From Vanrija pseudolonga (lineage: Eukaryota > Basidiomycota > Tremellomycetes > Trichosporonales > Trichosporonaceae): 64,000 nt of DNA. Of the stretch, positions 1 through 64,000 are shown one piece after another (the first letter of the stretch is position 1; every line of letters starts with the position of its first letter). Made by a program: the position numbers and the translations under genes. Below the pieces are notes generated by a model. The model did no database searches. It worked only from the letters and a program-made list of their open reading frames with translations, and was not told the DNA's origin. Where the stretch lies: the NCBI RefSeq assembly GCF_020906515.1, contig NC_085854.1, positions 310,001-374,000 on the forward strand, read 5' to 3'.

Positions 1-3000
1 GAGGAGGACGCGTCAACTTACCCGCTGTCTTCTCGTCATCTGGCCCAGGCTGGCAGTCGTCGCAGTGTCAATGACGATTTGCCCACCATCGTTCCGCAGG
101 TCACGGCACCGTCGTCTGTCCTTGCCATTGCGGGCCTTTTTTGTTTGCTCCACCTCCCCGCACACTAGCTTCGATGGCTCTCGACGGCTCCAAGAAAAAT
201 AAGACTACTGCTGTGGGGTTGTCGACTTCATAACCACCCCAGCCCAGTTGGCCAGTTGGGTGGTGTAGTCGCCGTGCCTGGTGCCTCGATAAGCAACGAG
301 AGACTCTGTCGTGAAGCTCAATGTAGCCACGACCCGCGCATCACCCGATGGAGCACGCTGGAGTCGTGCACCCGCTCGGCGATTCCGCTCCGGCCGAACG
401 GCAGAACAACAGTGGGTACTACCCGCACGCGAATTCTGGGAACCATCATCGTGTGCTGGTATTGGGTGTCAGCACATGACTTGTGTCATCAGTGAGGACG
501 TATTGGAGCGCGGCTGCGTGGGCTACTGGGCGGGGCCTGGCAAAGATTAGCTTGCATTCCGCCGTGGATTACTCCACAACGAATGTGTGGTGCTTGCACA
601 AACCATATGTCACACTGCCTGCCAATCCGCCGCAAGCCATACAATCTGCGGTGAGATTGCGGCGACTATTCGAACCCGGGTCAGCTGCCTGATGCCATGG
701 TGCGTCTTGACACCGTCGCGGCACAGTCGTCGGCAGTCACCGCCATCCCACGCTGCACACGACCTCCCATGTCTATTCGTTTGCGCCTGCCTCCCGACGC
801 CAGGCCTCTCGGAAGCAGATGAGGAATGTAGCTCCGATACTTACGTGTTACTGGGTCTCGGTGTGCGAACCAAAGCGCGGTTTGATTTGTTACGCGCGAG
901 ACTAGGCAAATTATTCGCCCAGAGGCCGTGCTGCTCCCAATCAGATTATGCATCCCCCACTCCCCCCCGGTCTCCGGGCACACGCTCGCTCCTTAGCCCC
1001 AGGCCGGTGTACAGTGCCTCAGTTTCACAATTGTGCCTTCGTCGCTTCTGCGATGCCAGGACACTACGTTACCACCAGGCGGGGGACGCCGCTGCTAGGA
1101 CAATGCCGCCCCCACGGCAATTGACGTTGACCACGTCAAGGCTACGCTTGCCCTGCACCGGCGGGCCGCGGCCACATAGGCGCCACCCTACACCGGTCGG
1201 CGTAGCGGCCGTCGCCGCCACCTTTAGTTACTGCATGTATTCGTTACTACACGTATGCATTCCTAAACCCCGTTAGCAAATGAATCGACGTGAGTCAGTC
1301 GGAAGCCCCGATTTGGTGACGGGGGAGGCGCACAGGACAGGAGACGTGTTAACCAAACATAGGGACCCAACGCCACCTGTTCTGGATCCGAAATTCAGAA
1401 CACGGAACCATCAGCGCCTGCCAAGGGACTCGTGTCTGCCGCTGATTCTGTGGCTTCGCCTGAGAGCCAACAACCCCGAAAAGGCACTGGGGTTGCGACG
1501 CGCCGCGGCAAGCGTAAGGTCCGCGCTTTCGCATCGTGCACGGCGAGTCTCCTCCCTCACGCAAGAGTGTAGGACACGTTACGTTGCACCATACGATGGC
1601 GCGCAACACCTCGTGGTGGCTCAAGGCACTTGAATGGGCAGCCACGATGACGCAGCGGCGGCGGCGAACAGGGAGGGAGGGGTTGGGTTGGGTTCGTTGA
1701 CGGTCTGTAGCGCGGCCCCCCTCCCAACTTTCGAGGCGGCAGTAGTCATGGTGGCACAAGGTCCCAGCTCCAACAGCACCCGCTCCCCAGTCTTCAGGCT
1801 ATCCTCATGGTGCAGGCTGCTGCCGTTGGGGGATGACAGCATCCGCCTCGAGACCCACGTACATGCCGATACGCGGGCGCCACGGTCGTGAGCGCCGGGG
1901 CCGAGTCGGACTGCGCATCTTGTCACACTCGGATGGTAACACAACACAACACCAAGCAGTTTCAGACAGCTTCCTTGTGTCGCCGTGAAGGCGCCTCGTG
2001 TGCGACAGAATCATCGTGGTGGACGAAGAACTTGTCGCAGACAAGTCAACGCCAAGCCACCCCGCCACCATTCCACCCCAAACCCCTGACCTCACCCTCG
2101 GTACTTCATCGGTGATGGTTTCGGACGGATAGGCATTGCCCAGGAAAATTAAAAAGTCAGGCGATGGACGGTCCCGGACAGGTCGAGCCGGTCGCCTGTT
2201 GGATGGTGTCCAATTGGTTGGGGTATATGCGGTGGCGCACAACCAGGAGGCAGCCTCCCGCCGGCGGAAGGGTTCAAGTGGTCCCCTAGACAGGCCGACC
2301 CTCGCCCCCTTCAACAGGTCAGAGGCGTCTGTCACCTTCATTCTTGGTTTGTCTCGTTTGGGAGCGTGTCACTTGGCCCTTGTAGAATGTGTCGGAGCCC
2401 AGATGATGGCGCAGGGTGTAGAATGGTGGCAGAGGTGACTGTCGCGCAGGTGGCAGCTCTCCAAGTCTGTCCACAGCCAGCCTAGCATCCGTGTCTTCCA
2501 TACCGTGTGCCAGGAGTGACGACGAACGTTGGTGCCACTCTGACGTGTGATCCATAAGGATCCATAAGGTTGAGTCCGGCCCGTTCACCGACTTCCTGAC
2601 GCCTCCTCGGCTGATTCTCCGCAGCGGATGGTTGACAAGGGCGAGCAGCCTGCAGCACCTCTGCCGCTCAGTCGGTCGGTCGGTCGGTCGGTCGGTCGGT
2701 CGGTCGGTCGGCACAGCATCGACGTCGATGCTTGCCTCCTTGAACCTTGCTGACGATTGAAGCGGCCGGATGGAGGGTCCAGGGCCCGAAAGCAAGGGTT
2801 CAAGGTGGTCAATGCTGGCGCCGCGTGCGGGGTGATCCTGCGTAGATCGGAGGCCCTCACGCGACGCCGCAAACGAAACCTAGTAGTGGCCAGAGAGGCG
2901 AGGGCTATGGAGACGGCCAATGTCTTCATTCGCCGAGAGCCAGCCCACTTCGGTGCTCTCGGTGCTCTCGGTGCTCTGCGTCGCTCGCGGCCATAGCAAT

Positions 3001-5624
3001 AGTCTCCACCGGATGAATGGACTCGTAGGGGGCAGGGTGATGCAGGGGCATCGGTCCATTCTGAGTGGCACCGTGAGGGAGTCAGGGAGGGCGCCTGGTA
3101 GATGGCGTAGATGTTTAGGACCTTACAAGGTGGGGGCGGGGTGATCACCCTTGCCCTTTGTGAGGCTCGAGCGTCGCGTTACCGGATGCTGAAGGTCTTT
3201 CACATACGGCGGTGCGATGGCGGCATGGCCGTATCGTCAGTGGCGGAACTAACAGTGCGAAGGTTGAGGGCATCGCTACGCGCGAAGGCTGAACAGGCGT
3301 CGCGATGTCACGCGGCGGAGGCGGCCGCGACAGCGGTGGGGGCGGCGGCGGCGGAGGCGGCGGCGGTGGTCATGGCGCAGCGCCTCATTCCCTCCGCTTG
3401 AGGCGCCGCGCGACACTGCCGCCCACGCGGCAGAAAATCGAACATGGTGCGTGACGCCCCGGGCGGCCGAAGTCATTCGTTGGGATGTAAATCTCGAAGA
3501 GAAGGACAGAGGGAGACGTGTCGTGCGCCAGTCGCGTCGTCGTTATCCGCGGATTTGGCACGCGAGTCACTGAATGGGATCGCTCGCCCAACCGCCCATG
3601 AAGAAAACGAATCTCGGGACGTATCGTAGATAGCAGAGCGTCCGGATCGGACAAGGATCGTCGGGCAGTGTGATGTGTCTGCACGAGCGTCGACTGCGAG
3701 TTTGAGTGACTTTGACCTTTGGGGTCGAGTCCTGAGAGTTTGTTTTCCCTATCCGTTCACTTGGGTCCTCGACACGCTTAATTCATTGTCGTCATGGCGG
3801 CACCAATAGAGAGTCCCCCCACCTTGGCAAGGTCGGCTGCGAGCAGAGGCCCAGAGATGCATGCATCAGAGCAAGCTTGAGTGAATGCGCAGCAAAGTGA
3901 GAAAGTGTGTGCATGGCTTGAGGATGCAGCCCTTTCTTTCCCTTTGGCTGACAGCAGCCAGAGAGAGACGCCGGGTGGGGAGCGATTCCGATGCAGGGCC
4001 CTTAGGATTCCTGGAACCGGACCCACTTTGAGCGACCACCGTTGCACCGTACACCAAACAACCAACTTGACTACGCTCTCACTCCCGTCAGCCTCCGAGT
4101 CACAAACATACACGTCAGACTCTGGGCACACACACGACAGTCCAGTGCAAGAAAAACGCGACGAGGAAGCGGTGACGACCATACACGCAAATCGCGCATC
4201 AGGTAGCGACTACCCCACGCGGAACTGCTCCCTCCCTGGCTGAACGACACGCCGCGAGCTCAACAGCCGACTCTCCAACAGCCGGTTTCGCATTTGCCCA
4301 CCGCAACCGACGACTCTCTCTGGAACCTCCCCGTCTCGCCCCCCCTTGTTCTACTCTATCTCCGCTACACCTCTGCTCGCTTGGTAGGCCGCTCCAATCC
4401 AATTGTGTTGGAGCTGGCTCAACGATCTCTGGGCTCTGGTGGGCAAGCTGCCGACTCAGCCCTTTGTCGCGAACAGTTCACCTCCCTGCGGCTGGTTCAA
4501 GACTCGTGCCCGGCATTTCCTCCTTCAATAGTGTCTCCAGGGGCCGGCGAGGTCACTCTACAACAGGAACCCCTTGGGTAAGTCTGGCTATCTGGCGCGA
4601 GTGGTCGTCGCACGCGCTCCTCTCCTCCCCCTACTGTCCCTCGCCCGTCATCGCCGCAGCCGGGGGCTCCCATTCCCCAATAACCGCGGCCTGCTCGTCA
4701 TGCTACGAGCAGTCATCGCTGACATTTTCAGTGAGCTGCTCGTTCAGCCCGTCTCGTCGCCGACAGCGCCGACCACGCCGCAAGTCCTACGCCACCTGGC
4801 GAGAACGATCCTTAGCACCACCCACTCTCTCTCGCTCTCGACGATCGAGCCCACACGAATCGCGACGCCACCCCGGTCGCCTTGTCTCTCGGGAGCAAGC
4901 AAAGAGCCGAGAGCACTAGCTGCAAGGGGTCCGGGGGCTAGCAACAGATAATTTGCCGTCGCCGAAACCATCGTCGTGCACAGTCGTCGGCCGTGCGCGT
5001 GTGCTGGCTCGACTCGGCGCTGCTTGAGCGGCTGCAGCGGTTGTAAGGCTTCAGAGGCAAGGCTTGTATTGGTTTCCTAGGAATTGCCCCCGGAATCGGT
5101 ACTTGCCTCCCTCGGCACCCTTACCTTCCTCCCCCACCCTGGCGAGGTTGCTGTACACGCAAGGGAACGGTAACTCATTGGCCCGACGATTGGGGGTTCA
5201 ACAGAACGCCTCAAACACCCTCTCTTCCTGACTCCTCTCTCATCTTCACTCCCTTCCGACAGTGGGTTGGCCCACACCCCCCTGTTGCTGGCCTCGTCGC
5301 TGGCGTTGCCGCACCCACGGTCAACACCCCACCCCACGCCTACTCCCCACATACATTAATACATATCCCCCGTTGGAGTGCACCAATCGTCCTTCCTTCT
5401 CCTCCTTACACCAGCTGTTTCGGCTGCCATCGTCCTGCTTTTGGCTCCGATCACCGCGTCACCTCGAGAACCATCACAAACACGACAAGCTCCCTTGATA
5501 TATCACTCCACCTACACACCACCACCAACTTCGCCCATTCCTGTTGTCACCCTTCCATCCTTCTGCCACAATAACTTTAACACTCCCCATCCGACGTCCA
5601 CACTCGTTACGCATACACCACGAC
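1..5624. other. Gene-free stretch, 5.6 kb
   Basis: I see no convincing coding sequence on either strand. Open frames here are short, carry no recognisable motif, and cannot be chained through splice sites into a sensible protein. The stretch holds one (GTCG)n microsatellite, a short triplicated GGTGCTCTC unit near 2955-2980, and a pyrimidine-rich leader (about 5370-5600) in front of the zinc-cluster gene. Base composition looks less GC-rich than the genic part. It could be a long regulatory region, a decayed locus or an unrecognised lncRNA gene. Confidence 0.5.
2671..2711. repeat. (GTCG)n tetranucleotide microsatellite
   Basis: About ten perfect copies of GTCG in tandem in gene-free DNA. The repeat is read directly from the sequence and has no coding role that I can see. 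Confidence 0.95.
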
Positions 5625-8108
5625 ATGAGCACCGGCGGCGGTATGAGCGGTGTACAACGAGGTGGCACTGCACCATATACCGCTGCCGCCGCAGTTGCGG
5701 GACAACCAAGCCGTTCACGCCACCCCGACCATCATCATCGGTATCGGCCCTCTAATACCTCACCGAGGGCGCCTGTGGGCTTCAGCGTTTCAGAACTGGT
5801 GAACAGGGATGCTCCTCCACCGCAGCGATCACCGCGCGAGTCATGGGAATCGCAGCGGCAGCAACAGTCCTACTACGATCCCGCGGGTGGTGTCGTTCCG
5901 CATCGCCGCCCAGTGTCGCCGCCAGCGGGGCCACCCCCGCCAGTTCCAAGCGCTCCCCCACCTCCAAGACGGAGTGATTCATCAGCCTCCCTTCATCAAC
6001 GCCGATCCCCACCCCTTCCCTCACCTACATATGGTTACCAGGAAGGCGAAGGTCGGAGTTCCTCGTGGCGCCACAGGGCAGATCCGGCCTATGGACATGA
6101 TAGGGAGCAACCTCAACCCTCATCAGCTCGACCTCCAAACCGCGAACAACATGTGTCAGAGTACCCGTACAATAATGAGGAGGCCTCCCACCTTCACAAC
6201 TCTAGATACTACGCCGGTCGACCGCGAGTTGACCACCCACCGCCGCCGGAGCCTTCTCAGCCCGTTCACCCTGGGTAAGCCAACCTTGGCCAGGTAGTAG
6301 CTCACGTAAAGTCCTTCTGCATCATACCCTCCGGTGAACAGGCGTGGTAGCATCGCAACACCGTTGTAAGTGAAGCGGGATTTCAGTTGTCGCTTGTTGA
6401 TCGCTGACTTCGCAGGCCTTTCGACTTGCCTCCCCCATCAGTTCCTCGAGACATTTTGCGATACGACCCCGGAGACGCGTTCCTTCGTGGATGGAATGCA
6501 GCGCTGGCGGCATTGGCTGACAGAGAGCGTGAACATCCGCCTTCTGGCTTCCGTGAGACAAGGGATGGCGTGATACGTGAGTGATGGAGTAAAATCTCCT
6601 TTTTGCGACACAAATGCTGACATTGTGGTTTCTTATTCTTGCTCGACAATGAAATGTTCGGGGCGTTTACAGGAGGATTACCAGCCACGAGTACTGTGTC
6701 ACGAGGTGCAGAGCGAAGTGATGCGGAGTTGGATCGCAGGCGAGAAATGGAACATCACGAGCGCGAGATCGCCTGGCAGCGTGACAGGCAGCTTCAAGAG
6801 CGTCGACGTGACTCTCTCCGCGATGTTCGCGATCCTCGCAACGCCCGCGATCTTCGAGACACCCGTGATCCACGCGACAATCACCACCCTCGCGATCCCC
6901 GCGATGGTCGTGAGCTCGACCCCCGCTTAGAACGCAATCATACCTTGGACCGTTATCCCAGTGTCGATGACCGACACCAGTTTGGGCCAGAATCTCGTGC
7001 CCCAGGTGATCCGCTTGACCACCCCGTTGCTGCTTCCCATCACCATGATGGTCCGTTGCGTGGGCCGCCTGGATCGTACCCAGGACCAAGGGGTACACCG
7101 GTACCAGCTGTTGGACCTTCACCAGACTACCAACCACAGTATCGCCGATTCGCTTCTCCGGTGCCAAATGGACACCATCCACACAGTCATCACCCTCACT
7201 CGCAGTCTCATCCCCAGCCTCCACCATACCACGCCGGACCAGCCACGGCCCAGTATCCACACCCCGCGTACGCTCCCGGGTGGCCTGTTGATCAAAATGG
7301 TCGCCCGATCCCAGAGAGCGAGTACCCGCCCCAGCATCTGATCTTCCAATCGCCCGCTTCTCTTGGCCCACCTCTTCCCGCCACGGGTCCACAGGCAACT
7401 ACGCCACCTCGATCACGCCAGCAAATTTCGTGCTACATGTGTAGACAACGCAAGGTTCGGTGCTCTGGCGGTCGCCCGTGCGAAGCGTGCGTCAAGATCA
7501 AGAAAACCGACGAGTGCGACTACGAAAAGAATGTCCGACGTCGTGGGAAGGGCAAGCGAGGCAGCAACGACCAGACAAATGGGAGTCCAGAGGGAGACAA
7601 CGAGGAAACTCCTTCGCGGAGCGACAAGAGCGGCGCCACAACATCGAGGCCAACCGATAATGTCGGCGTCAAGCCTGACGAGGAGCAGGACGAACTCGAG
7701 GACGACGACGATTCAGCCAGCCACCAGAATCACCGCCGACGCGCTCACACGAACGGCAGCTCGTCGACACGACCACCCCGGCGGAACCAATCGGAGGAAC
7801 CGGAGCAAAAACCTGTCACCAGTGACGTTGAAGCTGGTAGTAGTGGGCAACAAGCGCAGAGGGCAAAACCGGCACAAGAGGCTGGCTCGGCTGAGCGTAA
7901 GCGCCGCTTCGACCCAATAGGATCCGAGGCGCGGTCCCCGCCCCAGCGGCAGGGCTACAACCACCGGTCTACGACGCAAGCGCCATTGCAGCCGCCTAGT
8001 TTGAATTCGGACCGATTGGACGTCAAGCGGCGACGTACTACCCCGAGCCCCCAGCCCGAGTCTTCGTCGGCTGAGAATCGCGATCGTGACGGCACGCGGG
8101 GAAGGTGA
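5625..8108 (+). CDS. Zn2Cys6 fungal-type transcription factor
   Basis: Four coding exons (5625-6274, 6342-6365, 6416-6576, 6673-8108) join in phase to about 756 residues. I chose the ATG at 5625 because the frame upstream has no ATG. A canonical binuclear zinc cluster lies at about residues 532-560: CYMCRQRKVRCSGGRPCEAC followed by a sixth Cys eight residues on (CX2CX6CX5CX2CX8C). Right after it comes a basic stretch (RRRGKGKRG). The rest is low complexity: Pro-rich N-terminus, an Arg-Asp repeat region encoded near 6740-6930, and an acidic run (EDDDDSAS). The cluster sits in the C-terminal half; most family members carry it at the N-terminus. No fungal middle-homology domain is visible. It is presumably a nuclear DNA-binding regulator with unknown targets. 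The frame ends at 8106-8108, but a protein-like continuation lies in another frame up to 8217 (see findings). Confidence 0.85.
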
Positions 8109-8217
8109 CGGTGAGGTTACCAAGCTCAACAAGTGGGACAAGTGGGGCTTTGACCCGGTCGGCAAGGCGCCGCCGGTCAGGTTCAACAGGAATCGGTCAG
8201 GTCCCAAGGCGTCGTAG
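8109..8217 (+). pseudogene. Out-of-frame C-terminal continuation of the zinc-cluster gene
   Basis: From about 8101 the +1-shifted frame reads EGDGEVTKLNKWDKWGFDPV, then continues through a basic Pro-containing tail to TAG at 8215-8217. This looks like ordinary coding sequence and follows the upstream frame directly, separated only by a G run at 8097-8100. No intron with a usable branch site and acceptor restores the phase. Either one G too many is present (sequencing error or a true frameshift allele), or splicing here is unusual. The upstream CDS is otherwise intact. Confidence 0.5.
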
Positions 8218-11200
8218 GGTTCCACGTCTACTCGGTTCCTCCGGCTGTATGCAGTCGGGTGGCAACTGGGCTGGTATGGATGGTCAATGGAGTAAAAGGT
8301 GGACGTCACCGCCAGGGGTCAGGTGGCCTTGTGGTCACCTGCCCCGTGCCGCGATTACATGTGCACCCGCGTAATTAATCCGTTGCCAGGTTGCAGCTGG
8401 CGCTGCCGTTCGGCTTGGCAAAAGGGTGCTGCATCGTTTAAGACTAGTACAATGACGATAACACGACTTTACGACGCACGGCAGATGCAGCAGAATGAAC
8501 TGAAACACCCGCGTAGAGCAGTGGATCATGATTGAAGGGCTACGATGTGGGGGAACAAAGGCTGGTGGGAAAGCGACAGGGCGGGCTGAGAGTCAGGTGG
8601 TGCTGGCTGCCGGTTGCAGACATAGCGCCTTGGCCTGGATACTGCGCATGTCGTGAGAGGTTGTTGGTACCGCCTCTTGGCTTGTTCACTATTAGCCTCG
8701 GCTGTTGGCCAAAAGGGTGGGGGGGGGGGGGGCGGCAGGAATTCTGGGTGCGGCCGCCACTGTCACCATGTCTCAGCACCCCTACTCTTGAAAACCGCAA
8801 CCCAACTCGCTGCCCCAAAAAAGTCTCCTGGCAGAACGTCCTCGTCAAGGGCTGAGGCCAGCTATCAATGTGGCACAGGGTGGTTGGTGCATTCATGGGC
8901 TGGGGCAACCGGATTGGCGGGGGGGACGAGCCCAGTGGCGCCCCGCCAGGCTAAGAGCCACAAAACTAAACGCCCGCTAAACACGCTCAACCGCGCCCAA
9001 ACATCGCCTCGTCCAAGCCCTAACAATATGCTTGTTGCATCCATCCTCCTCCAACCCGAACCCCGAAATGGACGCCCAAGACATCGCAGGGAACAGGACG
9101 GCACGGCAAACGGGCTTGCGGCGCGCGGCGCCGTGCCTCGTCGCCCGCCCCGGCACGGCGCCAGCGCCATCGCTGCTACTACTCGTACTCGGCACCTGCT
9201 GCGGCCGGCTTCATCATGGCGCCGCGCGATAATAGCGGCGCTTGGACCAGGACGGAGCGGGATCGGCGGAGGATATGCTCGCTATTTTTTTTGTTCGACC
9301 GCCCAAGACGAGACGCCGCGTCCTCGGCTTCCGTGATGGCGCGGTGCCATCGAGCGGCGAGCGGCTGTCGCGGACCCACTCTCGGGGACACGGAGTTCGG
9401 GGACGAGAAGGCTACGCGTGTCTGTCGGTCGCGCTAGACTGGCACTTGCGGGAGCCAGTCGATGCGGGCTCTACTCGTCGTGTGCTGCGGGCGCCGACAA
9501 AACGGCGTGGGTCATCGGCAGCCGGGAGGGACCATGCCGCTCGGTGCTCGACGAGACGACGCAGTCGTCGCGTCTGCAGTTCGGCTCCCAAAATGTCCTC
9601 GAGAAGGTCGCGACGAGTACATGTGATGGGCCCACATTGCAGCATCCGCGCGCGGTGGCTGTTTCAGCGAGGATATCGTTTCCTTGATTGACGAGGAGGT
9701 AGTGTCCAGCATTGACGATACGCGGTAGCCGCCCCACCGCGGCATCATCCGCAGCTCAGTCGATCACGCAGCCGACACTCTCCGTCTCGGCAGCAGCGCG
9801 ATCTACAATGCCGTCGGTCGGCACACGTCTGGCAGTGAGACAGGGGTGCGATGGTGCGACTCGGCACAGGTTGGCTCGGCGGCTCGCTGCCGGGCCACAC
9901 TTCCGCGTTTGGACGTTTCCTCAAGGCGCTACTGGCGTGGTCCAAAGTGACTATGAGGGTCTACGTGTACGCGACGAGGGCCGTCATGTCTTCCGTTGAG
10001 TGTCGGAGTGTTGTTCAACCTCGGTTCGGTGGCGACAGATGATGGATGGCAGGGTCGGCGTTGCCTCCATCACCGGGCGGGGATGCGTGACCGACCTTGT
10101 CCCCGCCACTTCCGACTGCGTCAGGTTTCTGGGCACCAAACTCCTGGACCATTTACGCACTTAGACTACTTAGCCTCTCGCTGACCACGCCGTCGATATC
10201 GGTTCCCCCACTTAGATGATGGGAGAATTACGCACCCGAGTCAGTCGTCGCCCACTGCACGGCTATCGCTGCCTGGTTCGCCTGCCTTGGCGAGACTGGC
10301 CAACAGATAGGGCGCACCATTCCACTGCGTTAGTGCCTCGCGGACGAGGTTGAGAACGACGGCTGAGTTGCTTGAGGTGGCGGGAACGGTGTTCAACGAG
10401 TTATTGGGGCAGTGGACGACTCGCCTCTGAACGTGGCTGTGCTCGATGCGGTCCACTGGTTTCAACTAAGCTTCGCAATTCCCCCCTCCTTCTTCCACTG
10501 ACGACTTGCAGCACCGACCGTCATAGGTCAGATATGTGGTACTCGACACGGCGCTGTTCATCAGACAACATGCTGAGACATAACCTGTGTGTAGGTTAGC
10601 TTTGGGTATGTCGATGCGACTGTAGCATGGGGCTGCTGACGATCAGTCTCTCATCCACGTCTTTGTCTCGTGTGCCCATACAATCGATCCTCTGGCAACA
10701 CCCATAATAATGTCGCCCTGATCTTGCTCAACATTTACTCTTGTCGGGAGACCTGCCTTCATGAGAGTATCGCTCGAAGTCGCGACACGCGACAGTTCAA
10801 GACAACAAATGCAGCGGTTCTACGGTGTCTCCAGAGCCCGATCAGCGAAGCGAGTTGATACGCACGCAGCACACACGACGAGTGCTTCAACATATATTTA
10901 GCGATACCAGGTAAATGTCCGTTTGAACCACGGGAACTTCTCCAAGACGACTTGGGAATACCATGATCCGGCTGCTATCCACCAGGTTGATGGCTGTGGA
11001 TCAGCCATCGTCCCGGGCTGGGATCGGCGAAACGGTCCCAAGACCGCTTCCATTTTTGGTGCGCGATTGCCAGCACGGAAGATGAACTACGTACCGCCGA
11101 GCAGGACCCACGCGCACCGCTCCGCGGCGGTCAAATTGACCCGGCAGAGCCAGGCATAGGTTTCTCTCTGGGCAACTTCCATCGGTACCGCCTCGTCTGA

Positions 11201-11758
11201 GACAACTGCGGACGGCCGTCTACGATCGCCGAGCGGGCATCGTGATCGACACAACAAACACAACACAGCTGCCATCAACATGTTTCTCTTTGGTTGTAAG
11301 GGGTGGGCTGGCCGGTCGTGCAGTGGATACCGTCTCCTGCTCAAGTGGCGGGATCGGCTCCCGGGTGTTTCGTATCAAGCAAGAGAGCGAGAAGGTCGGC
11401 AATGTTGATCACGGACCGGAAGAGCAGCGGACGTGAAGCAACTACAAGGCGCAGAATCTACTGCTAACCACGCTTGTGATGGCCTTATCAGCGGCGGGGG
11501 ATCAATCAACGCAGTGAGTGATTTGACCTCAGTTCGCGACTCCCATTTGCGAAAGGAAAATCCCTCGCTACATCTCCGCCTGCATGTTGATTTAACCCAC
11601 ACATCCTCAATGTCAGAAATACCCGCAGAGTCAGACAACTCATGTTTCAGCGTGAGCAGCTGCGCAGAGAGCCCCCGCCAACTTCCACCAGCCCACGATG
11701 ACAACCGCCCACCGCCCACCACTGCGCCCAAACACGCCGCATCCATCCCTTCTGCAGC
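8218..11758. other. Gene-free stretch, 3.5 kb
   Basis: Open frames here (the longest about 150 codons near 9242-9691) have Arg- and Ser-rich composition typical of GC-rich non-coding DNA and no known motif. Minus-strand frames near 9500-9740 and 10241-10465 look mildly protein-like, but I could not connect them or match them to a family. The stretch contains a 14-G homopolymer at 8719-8732. It may hold the decayed remains of a gene, but I cannot show that. Confidence 0.45.
8719..8732. repeat. Poly-G tract (14 nt)
   Basis: An uninterrupted run of 14 G in intergenic DNA. Length is likely polymorphic or error-prone. Confidence 0.9.
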
Positions 11759-12777
11759 CTACATAAAATCGTCGTCGCTCCAGTCGTCTTTGGCGCCCTC
11801 AATGGCCTCTTCGGTGAACATGCCCTCGTACGTGCGGTCGGCCTTCTGCTGTGCCCACTGTGCCTTTTGTTCTGCTGCTGCCCGGTCCTGCGTGGTGTCA
11901 GTCGGGAAGGAGGCCTACGTTCCAAAACCCACCCGCTCGATCGCCTCAGACTTCTTCTTGCGTCCCTCGGCGCGCAGGCGCTCCTGGCGCTCTGCCTCGT
12001 GGTCGACCTCCTTCTCCACCTTGGTCTTGTTCAGCCTGTTCACGATCGCATTGTCGCGCGTCGAGATCTTGACTGCCGAGGTTGTTAAAATTGTAATAAA
12101 TGCACCAGTTTCACACACAACGCACCCCGCTTGACCTTCTTGTCAGAGTGGAAGCTGACCTGGCCCACGGCCATGTCACCGGATTTCTGCTATCAGCCCG
12201 GCTCGAAGGGTACACAAACCTTGAGATTAGTAAACGGCGTGTAGATGATCTGGTTTTATTTTCCGCGTCAGTCGAGCCAGATAATATCAGTAGCATCCCA
12301 ACGCACCGTGATGCTGTCCTTCTTGTTACCTGCCCTCAGCTTGCAACCCCCGCACTCGGCACCCACCCTCGATCGAGTTGGCCTTGACGAGCTGCGCGGC
12401 ATCGTTGACCAGCGCAGCTGGCAGCGCGTCCCACTCGCCGTGGGGCTGCTCGTCCGTTTGCCGCAGGTAGACGTGGGCACTGGAGAGCTTGCTGCCATGT
12501 CAGCTTGGTAGGCGGCCAGTGCGCACTCGACGTGGAACCAGACATCAGTCGGCAGGCCGTAGCGGAGCAGCTCCTCGTCTGGGGTCAGCTTCGACGGGGT
12601 CCCTCGAGCTCACTTTCGACCTTGTCCCGCCCCCTGTGACGCTGTCAGCGCGCTCCTCCGCCACCCAAAGCTCACATGTAGATGGTCACGGGGGGAGACA
12701 CGGCTGAGGGGAAGAGCGTCAGCTGGTCCCAGGTGCAAGCGCTCGCACCCACCGTTTGACGTGAAGAAGAGGACCAT
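11759..12777 (-). CDS. CCDC25-like protein (NFACT-R/DUF814 domain)
   Basis: Ten minus-strand exons (12753-12777, 12676-12703, 12614-12633, 12527-12578, 12367-12491, 12307-12329, 12220-12249, 12126-12186, 11933-12072, 11759-11887) join in phase to 210 residues, close to the 208 of human CCDC25. The family signature is clear in order: MVLFFTSN start, IYMGRDKVENEELLRYG, DVWFHVDKLSSAHVYLR, LVNDAAQLVKANSI, YTPFTNLK, KSGDMAVGQVSFH. A charged helical tail follows (NRLNKTKVEKEVDHEAERQE) and the acidic end WSDDDFM. NFACT-R domains are RNA- or nucleic-acid-associated. Mammalian CCDC25 is also known as a membrane sensor of extracellular DNA; the fungal role is unknown. Introns are 33-57 nt and exon 3 is only 20 nt. 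The gene is divergently arranged with the ELYS-domain gene, sharing a 331-bp promoter region. Confidence 0.93.
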
Positions 12778-13108
12778 GATGTGCGTCGGTTGAGCCCAAG
12801 TTGTTGCGGGATCTGCGCAGTCGTTTGTCGTTGCTTGTGATCCCTGTGATTCCAACAGAGCAAACTACGCGGTGGAAGACCTCCACCGCGTAAATCGCAT
12901 CTCGGGCACTACGGCGATCGCCGTCGTCCCCATCAAGCCACGTGGCGTAAACACCGGTATCGCCGTCCCGTGGCGCTCGTCGTCATCGCGGATTTCAGCA
13001 ACTCCATTGTTGATGCGGACAAGTTGAATGTAAGCAGACAGACCACCACATCACTCGAGTGTGTTTGTTCTCTTTCAGCCACTCTCTTCCTCCCAGCTCT
13101 CACCTACA
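12778..13108. promoter_or_regulatory. Shared divergent promoter of CCDC25-like and ELYS-domain genes
   Basis: A 331-bp region between two oppositely transcribed start codons. It contains a perfect inverted repeat (12866-12892). No clear TATA box is seen on either side. Confidence 0.6.
12866..12892. promoter_or_regulatory. Perfect 11-bp inverted repeat, 5-nt spacer
   Basis: TACGCGGTGGA, spacer AGACC, then TCCACCGCGTA. It lies about 90 bp upstream of the minus-strand gene start and about 215 bp upstream of the plus-strand gene start. It could be a dimeric transcription-factor site. This is seen in sequence only. Confidence 0.6.
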
Positions 13109-15298
13109 ATGGGCGACGAGTACGAGCTCCCCGCGAGCTTACTGCGGTATTTTGACCTCGCGGCGCTGCCGTACGGCAGCACGGGCGACGACATTGATGC
13201 CCGCCGTGCGTCCAGCCCAGACGGCAAGCTCTTCTACGACCGCCTTCTCTCCTTCGCCTCATTAGACGGTAAGCCAACTTGCAAGGCATATCTGATGACA
13301 GGCCCATCTCTCTACCCACCCAACTCGCCCTCGGCCTTCCGCCGACTCCTGCACGCCATCCACACCGCCCCCATCGACCGCCTGAAGCGTGATTGCTTCG
13401 TCTACTACCTCGTCCGGGATGGAGACGCTGCCCCAGGCATGGAGGTGGACGATGCCGCGTCTAGCTCGAGCGCGGGTTCGGCACGCGCCCGCGCATTCGC
13501 CCGTGCGCGATGCCTGCCGTGCACTTGGCAGACGCTGATGGACGGCTACTGGCTCCTCGACAATGAGCAGTACGAGGAAGGCGTCGCTGCGCTGCGCGAC
13601 CCCGGCCTCCCGGCCGTCGACTTTGTCCCCTCCATTGTGGAGGCGCTGACTACCAATGTCTCCCCGCCTGCGCGCGCTCTCTCCCTGGTCTTCGCCTTCC
13701 TCCTCTCCCCCGATCGTACCCAGCAGGACGGTGACAAGGCCGAGAACGCCGCCGCGTTACTTGCGTCCGCGTCGGTGGCCGGCATGAGCGCAGCCTTCAG
13801 GCGTATCCGCGCACTCGCGTCGGCTGAAGACCGCGAGCGCGCTCGCGACGCAGTCTGGTGCTGGAGCCTCGGCACACCGCGCTCGCCAGCAGGCAAGGGC
13901 GAGCACACTGCCCAGCCGCGTGCTCTCCGAGAGCTCCTGCACCTTGCCCTGATGGACGAGGAGTCGGACCACCTTGTCCGCTTCCTCGCTCACCCGCCGC
14001 GCGAGATCCAGCCCCCGGCCAGGTCTCTTCTCCACGACCTTGTGACTCTGCGCCTCGTCCACGCCGGCAGCTACGCCGAGACCCTGGCGCTCGACAAGCA
14101 GCTCGCGGCTTCCGACGCCGCGTCCGCTTCGGACCGCCAGCGCCGACGCGAAATGGTGCGCGAGTTTATCGACATCCTCCCCGAGGCCCAGAGACGCGCG
14201 CTACTGGCCGGAAGCGACGTGCCCCCGGCTCGCGAGCCGAACACACGACCCGTTGCGAACGGCACGAGCAGCTCGGCCGATGTCGACATGGAGTCAAGCT
14301 GGGTCAGCGTCGCTACGCCTGCGCCGGTTGCCCCCTCTGCACCGGTCGTTCCGTCTACCCCTGCACCTAGAGTCGTCGCGCCCACGCCCATCCGCGCACC
14401 CGCCATTGCCAACATCCAGGCTGACTCGGGCGCTGGGTCGTCAACTCCCGCCCGCCCGTCGTCGCCATTCTCTGGCCCTCCGCGCTTCGCTGCGGCCTCG
14501 CCCCGTCCCCCTTCTCCGCCCAAGCGCCAGCGCACTCCAGAGCCTGCCCCCTCGGTTGTATCCACGCTCCCGATCGAGATTCGCCAAACGTCGCCCGTCC
14601 GAGCAAGCCATGTCGCCAGCCCATTCCAGCCGCCTCCATCGGCGAGCTCGCGTCCCGCCAGGCAGCCGAAGCAGCCGAAGAGGATGATCATCGACGAGGA
14701 GCCGGCCAAGGTCGCTCCTACGCCCCGCCGACAGGTGCGCGCGCCCCGCCGCTTCGACGAGGAGAGCCCCAACGCGGCCGCCTCATCGCGCCAGGCATCC
14801 GCAGAGCCGACTGTCGAGGCCACCCCCTCCACGCGCCGTACTCGCAGGTCTACCATCACCAAGGCCGACGACGCGACCCCCAAGGCGCCTGCGCCCAAAC
14901 GTCGCAACTTACGCGCGTCGTCCCGCGCCTCAACTGCCGAGATCGAGCCAGACATGCCGCCCCCGCCCATCCCCGGCGGCTTCTACACAGTGCCGGAGGA
15001 TGAACCAGTCGAGCCTCCTACGCCATCGCGCAACACGCGAAGCGCGTCCCAGGTCCCTATGGACGAGGACGAGGCACCGAAGAAGAGGGGCAAGGCGAGT
15101 GCTTTACCCAAGCGATCAACGCGGGCCGCGAGCGAGGTTACGGACGATGGAAACACGCCAGCGCCTCGCCGCTCGACACGCACTCGCGGTGCGGCGAGCG
15201 AGTTGGGCAGCCCCACGCCAAGCATTGCGAGCACGGTCGACGCCTCTAGCCCTACCAAGCCGAAGCGCACCACGCGGACGACGCGGTCACGCAAGTAG
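13109..15298 (+). CDS. ELYS-like domain nucleoporin-associated protein
   Basis: The frame encodes 729 residues if unspliced, or 718 if a 33-nt in-frame intron at 13269-13301 (GTAAGC..CTGATGACAG) is removed. I favour splicing, because it turns a non-conserved insertion into LDGPSLYPP. The start is the first ATG after a pyrimidine-rich leader. The N-terminal third resembles the ELYS/MEL-28 domain (PF13934) of nuclear-pore assembly factors: the YFDLAALPYG start, FRRLLHAIHTAPIDRLKRDC, the helical segment WQTLMDGYWLLDNEQYEEGV and later ALRELLHLALMDEESDHLVR. From about residue 370 the chain is Pro/Ser/Ala-rich and then strongly basic, with repeated S/T-R-R/TRS motifs ending in TTRTTRSRK. That tail is plausibly a chromatin- or DNA-binding tail like the AT-hook tail of animal ELYS. 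A nuclear envelope or pore role is inferred from the family. Confidence 0.82.
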   Translation: MGDEYELPASLLRYFDLAALPYGSTGDDIDARRASSPDGKLFYDRLLSFASLDGKPTCKAYLMTGPSLYPPNSPSAFRRLLHAIHTAPIDRLKRDCFVYYLVRDGDAAPGMEVDDAASSSSAGSARARAFARARCLPCTWQTLMDGYWLLDNEQYEEGVAALRDPGLPAVDFVPSIVEALTTNVSPPARALSLVFAFLLSPDRTQQDGDKAENAAALLASASVAGMSAAFRRIRALASAEDRERARDAVWCWSLGTPRSPAGKGEHTAQPRALRELLHLALMDEESDHLVRFLAHPPREIQPPARSLLHDLVTLRLVHAGSYAETLALDKQLAASDAASASDRQRRREMVREFIDILPEAQRRALLAGSDVPPAREPNTRPVANGTSSSADVDMESSWVSVATPAPVAPSAPVVPSTPAPRVVAPTPIRAPAIANIQADSGAGSSTPARPSSPFSGPPRFAAASPRPPSPPKRQRTPEPAPSVVSTLPIEIRQTSPVRASHVASPFQPPPSASSRPARQPKQPKRMIIDEEPAKVAPTPRRQVRAPRRFDEESPNAAASSRQASAEPTVEATPSTRRTRRSTITKADDATPKAPAPKRRNLRASSRASTAEIEPDMPPPPIPGGFYTVPEDEPVEPPTPSRNTRSASQVPMDEDEAPKKRGKASALPKRSTRAASEVTDDGNTPAPRRSTRTRGAASELGSPTPSIASTVDASSPTKPKRTTRTTRSRK

Positions 15299-15482
15299 GC
15301 ATTCTAGCCGTATCATTCAGTAGCCACAACTATGTTATACTACATGTGCAGATGTGCGAAACCAGAATGCATGTCAGAGAGCATTCAGCTGTATGGTACA
15401 GCTGGGATTAGGGTAGTCGCGGTAGAGGCCGATGCAGGCCCCCGCCCCTCCTCCCGTATGTCGTTCTAAGCCGTCGTGTCGT

Positions 15483-15710
15483 TTAAATCTGGGAGCACGT
15501 CAGCAGATGATGGAGAAACAATGTGTGTGATCATGGCAGTGCTGACACAGCAGATAGCAGCAAAGGGGCACCACATGCAGCACACAGTTTGCCACTCGCC
15601 CACGCGTGCAGCTTGGGCTCGCGATCGTACTCACGTATTGGCTGAGCCAGCGGAAGCCCTCGCCGTAGCCCTGGCGCATGACGACGGAGCACATGAAGAC
15701 CTCGATGGGG

Positions 15711-15742
<32 letters not shown>

Positions 15743-16485
15743 CGTGGTCTGGTAGAGGCCGAGCTCGTGGCGGAGCTGCTCCTCGGAGACGGCGCCCTCG
15801 GCATCGATCTTGTTACCGAGGATCAGGAAGGGGACGTTGGCGAGGGCGTCAATGGCAACTGGGCGGCGTTGTTAGCGTTTGCGATTGCGATTGCGGTGCG
15901 ACACTACGTACGCAGCGAATCCAGCTCGACCTTGGACTCGGCAAAGCGCTCCGTGTCGGCCGAGTCGACGAGGAAGACGATGCCGTCAACCTCGGGGAAG
16001 TAGTCGCGCCAGAGACGGCGGGCCTGCTGGTGTCCGCCGAGGTCGTAGGTGGTGAAGCGGACGTTGCCGATCGCGAGCTCCTCCGACGTGGGGTGGAGTG
16101 TGGGCTGGAGGGTTGCGAGGCGGTCGTTCTTGAGCATGTGGAGGAGGGTCTGGGGTTGTCAGTTGGTCACCGTCAGCAAGGCACTCACAGTCTTGCCGGC
16201 GTTGTCGAGGCCGAGGAACAAGAGCTTGGCGTCTGGCGCACGCGTCAGAAGCAGGTCGTGGTCAGAGAAGAAGCGGGCTACGCACTCTTGTTCATAAGGC
16301 CTGGGGCAGCGTGTCAATGGCAAATCGCGCCGTAAATGACTGCACTCACCGAGCTGGGAGAGGATGTCCCAGAACCAGTTCTGCGAGGAGTGTCAGTCGA
16401 CGAGATAGTGCTACGTCCGGGCCGCCGGGCTTTTGTCTTTCGCTCTCGGCTGCCAAGATCGAGCAACACGCACAAGGATGAACAT
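15483..16485 (-). CDS. SAR1: Small GTPase Sar1 (COPII coat)
   Basis: Seven minus-strand exons (16474-16485, 16350-16380, 16286-16300, 16189-16232, 15912-16149, 15635-15858, 15483-15488) give 189 residues, the normal Sar1 length. Visible motifs are the amphipathic start [16 protein letters not shown]-loop GLDNAGKT, switch I region [14 protein letters not shown], switch [14 protein letters not shown] (Sar1-type, with the His that drives GTP hydrolysis), NKID and the C-terminal GFRWLSQYI. Sar1 recruits COPII to ER exit sites. The last coding exon holds only Ile and the stop codon, and the third only 15 nt. The final intron (146 nt) is long for this window. Divergent from the LOG-family gene across 481 bp. 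Confidence 0.97.
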
Positions 16486-16966
16486 GCTGGCTAGTGCGTT
16501 GCTGCTGCGTTGCTTGTGGGGGTATCGGGGATGCGGCTTCGCGTGCGCACAGAGGTGGTGTGGTGGTTGCTTGTTAAAAAAAGTGAGCCAGGTGGTGCGT
16601 GGCAATGTCGACGACCAAGAGTAGATGGCCGGTGGCCGCCGTAAACGACGCGCACAACGCTCGTCGCTGGACGGATTGCTGGCACGACGACACATGGTGA
16701 GCCTGTCACGTGGCTTTGCTTCCGCACCCAAGATCAACCATGCGTGGCACGGGCATGGGTCGGAGCGTCCACCGTGGGAAAGCTGTCAAAATAACCCCGT
16801 TGTGGCAGCCGAATGCGGGGTCCCCACATGTGCAGCAACGGCGCGCTCATGCCGAAGCCGACTCGAACGGAGCATTCGCAGCAACCAAGTCGGAGAGCAG
16901 AGAGAGAGAGATACAACTCGCAGCTTTACTCGTCTCTTCCCCTCCTCCCTTATCTCTTCACCCAAA
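16486..16966. promoter_or_regulatory. Divergent promoter region, SAR1 / LOG-family gene
   Basis: A 481-bp intergenic region. A short GA run (GAGAGAGAGA, about 16900-16911) and a pyrimidine-rich tract precede the plus-strand start. I see no TATA box. Confidence 0.5.
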
Positions 16967-17963
16967 ATGTCGCCCTTCCCCACCGACCAGGAGCTCAAGA
17001 AGCCCGTCTGCGCATTGTGAGTCGAGGGAGTACGGCCGCTCCGCCTCCCTTATCACAGCTAACCTCGAGCAGCTGCGGCTCGTCGCCTGGCAGCTCGACA
17101 ATCTACGGCGACGCCGCGGCGTCGGTCGGCGCGGCGCTCGCCGAGGCGTCCTACCCGCTCGTGTACGGCGGCGGCAGGCGCGGGCTCATGGGCGTCGTGT
17201 CCCAGTCGCACCTCAAGGCAGGCGGCTACACGCACGGCGTGCTCCCCCGCGCTCTCGTCGCCCGCGCGAGCGAGCACACGCCTGCGCCGTCCGCCTCGGC
17301 ATTCACTGGCACGCCGAAGGACAACGCGCCGGTCAAGTCGGCCGAGGGCAAGGGCCACGACTTGCTCGACGACGACTTTGACGGCCGCTTGACGATGGAG
17401 GTCGTTGGCAGCATGCACGAGGTGGGTTGGAGGGTGATTGAACTAACCCCACAGCGCAAGGCCAAGATGGCCCAGCTGTCCACTGGCGGCTTTGTTGTCC
17501 TCCCTGGTGGATACGGCACGTTCGAGGAGCTGCTCGAGATGGTCACCTGGAACCAGGTGGGTGTTAGTTTCGTCGTCCTCTAACCCGCCCAGCTCGGTAT
17601 CCACTCGGTGCCCGTCCTCGTCCTGAACAGTGAGTGATGTGCCAAACCACCGCTAACAAACCCCAGTTGGCAACTTCTACACCGCGCTTCAGACTCTGGT
17701 CGAGAACGCCGTCACTGCCGGCTTCATCCAGCCCATCAACCTCAAGCTCATGACCGTCGTCAACTTGCCCGGCGGGCCCGAGGCCAACGCCGACCCCACC
17801 AAGGCGGGCGAGTGGGGCGCTGCGACTGTCAAGGCTCTGCAGGAGTGGCAGTTCCCTGTGAGTAGCTCACATCGTACATGCTATCACCCCGCTGACATCG
17901 CAGACCGACGGCGGCTACGGGTTCAAGTGGAAGGACGCCGAGTCCAAGGCGAGCACCGCGTAG
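16967..17963 (+). CDS. LOG-family nucleoside 5'-monophosphate phosphoribohydrolase
   Basis: Six exons (16967-17016, 17073-17421, 17455-17556, 17593-17629, 17667-17857, 17904-17963) give 262 residues. Family hallmarks are the N-terminal VCAFCGSSPGSS, the loop YGGGRRGLMG and the catalytic PGGYGTFEELLEM that defines LOG (lysine decarboxylase-like) proteins. An acidic insertion (KGHDLLDDDFDGRLTMEVVG) separates the two halves. Plant LOGs release active cytokinins from riboside monophosphates. Fungal ones probably hydrolyse purine nucleoside monophosphates in nucleotide turnover; the substrate is inferred. Introns two and three are 33 and 36 nt. The stop lies only 31 nt before the next open frame, which lacks its own clear ATG (see findings). 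Confidence 0.93.
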
Positions 17964-17994
17964 ACAGAATGCATCAATCAATTGACATGAGTAG

Positions 17995-18864
17995 GCCGCC
18001 GCAGACGCAGACAAGCCGGCGCTCTTCTCGACGGGGCGGTACACGTCGGCGGCATCGAGCGAAGTGAGCAAGACGAACGTGCCGCTCTGGGACCTGCACG
18101 TGTGGCGGCTGCGCAACGCCCATGCGCACTTTGCCGGCAAGGAGGGAGCGGCCGTGTGGGGCGCCTGGCCGGGAGACGAGGCGGTGTGGGCGGCGGTCAA
18201 AGCCAAGCTCGAGGTCGCTGGCGCCGGCGACTGGAGGGTGGGTGCGGCTACAATGGTGACCACTAACCCCCAGCTCCGTATCCTCCTCCACCCAGGCGCA
18301 CGACTCGAGGTCCAGACGATCCCAGCTGCTGCTGGCACTGGTGCGTCAGGCCTCTGGCCAAACTAACGCCCGCAGCGCCGTTCGCCCCCCTCCCTGCCGC
18401 CGACACCCCGACGACCAAACGCGCGCTGTACCTCGACCCGGAGGACAGTGTAATCGAGTCGGACACCAGCTATCGGCTGTACAAGACCGAGCAGCGCGCA
18501 GTGTACAACGCCGCGGCGGCGCGTGCGCCGACCACCGAGCCGCACCCCGAGGTGCTCCTGCACACGCCGGAGCGGCTGCTGGAGAGCGTCACCTCCAACA
18601 TTGCGATCCGCAAGCCGACCGTGAACGGATGGCGGTGGGTCACGCCGTCGCTGCGGCCCAACAACGCGCCGTTCCTCGCGGGTACAATGCGCAAGCATCT
18701 CCTCGACGCAGGTGTCCTGACGGAGGGCGAGCTGACGCTGGCCGACTGGGCAAAGGCAAAGGCGGATGGACACCGCGTGATCGGGTTTAATGGGTTCCGG
18801 TAAGCGCTTGGCCCTGGGGCAGCTACTGACTCGCAGCGGCGTGTGGGAGGCCGAGATTGTATAG
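17995..18864 (+). CDS. Aminodeoxychorismate lyase-like, class IV aminotransferase fold
   Basis: Exons 17995-18237, 18274-18340, 18376-18799 and 18837-18864 join in phase to about 253 residues. The N-terminal part reads KPALFSTGRYTSAASSEVSK and VPLWDLHVWRLRNAHAHFAG. The C-terminal part has the class IV PLP-enzyme pattern: LLESVTSNIAIRKP, WVTPSLRPNNAPFLAGTMRK, DGHRVIGFNGFRGVWEAEIV. This resembles fungal ABZ2, which makes p-aminobenzoate from aminodeoxychorismate for folate. Assignment to ADC lyase rather than a related class IV enzyme is inference. The start is unresolved: the frame opens right after an in-frame TAG at 17992-17994 and contains no early ATG, while the nearby ATGs at 17971 and 17986 are out of frame. 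The listed start is the frame opening, not a proven initiator. Confidence 0.72.
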
Positions 18865-19167
18865 AAGCAAGCATACATGCACTACACCCATAGAAGCGTC
18901 GCGCCCAACGCCGATGTAGCCGGATAAACCTGTGTGATGCGTCGCGTGCAATCTTGGCAACGGTATCTGCCTGCGTGCCTGAGGCGGCCGAGGTGCCGGC
19001 GGTGGGTGGTGGCGGCCCAGGGCCGAAGCCACAACAACGTTGCCGACGCTTCCATTGCGTCGGTATCAAGCGGTCCCAGGCCGTCAGTCTACAGCCTACA
19101 TAAGCAGCGATGTGCGCACCAATCCCCACAACTCACCGCTCGCTCACAAACACTACCGCACAGCACC
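18865..19167. promoter_or_regulatory. Short intergenic region before aminotransferase gene
   Basis: A 303-bp spacer between tandem genes. The leader just before the ATG at 19168 is CA-rich. No other element is recognised. Confidence 0.4.
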
Positions 19168-20751
19168 ATGATCAGCACCAAGACGACGACCCGCGCTGCC
19201 GTCAACGGCGTGCGCACCCTCGCCTCCCTCGCGGCCGAGCAGCACGCCGCGACCCCGCTCCAGGCGTACACGCCCCCTCCGGTCGCCGACACCAAGACCA
19301 CGGCCCAGTGGGTCCAGTTCGGCCGCGAGCACGTCACTCCTGGCCTTGGACGCGTGCGCGACATGGTCGTTGTGCGCGGCCAGGGCCTCGAGATTGAGAC
19401 GAGCGACGGCGACAAGATCCTCGACTTCAGCTCGGGTATCGGAGTGCTCTCCCTCGGACAGTGAGTGGGCACGCGCACAGTAATGCAGCGAAGGTCGGTT
19501 CTGCTCACACACCCCCAGCTGCCACCCCGCCGTCTCGCAAGCCGTCCACGCCCAGGTCGACACGCTCACCCACCTGCAGTGCTCGATCGGCTTCCACAAG
19601 CCGTACCTGCAGCTGATTGAGCGCCTCAAGTCGGTGATGCCCGACCCGTCGCTCGACTCGTTCTTCTTCTGGAACTCGGGCTCAGAGGCCATCGAGGCGG
19701 CCATCAAGATTGCGCGCAAGGCGACTGGCCGGCCCAACGTCATCTCCATGAACGGCGGATACCACGGGCGCACGTACGGCTCGGGCGCGCTCTCGCGCAG
19801 CAAGAACATCTACACTGTCGGCGCGGGCGCGATGATGCCCGGCTCGCACGCGACGCCGTTCCCGTACTGGCACAGCATGAGCCTCCCGATGACTACCTCG
19901 GAGGACGAGCTCGTGCGCATTGCGATCGCGCAGCTCGACCTGCTCCTCCGTACCCAGTCGGCGCCAAAGGACACGGCCGCCATCTTCATCGAGCCCGTCA
20001 TCGGCGAGGGCGGCTACGTGCCCACACCGCACGCGTACCTCCGCCACCTGCGCCAGCTCTGCGACGAGCACGGCATCCTGCTCATCGCCGACGAGGTGCA
20101 GTCTGGCTTCGGACGCACGGGCAAGATGTTTGCCATCGAGCACTCGGGGGTGCGTCCCGACGTCGTCGTCTTCGCCAAGGGCGTCGCCAACGGATACCCT
20201 CTCAGCGGTGTCGTTGCGCCCCGCAAGATCATGGAGACGCTCGACACTGGTGTGCTTGGCGGCACGTACGCGGGCAACGCCGTCGCCTGTGCTGCCGCCA
20301 CGGCCGTCGTCGACGTGTTCAACTCCCAGGACGTGCTCGGCAACGTCGAGGCCCGTGGCAAGCAGCTGCACGACGGGCTCGAGAAGATTGCCCAGACTGA
20401 GGCGGGCAAGAAGCTGATTGTTCAGCGCCGTGGCCAGAACGTAAGTGTGGCCCCTGGCCCAACACCCAGCACCCAGCACCATACTCACCCCTACCCCAGC
20501 TCATGGCTGCCATCGAGTTCCGCTCGGCCGACCCCCTCACCCACCACGGCCTCCCCGTCGGCACTACCGTCCCCTCGTCCATCGCGCGCCGCGTGCAGGA
20601 GAAGTGCCTCGACGCCGGCCTGCTCCTCCTCACGACGTCGACGTTCGAGGTTATCCGCTTCATCCCCTCGCTCACCGTTACCGAGTCCCAGGTGGACAAG
20701 GCGCTCGAGGTGTTCGCCAAGGCCGTTGCTGATGTCGCGCGCGAGGGTTAG
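19168..20751 (+). CDS. Class III PLP aminotransferase, 4-aminobutyrate aminotransferase-like
   Basis: Three exons (19168-19460, 19519-20440, 20500-20751) give 488 residues. PLP-enzyme landmarks run in order: SSGIGVLSLG near the N-terminus, FFFWNSGSEAIEAAIKIAR, MNGGYHGRTYGSGALS, EPVIGEGGYVPTP, LIADEVQSGFGRTGKMFA with the cofactor Asp, and VVVFAKGVANGYPLSG with the Schiff-base Lys. The N-terminus (MISTKTTTRAAVNGVRTLAS) is Arg/Ser/Thr-rich without acids and could be a mitochondrial presequence. The likely reaction is transamination of an omega-amino acid such as GABA to the semialdehyde; substrate choice within the class III family is not settled by sequence. Same direction as the two upstream genes, but with its own promoter space. 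Confidence 0.9.
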
Positions 20752-22422
20752 AGGAAGGCAGTGGTTGGTGTCAAAATGTAGTACGCAGATACTAGCTTGG
20801 GATGCGAGGATGATTGTCGAAGGACCAGCTGGTGAATCATGTGGCGGAGAAAAGGAGAGGCGTTGATGGCAGAGGTCTGGGTCGATCTAGGCGCGTTGCA
20901 ATCTCGCCCTCGGGGGAATCTGTCGTCCTTCAGTAGGTGGTTCCAGAGAGGGCAGCTCGATTGGATGGGGAGCAGCGATAAGAGGTCCGTCTCATCGATG
21001 ACAACTTGTAGACGATGACGATCTGATTGATTGTCTTTATGCCATCCGAGCAGAGCCGTACGCCGCGGCGCTACCGTGCAACCTCTTCATATCGTTCGCC
21101 GCTTCTAACAACGCCGTGCCGCCGACGAGGTTTGACCATCTTTCACCAGTATCAACGAAACCAGTCGCTGTGATGGTGCAAGAGGACCGGGCTGGTGAGA
21201 GGCGTGCGCCGCGGAGTGAACATGACGAACAGCAGAAGGTTTATTCGAGGAACGTCGAGTCGTGGTGAGTGAGAATCTCGGGGGAGCACCTGGAGGTGGG
21301 AAAGACACTGGGCCGATTAAAAACGAAATAAAGTGACAACTAGTGAACACATGACAGCTGCTGGCGCGATGTGGTCCCACCATTAAATGCGCAGCCAGAA
21401 ATTATTACAAAAATAGCCTGCGGGTCATGTTCCTCTTGGAAGTGTACTACTTGTTTAAACAGATACAATGAGAGCTCTGGCATGTGGTGCGAGTTAGAAA
21501 GCACTGTGGGGTGGCACGGAAGCCAACTACAGGTTAGTGAAGCCGGCACGCACAGCCGGGGATGCAGTGGAGCCACTGTCGCCAGGCGCCACCTAATTGG
21601 ACCCGAGGGCGGAAGCAAGCCCACACACGGGCTCAACACGGCTGTTGGTCGCGCAGGCGGGGTAGAAACAGCGTGCGTTACCTCGTTGACGTGCGGGTGC
21701 GGTGGGCATGAAACACGTGTAGCCGGGCGTGGTGGGTGGCACCCGCCGTACCTGCCGCTGCTTCTGCAGCTGTTACATCGTGGACCGAGCGGAACCGACG
21801 TGGCTCCCGCTGAACCCCGCGTCAGATGACAGCATTTGGCCGTCATCTACGCGTTTCACTACTCTCCGATGGTAGAAGGTACGACGCGCCGGGGTTCCGA
21901 GACGGCCGTGGTGTGCCGTGTGTGCCGTGCCAATGCCACGCGACGGGGTGCTTGCTTTCTTTAGCCCTTGGCCTCGGTCGGTCGGTCGCATACTTTGGAA
22001 CTGTGGCACGTAGCGTTAAGTGGGTTCCCGTGGCACTCCGAGATCATCACTCGACAACAACGTTCTGGGGCCCACCCACGCCCGCCCACTTGTACCCAGT
22101 GAGTTGGTTGTCAAGCGGGCTTCTTCGCCGTCGCTCGTGGCAGCGGCCAAAGCACCTTTGAAACCATGCCCACTGTGGCATGGGGATGACCGAGTGACAA
22201 GCACAGGGCCGAGGCATGCACCTTCACCCCAAGCGTCCCGATCACTCCGACCCACCCGTCGCGATGAAGAAGGTTCGGGATGATGAGGCTACATCGGTGA
22301 GCTCCCCTGTTGTCAGGCAACGTCCATGGGCCTTCCCTCTCCGTGGCACAAAAGGCGGTGATACTGCACGCCCCAAGTTGTTTTCCCCAACGTCACTCAA
22401 TACCTGTGCTCCCGACGACACC
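20752..22422. other. Intergenic region, 1.7 kb
   Basis: No supported gene. The 3' flank of the aminotransferase and the promoter of the first Cys-rich gene lie here. Several A/T-richer patches (for example around 21310-21480) stand out from the GC-rich surroundings. Frames present are short and motif-free. Confidence 0.5.
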
Positions 22423-22851
22423 ATGCTCTTCACTCAGACCTTTGCCATCCTCGCCGCCGTCACCCCTGCCCTCGGCCTGCAGATGTGGGACCGGTGCGGT
22501 GAGTCTCGCTGCCGCCTCGGTACTGTGCTGACGGCAGACAACAATATCGGCGTATGCGATACGGTTGCTCACTGCAATTACTACCACGGTAACGCCTCTC
22601 CGGGACTCTGCCCGGGACTTCCCAACAACGTTCAATGCTGCTACGCCAAGTCGTGCTTTGACCCACGCGCTTGCCCCGTCAAGCCTATCACAGGCCGTTG
22701 TCCGGGTGGCAGCAACAACCTTTACTGCCCCGGCTACATGGCATTCTGCATGTCTCCCAAGGAGTGCGCTACAGCTGGCCCGGGTGCAACGGTGCTCAAT
22801 GGCTTCTGCCCCGGCGGGCAGGATAACAAGCTGTGCAGGTGGAAGGCTTAG
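22423..22851 (+). CDS. Small secreted 14-cysteine protein, copy 1
   Basis: Two exons (22423-22498, 22538-22851) encode 129 residues. A signal peptide is evident (MLFTQTFAILAAVTPALGLQ). The mature part carries 14 cysteines in the order: a lone Cys before the intron; VCDT; HC; GLCPGLPNNVQCC; CFDPRACPV; RCPGGSNNLYCPGYMAFC; a Cys after a variable loop; VLNGFCPGG; KLCRWKA end. The CPGxPNxVQCC block resembles the Cys-rich segment preceding catalytic domains in some secreted fungal cell-wall enzymes (GH25 or NlpC/P60 type), but here no catalytic domain follows. The function is unknown; extracellular, disulfide-rich and perhaps carbohydrate binding is inference. First of four tandem paralogues sharing a phase-1 intron just after the first mature Cys. 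Confidence 0.9.
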   Translation: MLFTQTFAILAAVTPALGLQMWDRCGESRCRLGTVLTADNNIGVCDTVAHCNYYHGNASPGLCPGLPNNVQCCYAKSCFDPRACPVKPITGRCPGGSNNLYCPGYMAFCMSPKECATAGPGATVLNGFCPGGQDNKLCRWKA

Positions 22852-23161
22852 TAGATCTTGTGCCACACACGGTCAGAGACCGCCGAATGATGAAACCGTT
22901 GCGAAGTGTTCCGGCGGGTGCCATAGAGGTTCTCCAACTTCGCTGTGGCATGATGAGGAGGACGGGGAGTAGTGGGTCGGGGCTGGACTAGAAATGGGGT
23001 TAGCAGCGTCATCAGCGTCACCCGAATCATCTCGATCAGTGTCTGCTTCCCCGCTTGTCAGGCAGCAGCGAATAGACTCGCGTCTGATGGGGCATATAAA
23101 GACGGTGAACGGCCGCTACTGCCCCACTTGACCCCACGAGTCTATCAATCTCGCCAACACC
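22852..23161. other. Spacer between Cys-rich copies 1 and 2
   Basis: A 310-bp spacer. It holds the 3' element of copy 1 and, at about 23093, a CATATAAAG TATA-like box about 70 bp before the start of copy 2. Confidence 0.6.
22860..22900 (+). promoter_or_regulatory. 3' element of Cys-rich gene copy 1
   Basis: GTGCCACACACGGTC, then a 3-nt loop and GACCG, which can form the 5-bp stem CGGTC/GACCG. A second block, GATGAAAC-like, follows. It starts 8 nt after the stop codon, so it lies in the 3' UTR. The same two blocks follow the other three copies. Confidence 0.7.
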
Positions 23162-23588
23162 ATGATCCTCATCCAAGCATTTGCCCTCCTCGCCACCATC
23201 GCTCCTGCCCTCGGCCTGCAAATGTGGGACCGGTGCAGTGAGTGGAGTCTTGCCGCACGTCGTTCTGGTATTGACCGTAGACAACAACTTCGGCGTGTGT
23301 GACACAACTTCGCACTGCAAGTACTACAAGGGCTCCCCGTCCAAGGGCTACTGCCCCGGTCTCCCAGACAATGTGCAGTGCTGCTGGGCGCCGTCGTGCT
23401 TTGACCCGCGCGCGTGCCCCGTCAAGCCAGTCACTGGCCGCTGCCCAGGCGGCAGCGACAACCTCTACTGTCCCGGCTACGGGGCGATCTGTATGGATCC
23501 GAAGGAGTGCACCGGCGTCCTGGGCGGGACGGTGCTCGACGGCTTCTGCCCCGGCGGACAGAACAACAAGCTGTGCAGGTTCAAGTAG
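23162..23588 (+). CDS. Small secreted 14-cysteine protein, copy 2
   Basis: Exons 23162-23237 and 23281-23588 give 127 residues. The signal peptide MILIQAFALLATIAPALGLQ is nearly that of copy 1, and the mature protein keeps all 14 cysteines (GYCPGLPDNVQCCW, CFDPRACPVKPVTGRCPGG, CPGYGAICMDPKEC, FCPGGQNNKLCRFK). This is the closest pair in the array with copy 1, suggesting the most recent duplication. The first exon is the same 76 nt in both. It differs mainly in the loop before the twelfth Cys. Confidence 0.9.
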
Positions 23589-23915
23589 TAGAGTGCCACA
23601 CGCGGTCATGAGACCGCCGAGAGATGAAACGGTCGCGTTCCGGCGGGTGCCACAGAGGTTGGTTCTCCGCCCTGAGCGTGGGCTGTGAGCGAGGAGTCGG
23701 CTATCCGCCCCACCCGAAGCACTTCGATCAACTGCCTCTGTAGCTTGTTGTCATGTAGATGATTCGGGATATTGGAGCACGCTAAGTCAGCCCCACTGTT
23801 GTTGTCAGCCGCCATTCATCAGGACTCCGCCCGCCCCGACGCGTCACATAAACACGAGGACGCCGCCGCCGCCTCGCCCACCTCTTGAGTCGAGCTCTGT
23901 ACTCTGGCCGACACC
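23589..23915. other. Spacer between Cys-rich copies 2 and 3
   Basis: A 327-bp spacer with the 3' element of copy 2. CACATAAACACG near 23846 is a weak TATA candidate for copy 3. Nothing else is recognised. Confidence 0.5.
23593..23636 (+). promoter_or_regulatory. 3' element of Cys-rich gene copy 2
   Basis: GTGCCACACGCGGTCATGAG continues into ACCG, giving a 5-bp stem CGGTC/GACCG with loop ATGA. GAGATGAAACGGTCG follows. It is the best-formed copy of the shared element and starts 4 nt after the stop codon. Confidence 0.75.
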
Positions 23916-24389
23916 ATGCTCCTAATCCAAGTATTTGCTATCCTCGCCGCCGCCACCCCCGCCCCTCGAGGGTTGCAATGGGGCGACCATTGCCAAGTCG
24001 GTGAGGCTGCCTCGCGCCGCGCGGCGCCACGCTGACCGACCACAGCGAATGACCTCGGCGTGTGCGACACGACAACGGCGTGCGACCACTACAAAGGCAC
24101 GTATTGGACGGGTGCCTGCCCCGGCCTGCCGGACAACGTACGCTGCTGCTGGGCACAGCGGTGCATGGACCCGCGCGCATGCCCCGTCAAGACCATCCCT
24201 GGACGCTGCCCAGGCGGCAGCAACTACGTCTACTGCCCCGGCTACATGGCTTTCTGCTCCAGCCCGAAAGATTGCCTGGCCATGAACAGCGTCTACCCTC
24301 CCGGTCAAGCGACCGTGCTCAACGGCTTCTGTCCCGGCGGAGAGAACAACAAGCTGTGCAGGTGGAAGCAAGCGGAGGATGATTTTTAG
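23916..24389 (+). CDS. Small secreted 14-cysteine protein, copy 3
   Basis: Exons 23916-24000 and 24046-24389 give 142 residues. The signal peptide is MLLIQVFAILAAATPAPRGL, followed by WGDHC with the first mature Cys. All 14 cysteines align with copies 1 and 2 (ACPGLPDNVRCCWAQRC, DPRACPVKTIPGRCPGG, CPGYMAFCSSPKDC, FCPGGENNKLCRWK). The loop before VLNGFCPGG is longer (about eight residues more than copy 2) and the C-terminus extends to an acidic AEDDF. The intron keeps the same position and phase. Confidence 0.9.
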
Positions 24390-24436
24390 TGCCACGCACG
24401 GTCATAGTCCGCCGCCCCGAGAAATGAAACGGTCGT
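24389..24436 (+). promoter_or_regulatory. 3' element of Cys-rich gene copy 3
   Basis: GTGCCACGCACGGTCAT, then a degraded stem (only CGG/CCG remains), then AAATGAAACGGTCG. It overlaps the last base of the stop codon. Both sequence blocks are kept although the hairpin is weaker. Confidence 0.65.
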
Positions 24437-24751
24437 GTTCGTGTTCCGTGCAGTGCTCCGTCCTGAGCGTACACAAGATGGGGGTACAGGCGAATAGTGG
24501 GCGCAGAGACGTTAGACTGATGGGCTGACCTCCTCCCGAACCCCGGTCGCCCACCCCGCCCACTTGCGTTCTAAAAATATAGAGTTCAAGCTTTGGTCCG
24601 GGATCGTTGATGAGGTCAGGTGCCACTTTGGTCGCTCTGCTCGCTCGACAACAACGATTGCTCCGAGCGACCGAGACACGACGAGTGATAAACAGGCGAC
24701 ACTAGGGACTCAATGCACCCCCACCCACCCACGGACCCAGACACCCGCGCC
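24390..24751. other. Spacer between Cys-rich copies 3 and 4
   Basis: A 362-bp spacer. An A/T-rich patch TAAAAATATAGAG at about 24572-24584 is a possible TATA region for copy 4, although it lies about 170 bp upstream of the ATG. Confidence 0.5.
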
Positions 24752-25214
24752 ATGCTCTTCGCCCAAGCGTTCCTCCTCCTCGCCGCCTCGTCAGCCACCT
24801 ACGCCATGAGCTGGGGCGACCAGTGCCAGCTTGGTACGTCCGCCACACCACCACACGCGCTCGCTGACTCGCTCGCTCGCAGGCAACACGGTCAACATGG
24901 GCGTGTGCGACTCGACCTCGTCGTGCGCCAGCGTTGGCGGGAGCGCGTCGCCCGGCTTCTGCCCCGGCCTGCCGAACAAGATTCAATGCTGCTACAAGAA
25001 GGGCTGCTTCAACCCGCGCGCGTGCCCCGTCACACCTATCCGGAACAGGTGCCCCGGCGGCAGCGACAACGTCTTCTGTCCCGGCTACAATGCGTTCTGC
25101 ACCAACCCCGCCCTGTGCACCGAGGCGCACCAGGGCAAAGGGTCACAGGCGACCGTCCTCACTGGGTTCTGTCCTTACGGTGCCGACTTTAAGCTTTGCA
25201 GGGTCAGGGCGTAG
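24752..25214 (+). CDS. Small secreted 14-cysteine protein, copy 4
   Basis: Exons 24752-24833 and 24883-25214 give 137 residues. The signal peptide is MLFAQAFLLLAASSATYAMS, then WGDQCQL as in copy 3. The 14 cysteines are conserved (FCPGLPNKIQCCYKKGCFNP, RACPVTPIRNRCPGG, CPGYNAFCTNPALC, FCPYGADFKLCRV), but this is the most diverged copy: VQCC becomes IQCC, FCPGG becomes FCPYG, and the terminal RWK is RVRA. Last gene of the array, convergent with the D-lactate dehydrogenase gene 252 bp away. Confidence 0.88.
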
Positions 25215-25249
25215 GCATGTTAGGCATGCAGTGTGGAGGAATGAACTTG

Positions 25250-25288
25250 GTGCCACACACGGGCCATGAACGAGGGGATGAAACAGCC
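25250..25288 (+). promoter_or_regulatory. 3' element of Cys-rich gene copy 4, degenerate
   Basis: GTGCCACACACGGGCCATGA followed by GGGGATGAAAC. The first block and GATGAAAC are kept, but no hairpin forms. It lies about 35 nt after the stop codon, further away than in the other copies. Confidence 0.6.
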
Positions 25289-25466
25289 ACCTGTGGGATC
25301 CCACTTTCGGACAACTACTTCGTGTCGGCACGCAAAGCAGCATGATCCCAAGCGTAAAACCAGCGATCAGTGAAACCCAGCGATCAGTGATTGAATTCTC
25401 CCCGCCGTGACTGCTAACCCTACATCCGATAATCTATGATGATGCTGCTACCACGCCACACCCCGT

Positions 25467-27380
25467 CTACTTCTTGGAGTCGTTGGCGTGGGGCGGCCTA
25501 ATGTGGGGGTAGATCTTTCCGGGGTTGAACAGGTTGTGGGGGTCGATAGTGCGCTTGACCGTCTCCATGAGGTTGACGGTACCCTCACCGAGCTCGGTGT
25601 CGAGGTACTCGATCTTTCCGATACCGACGCCGTGCTCGCCGGTGCAGGTTCCTCCGAGGCGGATGGCACGCTCAACCATGTCGTGGACTGCCTCCTTGAC
25701 GCGGTGGAGCTCGTCGTCGTTGGAGAAGAGGGCGAGCGAGTGGACGTTGCCGTCACCGACGTGGCCGAAGTGGCATGCCTCGAGGCCGCGCTTCTCAAAG
25801 TCCTCCGACGTCTCCTGCACCAGGCGCGGGAGCTTGGAGATGGGAACACACACGTCGGTCGTCCACACGCGACCGTCAGGGCGAAGAGCGAGAACCGACC
25901 ACAGGGCAGCCTTGCGGCCCTCCCACAGGTCCGCAGCCTCCTTGTCCGTACGCGAGAACTCGAAGCCCTTGCCGCCGTGCTTGGACGTCAGGTCCTTGAC
26001 GGCCTTGGCCGTCTCCTTCATGATGGCCTCGGAGCTGGGCGCCGGGTCAGCGAATGCGAGCACGAAGTCCATCACACGACGCACCCCTGGAACTTGAAGA
26101 AGAGCGTGTCCGTCTCGGGGTACGACCTGCCCGCGAGGCCGCCGAGGTTGATGGCGCGGATGGTACGGCCGTCGAGGTACTCGACGCACTCTGCGTTGGG
26201 TGAGCGGGAGACACACTTTGGTGTAGGCGGCGTTCACACTCACGAACAGGGTAGCCCTCGTTGACAACCTCGGTGGCAGCACGGACAGCCTCCTCAACAC
26301 TGGGGAAGTTGACAATGGCGACCTTGGTAGGCAGGGCGGGGGCGAGACGGATGGTCGCCTCGGTGATAATACCGAGCGAGCCCTCGGCACCAATGAAGAG
26401 CTTGGTCGCGTCCCAACCGGCGCTCGACTTGCGGGCGTTGGAGCGGGTCTTGATCACCTCGCCGGTGGGGAGAACAACAGTGAAGTTGATGAACCACTCG
26501 GCCTTGGCAGTACCGTAGCGGACAGCGTTGGTGCCCGAGCAGCCGGTACCGGCCATGCCGCCGATCGTGGCGCCGGGTCCAGGGTCGAGAGGGAAGAAGA
26601 GCTTGACGCCGTCCTTCTTGAGCTGCTCGTTGAACTCGTCCCACTTGACACCGGCCTGAACGACGGCCTCGCCGTCAGCCACGCTCAGGCTGACCACCTT
26701 GTCGAGACGCGACAGGTCGATCGAGATACCGCCGTAAGGCTAAGGGCGGGCGTTAGTACACAGCATCACACTCAACGGCGCCCACTCACCGAGCTGTAGT
26801 GGCCCTCCAAAGAGGTACCGCCCGCAAAGGGCGTGATGGGGATGCGGTACTTCTGGGCGATGCGCACAAGGTCCTGGACCTCGGAGGTCGAGTCGACCCA
26901 GACGACGACAGTCGGGCGGTGAGCCTCATGGTACGACCAGTCTGAGATGCCGTGGGCGCTGAGGTCGTCCTCGTCCGTGCTGACGCTGTCCTCCTTGTTG
27001 CGCGACTTCCACAGCTCCTGGATCTCGGCAATGGCGCTGCGGTACGCAGTGGGGGTGCCGTACTTGGGCTGGTTGAGGTCCTGGAGCCTGATGGCGACGC
27101 CCGAGTCAATAAGGGTGGGCGCGAACGCGGGCTGGACAAAAGTGCTCGCAATGGCGAAACCGGCGGCTCCGGCGCTGAGGATGAGCGCAATGTTCAGGAA
27201 GGCGGTAGCGCTCGCCAGCGACTTGCGGGCCTTTGCCTGCTCCTCGGGGGTGGGACGGCCAGACTGCGTCGACTGGAAGCGGAACGTCTGGCGAGCCTGC
27301 AGGCGGGGCGCAGACCGCAAGCTGCTAGCTGTGCTGGAGCGCACCGATGCGCGCAAGGGAAGGGCGGCACGAGAAAACAT
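25467..27380 (-). CDS. DLD1: D-lactate dehydrogenase (cytochrome), mitochondrial
   Basis: Four minus-strand exons (26790-27380, 26244-26739, 26085-26190, 25467-26034) give 586 residues. It oxidises D-lactate to pyruvate with FAD and passes electrons to cytochrome c in the mitochondrial intermembrane space. The N-terminus (MFSRAALPLRASVRSSTASS) is a typical presequence, followed by a membrane-anchor segment FLNIALILSAGAAGFAIAST, as in yeast Dld1. The FAD-binding (PCMH) domain shows ITPFAGGTSLEGHYSSPYGG and GATIGGMAGTGCSGTNAVRY. The C-terminal substrate domain shows CHFGHVGDGNVHS and GTCTGEHGVGIGK with the metal/active-site histidines. Introns are 50-53 nt. Confidence 0.96.
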
Positions 27381-28521
27381 TATTTTTGTTGAGACGACGA
27401 CGAGGTGGAGGAGAAAGAAAGCAACGTCGCTCTCGCGCTTGCGCCTTATGGGGAGCGAGCTCGTCATGAAAGCACGGAGGCTCCGCGCGCGCGTGCTTGC
27501 TTGCTTCGGTTCAGATACCGAGAAACCGAAGCCGCGGGCCTTGGCGCCCAATTGGCCGAAGTGAGGGGCAGGCAGTAAGCATTAGAAACGGCAGGGCGGG
27601 GCATTAGGATATCGCGCAATGTGTGGTTAGCGGTCGAGGGTCGCGGGTGAGCCAGTGTCAGTTGTGCCAGGGTAGCATTTGCCACGAAAACCGATTAGCG
27701 CCATACACGACATCGATTTTGGCGGTCTTGGCCGACAGACGCGCCGTGACTCACACGGCGCCGCTCGCTTGTTGCTTAGTAAGGCGAGGAACAAGAGATG
27801 GCTACAGCCATCATGTGAGCGAGCCGTGGCGGTGACCGGCCCGCTGGGGGTCAATGTGGTGACTGTGTTGCTAGAGCAACAACACACTGACTGTCGTCTG
27901 TGGCGGAATCACCATTCCGGATTGCGACGACACGGTAATCAATCCGATGATATGAGCTCTCGGGATCGGTTCTTGATTCCAGCCGGCCAGATTCTCGATA
28001 TTCGGGTAGAGGATACCGTGGAGAGTCGTGTGCATGCGGCCGTGTGTGTGCGGGACGAGTTGTGTGATGCATGCGAGGTGGCGGGGGAGAAGGTATTGTT
28101 GGCAAGTCGAGCAAGGCAGGCAGTCACTGCCACGCGGTATCATCACGTGACTGGATGTACGGAACCAGAGTTGAAACGAGACACTGCTCACTATAACGGA
28201 GGATCAGGCACGTATGACGGGCGGGGGCACCCACCCACCCAGGCTGACGTCGAGCCGCCATTCCCTGCCTTCCCTGCCTTCCCTGCCTTCCCCGGCCCGT
28301 CGCGCGCCTGGCTGGCTGGACGCGTTCAAAGGACAAAGGCAAAAGATCCGCAGATACCACTGGCTGGGTGGGTGGTCCAAATCGAGCACCAGCCGCATGC
28401 CGCCACCATAACGCCAGCCAGACCCGTGACTGGGCTCTTTCTCTCCTACTGAACACGACGACGATAGCGAGCACCTTACTCTCTCTCTCTTCAGTCGCTC
28501 ACTCAGTACGCAACACAGGCA
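27381..28521. promoter_or_regulatory. Divergent intergenic region DLD1 / TRP channel
   Basis: A 1.1-kb region between two divergent genes. It contains a 9-nt-unit minisatellite (28261-28292) and a TC-rich leader (about 28438-28500) before the channel start. There is no supported gene; the 257-codon frame at 27679-28452 is motif-free. Confidence 0.5.
28261..28292. repeat. (TTCCCTGCC)n short minisatellite
   Basis: Three and a half nearly perfect copies of a 9-nt unit in the promoter region of the channel gene. Confidence 0.85.
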
Positions 28522-31015
28522 ATGACCACCCCGGCCTCAGGCACTGGCGCTGAGGCGTCTGGCGCCGTCGTCGTCTCGACCACCACGGTCGAGACAACGA
28601 CGCTCGCGGCACCTTCCTCGCCGCTCGTCGGCGCAGGCTTCGACCCAGAGGACGAAGGCACCTCGGTCTTTGAGCTGGTACACACGCTCCACGCTACCAT
28701 CACTGCGGCCATCGACACGCCCATGACGTGGGACGAGCTCAAGTCGCCCAGCGTCAACTACACGCTCGTCAAGCCCATTGTGCAGCGCTTCAAGCCGACC
28801 GAGGACGACGACGACGATAACGACGGCCACTCGCTCGGCGGCGTCCTCTACGCCATCTTTGCCAACCGGTACGTCCCAAGGCCGTAGACCCCGCGCTGAT
28901 CCCCAGTGTCCAGTTCATCAACCTCGCGGACGAGGACCTCTCGTACGCGCCGCTCCAGTCCTCGCGCGCCCTGTTCTGCGAGCTCCTCGCCAGTGAGTAA
29001 CCAACCCCGTCACGGTGACTGGGAGCGCACGTTCTCTAACCTCGCACCCAGTCAAGATCCTCCGCACGAGCCCAACGGTGCAGGACGAGGCCGAGCTCTG
29101 CAGCGAGCTTGTGCGTGCGTGGAGTGCGCTCGAGGGCGCTCCGGACACCGTCATTGCCTCGCTGCATGACGGCGAGCGTCTTGTCAAGACCCGCACGTCG
29201 GCGCTCGACCTCGCCATCGTGTCTGGCTCCAAGAAGTTCCTCTCCCAGCCCCTGGTGCAGCACCTCATCACCCTCATCTACGATGGTGATCTCATCTACT
29301 CGCCCGTGTCGAGCCACGCCCTCATCGCCGACTCGCTCTCCAATCCCGCTCCTAAGCGCCGTCGTCGCGGTATCACCAGCACCGAGGAGCACGAGGAGGA
29401 GGAGGAGGAAAGCCAGCCAGTCGAGGTGTACGCCTACAATCCTTACAAGGCTGGCTGGCTCGACTACCAGCGCCTCAGAGTCCCGCGCTGGCGCCGCTGG
29501 ATCGAGTTCCTCTCGCTTACCATCCTCATCACGCTCTTCCTCCTGACCCTGTCGAGTGAGTCGGACCCTGTGGCGCTGACGACACTGCTGACCTTGCAGC
29601 CCGCCGCGTCCGCCACCCTATCCACTTCACCAACGTCGAAATCCTCTTCATTGCGTACACGTTTGGCTTTATCCTCGACGAGTTTGCCGCCTCCAAGGAG
29701 CACGGTCTCGCCGTGTACCTCGCGTCCGTGTGGAACACGTTTGACCTGACGTTTATCGGCATCTTCCTCACGTATCTCTTCCTTCGCCTGAGATCGCTCG
29801 CGACGCACGACCCGGCGACCGCGGATCTCGGCTACGATATCCTGTCGCTCGGCGCGTGTATCCTCTTCCCGCGTCTGGCGTTCATCCTGATCCAGGACAA
29901 TGTCGTGCTCCTCGCCCTTCGGGGCATGATCGCCACGTTCTTCGGCTTCATGGCCCTCATCGCCATCGCGTTCAGCGGCATCTTCTTCTGTCTCTGGACC
30001 ATGGGCAAGGAGAAGCAGATCCGCACCGGCCGCATCTTTGGCCTCATGTTCTCGACCTGGTTTGGCGGCTCGTCGAGCGTCTTTGGTTTTGAGCGCGTCC
30101 CGCCCGAGGAGATCCACCCGACCCTTGGCCCCGGCGTCCTCTTCGCCTATGCGCTTCTCTGCGGTCTCTTCCTCGTTCCCATGCTCACGTCCCTCCTGTC
30201 CAACAAGTTCTCGGCAGTCCGGTCCAACGCCAACGAGGAGTACCTCTTCCAGCGTGTCGTCACCACGGTTGAAGGTGTCAAGTCGGACGCCATCTTCTCG
30301 TACCTGCCGCCATTCAACATTGCCGCGCTGGTTATTCTCCTGCCTCTGGGTGAATTCGCCAGCCCACAGACCCTCCACAACGTCAACGTCTTCCTCATCC
30401 GCCTGACGGTGAGTTTGCCGCGGCTCTCGGCGCTTCTGGACACCCCACTGATGATGACGTCAGAACTTCCCCCTTCTCTTCCTCATCTCCGCCTACGAGC
30501 GCTCTCGCTACCGTGCGCTCCGCCGTGCCGTCCGCCTCGGCGAGCGCGGCGTGCACCCCGAGTACAAGAACAGCTGGACCGAGTGAGTACTGAGTGGACT
30601 GTTCGTGGCGTCTGGGCCGACCCTGACAACAACGCACAGCACCTTCCTTGGCGGCGGAGCCCAGAGCGTCATCCGCGCTGCCTTTGAGGTTGCGCCACCC
30701 GTGGTCAAGCAGGAGACGCCGCCTGCGTCCGAGAGCCCCTCCAAGGCTGGCGCCGACGTCAAGCCTGGCAAGGATACGCTTGCGCCAGCGGCCAAGAATG
30801 GCAAGGACAAGGCTGCGCCGCCTCCTCTCCCTCTTGCCGCGTCCAAGCCGGCCGGCCGTCCACTCGAGTCGCCTCTTGGCAGGCTGTTCCGCCAAGAGCG
30901 CAGCGGTGCGACGGTCACTGTCACTGCGGAGGAGTGGGCCGAGGTCCGCGACTCGCAGAAGCGCCTCGAGGAGATGCTTGACAAGCTCCTCGCGGTGAGC
31001 GGGGCCGCCAAGTAA
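28522..31015 (+). CDS. YVC1/TRPY-type vacuolar cation channel
   Basis: Six exons (28522-28868, 28907-28992, 29052-29555, 29600-30408, 30464-30582, 30640-31015) give 746 residues. The order matches fungal TRPY channels: a long cytosolic N-terminal helical region (VFELVHTLHATITAAIDTPM, SALDLAIVSGSKKFLSQPLV), then the YNPYKAGWLDYQRLRVPRW linker, and hydrophobic segments including WIEFLSLTILITLFLLTLS, VEILFIAYTFGFILDEFAAS, FDLTFIGIFLTYLFLRLRS, IATFFGFMALIAIAFSGIFF and the pore-side FSTWFGGSSSVFGFERV. A last transmembrane helix precedes NKFSAVRSNANEEYLFQRVV, a strongly conserved post-TM segment in YVC1. Yeast Yvc1 releases vacuolar Ca2+ on stretch or osmotic shock. The C-terminus is Pro/Lys-rich and then helical. 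Confidence 0.92.
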
Positions 31016-31335
31016 TCTCGGCCCTGAGTAACCACTGCGGCCATCATCGCCGCACCGCCTCTCGGCGATTGAAGTTTCTCTCCTTCTTGTACATAGTTAA
31101 TCTTTACGACCGTAGTCCACTTGACGGCACTTCACGACGTCATCACGTCAATCATACGCCCCCTCCTCCACCTCCAAATGCAACAATGTTTTCCTTACGT
31201 GTCCGGCTCAGCTGGTGCATTACTGATATAATAGTCTTGTCTGCCAGACGTGCGTGTGCGTGTTTGCGTGTGTTACACCTGGTCCAGCCGAAAGATATAG
31301 GTATTATGATCAATGGGGGAGGGGGAGGGGTCCGC
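31016..31335. other. Convergent 3' region between channel and RCR-like genes
   Basis: A 320-bp region between two convergent stop codons, somewhat A/T-richer than its surroundings (for example TTGTACATAGTTAATC near 31085). It probably holds both 3' UTRs and poly(A) sites. Confidence 0.5.
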
Positions 31336-32233
31336 CTAGTTCTTGCCGGGGGGAGGGCCGGTGGGCGGGGCGTAGCTGCTGGTGTTGTTGGCGTGCGGGG
31401 GAGGGCCGCTGGGGGGAGCGTACGAGTTGCCCTGGCCTGGGGGTGTGTCAGCGCTGTGTTCTACTACGGCCGGTATGACAGAGTGGACGCCTCGACGCCA
31501 TCCTGCACTGCAGTGTTGCGCAGTCGCAGATGGGTCTCGGCTCTGCTCGCTCCAACCCAACTTACCATAGACGGGGGGCGAGTCGATGCCGCCCTTGAGC
31601 TCATTCTCCTTGGCCTGCTCGTACTCGTACCCGTGCTCGACGTCGCCGCCGCCCTGCGCGCCGTCGGCAGTGCGCGACTGGCCATAGTAGCCGGCCGCGG
31701 CGCCGCCGGGCTGGTAGCTGTTGGGCGGGGGGGCGGGGTTACCGTACGCGCTGTAGCCGCCGTACACGCCCTGCGGGGGCGGCGGGTTGTTGCCGTACGG
31801 GACCGACGGCTGGACGTTGTTCGTCTGCACGGGCGGCGGGCGGAACTGCGCGTTGGCGGCCTGCTGCCTCCTGCGGCGCGTGCGTCAGCGAGCGCTGTAA
31901 TGTAATGTCTTGGCATCACGCCGACTCACTTGCGGCGCGCGACTCCACACAACGTCAGGAGGAGGAAGACGAACACGGCGACACCGATTCCGATACCGAT
32001 GCGCGCGCCCGTCGAGAGGCGGTTGCAGTAGTACGCTGTGGCGTGGGGTTAGCTGGGCTCGAAGCTGAGCGCGCCGATGGACAAGGTGCGGAGCGCACGC
32101 CCTAGTCCCTCGGCGGCAGCTCCATCCGCCACTCACCCCGGCCGTACCGGTCGTAACAGATGCTCCGGGCCGCGACGGCGCCAGGAGCCTGGAGTAGGGC
32201 GCCAGCGAGCGCGAGTGCGATGGCGGTGCTCAT
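31336..32233 (-). CDS. Single-pass membrane protein, RCR-like (chitin/trafficking)
   Basis: Four minus-strand exons (32137-32233, 31930-32035, 31566-31870, 31336-31436) give 202 residues. A signal-like N-terminus (MSTAIALALAGALLQAPGAV) is followed by a short luminal part ICYDRYGRAYYCNRLSTGAR, one transmembrane helix (IGIGIGVAVFVFLLLTLCGV) and a basic stop-transfer ARRKRQQAAN. The cytosolic tail is Pro/Gly/Tyr-rich (PPPQGVYGGYSAYGNPAPPP) and contains ENELKGG near a PPVYG motif. This layout fits the RCR family (PF12273), whose yeast members Rcr1/Rcr2 are PY-motif proteins that bind Rsp5 and affect chitin deposition and trafficking. The match rests on architecture and short motifs, so the family call is moderate. 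Confidence 0.72.
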
Positions 32234-33582
32234 TGTGGTGGTGTGTATGGGGTGGATGTGCGATGGCAAAGAAGATCAATGTGTGATGGTAGAGCGTGAT
32301 CGGCTCGGCGGAGCAGGGGGGAGTCAGTCACTTGAGATTCCTCTGTCCGTGCGCCCGCCACCGACTCGGAGTGGCAAAACATGGGTGGGGCTTGGCGCGG
32401 AAGCAAATGCGCCGAAGCGAGTGTGACGAGTGAGCGCGTGGCGAGAATGTGGCACTTTGGGCTGGCGCGTGGCTTCCACGTGGGAGGCTTACTCGGCCCC
32501 CCACCACACCCCGGCGACCAAGCCAAGTGGCGACGGACGCCAGGCGACGACACAGCGCTAATCTGGCTCTATTCACGCCACAGAGCGCGGAGCAGCAGCC
32601 AGGCCCTGAGCCAACCGGTGCTGTCGAGCAGCAACGGCGCAGCGCAGCAGCGTGCTGCTGTGGACACAGCGACACAGGCTATCCTCCTTTCGTACGACCC
32701 CTGAGCCAGTGCTGTGGACTCATGTTGGCGGGAGATCAGCAGGGCACGCCGGTGCCGTGGGCACGCAGCTGCACGGATGCCGAGAAGCGAGGGGGGATTA
32801 CGGTTCCAGCTCGCGTCCTTCTCGCCGTGTCGTTGCTGGAGCTGCTTCTTCTTGCCCGATGCATGCGGCCAAGAGGAGCGCACGCACGCAGATCGCTGTG
32901 CTTGCGCTGCACCGAGCTATGCGCCTATGCTGCCCAGCGTCGCTCCGCTCCGCTGCGTGCGGCTCCGACTGTCAACCGAAGCAAGCAAGCAAGCAGCCGC
33001 CTTACCCAACTCAAGATAGCCATACAATGACATGACGACAATGTGCGCGCAATGACATTACCTCAGGGGCAGTGGGTGGGGTAATGCTGCTTTCTTCATG
33101 TTCGCTGGGTCAGGGCGGAGCCGAAAGGGACCCACTGTGCTGGGTTATGTCTGTCTCTCGGCTTATCTTCATTGAGACTGACTCTGCATGCCGGGCATGT
33201 GAGGTAGGCAGCAGTGCAGCAGTGCTGGCTCGGTGCCCCGGCTGTGTGTGATGAATGAGGCGTCGCTGCGTTGCGTTGCCCTGCCCTGTGCCGTGAGCCT
33301 GTGGCCGATCTGTGCGCGGTGTTGCTCTGCCTGCCGCGCTATCCTACGCCTCGTCGCCTCTGCGACGCCTCGTGCCGACCGACCGACCGACGCCTCTGCC
33401 CTGGGCGATATGAGATGCACAGGCCCAAGCATGCTGCTGGGCAGGCTGGCGCTGCTGGCGCTGCGCTGGTGCCCGCGCACCACCTTCCTGGCTTGTCCTT
33501 CTCACCGCTAATATATAGCCAGGCCAGAGGGGCAGCTCATCATCCCCAGCCAAGCTCGCTCCCACCACCCCCCACCCACACC
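32234..33582. other. Intergenic region, 1.3 kb
   Basis: No supported gene. A TATATA box occurs at about 33511-33517 (see separate entry), 66 bp before the next ATG. Frames in the rest are low complexity. Confidence 0.5.
33511..33518 (+). promoter_or_regulatory. TATA box of the gene at 33583
   Basis: ATATATAG in a GC-rich region, about 70 bp upstream of the ATG at 33583. Confidence 0.6.
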
Positions 33583-34146
33583 ATGTCCTCGCCATCAGCC
33601 TTCTCGAGCCTCAAGCGCCGCGTGACCAAGCACCACCACGCGGCGCACAAGCGCGCGAGTTCCGCCTCGTCGGCCCTGTCCACCATCTCGTCGGCTTCCA
33701 GCCTGAGCGAGGGCACGCCGCCAGCGTCCCCGCCCGCGCTGTCGAGCCTGCCCAAGCGCACCTCGAGCCTTAGCGACTCGGCGCCGCCCTCCCCCACCCG
33801 CCTGACCGACAGACCACCAGTCATCCCCTTCCCCGAGCTCGCGCCGGTGTCGTTCGCGCCGACCCGCCCCGCGCCGCCGCCGCCCGCCGTCCCGCCCCGC
33901 ACAGTCGCACCGTGGCGCGCACACCTGCTCGCCATGGCCCAGAGCTACTCGTGCGTCGTGGAGGCCGGCGCCGCCAGCAACAACACCAGCAGCCACCAGC
34001 TCACGTCCACGATCGGGCGGCTCGCCGACCCCCGCCTCAACGAGCGCCAGGCGCTCGCAGTCCTCAGGTCGTACCTCGACACCCTGCACTCGGACAACGC
34101 ATCGTTCCGCCCCCGCCGCGTGCCGGTGCGCTACACCCGCGCATAG
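33583..34146 (+). CDS. Hypothetical Ser/Pro-rich protein, 187 aa
   Basis: A single-exon frame starting at the first ATG after a TATA box and CA-rich leader (CACACC just before the ATG). I do not recognise the family. The N-terminus is basic and His-rich (SSLKRRVTKHHHAAHKRASS), then Ser- and Pro-rich and probably disordered. The last 80 residues look folded and helical: WRAHLLAMAQSYSCVVEAGA, LTSTIGRLADPRLNERQALA, VLRSYLDTLHSDNASFRPR. Codon use is strongly GC3-biased as in neighbouring genes. There is no signal peptide or membrane segment. A real gene is supported by promoter, codon bias and the helical C-terminus, not by homology. Confidence 0.65.
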   Translation: MSSPSAFSSLKRRVTKHHHAAHKRASSASSALSTISSASSLSEGTPPASPPALSSLPKRTSSLSDSAPPSPTRLTDRPPVIPFPELAPVSFAPTRPAPPPPAVPPRTVAPWRAHLLAMAQSYSCVVEAGAASNNTSSHQLTSTIGRLADPRLNERQALAVLRSYLDTLHSDNASFRPRRVPVRYTRA

Positions 34147-36480
34147 CGAGTAACGTGACGGCGACGAGACGAGACGATAAAGGCCTGGCGGGCGACGCCA
34201 CGGCCCACACCACCATTACCACCACCACCACCACTACACTTTCTTCATTGTAACATCTGGGGTAAGTGAGCCAGAGCCAGCTCGGGCCCGCCGCCACCCC
34301 GCAATGCTGACCCCCCCAACAGACCCTTGGACATTTGCCGCTTCAGTGTATCCATACATGTTTGGTTCGCATGCGCACAGCGAGCGCGGAAAGTATGCAC
34401 GACGTTATGACCCGCAGTGGTGGTGGCGATGCGGTGGGCGGGCGGGCGATGATGTCAGGCGGCGCGGCGTTGCTGCGGGCAACGAACGACGGTGTCGTCG
34501 CTGCCGACCGACACCGCAACCTGCGCCGCCACACCGCTGCGGCGGTCTGTCTCGACGCCGCCCGCTCTGTCTCCCCAACAACGACGACACGACGGCCCCA
34601 CCCCACCGCAACCCACGCACAGCCCGCATCTTCGCTTACAGTCACCAGGCAGTCACGCTGCGGCCCGAGCGCGGGGGACGAGCGCGCGCAATCGGCGCAC
34701 TGGCTTCATGTGGCGGTGGGGGAGGCCCGGGCGGTGCCAGCCTCTTTTTTGTCGTTGCAGGCAGTTGGCAGGTGGCACCTTGCTTTGCGGCTGACGAACG
34801 AACGGTCGAGGGGAGTCATGTCGCTGGGATATGATTGCCGTTGCTGCATCCACACACCGCCCCGCCGGTGCGCCGAGAGCGACCCGACACCGCTTGCCGC
34901 TTGCTTGCCTACGGGGTCTGATCGATCCGGATCTGACAATGACGATGCTGCACCGCTCGTTGTTGCTGCCAGATCTCATCTCGCGGCATGAAACGTCTCC
35001 CAGTGCGACTGTGTGCGCCGGGCGACGGGCGCCATTCAGTCGCGAGGGTTGATTGATTCAGTCGTGTCAGACAGAGTCTGCATTGTGGTCTTGGTGGTCT
35101 GGTTTGGTTTCGGCCGCCGGCCAGCACGCCCCTGCTCGCATGATAGTGAGACCGCAACCGGCGTTCGCCTCCGCGACGCCCCACACTACGCCGCCGCAGA
35201 CTACCCCGCAAGTGAGTGGCCGGTTTGTGCCTGCACTATGTACAACCACACTGTCGGTTAGTGCGACGAGGAGCGCGACGAACATGGCTGCACGCGAGCA
35301 CGAGTAGTGGCGGTCAATGGTCAATGTGGTTTCGAAACGCGAGGGGCTCGGGGGTCGTTGGTTAGTTGAAGGTTTTCGGCGACGGGCGAGGGTTGTCTCG
35401 TCGCCGGTAGCCGAGCAAAGAGGCGTCTGTAGGTTGGTAGTATGTAGGTATTGCCTGGTGACCTGGCGGTGGTGTGCAATAATGCAAGCAGCAGTTATGT
35501 TCGTGGTGCTTGCGCGCAGCTCAATGTGCACACCCAGGCCGACGCCACCATATGAGCTCTTGCGGGTGACTTGACCCCCCTGCCCCCGCCGGCAATCTAC
35601 AGACGTACACGCGCGCGTCGGCATCCAACGCGCACCGCAGCACATTACTGCTGCGGTGTGACTTGTCCTGTAAATTGCATCTCGTACACCCACGCACGCG
35701 TCGAGCAAGGTGACACGTTCACCCGCGGCTACTCGGCAACGCCCGCACCACCCCCACACGTCTTCCCCTGCTGCAGAGCCTGTCAGACGCGTCGTTGCAG
35801 TGCTCCGTGCGACGTGCCACGGGGCAAGGTTTGAGGTTCGGTATGCCATGCATGGGATGGTATGGATTGCCCGGGGGCGCGTGCGTGCCGTTGGAAACGA
35901 GCCAGGCGACACAAGGCTCTCGAGACATTATTGCAATACACGCCGCGTAGTGGCCTTGGAAATGGAATTGAGTCGAGCTAACGCGTTGCGCGCGTGGCAG
36001 CAGGTGTCTCTGCGCATCTCTGCATCTCTGCCTGCCTGGCTTATCCAACTTCTGGCCTGGTGGCCTTTGCCGTTGCCAACAGACGTCAGTTGCCGTAAGC
36101 CGCCGCAAAAAAACGCGGGGAGCGGCACGGCGGCTGACGCGTGGCGGGGAGGTCGGAGGGGGGGGGGCCTAGAACTGTGGCATGCCCTGAGTGTCTCTGC
36201 TGCGCCGCCTCAAGGCCTGTAGATTCTCGAACTTGGGGCTGCCCTGGGCTCTGCCTGATGGCTCCCTGCCGCCCTTCCCCCCCGCGTCGAGTTGGCCGAT
36301 TCGAGTCCATCTGGGGTACTGCGGGAACGACGACACCAACGCGCGGTTGAAAAATCGGGGCACTGAGCACAAGTGGTTCATGTTCCGGCGGGCAGTGCAG
36401 CGGCGTGCAGTACACCAAGTCGATATAGTCTAACAGACTGTCCTCGCGAGACCTCTTCCTGTCCACTACACATCTACACA
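34147..36480. other. Intergenic region, 2.3 kb
   Basis: No supported gene on either strand. Frames up to 281 codons exist (for example minus strand 35067-35912), but they have no motif or splice support and an Arg/Thr/Ser-rich non-coding look. The spacer has an ACC-rich stretch near 34208-34240 and a short CTCTGCATCTCTGC duplication near 36014-36030. Confidence 0.5.
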
Positions 36481-37287
36481 ATGCTGGCCACACTACCACC
36501 CCCATCACCACCACCACCACACGCCTACTCGCCCCTCTCAACAACACACATGTTCGACCTGCCCCTCCTCGACGCCGACGAGGCGCCCGCGCCGTGCCAG
36601 ACACCGCCGCTCTCGCCGCCGTGCCAGCGTATCCTGCTCGAGCAGCTACGCGCCGCGGCCGCCGCGCAGCCCGCGAGCGAGTTCGACCCCGAGGCACTGC
36701 TCACCGCCGCGCTCGGCGCCGTCGGCCACGAGCAGCAGCGCAAGCTGCCCGCCACCACGGCTACAGTGGCGCTCCGCACCTGCCCCCCACTCACGCCGCT
36801 CGCGTCCCGCCGCCGCGTATCCGCGCTGGTGATCACGACGCCCGCGCCGCTCTCAGCAAGCTACGGCACGATGACAGACGACACGAGCCTCAGCCCCGCG
36901 CACGCGCCACCTTCCCCGTCCGACTCGGGCGCGAGCGCGTCCCCGCAGAGCGAGTACAGCGCCATGTTCCGCTCGGCGTCGCCCGAGTCGGACAGCAGCC
37001 CCAGCTCGGCGGGGCACGGGTTCAAGCGCGTCTCGGGGTCGCGCGCGGCGCGCCGCAGCGACGAGGCGCCGAGGGCAGAGCAGCAGCCGGCTGCACCATT
37101 AGACACCACCGCCGCCGCTGCCGCCGCCGCGCCGTCGCCCTCGACAACACCAAAGCCGACACCACGGCACCAGCCCCGCTCGACAGGCTCCATCTCGCGC
37201 CCGCCAGGAGGCAACTTTGTCCTCGGCGCCAAAGCCGCCCTCGGGCTGCTCCGCAAGCGCGGCAGCCAGCGCTCGACGACGCTATAG
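36481..37287 (+). CDS. Hypothetical Ala/Pro/Ser-rich protein, 268 aa
   Basis: A single-exon frame whose ATG follows a CACATCTACACA leader; a CGATATAGTC box about 60 bp upstream may serve as TATA. The family is not recognised. The chain is mostly disordered with two more structured pieces: CQRILLEQLRAAAAAQPASE with FDPEALLTAALGAVGHEQQR near residues 50-85, and a basic C-terminus (GGNFVLGAKAALGLLRKRGS). Ser-Pro sites are abundant (SPSDSGASASPQSEYSAMFR), suggesting phosphorylation. Like its neighbour at 33583 it lacks signal and membrane segments and has strong GC3 bias. Confidence 0.65.
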   Translation: MLATLPPPSPPPPHAYSPLSTTHMFDLPLLDADEAPAPCQTPPLSPPCQRILLEQLRAAAAAQPASEFDPEALLTAALGAVGHEQQRKLPATTATVALRTCPPLTPLASRRRVSALVITTPAPLSASYGTMTDDTSLSPAHAPPSPSDSGASASPQSEYSAMFRSASPESDSSPSSAGHGFKRVSGSRAARRSDEAPRAEQQPAAPLDTTAAAAAAAPSPSTTPKPTPRHQPRSTGSISRPPGGNFVLGAKAALGLLRKRGSQRSTTL

Positions 37288-38707
37288 GCGCACGCAACAT
37301 GGCTGCGAGTACCGCGTACCGCAGAGTCACGCCGTCGTCAAGCACGCGCAGCAGGTACCTAGCTCGTGCCGGCTCGCGCCCGCCCGCCCGCCAGGTGCGA
37401 CAACATCTCATTCCCACAGCCTAGCGCTTGCTCTACATATTGTAAATTTACGGACTCTCGGACTGCGTCCGGCCTGCTGTAGGCACCCTTGTACTAGACT
37501 AGCCTCGATGGCATTGTATCAGAATGGCGACTGGAGTGAGTCACTTGGCGACGCAGCGACGTGGGCGCCGTGGGGCAGCAAACCTTCATTCAATTCAACG
37601 CGCCGAGCGCCATGTTCCAGCAAGCGATGCCCGGCAGCAGCAGCAGCTCAATTGCCCCATGTCCAGCAGCTGACCAGATCCCCACACCTTCCCGAGCGTT
37701 ACGCGTCGACACAAAATCCTGGCTGACGGGTGCGCCGAGATGGATGGGCGATTGAATGCCCGTGCCGTAAGTGTGACGCGGGGGGAGTGCAGCAGGTGGG
37801 CGACGACGAGCAGGTGGTCGTCGTCGTCGTTGTCAGCCAAGGTGGGCGAGGCGGCCGCGTCGTGCGTGCGTGCATTCGTACGACGGTGTCTGCGCGCGTC
37901 GTTGTGACTATTGCTTGTTGCCAGCTGACCTCGTCGCTCAATTGCTTGCTTTCTCGCCGTCGCCGTTGAAGGCACAAGTAACGGCGTCACTGCTCGCCGG
38001 CACGCGACCATCAGCAAGGTCATATCCGCGGCACGCACCATCACCCCGCCCCCGCAAAATCTGCCTTGTCGCGCTCACTCACTCAACATGACATGACTTG
38101 CAACGGGCTCTGCAAGATCCGGCAACACCGCACTCCGTGTAGCCTTGCCCGGCTCGCTCGCCCACGCACGCACGCGCCGACGCATCGGCCATTGTCATCC
38201 CAGGGCGGTGGCGCCACTGCGCCTCTGCGCCACCACCAAGGGGCAGAGGGGCAAAGGCGGCGGGCACCGTTATTTCTGTCGCCGCGGCGAACGTAGCGAT
38301 GCCCAGCCGAGGCCATGTTTCTAGACGAGCATGGGGCGCGGGTGGGGAACAGCGGTGCAGCGAACAGTGTCGAGGGGCGCGAGGCTCGCAAAGGATGGTC
38401 ACTGGTGCCGGATCGCTCACGACGACAGTGTGGCGGTCGCTGAGCGACATGAGACGTGAGACGAGACGACCCGACCCCACTGCGCCAAGGGCTGCGCTGC
38501 GCCCAGCTTCGCCACGCCCTGCGGCGCCAGGCTATTCCTGGCGCCTGCGCTGCTGCACAGCGACGACAACGACGAGGGCAAGCTGGCGCTCGCGCTCGCC
38601 ATCGCTGGCGACGACGACGTGGAGGGCGGCAACGAGGGCGGCGGGCGGTATATCTACCTCCACGTCCTCCTTGCTTTGACCCACTTACACCACTTAAACC
38701 TCACACA
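37288..38707. other. Intergenic region before the DUF3759 array
   Basis: A 1.4-kb region with no supported gene. A TATATC box at 38649 precedes the first array gene. A (GTC)n-like stretch GGTCGTCGTCGTCGTTGTC lies near 37817-37836. Confidence 0.5.
38649..38655 (+). promoter_or_regulatory. TATA box of DUF3759 gene 1
   Basis: TATATCT, 59 bp upstream of the ATG at 38708. Confidence 0.55.
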
Positions 38708-39203
38708 ATGGGACACGAGCACCACCGCGGCGCGTACGAGGAGTACCAGGGTTATGGGCAGGTACGTCTCGCCCCGCTGCCTCGCGGCTCGCAAGCTCGC
38801 AAGCTCGCCGCTGACTCCCCCCACAGCAGATCCAGCCCGAGCACCAGGCCAAGCTGAGCCACGAGCTCATCTCGGGCGCGGCGGCGTACGAGGCGGCCAA
38901 GGCGTGGGTCGGCGCCTTGCACCACATCACAGCTGACGACGACGCAGGTACGAGGAGCACCGCGCGCGTAATGGCGAGCCCGAGAGCCACGCCAAGGCCA
39001 AGGAGATCCTCGCGGGCATTGCGGGCGCAATTGTCGACCGCGTGAGTGGGGTGGCGGGCGGGGACTGCCCAGCGAAGGAGGCGGAGAGTTCGACGCAGCT
39101 GACCCACCCCTAGGAGTTCGAGACCAAGGGCCTCGACTGGCTCGACAGGGAGAAGGCCAAGCGCGGCGCGTATGAGAACGCCGCGTCCGGCTTTGGGTGG
39201 TAG
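38708..39203 (+). CDS. DUF3759/CipC-like small protein, array gene 1
   Basis: Four exons (38708-38761, 38827-38903, 38948-39041, 39114-39203), 104 residues. The family pattern is complete: the start MGHEHHRGAYEEYQGYGQ, then EHQAKLSHELISGAAAYEAA in exon 2, YEEHRARNGEPESHAKAKEI and LAGIAGAIVDR in exon 3, and EFETKGLDWLDREKAKRGAY in exon 4. This matches fungal DUF3759 proteins (PF12585), known through CipC, the concanamycin-induced protein of Aspergillus, and reported as stress-, antibiotic- or host-induced in several fungi. There is no signal peptide, so the protein is likely cytosolic; the biochemical role is unknown. The C-terminus ends in an aromatic SGFGW. Best representative of the canonical subgroup (genes 1, 2, 9, 10). 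Confidence 0.92.
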
Positions 39204-39761
39204 GCGGCGGCGGCGATTCCTGGGGTAGCAGCAGCAGCAGCAGGGTATAGGCGTAGTATGAATGGCGTGTTGCCACCGCGGTGCTCGCCGAACGGATGGG
39301 ACGCTACTCGCACCACTGACGACCGCTCACGGCCTGCTCACCAGTCGTGGAGACGAGGCGCACTGAAGCGTGTGGCCTCCGACGACACGGCCTGTCGACT
39401 CACCCACTCCACCCCGACACCTCGCCGGCGCCCCGCGGCCCATGACGGCGTCCTTGTCACCGCTGCCAGCCAGCACTGGCACCTGTCCAGCCCCCCGCTC
39501 GCTCACGCACACCCAACGCCCGACGCATCGCCCACGCCCACGCCCCGCGCACGCCCTGCGCACGCCCGTCCCCCACTAGGCGCGAGTGACGTCGAGAAGA
39601 GCCGGAAGGTGACCGCGCTGCCGGTCAGCGCGCAGTGAGCTCTCCTCGGAAAGGTATAAGAAGTGGCCTGTTAGCTCGACCCCAACCACCTCCCTCACCA
39701 GCTCCAGCTCCCTCGCCGCGCCCTCGACCCCTCGACGACACCAGCACCAACCCACCACACA
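39204..39761. promoter_or_regulatory. Spacer between array genes 1 and 2
   Basis: A 558-bp spacer. A GGTATAAGAAGTGG box at 39653-39666 is the TATA region of gene 2, about 105 bp before its ATG. Short GCAGCAGCAGCAGCAG repeat at about 39226-39243. Confidence 0.65.
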
Positions 39762-40252
39762 ATGTCGCCCAAGCAGTTCCAAGCCTCGCACGACGAGTAC
39801 TCCAAGCTCGGCGCGGTGCGTCCCGCTTTGGCCTCAGCCCCGCGCGACGAGCTAATGGCCCCAGGACACGGACAAGCACAAGGCCAAGCTCAGCCACGAG
39901 CTCGTCGCTGGTGCGGTGGCGTACGAGGTTGCTCACAAGTGGGTCGGCCTCCTTCCGCTCACTCCCCGCCCCGCTCGGCTCGGCGCTGACGCGCCTCGCC
40001 TCGCCTCGCAGATACGAGCAGCACATCGCCAAGAACGGCCAGCCCGACTCGAACGTAAAGGCCAAGGAGGTGATCGCGGGCCTCGTCGGCGCCGTGGTCG
40101 ACCGCGTAAGTGCCCCGGGGCTGTTGGCGTGGCTGTGGGGCGCGAGCTCACCCCGCGCACAGGAGTTCGAAACCAAGGGCCTCGACTGGCTCGAGAAGAA
40201 GAAGATCAAGGCGCAGGCGGAGAAGGAGGCCGCGGCGGCGTACAAGGTCTAG
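39762..40252 (+). CDS. DUF3759/CipC-like small protein, array gene 2
   Basis: Four exons (39762-39815, 39865-39938, 40012-40105, 40163-40252), 103 residues. Canonical motifs are KHKAKLSHELVAGAVAYEVA, YEQHIAKNGQPDSNVKAKEV, IAGLVGAVVDR and EFETKGLDWLEKKKIKAQAE; the C-terminus is Lys/Ala-rich (AAAAYKV). It starts with MSPKQFQASHDEYSKLGA, unlike gene 1. Intron positions and phases equal gene 1, while the sequences of the introns do not match, so the duplication is not recent. Confidence 0.92.
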
Positions 40253-40952
40253 ACGTGCCATGTACAGTGCCGGCGGCAACTCACCCGCGTGGTGCGTCGC
40301 ACGCATCATTGTCCGTGTCCCTTCTGTGCTTCCTTCTCCGTTGTATGCCCGACTGCTGCCTGTCCGTCTGTAGCCGCGAACGAGAGTAACCGCCGCGTAG
40401 TCGGTGGTTATTCCAGATACGATGTGAAGTAAACCACTGCAACGGCGAGAGATGGCGTCATGGGGGATGACACTTATTCGTTGCGAGAGCGCAAGAGTGG
40501 CGCGTGGCGCTGGGCGCGGCGCAGGCTGGGCATTGACGCAGATCCGGGCCGAGCGCCGCCCGCGCAGTTCACCCGACCGTGCATAAGGTGTAAGGACAAG
40601 CAAGCTCTTGGCCTTCTATTGCCAGCTTAGCAGAGCTTGCGGGCTAGCTTGGCGATGGAACAAGCCTAGCGGCGGGCATTTGTGAGGTACTGTAAGACTT
40701 GGGTGGTCACCCGACCAGCAGTGGGCCAGATAAAGTTGTGCTGTCGCAGACCGACGTACCGACCGACCGCGTCGTGCATTCCAACCAACGCCGTGTGCCT
40801 CAATGGTGTCATGTTGCGCGATCGGTTTGTTGATCAGGGCTGTGTCGTGGTGTGGCTTGTGGCCACCGACTGCTGCAGAGGCATATGTAGATAACTGGCG
40901 TAGGGGTAACGAGCTCCTCCTGCCCGTTTACATCGCAGACAAACACAACACC
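40253..40952. promoter_or_regulatory. Spacer between array genes 2 and 3
   Basis: A 700-bp spacer without a supported gene. No TATAAG box is seen; CATATGTAGATAAC near 40888 is the only A/T-rich candidate upstream of gene 3. GACCGAC repeats occur near 40749-40768. Confidence 0.45.
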
Positions 40953-41423
40953 ATGGCGGACAAGTACAAGGCGCAGTACGAGACCTTTGAGAGCTCGACT
41001 CTGGTGAGTTGGCGTGGGCGGGGGCCAGAGCTCACGACCAAGGCGGACCGCCAGACAAACCTCACCAACCACGACGCGGCGACCGCGCTCTCGTACTGTA
41101 AGTGCTGTTATGCGCTGCGCAAGCTGACACCCACGCAGTGGCAGCCAAGGAGTGAGCGCGCGCCATCAGCACAGCTGACCCCAGATACGAAGAGTACACG
41201 GCCGCAAACGGCAAGCACGGCAGCGTGTCCAAGCGCGACAAGATCATCCGGGGGATCGTGAACCCGATTGTTGACCGCGTGAGCCGCGTCTGCCAGCCTG
41301 TGCCTGCCCAGCGCTCACACCCACGCCCAGGAGTTCACCTCCAAGCAGCTCTACTTCCTCGACAAGAAGACGGTCGTCGAGACGACGGTCAAGAACGTCG
41401 AGCTGGCCGAGAAGGTGCTGTAG
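40953..41423 (+). CDS. DUF3759-like small protein, array gene 3 (five-exon type)
   Basis: Five exons (40953-41003, 41043-41097, 41139-41151, 41185-41278, 41331-41423), 101 residues. It is strongly diverged: the KLSHEL region reads NLTNHDAATALSYLAAKE, then YEEYTAANGKHGSVSKRDKI, IRGIVNPIVDR, EFTSKQLYFLDKKTVVETTV. The 94-nt exon and the -DR end before the last intron are kept. The canonical second exon is cut by an extra intron, leaving a 13-nt microexon (41139-41151). The first-exon acceptor (after AAG at 41042) is a less certain choice than the alternative at 41054. Confidence 0.8.
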
Positions 41424-41662
41424 GTGTAGTGTAGGGGGATGCATATGTATGAGGCTCGCTTGGCTTGGTGGTTGTTTCAATTTCTTCTGCCTGCCTGCCA
41501 GCCAGCCGATGCCGTCATCCCGTGTCGTCGTCATCGATTCGGTTGGGTTGCGGGAACCAGTGGGTTCCAGTCAGGCAATGAGTGGGTGTGAGTTCGCACG
41601 CAACTGCACGTTTCAGCTCGTGTTGGTGCTTCTCTTGCATCTACATCCTCACACACATCACC

Positions 41663-42121
41663 ATGGCCGAGAAGTACCACAGACAGTACGACGAGTACAA
41701 GGCGCTCGGCGGGGTATGTGGTGCCGCCACTGGCTGCGCAGCTGACGTCGACCGCAGGACGTGTCGCAGGGCAACCTGAGCACCGAGCTACTGGCGGATG
41801 CCGTGGCCTACGGTACGTTTCGTGCCCTTGTCCCCTGTGTCCACTGCTGACCCGCACAGAGGCCATCACGACGTGGGTATAGCCCAGCTAGCCGAAGCTA
41901 ACGAGCCCAGCTACGCCGAGCGCCAGAGCGAGCCGGGCAACCAGGACGCGGTGGTCGCCGAGATTGTCAACGGCATCACTGAGCGCGTACGTCCAGCCAG
42001 TCCTGGGCCCGCTGACCCCGCCCAGGAGTTCATCGCCAACCAGATCGACTGGCTCGACCGCAAGCAGGTCGCGGCGCAGGCGATCAAGGACACGAACGAG
42101 GCGATCAGCAAGGCAAAGTAA
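41663..42121 (+). CDS. DUF3759-like small protein, array gene 4 (five-exon type)
   Basis: Five exons (41663-41713, 41758-41812, 41860-41872, 41911-41986, 42026-42121), 96 residues. It reads MAEKYHRQYDEYKALGG, then NLSTELLADAVAYEAITT, YAERQSEPGNQDAVVAEIVN, GITEREFIANQIDWLDRKQV. The 13-nt microexon is at 41860-41872. The fourth exon is 76 nt, not the usual 94, because six codons of the NGxPxSHAK region are missing. It shares TTGCATCTAC in its leader with gene 5, the nearest relative. Confidence 0.85.
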
Positions 42122-42356
42122 ACTGTATGCATGCGTTGCGTTGCGCTCTTGCGGGTCGGCCGTGCCGATGGTGCTGTCACATGCCTTGCTGTCGTCATGG
42201 GCCAGTGGTAGCGCCGGAACGCAGTGGCCAGTCAGGTCACTTATGGCAGGCCAAACTGCGTTTAAAGCTGCCCTATTGCCTCTCGCATGGGGCTTCTTCT
42301 TGCATCTACCCATACCTCTCCCCCTACTACTCATACACACGCGCCCACACACCACC

Positions 42357-42886
42357 ATGGCTGAGCAGTACGAGCAATATTTTGACGAGTACCAGGAGCT
42401 CGGGGAGGTACGTACCGCCCGCGCCGCCACGCTCGCTGACGTCAGGACGTGACTCCCGCCAACTTGCCCCCGCAGCACCTGGTCTATGCGATCGCGTATG
42501 GTGCGTAAGCTGTGTGGCTGCTGTCTACTGGCTGCCTGGCTGCCTGGCTGTGGCGTGCGTTGCACCGCTGCTTGCTGACTGACCCCCGCCACGCAGAGGC
42601 CATCAAGAGGTGCGTGTGTCGTCTGTCGTTACCTCCCTCCCGCCTGGCGCCACATGCTGACCACGCCCTTAGCCTCACCGAGAACCCAGGCCCCAAGGGC
42701 AAGGAGGAAGAGAACATCCACAACACTGTCAACGCTCTCACGGAAGGCGTGCGTCGTAGCGAGCGGGCGGTACGCTGACCTCGTTTGCAGGCGTTTGTCC
42801 AGCGCCACATCGACTGGCTCCAGCAGCACGACATCGCGGCGGCCGCGCTAGCGCTCACTAAGGACGCGCTCAACAAGAAGAAGTAG
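42357..42886 (+). CDS. DUF3759-like small protein, array gene 5 (five-exon type)
   Basis: Five exons (42357-42407, 42446-42500, 42597-42609, 42673-42748, 42791-42886), 96 residues. All five exon lengths equal those of gene 4 (51, 55, 13, 76, 96 nt), though residues differ widely: MAEQYEQYFDEYQELGED, then YAIAYEAIKSLTENPGPKGK, EEENIHNTVNALTEG, AFVQRHIDWLQQHDIAAAAL. The leading Glu of the EF motif is lost. An identical exon scheme with low residue identity points to an old duplicate pair evolving fast. Confidence 0.83.
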
Positions 42887-43445
42887 CGTGGTGGATGTAT
42901 GCCGCTTGGTGTGATGGTCGGGGTGGCATCGGTGGCAGGGCCGCGGTAGTGATCGTCGTGGCGCGTGGCAGGTGCGGAGAAGGTGCAGCACGTAGTTGTC
43001 GACCGAGACAGGTGAGCCGGCACATTGTGCCGGTCGGTGCGGTCCTTGCGTCGCGCGCGAAGCTAGTTGCATAGGTGGCCAGTCGCCAGCTACTGTAGGC
43101 GTGCAGCCTAACCTAGCCAGTGCGCCAGTGCACCACCGCGCACGTGTACTCCTCCCAATGTGGCACAGCGCGCTACGTCCGTCGCGCACGTCACGACATG
43201 GCACCCCACGTCTCACGCCTCGCGCCTCCCGCATTCCGCCAGGTCGCCGCGCTGCCATGTCGCCCAGGTCGCCATGGCATCATTCCTCGCGATGCGCTGC
43301 GGATGTCGCGCGCGCGCGAGGCGCGTCGCCGGGCGGGGTATAAGAGGGCGACGTGACGTGCGTTGTGTGGCACGTTCTTTCTTCCCCGCCCTCTCTCTGC
43401 CTCTTCACTTCACCACAGCACCACAACCCCCACACACTACACACC
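42887..43445. promoter_or_regulatory. Spacer between array genes 5 and 6
   Basis: A 559-bp spacer. It holds a block (43231-43310) shared with the promoter of gene 7 and a GGGGTATAAGAGGG TATA box at about 43335-43348, about 100 bp before the ATG of gene 6. Confidence 0.7.
43231..43348 (+). promoter_or_regulatory. Promoter block of gene 6, shared with gene 7
   Basis: GCATTCCGCCAGGTCGCCGC begins the block; an ATGGCAT and a GCGATG..CTGCG segment follow, ending in a TATAAGAGGG box. The same order recurs before gene 7 at 44518-44642. Confidence 0.7.
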
Positions 43446-43901
43446 ATGGCCGACCAGTTCCGCAACGCCGACCAGGCTTACTACGGTCTCCCTGTGCGTT
43501 GTGCTGCTGCTGTGCACGCGCACACGCTGACACACCCCCAGCAGTTCACAGAGGCGACCGTCACGCCCGACGTCTTCGCGCAGGGCATCTCGTGGGAGAG
43601 CGTCAACACGTGAGTTGTGGCGCGCGCGCGCGTCCTCCCCGAGCTCGCACGGCTGACGCCGCGCTCGCTCGCACCTTGCAGCTACAACGACCGCGTCAAC
43701 AACGAGGGCAAGCCCGACTCTGACGAGGACCGCCGCGACCTCGTCGACGACGTCGTGGGCACCATTGCCGACCGCGTGGGTGTGCGCTGCAGGGTGGGCG
43801 AGCTGACGGTCCAGGAGATCGACACCAAGAACCTCGACTGGCTCGACCGCGACGCCGTCGTCAACGTTGCCGTCGAGAACGTGTACCGCGCCACTGCGTA
43901 G
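43446..43901 (+). CDS. DUF3759-like small protein, array gene 6
   Basis: Four exons (43446-43493, 43542-43609, 43682-43775, 43815-43901), 98 residues. Sequence: MADQFRNADQAYYGLP, QFTEATVTPDVFAQGISWES, YNDRVNNEGKPDSDEDRRDL, VDDVVGTIADR, EIDTKNLDWLDRDAVVNVAV. The KLSHEL helix is replaced by ATVTPDVFAQGISWE, an arrangement shared only with gene 7. The protein is more acidic than the canonical copies. Exon lengths follow the four-exon plan. Confidence 0.87.
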
Positions 43902-44728
43902 TTGTAGCCGCGCGTTGCGAAGTATGCATGCTGTTGCAGTGTTGGTCTTGATCGGAGGTAGGGGTGTGCCTCGTGCATGCCACGAGCCGCGGCGCCACGC
44001 CGCGCCGGCCATCATCCTGCCACCCTGCTGCGAGCATCACCCGCCGCCGCACAGCGGGTGTTCGGCACCAGGTGCCACTGCACAGGTCCACGGTTCGAGC
44101 CGTGATGAGAATCCGGTCCCAAGGGGGTCCGGCGACGGGTTCGGGGGTAGAGTCGACCCCCTTTTGTGTGTGTGTGTGGATGTGGGTGTTCGTGGCGGGT
44201 GTGTGTGCTGCTCGGAGACGTCACACATATTTACATGAGGCTGGCTGGGTGGATGGAGGTCAGGCCAGCGTAGCGGAGAACAGTGTTCCGTCCGACTCGC
44301 GCTATGCACGTCCGGCACGGCCGTCAAGATTGAAGCTCCGCGCCGTTAAGGTTCAATCGAGCTAGCAGCTAGTAACTAGCAGCAGGCCAGGCCGGCGCGC
44401 ACGTCGCCTCGCGCACGCACAGCGCACGTGTAGCTCATTGGCTGCTGTCGTGATCATGTCATGTGGCACGTCGCGCGGCATGGCACGACAGCCACCTACA
44501 CGACAGGACAAGCTCGCGCATTCCGCAGGTCGCCGCCGCTGCCGATATTGCATGGCATGGGCCATTCCGCAAGGCGATGTTCTGCGCTTGTCGTGCAGCG
44601 CGCCGTGGGGCCGGCGTTCCTCGCGGCGTGGGGTATAAGAGGGGCTGCGTGCGGCAGTGCCGATGTTGCTCTTCCCACCCCCACTACACCACCACCCCCA
44701 CCCCCACCAAACCTCACCAACTACGACC
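43902..44728. promoter_or_regulatory. Spacer between array genes 6 and 7
   Basis: An 827-bp spacer. A (TG)n-like stretch lies at about 44164-44208. The shared promoter block and TATA box lie at 44518-44642. Confidence 0.65.
44518..44642 (+). promoter_or_regulatory. Promoter block of gene 7, shared with gene 6
   Basis: GCATTCCGCAGGTCGCCGCC begins the block; ATGGCAT and GCGATG segments follow, and it ends in GGGGTATAAGAGGGG. The block is collinear with 43231-43348, with small indels. Confidence 0.7.
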
Positions 44729-44798
44729 ATGTCCGACGTGTGGAAAGGCTTTGAGCGCGAGTACGAGGAGCTTCCGGTGCGCTGCTGCCTCTGCTGCC

Positions 44799-44860
<62 letters not shown>

Positions 44861-45292
44861 GCACCCTGCTGACCCGCGCCCAGGAGTACACCCCGGAGAC
44901 GGTCACGGCCGAAGACCTCGCCAATGGCATCGTTTGGCAGAGCTTCGAATCGTGGGTCGTCGTAGGCGCCTCGCCTCGCCTTGGCCCGGACACGCAGGTG
45001 CAGGTGGCATAACTGACACCACGCCCCCGCACAGGTACAACCAGTACGTCAAGTACAACGGCAAGCCGTCCGACTATGACCGCCAGCGTATCATCCGCGA
45101 GCACGTCGCCGCCGTTGCCGGACGCGTAGGTGTCGCACCGCATGCCGCTGGCCACCGGCCACCGGCCACCCCCAAGGGCAAGCTCACACCCCACAACAGG
45201 AGATCCAGTCCAAGAATCTCTACTGGATCAGGCCCGACGAGGCCATCGACAAGGCTACCGAGCTCTTGCACTTGGACTTGGCGTCGGATTGA
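44729..45292 (+). CDS. DUF3759-like small protein, array gene 7
   Basis: Four exons (44729-44776, 44884-44951, 45035-45125, 45200-45292), 99 residues. Sequence: MSDVWKGFEREYEELP, EYTPETVTAEDLANGIVWQS, YNQYVKYNGKPSDYDRQRII, REHVAAVAGR, EIQSKNLYWIRPDEAIDKAT. Sister of gene 6 by the VT.ED/DLANGI segment and by promoter. Exon 3 is one codon shorter than usual (91 nt). Intron 1 contains a (CTG)20 tract. The C-terminus is acidic (LDLASD). Confidence 0.86.
44800..44859 (+). repeat. (CTG)20 triplet repeat in intron 1 of array gene 7
   Basis: Twenty uninterrupted CTG units, preceded by interrupted CTG/CCT units from about 44781. It lies between the donor at 44777 and the acceptor CCCAG at 44879-44883, so it is intronic. 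Confidence 0.92.
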
Positions 45293-45738
45293 AGTTTGTA
45301 CCGAACGAGCGAGCGAGTGAGGGTGCTTGGCGGGTCGGGCATAGCGTGTCCTGCGAATGAAAGAAGCAATGGCCGTTGAATCGAGTAGCCGGCGCGTCAT
45401 GGCACGCTGCTTCGCCTTGTAGTGGTGCATGGACGTGACGATGCTGTCGCCATGAGGCCTGACCGAGGGGTTGAAGCTGAACGGCACTGCGTGCTACGTC
45501 GCGCCGAGCGCGCGTGAGTGCTCAATCCACGTCAGTGGTGAGCCTGCCTTGTGGTCGTGCCTGGTGACGACAGACACCACCACCCCCGCCGCCGCCACAC
45601 TCGACTTCCAGCGGGATGAGTGGGATGCTGTCAGCGCAGCAGCAGCGTGCGACACTGCTCGATCGGGCTAAGCGAGCATCAACACTTTGTCCACTAACGT
45701 GTCAATCACCCATCCTCTCCCTACCTACGACTCGCACA
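45293..45738. other. Spacer between array genes 7 and 8
   Basis: A 446-bp spacer without a supported gene or clear TATA box. (GAGC)n-like GAACGAGCGAGCGAGTGAG near 45302-45320. Confidence 0.45.
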
Positions 45739-46256
45739 ATGCCCGCTGCACCAGGAGACGCCGAGTATCTCGACGCACAGCTCGTCGCCAACAAGGAGAC
45801 GTACACCACTCGTCTGGTACGCGCGCGGCTGCACGAGAGCTCAGCTGACGAAAGGCCCAGGAGCCGGGGAGCATCACGACCGAGGTGCTTGCGCTGGGCG
45901 TGATGAAGGGTGCGTGGGGGATAGTCATAGTGGCGGGGTAGAGCTGACAACAGACCTTAGACGCGCTCGACGAGTTCGTCGACCAAGGAAGGCCACGCGG
46001 CCGCTGACCTGCACAGATACCACCGGATAGTGTCCGCCGACGGCGCGCCAAAGCACAAGCACGAGCGCGTGGGGTATCTCGAGCTGGCAGCGACCAAGGT
46101 CGTCGGCGATGTGCGTGGGCTGGGCTTGGGTGTGGGCTGGGGCTCGCTGACGAACAACAATAGCAGGTCAAGGGACGCGACTTTGGGGGACGGGTCGACC
46201 CCGACGCGGCGGAGAAGCTCGTCGTCAAGGAGCTCGAGTTTGTCACTAGGTCATGA
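45739..46256 (+). CDS. DUF3759-like small protein, array gene 8 (five-exon type, most diverged)
   Basis: Five exons (45739-45816, 45861-45909, 45961-45973, 46017-46110, 46167-46256), 107 residues. The 13-nt microexon (45961-45973) and the 94-nt fourth exon mark it as a family member, but residues are hardly conserved: a longer N-terminus (MPAAPGDAEYLDAQLVANKE), ITTEVLALGVMKDALDEYHR, LELAATKVVGD, VKGRDFGGRVDPDAAEKLVV. The EF.TK..DWL motif is gone. The donor after the microexon is a weak GTTCGT. It could be a functional outlier or a gene in early decay; no stop interrupts the spliced frame. Confidence 0.72.
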
Positions 46257-46962
46257 GGGGCGAGGGTACCCTCGGTGATGGCGACGTCGTAGTAGTAGAG
46301 CTGGCTGGTGGATGCATGCTACCGCCTGTCGCTGTACCGCAGTGTCCTCGTCGCGGTCGCCCTCGTTGCCGCTGTGTGAAGGTGTCGCGCTGGCTGCTTG
46401 TTGTCCAGCCGTTGATGATGTCATACCCTTGTGGCATGGCGATGGGCGTGTAGTCTCGCTACCGTCGAGTCGGGTTTGCCGACGGGCGAGACGGGCACGA
46501 GTAGCGAGCACGCAGCATCACGTCGACTGCGCGCGCAGCGAGTAGCATACCGCCCTCCTCGCAAAGCACACTTGCGCACGCCTAGCCGCTTCGAGGGCGT
46601 CGAGACGCCTCGCGTCGGTCGGCATAACCTCGAATCTGACGCCCGCCCACCCACCCGGCTAGCAGCTACAGCTATTCTCGCCCACCACGTGAAGCCGCCG
46701 TCGCTATTTCCGTTGTGCCCGTTGTCGTTGCGAGGTATGATGAAGTGTCAAGCGAGCGAGATGAATGGTGACGAGATGAGCACGAGGTGATCGCGGCGGG
46801 AGGGAGGGAGGGGGCGGCAGTGCTGCTGGTGGTTGTGCTGTGACACGCTGGCCGACCTCGCCTCGACGCACATATAAAGGCCTGCTCTTGCTCGTTTCCC
46901 CCTCATCCGCTCTTCACCTCACTTCCTCCCCTCCTCAACAACAACAACACACACAAAGCACC
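46257..46962. promoter_or_regulatory. Spacer between array genes 8 and 9
   Basis: A 706-bp spacer. ACATATAAAGGCC with TATAAAG at 46873-46879 is a good TATA box, 90 bp before the ATG of gene 9. The leader between is CA- and CT-rich. Confidence 0.65.
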
Positions 46963-47478
46963 ATGTCCGACCAGTTCCAGGACCAGTACAACCAGGTTCA
47001 GAACCTCGCCCCTGTGAGTGGCCCTCTTCCTCCTCGCCACCTTCCTCCCCTTCCCCTCCTCCACCCTCGACGCACGTTAACCCGTGGCACAGGAGGAGCA
47101 CCGCGCCAAGCTCACGCACGAGCTCGCTGCTGGCGCCGTCTCGTACGAGGCTGCCAAGAAGTAAGCCCCGCCTTGCCCGCCTTCCCCGCGCCCAGCGCGC
47201 CCACTCACACGCACCCCAGGTACGAGGAGTACCGCGCCCAGAACGGCGAGCCCGACAGCCACGCCAAGCGCGACGAGATCATCGCCGGCTTTGCGGGTGC
47301 CATTGGCGACCGCGTGAGTTTGGTGTGGTGTGGGGTGTGGCTGGCTCGCCACGACCAACCCCAGAGCGCTGGATGCCCGCTAACCCGCCCCCAGGAGTTC
47401 GAGACCAAGGGCCTCGACTGGCTCGACCGCGACAAGGTCGTCCAGGACGCCACGCAGCAGGTGTCCAACGCCGTCTAA
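46963..47478 (+). CDS. DUF3759/CipC-like small protein, array gene 9
   Basis: Four exons (46963-47013, 47093-47160, 47220-47313, 47395-47478), 98 residues. Canonical: EEHRAKLTHELAAGAVSYEA, YEEYRAQNGEPDSHAKRDEI, IAGFAGAIGDR, EFETKGLDWLDRDKVVQDAT. The N-terminus MSDQFQDQYNQVQNLAP resembles gene 10. Strong TATA box and A/C-rich leader; codon bias is high, which suggests strong expression. Confidence 0.92.
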   Translation: MSDQFQDQYNQVQNLAPVSGPLPPRHLPPLPLLHPRRTLTRGTGGAPRQAHARARCWRRLVRGCQEVSPALPAFPAPSAPTHTHPRYEEYRAQNGEPDSHAKRDEIIAGFAGAIGDRVSLVWCGVWLARHDQPQSAGCPLTRPQEFETKGLDWLDRDKVVQDATQQVSNAV

Positions 47479-48670
47479 GCGTCGCCGCCGCCCGGCGCGC
47501 CCTGCCCGCCCACACGCAGTCGATAGGATGAAGACGCAGCAGCAGTCAGAAGAAGCACAGACACGATGATGACGCGATGCGATAACATGTTCACGACGCT
47601 GCGCACGTTGCGAGACGGGGGGCCACCGGGGCACGACGACTGACCGACTGACGCTAGGCGCCGCCGTTGCGCCACGGCGTGATGCGTGACGCTGCGCCAC
47701 GGCTGGCAGTCAGTCCTGCGCCTGCGCGCCTGCCTGCGCTAGCTGCCTTCCTCCTCGCCACTGTATCCGCCTCGCATCCCATCACTGTCGCCCTCGCCGT
47801 CGCTGTTGCATTGAGCGTGAGAAACGTCGCGACGATCATGACGCAAGCTCAAACGCACACACAACGAGTGATTAGATTGATTGCTTCTGTTTGTGTCTAT
47901 TTCAGTGACTCGGGCCTGAAGGGCGGCTGAGGGAAGGCAGGGAAGGCGCAGGGCCGACTGACGATCACGTCTGCGTCTGCGCACCGCGACGCACTGCCTC
48001 GTCTGCACAATGGCTCTTTTGCATCAGGCGCAGCAGCAACACACACACGCTCGGTTGGATTGGATTGGATTGCCCAGAAGCGAGAAGGAAGGCAGCATGC
48101 AGTAACTCAAGACCCGCCCGGTCGCCCGCCCTACGCCGTACACCGCCGACCACCCGGCGACGCGACAACCGTCCCCTCGCGCTGCCTTCCCCTCCCCGCC
48201 CACCCGGCCGCCCGGTTGCCTCACCTTCCTCCGAGTGCACAATTGGTGCCCATTAGGGCGCGCTGCTGCAATTTACCTCCTGACGGCAGGCAGCAGGCAG
48301 CAGGCAGCCTGACGCGCTGCGCGCCCACACACGCCAAGCAACCCCCTCTTTCCCGATTTAGCCCTTGGTCGGCATGCCAAGCGGCATGTCATCAACGTCT
48401 CATCTGGCGTCGTCCGTGTCGTGTCAGGGGGGGGGGGGGGGGCAGTCGCCTTTGCTGGCGATCACTGGCTCGCAACGAGGCCCTGGTGCACAGCTCTGGT
48501 AGTAGCAACCCTCTGACGTCGGCTGGCGTGCTGCGTGTCGCTCGCCTCGTCGCGCTGGCCGCAGCTTAAGTACTTATAAGCCGCGTTCCTCCATCTCGAC
48601 GTTCCTCCAACCGCACTCTCTTCCTCTCTACTACCACCCACCACCACCCACCACCACCAAAACAACCACC
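47479..48670. other. Spacer between array genes 9 and 10
   Basis: A 1.2-kb spacer. It contains a short (TTGGA)n run at about 48053-48070, a 16-G homopolymer at 48427-48442, and ACTTATAAGCC with TATAAG at 48575, 96 bp before gene 10. A CCACCACCCACCACCAC leader repeat lies just before the ATG. There is no supported gene. Confidence 0.55.
48427..48442. repeat. Poly-G tract (16 nt)
   Basis: An uninterrupted run of 16 G about 245 bp upstream of array gene 10. Confidence 0.9.
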
Positions 48671-49173
48671 ATGTCCGACTTCCAGGCCCTCGACCGCGCG
48701 TCGCAGAACTACAACCAGTACGGCAACGTGAGTCGCCCGGCTTCCTTCCTCTTCCCCATGGCAGCAGCTGACACCACACCCAGCCCGACCACCCCGAGCA
48801 CGAGGCCAAGCTCTCGCACGAGCTCATCGGCGGCGCTGCTGCCTTTGCCGCCGCCAAGGCGTGAGTTGGGGCGTGAACAACGCACCGCCTTGCTTCTGTC
48901 AGCTCACACACACCCCGCAGCTACCAGAACCACCTCGCGGCCAACGGCCAGCCCCAGTCGCACGCCAACGCCAAGGCCCTCCTCGCCGGCTTTGCCGGTG
49001 CCTTCATCGACCGCGTACGTGGCGGCGTTTCCAAGGCCTGCAGGCCAGTCCAGTCCACTAACACAGCCCAGGAGTTCGAGACCAAGGGCCTCAACTTCCT
49101 CGACCGCGAGAAGGCCAAGCGCCACGCCGTCGAGCAGGCCGAGCAGCAGGTCAACGCCGGCCAGTGGCAGTAA
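48671..49173 (+). CDS. DUF3759/CipC-like small protein, array gene 10
   Basis: Four exons (48671-48727, 48784-48860, 48921-49014, 49072-49173), 109 residues, the longest copy. Canonical: PEHEAKLSHELIGGAAAFAA, YQNHLAANGQPQSHANAKAL, LAGFAGAFIDR, EFETKGLNFLDREKAKRHAV, then a Gln-rich tail ending in GQWQ. Exon 2 is 77 nt, as in gene 1. Last gene of the array; the downstream reductase gene has a similar TATA context. Confidence 0.92.
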
Positions 49174-49836
49174 ATGCCGCGCGGTGACACGAAACATGAC
49201 GACGACAACGACGTAATGAGATATGCAGTAGTTTGATAGCGAGCATGCAGTATTACTCGCGCCGTACTCCAGCGGAGGTGGGAGGTGGTTGTCACCGCAG
49301 ACGCGTGCGTACCTTGGACCAGCTAGCCAGCTCGGCGCGGCCCACGTGTCGGCCTGTGAGTTCCCATGCTCCGCCTTCCTTCATTGCCGCAGCAGCCGAA
49401 GACGCCGACACATAGGCTATGCACGCGCCGTCACTCTTGCGCGCGGGGGGGAAGAAGGCAGACACGGCAAGCATGGCGAGGGTAGAAGCACAGCTCGCCG
49501 ACGGCCGCCCACGACGCGACTTTTAATCTGGCCCCCCATGCCCGACGGCCGGCGGCAATGTGCCTCGCCAAGCCGGGACCAAGGAGCCGACTTGACCACA
49601 ACTTGTCCATCGGCCTTGGCGTGCTTTCGCTTCACACCTCGCGCTTTACTCATCGCTGTGTCATCATGACTGATTACGAGGGAGGGCGCGGGGGTGGTTC
49701 GGCGACGCGTGAGGGGGTATAAGAAGTGCAGGGGGGGAGGGGGCTCACTGACCTCACCAACACGCCCAGCGTCCTCACCCCCTCCCCCTCAACCCAACTC
49801 ACCCCACCTCACCTCACCCCAGCCCACACACCCACA
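49174..49836. promoter_or_regulatory. Region between array and reductase gene
   Basis: A 663-bp region. GGGGGTATAAGAAGTG at 49713-49728 is a TATA region 119 bp before the reductase ATG and nearly the same as that of array gene 2. Confidence 0.6.
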
Positions 49837-51239
49837 ATGCCAGCCCTCACCCCCGGCTCCCTCGTCCTCGTCACCGGCGCCTCAGGCTTCATGGGCACGT
49901 AAGTCGCTTCCCTCCCCTTCGGTCGTCACCACGCGCCCGCGGCCTAACCCCCGCCCAGCCACACGGTCGGCACGCTCCTCGACGCCGGTTTCGCGGTGCG
50001 CGCGGCCGTGCGCTCCGCCGACAAGGGCGAGCACCTCAAGGCCGAGTTCCCCGCGCACGCCGAGCGGGTCAGCTATGCCATCGTGCCGGACATGAGCGAG
50101 GTGGGTATCTCCTTCTCTTGTACGGCCCGCCCAGCTCACGCCCCAGCCAACCGCCTACGACGCCGCCGTCGTCGGCGTCGATGCCGTCGTGCACCTCGCG
50201 TCCCCGACCGACCTGATGACCCCCGGCCCGCCCTCGGTCATCATCCAGCCCGCGATCGACGGCGTCGTCAACGTCCTCTCGGCGGTACAGCGCTTCGCGC
50301 CGACCGTCCAGCGCGTGGTCCAGATGAGCTCGGTCGGCGCCATCGCGACCGTGGGCAAGGGCAGCGTGCCCGAGCCGGTCACGTACACCGAGGCTGGTGA
50401 GCTAGCGGGACGATGTGACTCCAAGCTTACACCCCCAGACTGGAACACGGAGGCCCTCGAGATCTGCGAGAAGGAGGGCGCCGCCGCCGGCCCCAACTTC
50501 AAGTACTCTGGTGCGTTGGTGGGTCTGAGTTGACTAACGCCGCAGCGTCCAAGATTGCCGCCGAGAAGGCGTTCTGGGACTTTATCGCCGAGCGCAAGCC
50601 GCACTGGGACGGCGTGGCGCTTATCCCGACTTATGTGGGTATGGCGGGGGCGAGTACGGCTGACGGCAGTGCGTTGGCCCTTCGAACGGCTTCTCGGCCA
50701 CTGGCGGCGTCGCTGGCCCCATTGGTGCGTACACCGTGTCGCGCAGCGCTCACACCTCCTAGCCATGGTCGTGCCCTTCCTCCAGCCTGGTATCCCGGAC
50801 CAAGCGCTGGCCAACTCGTTTGACAACTTTATCGACGTCCGCGACGGTGAGTGTGGCGTGGGACATGCTGTCGGACGTCCACTGACCCTTCAGTCGCCCT
50901 GGCCATCCTCAAGTCCCTCACGCTTCCTCAGGCGGGTGGCGAGCGCATCATCCTCTCCGCCGACACGCTCTTCGGCAACGACTTTGCAGTGGTGGGTAGG
51001 CTCTACTGTGCCCACACGAGCCGCACTCACACGCCACGCAGGTCGCAGGCACGCTCCCCAACCTGCCCACTGGCATCAACAAGGGCAACGCCGACCCGGC
51101 GTACCGCGCCTCCCTGGCCGCCTCGAGCGTCGTGTACGACGGGCACAAGGCCGAGCGCGTGCTCGGGATCACGTATCGCAAGCGCGACGAGTCGATCAAG
51201 GACACGTTCAAGGCGATCCGCGCCAAGCTCGCCATCTAG
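49837..51239 (+). CDS. NAD(P)-dependent reductase, GRE2/dihydroflavonol-reductase-like SDR
   Basis: Nine exons (49837-49898, 49959-50100, 50147-50396, 50439-50510, 50546-50634, 50670-50724, 50763-50846, 50894-50991, 51042-51239) give 349 residues, the usual extended-SDR length. Landmarks are the nucleotide loop VTGASGFMGTHTVGTLLDAG, VDAVVHLASPTDL, QRVVQMSSVGAIATVG with the catalytic Ser region, and YSASKIAAEKAFWDF with the YxxxK pair, then VCVGPSNGF-like GFSATGGVAGPIA. It would reduce a carbonyl (methylglyoxal, isovaleraldehyde or another ketone/aldehyde) with NAD(P)H in the cytosol; the exact substrate cannot be read from sequence. The first exon ends inside the nucleotide loop. Confidence 0.92.
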
Positions 51240-51973
51240 GCAGGGAGGCCTTAGAACTCTAGACGCTCCACAGCACCGCCACCCATCCATCACATGTATC
51301 TCATGCCGAACCGGCACGGCACGGCGCGGCACCTGACTTACATATTGCTCCACTGACGGACAAACCTGACCGGCGACCCACTCTCTGCCCGCCCCCGCCC
51401 GCGCCCACCATCATCAAGTACCCGTGTCACCGGCGCGAAACCCACTGCGGCGCGTCCGGCATCCCGTATCGCGATAATGGCCGCAGTCGCCGTCGACAGC
51501 CGCTGCCGCCGGGGTCAGCGTTATCTATCGCTCGTTATCGCCGTGTGGGCGGTGCGGGGTGCGGACACCCACAGCGCGAGCTAGCGAGCGGCTCCACCCC
51601 CGCTCGCTCACGCCACCACGGCCCCGCGTCCGCTCGACTACGCCGTGCCCCGCCCCCGAGCGAGTTCGGTATGTGCCTCGTGCCGCGGGGCGTGCGGGGC
51701 GGGGCATGGCGGGTATGGAGATCCCCTCGAGGCATGGTGGACGGCCAGAAGGATCTCGCAGCCCGACAGCTTGCGCCGATCGGGTATTCGGACAACGGAC
51801 AGGAGGGGTGGCGACTGACAGCGCCTTGGCCACGCAACAGTTAGCATCGTACCACATTTCCCAGCGGTGCAAAAGAAGGCTGAACTACACCGCACAGCTG
51901 TGTCGCACATATTAGGTTTGCATTGTAGTCACACGGGACTATGAATACACAGACTTCTGGTACTACCAAAGAC
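51240..51973. other. Convergent 3' region, reductase / sugar transporter
   Basis: A 734-bp region between two convergent genes, GC-rich, with no supported gene. It probably holds both 3' UTRs. Confidence 0.5.
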
Positions 51974-54322
51974 TTAGGCGGCGCCGCCACCGGGCACGTA
52001 GGCACCGGCACCAGCGTAGTCGCCACCAGCGACCTCCTTCTGCATGGGAGCCATCGCCTTCTCCTCGGCGGCGAGGCCGTGGGCGAAGCGGGCAGAGGGC
52101 TTCCAGCCAGCCGAGTGGCGGGGCGAGCCGACCTCCTCCATCATGCGGTCAACCTGCTCAAGAGTGAGACCCTTGGTCTCCCACACGAGGAAGTAGGCGT
52201 AGACGAAGCAGCAGGTGCAGAGAGCGCCCCAGAGGAAGAAGACCTTGGAGCCGAGGTTGGCCTTGTCCTTGCCGACGAGGTAGGGGGTGATGACGGCGAT
52301 GATGCAGTTCCAGAGCCAGTTGGAGGCGGTCGAGAGACCGACACCACGCGAACGGATGGGGATGGGGAAGATCTCGCCAATGACGACCCAAGCGCCGGGA
52401 CCCCAGGTGGAGGCGAAGAAGAAGATGTAGATACAGATGAAGGCAATCTGGACCTTTGCGACAGTCGTGTCGTTGGGCTTGGCAGTACCGATGATGCCGA
52501 CAATGAACTCGCAGATAAGCATGCCGAGGGCACCCCAGATGAGGAGGGGACGACGACCGAAGCGCTCAATGGTCCAGAACGACAGGGGGGTCGAGCAGAC
52601 GTTGACGAGGGTGGTGATGAGCGAGATGAGGAAGGCGTTCTTGATGGTGCCGAGCGACTGGAAGAAGACGGTGCCAAAGTAGAAGATGAAGTTGACACCG
52701 GTCCACTGCTGCATCATCTGCATCGAGGTGCCGAGGATGGTGAGACGGAGGTTCGAGTTGGGGCGACGGAGACCACCGGAGAAGCACGCGGCCCACGACG
52801 ACCAGTAGGTGTCGGAGGGGATGAGCTGCTTCTCGTACTCGTGGTTGGCGACAATCTCGGCGAGTTCCTCCTGGATGTACTCCGAGTCCTCGGGCTGGCC
52901 TCGAATGCGCGAGAGGGCATGTGCGGCCTTGTCGGTGCGGCCCTTCTTGACAAAGTAACGCGGCGACTCGGGGAGCAGGAAGAGACCGCCGGCGAGGATG
53001 AGGGCCCAGGCGAACTGGAGGCCAATGGGGATGCGGTACGAGCCAGTGTCGCGGCGGTTCTCAGTGGCGTAGTTGACACACGAGGCGAGCAGCAGACCAA
53101 TGGTGATGCAGAACTGGTAACCCGAGACGAGGGCACCACGAACCTTGCGGGGCGCAATCTCGGACATGTAGAGGATGATGATGGCCGAGACGAAACCGAC
53201 ACCGAAACCGGCGACGAGACGGCCGGCGACAAGAACCTGCCATCCGTGCGAGGCGACCTGGAGGATAATACCGACGATGAAGATGCCACAGCCCGCAATG
53301 ATGGTAGTACGACGACCAACGTGGTCGGCGAGGTCACCAGCAATGATGGCGCCGAAGAAGGTACCGGCCGAGAGGATCGAGACGATGAGCGAGTTGCGAG
53401 ACGCGGGGAGGACAAACTTGTCGAGCTCCTCCTGGGAAGCGTCGGGACCGGGGATGGGGAGACCAGTGTAGAGCGAGATGACATACTTCATGCCAAGCAC
53501 ACCGGAGATGTAACCTGGGAGAGTGGGTCAGCGACTGTGCTGCTGCGACTGGCTCGGGTGCCACATGCTGCCATCTGGAATGTGTGGTGTGGTGGTCGTG
53601 CGCCTCGTCGCGGGGCCACTGAGCGGGGCAGAGGAAGGGGGGGGAGGGATCAGGCAAAAGGGGGTGGTGGGTGGGGTGGAGGGTGGGTGTTGCCCGAAAC
53701 GGGGGCTGATGGATGCAAGCGAACGGCGGCGACAAGCGGGCGGCGGCGCCGTTGCAGCAGCAGTGGGAAAACAAGCGAGATGGAAGCCCGATGGGTGCGT
53801 CCGCCCTGGCAAATTCCTGCGCGCACGCCCGCCCGTCGCAACACCCCGACGCAGCCGGAACCGCCTGCCTGCCTGCCAGCCCACGTGAGACGCCACCCGC
53901 GTCACGCTCGCTGCTGGGCGGCTGTAGGCGGGCGTTGAGGCTAGTTGGCACTGGCACCAGATCTGCTCCATCTGGGATGGGCTGGGCTGGTGCCGAAGCG
54001 ACCACCACCGCCGCTCCATGCCCTTCTCCCCCCCGAGGCGACAAACAACCAGAAGGGACAGCGAAGAGACGAGCTCTACTCACCAGAGTCGAAACCGAAG
54101 AAGATACCACCGAACGAGGCAAAGGCACAGGCCATGTAGGCCTTGAATGTGACCGGGGCCTCGACGCGGTCATTCTCAGCGTCGTTGGAGGAGACGACGG
54201 CGCCACCGGGCACTGTGGGGTGGTCAGCGAGATGGTCGAGACGCAGCGTGACAACAGTGGCAGTGGGTAGCGAACGCGACGAGCACGCCGCCGATCGCAG
54301 CATCACTGCCGGCCTACTCACT
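51974..54322 (-). CDS. MFS sugar transporter (hexose-transporter type)
   Basis: Minus-strand coding parts are 54322 (one base), 54084-54212 and 51974-53514, 556 residues. The start codon is split: A is the last base of a leader exon and TG the first bases of the next (donor GTGAGT, acceptor CCCACAG), giving MPGGAVVSSNDAENDRVEAP. Sugar-porter signatures follow: FGGIFFGFDSGYISGVLGMK, GDLADHVGRRTTIIAGCGIF, PESPRYFVKKGRTDKA, QQWTGVNFIFYFGTVFFQSL, ERFGRRPLLIWG and VWETKGLTLEQVDRMMEEVG, all characteristic of the 12-helix sugar/H+ symporter and HXT family. Plasma-membrane uptake of hexose is likely; exact sugar is unknown. The intron 53515-54083 (569 nt) is more than ten times the window's usual size and may carry regulatory sequence. 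Confidence 0.94.
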
Positions 54323-57300
54323 GTTGATTGATTTGCTGGTGGTGGTAGTGTAGTGTAGCGCGGGGAAGAAGAGAGTCAACAGACGAGCTTTATATGTTGT
54401 GGCCAGGCGAGGAGGAAGGCCAGTGAGAGACCCAGTCAGTGGCTGGCTCAGCTGGACAAGGCAAGGCTGGAGGCAAAACTGCGCTAGACGTGCCGCGTCC
54501 GGCTGACCAGGAAGAGAACGTACCCCATCCATACCAGGGCGCAATGCGGCCGCAGGGGGGAACAGCAGCAGCGGCAGAGGCGACAGGAGCAGGAGCCGCA
54601 GCGTCGTCTGTCTCCATGCGTCAGTCAGCATGCATGGGGCAAGGGCGGGCGGCGCTGCTCGAGGCAAGGCAAGAGCGCGCCGCACCCGCACACCCGGGTC
54701 ACTTGGGACCCCGGCTGTTAGCCCCGTCGTCCGACAACGGGGTGTTGGGTAACATGTGGGCCGCCACCTGGGGTCGGGTGAGTGGTCAGCTGGTGTCCTG
54801 TTGGTCCTGGCTCCTGGGTCGTACGGGAGAGTACGTACCGTGGCGTGGGAGGGGATGCCGTGCCTCCCTCGAGTCTACTCCGCAGACTTGGTCCGGCGAC
54901 ATGCAAAAATAGTGGGCAAAGCCTGCCTCGAGACCCTGGATGCTATTTGGTTTGTTGTACGAGCGACTCTGTAACTACCTCCCGATCTAAGGTCTCGACG
55001 CGGCGGCGGAGGCGGCGAATTGAGTACCCACAGTCAGTAGGGAACAATGCCAAATAACATGCTCCTCGCGGCGCCACTGCGGGCGGAGACGAGCGACGAC
55101 CAGGAAAACATGCACGGACGTGGCCGCAGCACTGTGCCGCATGCAGCTGCAGCTTGCCGGTGGCGAGGGCGACTAGTGACCACAGCGACGACGACGACAA
55201 CAACAACAAAGGCGAGCAGCAACAGCAGCAGTCACGCGGTGCCGCCCAACGCAACGATGCAAACACACTACCACCCCGATCGTACCTATGTATGCAAGCA
55301 GTTGTACCTCAACCCCGCATGCAACAAGCGACGCTACGCTCCATGCCGCCGTTCACGTGCCGCACGACCGAGCTAAACTCGATCCTCGAGAAACGAGCAG
55401 GCGAAAACTGCGAGCCGAGCCGCACAGTTAGAGCGCGCTCGCATCATGACGCAGCGGCCCTGAGGGAGGGAGGTGTTCGGAACCCAGCAGCTGTTCGAGA
55501 GAGAGTCTGGATCCAGCAGTAGCTAAGCTGCCCGCGTCAGGCGACCTAGCTACCCGTGTCAGCAACAAGCGAGGCAGGGCCGCCAGCGCCCAGCACGCCG
55601 CCGCCTCCAAACCCAGGGCGGGCGATTCTCGGCAGATCATAGGCGATGAGGAGGGGCAAAAGGGGACATGACACCCATGGCCACACGTGAATCTCAGGGG
55701 ACGGCTGTCGCCGGCTACACATGTCCATTCTGCCCTGCCGCAGCGAGTATTTGGTATGCAGCTGCGGCGGCAGCGAGCAAAAGGACTATTTTCGCGACCA
55801 AGAGTGGACGGGGCGAGCGAAGGACCGAGGGCCTCCAGTCCGCCCGCGAACCACCTGGCGGGGTCCGCCCGCTGCCCCTCCCCCCGACTGCGAGCCCATG
55901 AGGTCCCCGAGGTCCGGTATCCCCGGGGCACTGGTCGCCCCGCGGCGAATGCGTGAAACCACCAAGCCGACAGAAGCAGCAGAAGCGCGCGCCTGACTGC
56001 GCCCACTGCCGCCGCTCGCCCGACGCAAGCGAGCTGGCCCTCGGCGTCGTCGTCGTCGTCTTCAATGTGCTATTCATTACCTGACGTCCGTGCGCCGGTG
56101 AGGTCAGCATTCCCAGTCCGAGCGGCTGACTGGGCGCGGCGTGGGCGTGGGCGTGGGTGTGGGCGCGGCGCGGTTGCCGCTGCTGCTGCTGGAGGCTCTC
56201 ACTTTCCGATGCCTCGATCTCAGCGGAGAGCCAGCCCAACCCAACCCGAGTCATTCCATTCCATCTTTCTTTGGCTGGCGTGCGCCAATGCCAAGCCAGC
56301 GAGCGAGCGATGCATTACTCCCCCCCCCCCAGCCTGCGCCTGCGCGGCCGCGGCGACGCCCGCACGCACGCAAGCCACCTCGCGTCCGCGCAGTTTCAGC
56401 GCTCGTGGCGCGCCGTGGCGGTGGCGGGCTGGCTGTGGGCGGATCGACAAAACAAACTCGCCCGCGGCAAGCTCGCCACGGCGTCCCACCCGCCAGTGCT
56501 GTCGCCGACGGCCAGAGCGTGGCCGCTGCGTGTGCCATTGCCGCAACCCCCACCGCACCCGCAGATGGTCGGCGCACACCGTCCCCGCCAGCCAACGACG
56601 GACGCGCAGTGGCACCCCGCGGGCACGGCCGCGCTAGGCGCCGCAATTCGTCATGCCGGTGGGGGGTGGGTTCACGTTCGTCATGCGCGAGCGGGGATGT
56701 TGGTTAGGCCACTCGTCCGTCATGGGGACGAGCGCGTTGCGTTGGGCACTTCACGAGCGCTTGGCTCGACGCCGAGCCAGCCGTGGCCGAGCGAGTGTCA
56801 CGACCCCCCTCACCCGTTCCATGGTCCCCGCAGCGGCCATCAACCAGATCAGATCCAGATCTTGACTGTAGCTAAATCAAGTATACCGCGAGATTCACGC
56901 GAGAATGATGCGCTGCGCGGAAAAACAGCACCACTAGTGCGCTTTGGATAGATGCATCGTCGACGTCGCCGTCGCCGTTCTGGGGCCGCCGGCCCCGCCA
57001 AGATCCCCACACATCTCGTTGGGGCATCGATGGTTTGGGACAGACAGTAAAAGCAGATAAGATGGAAGCGAAGCATTGCGTGCCAATGGCCACGGACCCG
57101 CGTCAGCCGATAGTGCGGTATCACTGCGCGCTGGCGTGCTTGCTTGGGGACGGACGGTGTCGCGGGAGCCAGAGCTGAGCTGCGGCGTTCCGGCGCTCGT
57201 GGTCCCCGCACGCAGGCAGGTCCCAGCGATACGCGCACCGTCGCGCCGTCTATAGCCTCCTCCCTCCTGGCCCCACAGACGAGACGACGATCGCTTGTCG

Positions 57301-58023
57301 ATTCGTGCGCGAGAAGGGCAGTAGGATGACGAGATACCTTGCCCACCGACCGAGCCGAGACGAGACTCTGCCCACTTGCCAACGGCGACTGTACCCACCA
57401 ACCGACCAACCAACAGGTGCACCTCCGACGGTTGACTTGACCATCCGCAAGCAGCGCCGGCGCTAGGTCATGTGGCCTCTGCTTTGCGTCGCGGCGTGAC
57501 GAGGAACGTGGTTGCGCGACCGCTGCCCGTTGCGCTGCCCTCGCCCTCGCCCTCGCCCTCGCCCTAGCCCGGCGTGTCACGACGCGCAAAACGTGTTTTA
57601 GTGACTGTGCGACCAGCGACCCGCGACCCGCAGGTCGTATCGTTGTCTGGGTCGTATCGTTGTCTGTCCGAGGAACGTGACGCTGGTGCGTGTCTGAGGA
57701 ACGTTCAACGCAGGAACGTTTAGGAACGTGTGGTGGTGTTGACGGCCCCACAGTTGATGGCCGGCCGGCTCGGCTCGCGTCGATCGCGGCGCGACGGCGT
57801 GATCGACATCGCGTCGGCGCCCTGCAGTGCCGGCGGCTCCCCCAGACACATGCAGCACCACGGGGACCCAGTTCCAGTATACATGAGTATGCTACACGAC
57901 AAACGACAGCGCCACCGCGGCGCGTTGCCCCGCCTCCGCCGGCCTTGACGTGGCCTGACACGGCGTTGACACGGGGCGGACTCCGCTCCGCTCGACCCTC
58001 GTTCCACCTCACCACGCCCCTTT
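54323..58023. other. Gene-free stretch, 3.7 kb
   Basis: This contains the 5' leader and promoter of the transporter gene (GCTTTATATGTTG near 54390 reads as a minus-strand TATA region). No other supported gene: long frames on both strands (for example 56849-58015 minus, 56157-56951 plus) are Arg/Ala/Ser-rich, overlap each other and lack motifs. A (GCCCTC)n repeat lies at 57536-57566. Confidence 0.5.
57536..57566. repeat. (GCCCTC)5 hexanucleotide repeat
   Basis: About five perfect units in gene-free DNA. This is not the fungal telomere repeat (TTAGGG-type). Confidence 0.85.
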
Positions 58024-59964
58024 CTACGGCGCCTCGGTGCCCCGCTCGCGATCCCGCTGGCGACGGAGCGCTCCCATGCGGCGCATCAGGCCCTCGATCG
58101 CCTCGGGGTCCTGGCCCTCCTCGACCGCGTTCTCAAACGCGTCAATCACGTCGCGGTACGACGACTCGGGTGCCGGCTCGTTCGTGTCACGCAGGTACAT
58201 GTACCTCACGCGGAGCAGCATCTTGATGAGCTCAAACGACGAGCGGCGGTACCATCCGCTGTGTGGCTGGGGTGTGAGCGGAGTACAGTACGGACACTTA
58301 CATCACATGTGTCGTGCAGACCCATTGGGTCGTAGATGAAGGGTAAAATCACAGGGTCGGTGATATCGATAAGCTGGTAGTCTGGCTTGTTGCGGTGCAG
58401 GATCTCTCCGTCGAAGAGATAGCTCTTGCTGCGGCCTGTCAGCCAAGCCAAGGTTGCTTCCACTCACGCCTTGTCCATGGGCGGACGCAGGCCCTCGGCA
58501 ATACGCCGCTCCTGCTCCGTCTCCCACCAGAACGATGGGCGCTTGGCCTCCTCCTCGTCAACCTCCTCAGCGGGGGCATTGAGAACATTGTTTCGCCCGC
58601 GCTTGACGTCGAGGTAGATGTACACGCGTTGGTATCTGATGCGTCAGCTGGACATCGAGGTTCGACTAGCTGCTCACTTGTGCGCTGCTGGGTCGCTGCA
58701 TGGATCGTAACCCCAGCGAACGAGCGTCTTCCAGAACGGGCCGGCGCCGTAGGTGAATGCGACGGCTGGGAGGTACATCTTGTTGCTGTGGTGTAAGCAC
58801 GGTTCGAACACTCTACTCACCTCTCAATCTCATATCGGTCTGCGTCCGAGAACTGGGCAAGCAGACTATAGCGCATCCACACTGGCCGCTCGTTCAACAG
58901 CTACGTTTGCGTCAGACATGCCCCAAGCACCATCGTAGCCTCGACCCACCTCTTGCAGACGGCTGAAAATCCGCTTGTCGAGCTTGGGAATGTGCTGCCG
59001 GATACCCTCCTCAGGCTGGGTCGGGACAGGGTGCGATGAGCCAATGGTGACCATCGCCCAGCCGCTCTTGCGCGACTTGTTGACCAGGCGGTCCTTGTAA
59101 GCTCCGAGCTCGTCGTCCCAGATCCGCTCCACTACCGCATGCGAGCTGTTGCGGTATCTGTGCGGGTCAGCAACCACTGACGGATAATCGCCCACGTGAA
59201 ATTCGTCGGCAAGTGACGGTTGCTAGCGACTGGTGTAGGCTGCAGCTCGAGCAGCGAGCGGAAGGGGAACGGCGGAGCCTCCCCATCCTCATCTGGCGTT
59301 GTCGGCGCGATAAAGTCCTCGTTGAGTTGCGGGAACTTGTACGACAGAATGGTGTGGTCTGGGCGTCAGTGTTGCTCGACAACCAGGCCTTACAATCCAG
59401 CTCGTCGAGCGCCTGCGTGAGCTCGGCGATCCCAGTGTCCTTTGCCGGTGTGAACTGGTAGTCCGCCATGGCTGCAATGTCAGTCTTGCACATCCCCAGC
59501 CACGTACACCTGAAGCGGACCGTCTGGGGGATAGACCCGATGACATCGACGGTGAAGACGCCTTCCCCGCCTGGCGGCTGCGTCTGGCCAGGGAGGGCCT
59601 TCTTCCTCCGCTTGGTGAGCTTGACGAGCATCTTCTGGCTCGCGACACGCGTGCCGCGCACCGGCACGGCCGAGCGCTCTGCCTCTGGACCAGCGCCGCG
59701 GTAGCGCATCTCGAGCTGGCGCGCGTCGGCAATGTTGGCGTTGAAGCACTCTTCAATGTCGAGCGGGCGGATGACGGTGTGGATCAGGTCGGGGTAGGCC
59801 ACCGGGCCGGGGTACTCGATCGAGCGGTACGTTGCGCGTGGGAGCGGCTTCTCGCCCCACGAGGCCTTGGGAGGCGGCAGTGTCGAGGGCCCTGCAGCTG
59901 CATTGCTGTCGCTGTTGCCCGTGTCGACGGCGGGGGGTGAGGCCGGGACAATGTCCTCGTCCAT
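58024..59964 (-). CDS. TFC1: TFIIIC subunit 5 (Tau95/Sfc1-like), RNA polymerase III factor
   Basis: Nine minus-strand exons (59508-59964, 59394-59471, 59196-59358, 58950-59157, 58821-58900, 58678-58785, 58468-58635, 58302-58428, 58024-58266) give 543 residues. The N-terminal module has RSIEYPGPVAYPDLIHTVIR, NANIADARQLEMRYR and TRVASQKMLVKLTKRRKKAL, the TFIIIC5 dimerisation-barrel region. The centre has LPTNFTYRNSSHAVVERIWD and the DNA-binding-type region with KLDKRIFSRLQELLNERPVW, MRYSLLAQ and AFTYGAGPFWKTLVRWGYDP; then YQRVYIYLDVKRG. The C-terminus is GWYRRSSFELIKMLLRVRYM followed by an acidic helical tail. The protein helps TFIIIC bind the A box of tRNA and 5S genes. Several introns are 35-42 nt, and one 36-nt intron (59472-59507) is in-frame. 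Confidence 0.93.
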
Positions 59965-60559
59965 TGTTGTTGCTGGAGTGGGTTGAATGATGTCAACAAA
60001 TCCAGGATAAGAGTTTCAGTTACGTCTTGTATTTGATCCGGGCCGATCGCTGCAAGGTTGCCCAGCGCTTGGTATTGTTTTGATCCCCTGGGCGTTGCCT
60101 TGAACGCTGCTCTTTGACGCCTTGACGTTGTTGTTGTTGCTGCTGCTGTGGACTGCACTCTGGATTGAAGCTGTTATTGATGAGTGCACATTGGAGTGGG
60201 AGGAGTGGGTTGGTGGTGTGGGTTGTAATGCCCGCCAAGAAAGCCAGCTGGGGGCAAAAAAAGAGGGGGTGGGTTGCCGCGACATTGTGGTAATCCGACG
60301 CGGCGACTTTTGTATTCACGACGACTACCAGTCACCTCCTACCACCACCACACCCACACCACCACGACCACCTTTTTCACCCCACACGCCATTCTCTTTG
60401 ACACCCCATTACTCGCAAGCATCAATCCATCCACTCAATCAGACAAGAGTGCTCAACTCTCCCCCTCGGGGGCTACCCAGCGACACCAAACTTGCCTGCA
60501 TAAAACGACTTGACGAGCCGTATTTTATCGCCCCGCCGTAGCGGTGGCTCTGGCCCATT
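59965..60559. promoter_or_regulatory. Divergent region TFC1 / SPT7
   Basis: A 595-bp divergent promoter region between two transcription-machinery genes. A poly(A)-like GGCAAAAAAAGAG, an ACC/CCA-rich stretch near 60335-60365 and a (TTG/CTG)n stretch near 60128-60150 are visible. Confidence 0.55.
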
Positions 60560-63500
60560 ATGAAGGTGCGTAGGGTTCGACCGCCCGGCCAGCCAGCCAG
60601 ACTGGGACTTGTGTACCCCCCTCCACGCCCCGTCCACCGCGCTGATCGATGCATCCACCACACACAGTACCTCCTAGGGTACCTCGAGGGCATATCCGAT
60701 GCACCGAGCCTCTCGGATCCCGACTTTCAACAACTGTTGGTCGACGTACAGGCCTCCAAGGTGAGTCGTGGGTCATCGCGTCTCGGCCGCGAAAAGAGTA
60801 CCCGAAACACCACCACAGGGCCACTCGAGCAGCGCGCACTTTGGGGTCGTCTGAGCTGACACTTTTGCGCCTCGCATCAACCATCCGCGCATCAACAACG
60901 CTGCTTGTGCTTTGCTTGCAATGCCTACAGCCGCATACCAAGTCGAGCGATGTGTTCTACGAATCCATGGAAAGGATTGTCAACGACTTGAGGAGCACGG
61001 TGAGTTTTGGCGCGCAAGCTGCCTGCCGAGATGCCATGTTGACAAGTTGTAGCCTGAAGCAGCTGCCTTCCTCAAGCCCGTGTCCAAGCGCGATGCGCCG
61101 GACTATTACCAGTGTGAGTGGGGCTCGGACATGGCTACCCCACAGCCGGTTCCTAACAGCTCTGCAGACATTACGAAGCCCATGGACTTGTCGACAGTGC
61201 TCCGCAATGTCAAGACACACAAGTACAAGACCAAGGCCGAGTTTGCGACGGATCTCGACCTGATCTGGCAGAACTGCCTCACTTATAACACGACGATGGT
61301 GAGCTAGCTGTCGAACGAGCAGTGCTGATGCCAGAACCACCCGCTTCGCTCTGTTGCCCAGTACATGAGGCAGAAGACAGACCACCAGCTGAGCGTCTTG
61401 CACGACCGCGATGAGCGGGGGCACAATCCATTGCTGGCGCTCTTGGCAGCGTCCGGAGCCCCTGCGGAGCTTCAGCGGGCCGTGTCCCAGCAGCCGAGCG
61501 TCGGTGCGCCGACGACCGCCGCCGAGGACGAGGACGCGGCCGGAGAGAGTGACGACGCAATGGGCGAGGAAGACGACGCTGCGCGACCAGGCAATGAGCA
61601 GACTCCAGCTCCGGGACACGAGGACCCAAATGGGAGGGCGACCCCAGCAGTCGATGCTAGCCGAGATGGACGGGCAACTAGCGTCGGATCGGCTCTTGGG
61701 GAGCGGCGAGTGAATGGGCGAATGAATGGGGAGAAGCAGAGTGTGAGTTGTTGAGAGCAATGTTCAAGTCTCTTGTGCTGACCTGGCGAAGCCCCCGCCA
61801 TTTCGTCCCAATCTCCAGGCCAACCTGGAGCTCACACCCGCACTGATCCGAACGCCCTACACCATGACCCACTTCCAGCCCGTTTCCCTCAGCACACCAG
61901 GCCCGTCCTTTTCCGACAAGGGAATGGCCCGCGAGATTCTCTATGGCAACGCACCGCCTCCCTGGTTCCCAGTGTCTGTGACGACAGATGACGAAGACGC
62001 AAAGTTGGAGGGCTACTGGTGGGGAGTCACTGGCAAGGACGAGGCATATGTCTCAGGCCTTCCAGCAGTCCCAACCATGGTCCAAGGTCCGTCGTCAAAG
62101 AGGAAACGCATCTCGCAGCGCCGTGGCTCCATGTCGCCAAAGCAGCCGAACGGCACAAACGGCACGGCCCGGCGGCCGCGGTCCGATTCGGAGCCGCCCG
62201 CATTGATTCCCTCCAAGCCAGTGTCCTTGGAGAGGCTGGTCCACAAGTCGATCGACTCGCTGGCTGAGACACGGCGAACGATGAACTTGATCCAGGAGTG
62301 GCAGCGGTTTGAGATCGAGGGTGGTCCGCCACCTCCACCATTGGAGCCGCCAGACCTGGAGCGGAAACGAAAAGCCGAGGAGCAAGCCGATCTGAAGCGC
62401 AAGCGGAAAGAAGCTCGCGTCGAGGCCAATAAGCGGAGGAGGATGGGTGGGGAGGTTGGAGAGGAGGAGGCTACGCTGTCATTGAAGAGGGCAGTTGCTG
62501 GGATGTTGGCGCACGCTGGTTTCGAGGGTAGGTGTACTGGTCCACGCTTGCAGTTTCTGACACACCCAGGTGCCAACGAAATCCCCCTCGACATGTTCAC
62601 ACGGGTGGCCGGCGACTACCTGCGCAACATGGGCCGCACCTTCCGACTGCTATTAGATGGGTTCTCGCACAAGATGGACACTGAGGAGATGGTGCTGCAC
62701 GCGCTGCACGAAAACGGCCAGGTCGAGTTGCGTGACCTGGAAGCACACATGAAAGACGACATCCAGCGCGACGCTGCCAAGATTGCCGAGACGCAGCGCA
62801 AGGTCAGGCAAGCGTACAAGGAGGTTACAACAGGCCCTGTCATCGAAGACGACATGCTCTTTGCGGCCGACGGCGACATGCTGCGACAGTGGGTGATGAT
62901 CGAATGGGGTCTGTGCTAACGTCACAGTGGCGACTTTGCCGAAGACCTCGGCGAGGATTTCCTTGGCCTTCGCGAGTTGGGCATCGACCGCGAGTTTGGT
63001 CTCAACTCGCTCAGTGTGCCCAAGGCCTTGTTCTTTGGCCGGCGCGGACGCGGCAACGAGCAAGCCGCGGCGCTCAAGGAAGACGCACCAGACTACGCCC
63101 CGCCGCCTCCGTTCATCCCGCTCAATGTCAACACGTACAAACAGCACGTGCCCGCGCTGTTGCATGCGTTCTACGCGCAGCGCCTTGAGAAGGGTCTGGG
63201 CTTTGATGCCGATGACGCGTTCGACTCTGTGCACGCGACGATCGGGCCGCTAGGCCAGATTGTGCAAAAGTCGGCGGCGGCAGCGGCACCGAAGAAGGGC
63301 CAGGGCAAGAAGGATGCCAATGGCGAGGAGAAGAAGGAGAAGAAGTCGGCAAAGAAGACTGGGTGAGTGGCCACAGGCGGAGTGAGGGACGGTGCTGACG
63401 ATGATAGCCAACCTGGTGTCGGCAAGGGCAACTGGATTAGACCGTCCAAGGAGGAAAGAGAGAGGAGAGCGGCGGAAAAGAAGGCGCAGCTGGAGCGTCT

Positions 63501-63597
63501 GCGGCAGGAGCGGGAGGGCGAAGCTGGAGCGAGTGCCAGCGCGCCGGCGACGACTGCAGGTGGTGAGGAGGAGGACGCACAGGGGGAAGAGGAGTAG
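60560..63597 (+). CDS. SPT7: SAGA complex subunit Spt7 (bromodomain plus histone-fold)
   Basis: Eleven exons (60560-60565, 60668-60760, 60819-60845, 60931-60999, 61053-61113, 61168-61298, 61335-61742, 61792-62527, 62570-62888, 62928-63362, 63408-63597) give 824 residues. The first coding exon is just ATG AAG. A bromodomain spans about residues 45-150: PVSKRDAPDYYQYITKPMDL, STVLRNVKTHKYKTKAEFAT and DLDLIWQNCLTYN with the acetyl-lysine-binding Asn. Next come an acidic linker, TPYTMTHFQPVSLSTPGPSF, a basic KRKRKEARVEANKRRRM and a bromodomain-associated histone fold (SLKRAVAGMLAHAGFEGANE, VAGDYLRNMGRTFRLLLDGF) that pairs with Ada1 in yeast. The Lys/Glu-rich C-terminus ends in an acidic run. The exon 3 donor (GTCGTC) is the weakest call; other joins have good sites and phase. 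Confidence 0.93.
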
Positions 63598-64000
63598 AGG
63601 GTGTAGGTAGTGTTGAGATTATGAGCAGCTAGAGGTTACAGTTGTCTTGAGAGTATATGTGAGCGTGAGGACACAAGCGAGCGAGTCGGCGCAGCCGACG
63701 AGCAGCGTGTACGGGGGAGGGGCGGATGGGTGTTGGGGTGTGGCGTGGTGTGTGGTCAACAGGGGCGATTGCCAAGGCACAGACGGGTCATGAGGTGCGA
63801 GGGGATCAGTGATGCCATGTCGTCTCGCACGTCCTTGCTGCTCTATCAAACCCAGTTACATAGTGTGTTACATGAAGAGGCGGGGGGGCTGAGGGCAGCC
63901 TAGGTGCGAGTGTCGGTCGTGTGAGACGGAGTGGTCGGCGAGGCAGGGTGCGGTGCGGTGTAGCGTAGCGGTGCCGTTTTGTGTTGTGTTGTGTGTTGCG
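63598..64000. other. 3' flank of SPT7, no gene seen
   Basis: 403 bp to the window end. Mostly purine/GT-rich; contains GCGAGCGAGTC-like repeats and ends in a GTTGTGTTGTGTTG-like stretch. A gene continuing beyond the edge cannot be excluded. Confidence 0.45.

Follow-up and report, generated by a model that had tools for sequence, protein, structure and literature searches.

A tandem array of ten old and unequal CipC-type genes in Vanrija pseudolonga, with one fast-evolving clade

Introduction

Concanamycin A is an inhibitor of the vacuolar ATPase. In Aspergillus nidulans, CipC (concanamycin-induced protein C) has been linked with stress and with concanamycin A (PMC3424117), and CipC-like proteins have been reported to be up-regulated by antibiotics (PMC2944164). 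Pochonia CipC1 is strongly induced by chitosan and has been called ROS-related (PMC8518118), a pac-3 mutant of Neurospora upregulates CipC, which has been tied to filamentous growth (PMC7355564), its expression in Fusarium depends on glutamine synthetase (PMC3829961), and in A. fumigatus it has been called a major hyphal protein (PMC5986918). In Cryptococcus neoformans, 66 proteins changed upon deletion of cipC (PMC11984179). Fungal work on stress, infection and the response to antibiotics meets CipC proteins again and again; in the passages considered here, none of the seven papers gives a biochemical function. Among the titles and abstracts listed for CipC, DUF3759 and concanamycin-induced proteins, none describes a CipC array, and a literature search on family expansion in Vanrija gave no paper. 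Here we describe ten such genes in a window of 64 kb (the whole stretch of V. pseudolonga DNA that was analysed) on contig 6, which has 2,608,619 bases in a genome of 24,867,894 bases and 9 contigs.

Results

Ten head-to-tail genes with a common intron plan

An earlier note on this DNA proposed ten spliced genes of 96-109 codons, arranged head to tail on one strand between positions 38708 and 49173. We built models of these genes by hand and checked the reading frame, start codon, stop codon and GT-AG splice borders of each; all ten were in order, confirming ten intact spliced genes, here called g1 to g10, in this interval. The first, g1 (38708..39203, + strand, as for all that follow), encodes a CipC/DUF3759 protein of 104 aa in exons 38708-38761, 38827-38903, 38948-39041 and 39114-39203, and g2 (39762..40252, four exons) encodes a DUF3759 protein of 103 aa. 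The next six genes are divergent: g3 (40953..41423, 97 aa, five exons including a microexon at 41139-41151), g4 (41663..42121, 96 aa, five exons, microexon 41860-41872), g5 (42357..42886, 96 aa, five exons, microexon 42597-42609), g6 (43446..43901, 98 aa, four exons), g7 (44729..45292, 99 aa, four exons) and g8, the most divergent (45739..46256, 107 aa, five exons, microexon 45961-45973). Two near-canonical genes of four exons complete the array, g9 (46963..47478, 98 aa) and g10 (48671..49173, 109 aa).

Intron phases 0, 2, 0 are common to all ten genes, and six genes have just these introns; g3, g4, g5 and g8 carry an additional phase-1 intron, which yields a microexon of 13 nt. An exon of 94 nt, previously noticed in seven copies, is indeed present in seven of the ten genes (g1, g2, g3, g6, g8, g9 and g10). 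It is the penultimate exon, and its counterpart measures 91 nt in g7 and 76 nt in g4 and g5. One revision brought the g8 model into line with the common exon plan; hence, the exon plan of g8 is not independent evidence. Two observations on residues held in part. The pair DR precedes the last intron in six genes (g1, g2, g3, g6, g9 and g10), but not in the other four, where the pair is ER (g4), EG (g5), GR (g7) or GD (g8). The string EFETKGLDWLD, ascribed to the canonical copies, is exact in g1 and g9 (two of the ten), whereas g2 departs from it by one residue and g10 by two. The earlier note saw no other gene between the ten, which holds provisionally: the gaps are 235-1192 bases long, and the longest ATG frames in them reach 126 codons. 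Intron 1 of g7 contains a (GCT)n repeat. Scans of the 64-kb window with Rfam and for tRNAs gave no match.

Membership in the DUF3759 family

We compared the ten proteins with the PF12585 (DUF3759) profile, for which the curated cut-off is 25 bits. Seven scored above it, namely g10 (123.1 bits), g1 (120.9), g2 (100.4), g9 (99.4), g6 (42.3), g3 (33.6) and g4 (33.6). The match of g7 fell below the cut-off (16.9 bits, E 0.0062), and g5 and g8 had no Pfam match at E<=1. We also scored each protein against a profile of the other nine, with 5000 shuffles of the same protein as reference, and all ten exceeded every one of their own shuffles. For g5 the score was 43.2 bits against 10.9 for the best shuffle, for g7 it was 63.6 against 7.9, and for g8 the difference was narrow, 12.7 against 10.3. 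Exon 3 of g8 likewise scored above all 891 overlapping tiles from outside the array in a scan for open 94-nt exons, again narrowly (9.8 versus 8.3); any candidate at all was present in 486 of these tiles. Judged by their sequences, g5, g7 and g8 are homologues of the other array genes, g8 marginally so, and the leave-one-out profiles together with the common intron plan unite all ten, g8 just narrowly. The PF12585 matches and the leave-one-out profiles thus support the CipC/DUF3759 identity that had been proposed for the array. The earlier note described CipC-like proteins as known in single or few copies, which may be their usual state; of 1915 hits in the sequence search, 120 were listed. 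The motif DREFETKG is common to the array family, an Aspergillus protein (P0016) and an Apiotrichum protein (P0030). No solved structure in the PDB matched a profile built from six members of the family at E<=0.5 (the best hit was at 0.6).

Dispersed copies elsewhere in the genome

Exon-by-exon searches of the genome located copies of the family at two loci outside the window; the queries were the family and, singly, g1, g6, g4 and g8. Such counts are lower bounds, and the divergent copies used singly retrieved little besides themselves, so more divergent copies may exist in other parts of the genome. One copy, x1, lies on contig 5 near 730.3 kb and has a low-complexity tail; the other, x2, lies on contig 7 near 852.4 kb and equals LOC62_07G009195 (P0012). 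The intron positions of x1 and x2 differ from those of the array. The locus therefore consists of tandem DUF3759 paralogues with one intron plan that is absent from the two dispersed copies.

Published gene models and copies in related species

Models deposited at NCBI correspond to part of the array. LOC62_06G007925 (P0011) is identical to g10; LOC62_06G007921 (P0009, 203 aa) is a fusion that joins residues 1-99 of g1 to g2 from its residue 6; and LOC62_06G007923 (P0006) is g4 with its last intron, of 39 nt, left unspliced. A V. albida protein (P0005) is without the stretch that corresponds to this intron and is spliced as in our g4. Apart from the g1/g2 fusion and the unspliced g4 intron, the published models are consistent with, and support, our g1, g2 and g4 besides g10. 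The published annotation thus fuses or mis-splices part of the locus; if the LOC62_06G locus tags run consecutively, at most five annotated loci stand for the ten genes.

Copies of several array genes are conserved in other species. The g4 protein is identical to V. albida P0005 at 80 of 96 residues. In a relative represented by unspliced frames (source lgn), g9 is matched at 92 of 97 residues and g6 at 73 of 75, the latter count omitting exon 2, which sits in another frame in that relative. The match blocks of both genes track the modelled exons, and the frames, each from a contig of 32,731 bases, presumably lie on one and the same contig. The g10 protein is 69% identical to Apiotrichum porosum P0030. 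Sequence conservation of this kind indicates that g4, g6 and g9 are under constraint. Conservation is thus demonstrated for g4 and g6 among the six divergent genes. It holds for all copies open to comparison with a related species, and the array copies are therefore probably functional genes and not junk.

Codon use and upstream sequences

We estimated codon adaptation with references from the same genome, small sets made of HSP70-, EF-Tu- and GAPDH-type pieces; the piece labelled EF1A is one that we take, from its sequence, to be of EF-Tu type. Among the ten genes, g10, g9 and g6 ranked at the top and g8 at the bottom in all five reference sets. Values were low in g8, g5, g3 and g7, near those of two frames (YVC1-like and Tau95-like) whose weak expression is an assumption. 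Codon use thus points to g10, g9 and g6 as highly expressed genes and to g8 as a poorly expressed one.

On its + strand, the window has seven sites of the pattern TATAA[AG]. Five of them precede array ATGs by 90-107 bases, those of g2 (site at 39655), g6 (43339), g7 (44634), g9 (46873) and g10 (48575). A sixth stands 119 bases ahead of the gene that follows the array at 49837, which is NAD-dependent epimerase/dehydratase-like, and the remaining one is at 23095; there are three more on the - strand. These counts describe the whole window and are not a comparison with other promoters. Genes with a TATA site are higher in codon adaptation (exact one-sided P 0.016, ten genes). From these signals we infer that expression of the array may be graded and partly inducible.

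Upstream of the array genes, heat-shock, Yap and Gcn4 patterns were absent, and GATA, PacC and calcineurin patterns were at or below their density in the window. The STRE pattern AGGGG occurs upstream at about twice the window density, in seven of the ten genes, and CACGT at about three times the window density, in four. The highest-ranking 6-mer, ACGACA, is present in all ten upstream regions compared with 34 of 104 tiles (P 3.6e-5, not corrected for the 1418 6-mers).

Old and unequal copies

Protein identity among the ten ranges from 18 to 59%, and 38 of the 45 pairs are below 40%. Matches between copies at more than 85% DNA identity extend over at most 52 bases, and DNA comparison found no homogenised stretch between copies. 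A dosage system, which the earlier note had raised as a possibility, would here mean an array of copies alike in function. Such an array would fit the head-to-tail arrangement and the highly adapted codons of three copies, but it is contradicted by the low identity of even the best pair and by the lack of homogenisation, and the wide differences in codon adaptation also speak against it; we regard it as very improbable.

We placed the array proteins in two trees, one of 15 sequences and one of 41, the latter including 28 database proteins picked from 126 that were fetched. In the best tree of each, g3-g8 form one fast-evolving clade (82.6/95 with 41 sequences, 92.1/80 with 15); the position of g8 in the tree shifts between runs. 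In the larger tree, g9 groups with the six divergent genes (93.3/98), g1-g9 stand apart from the rest (89.6/98), and x1 and x2 fall among Tremellomycete CipC proteins (98.4/96). There, g10 pairs with A. porosum P0030 (86.5/92), a pairing by which the first duplication would predate the split of Vanrija and Apiotrichum. AU tests rejected neither an array-only clade (P 0.16) nor a clade of the microexon genes (P 0.16) nor the array with P0030 (P 0.68).

The nearest paralogue of g4 is g5, and the two are 39% identical. Since g4 shares 80 of 96 residues with the V. albida protein, the split between g4 and g5 is older than the split between those two species. The array copies are old and not recent duplicates, and the birth-and-death evolution suggested in the earlier note is supported. 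We found no signal of tandem order: distance on the map does not correlate with distance in the tree (r -0.09, with 6624 of 10000 permutations as high), and the nearest paralogue is adjacent for just three of the ten genes, as many as in 3320 of 10000 permutations. The members of the g3-g8 clade are all adjacent, for which the chance is 5 in 210, a figure examined after the tree was known.

Rapid divergence of one clade

By the Nei-Gojobori method, many pairs of copies have a dN larger than their dS. When synonymous codons were redrawn from the pooled usage, mean dS was 0.82 compared with 0.67 observed, and dS lay within 2 sd of the redrawn codons in 42 of the 45 pairs, indicating a plateau. 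It follows that dN/dS between copies carries no information and that positive selection cannot be shown; we discarded it as a measure of selection. Of the diversifying evolution proposed earlier, the fast divergence of one clade stands, but positive selection is not demonstrable. These data bear on the idea of a repertoire under diversifying selection, in which variants would be kept against the various antibiotics and toxins of competitors. Such a repertoire would agree with the fast clade, with the excess of nonsynonymous distances and with the antibiotic induction of CipC described, in the passages available, for other fungi. However, the dS plateau accounts for the excess, and the near identity of g6 in a relative reflects constraint, not diversification. 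We consider a repertoire of this kind unlikely.

We find it about equally doubtful that an old expansion left these divergent copies behind as decaying relics. Relics would explain the missing Pfam matches of g5 and g8, the sub-threshold match of g7, and the low codon adaptation of g8, g5, g3 and g7. Set against this are the uninterrupted frames of all ten genes, each with a start and a stop codon and GT-AG introns, and the conservation of g4 and g6; for g3, g5, g7 and g8, the chance of an equally long open frame in random codons of the same composition is 5-7% each.

Properties of the proteins

Cysteine is absent from all ten proteins, their GRAVY values are negative, and no signal peptide was seen by eye. 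The Ala + Gly content is lowest in g3, g6 and g7 (0.12-0.14) and is 0.20-0.29 in g1, g2, g9 and g10; the values of g4 and g8 (0.21) overlap this canonical range. Acidity did not separate divergent from canonical copies. Four helices are predicted for g10, in a structure model of low confidence (mean pLDDT 65.4, pTM 0.54). An amphipathic-helix, LEA-like character was rejected: none of 36 segments (three predicted helices in each of 12 proteins, with borders taken from this low-confidence model) exceeded shuffles in hydrophobic moment at p<0.1.

Discussion

We think it reasonably likely that the array arose when the gene for an inducible stress protein of the CipC type expanded by birth and death, long ago and specifically in this lineage, and that one subclade became specialised. 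A g10-like CipC gene would have been duplicated in tandem, followed by birth and death of copies; an accelerated phase would have founded g3-g8, with later constraint on at least g4 and g6. Each array gene may have its own promoter, such that g10, g9 and g6 would be abundant and probably inducible, and g8 and some others weak or conditional. To judge from other fungi, the products may be small, cysteine-free, mainly helical stress proteins that are produced upon disturbance of growth, pH or membranes, and the g3-g8 subclade may have taken on different partners or conditions. We thus infer an inducible family of helical stress proteins, of which the specialisation of one subclade is the more conjectural step. 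A stress or toxin role for the array would rest, by analogy, on the published work in other fungi.

More tentatively, g3-g8 might be a new subfamily of the Vanrija lineage that keeps the CipC gene frame, has a distinct molecular role and forms a condition-specific set beside the ancestral copy; we see this as possible and less likely than expansion with a specialised subclade. With its conserved canonical member, its old divergent members and its graded signals of expression, the set of ten supplies natural variants through which the function of CipC could be sought.

Three known systems are comparable. The array resembles the DUF3759/PF12585 CipC family in its domain (seven of the ten), in size and in the DREFETKG motif, and differs from it in having ten tandem copies, six of them strongly divergent and two without a Pfam match. 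It has the same domain as the D(K/R)LxETKG-type CipC proteins of Tremellomycetes (Cryptococcus, Saitozyma and Apiotrichum P0043), to which x1 and x2 belong, whereas the motif at the position of the array's DREF differs, and the introns of x1 and x2 are placed elsewhere. From other tandem expansions the array differs in nothing categorical. As in lineage-specific tandem expansions by birth and death, old and unequal copies lie in one block and single members are conserved in relatives. A tandem expansion with one accelerated clade is a familiar evolutionary pattern, represented here by ten members.

Gene models and flanking DNA of the array

Two errors affect the tandem DUF3759 (CipC-like) genes, all on the + strand, in the published V. 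pseudolonga gene models: g1 and g2 (38708-40252) are represented as one fused gene, and the last intron of the divergent copy g4 (41663-42121), which is 39 nt long, is left in. We detected similar DNA upstream of two other divergent copies, at 43226-43348 for g6 and 44513-44643 for g7, alike at 70% over 142 columns, and observed that CACGTG and CCAAT patterns are common to the two regions, with distances that match. Most of intron 1 of g7 is occupied by a (GCT)26-like run (44781-44859), and splicing of this gene could be sensitive to variation in the length of the run. The next gene after the array, which is epimerase/dehydratase-like (49837 onward), resembles five of the array genes in carrying a TATA box, here 119 bases upstream of the ATG.

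DUF3759 proteins outside the array

The dispersed copy x1, located on contig 5 near 730.3 kb, encodes a long tail C-terminal to the DUF3759 domain (positions 1335-2010 of locus L001) that is Gly/Gln/Tyr-rich, then Arg/Glu-rich. Among database proteins, the DUF3759 protein P0067 is labelled Nocardia sp. NPDC059240 but is positioned among Tremellomycete proteins in our 41-sequence tree of the family; a single scan across genomes of bacteria and archaea identified no relative. Its occurrence under a Nocardia label may reflect contamination or transfer. We also observed that P0010, from Clathrus columnatus, combines two CipC-like halves in a single chain of 207 aa.
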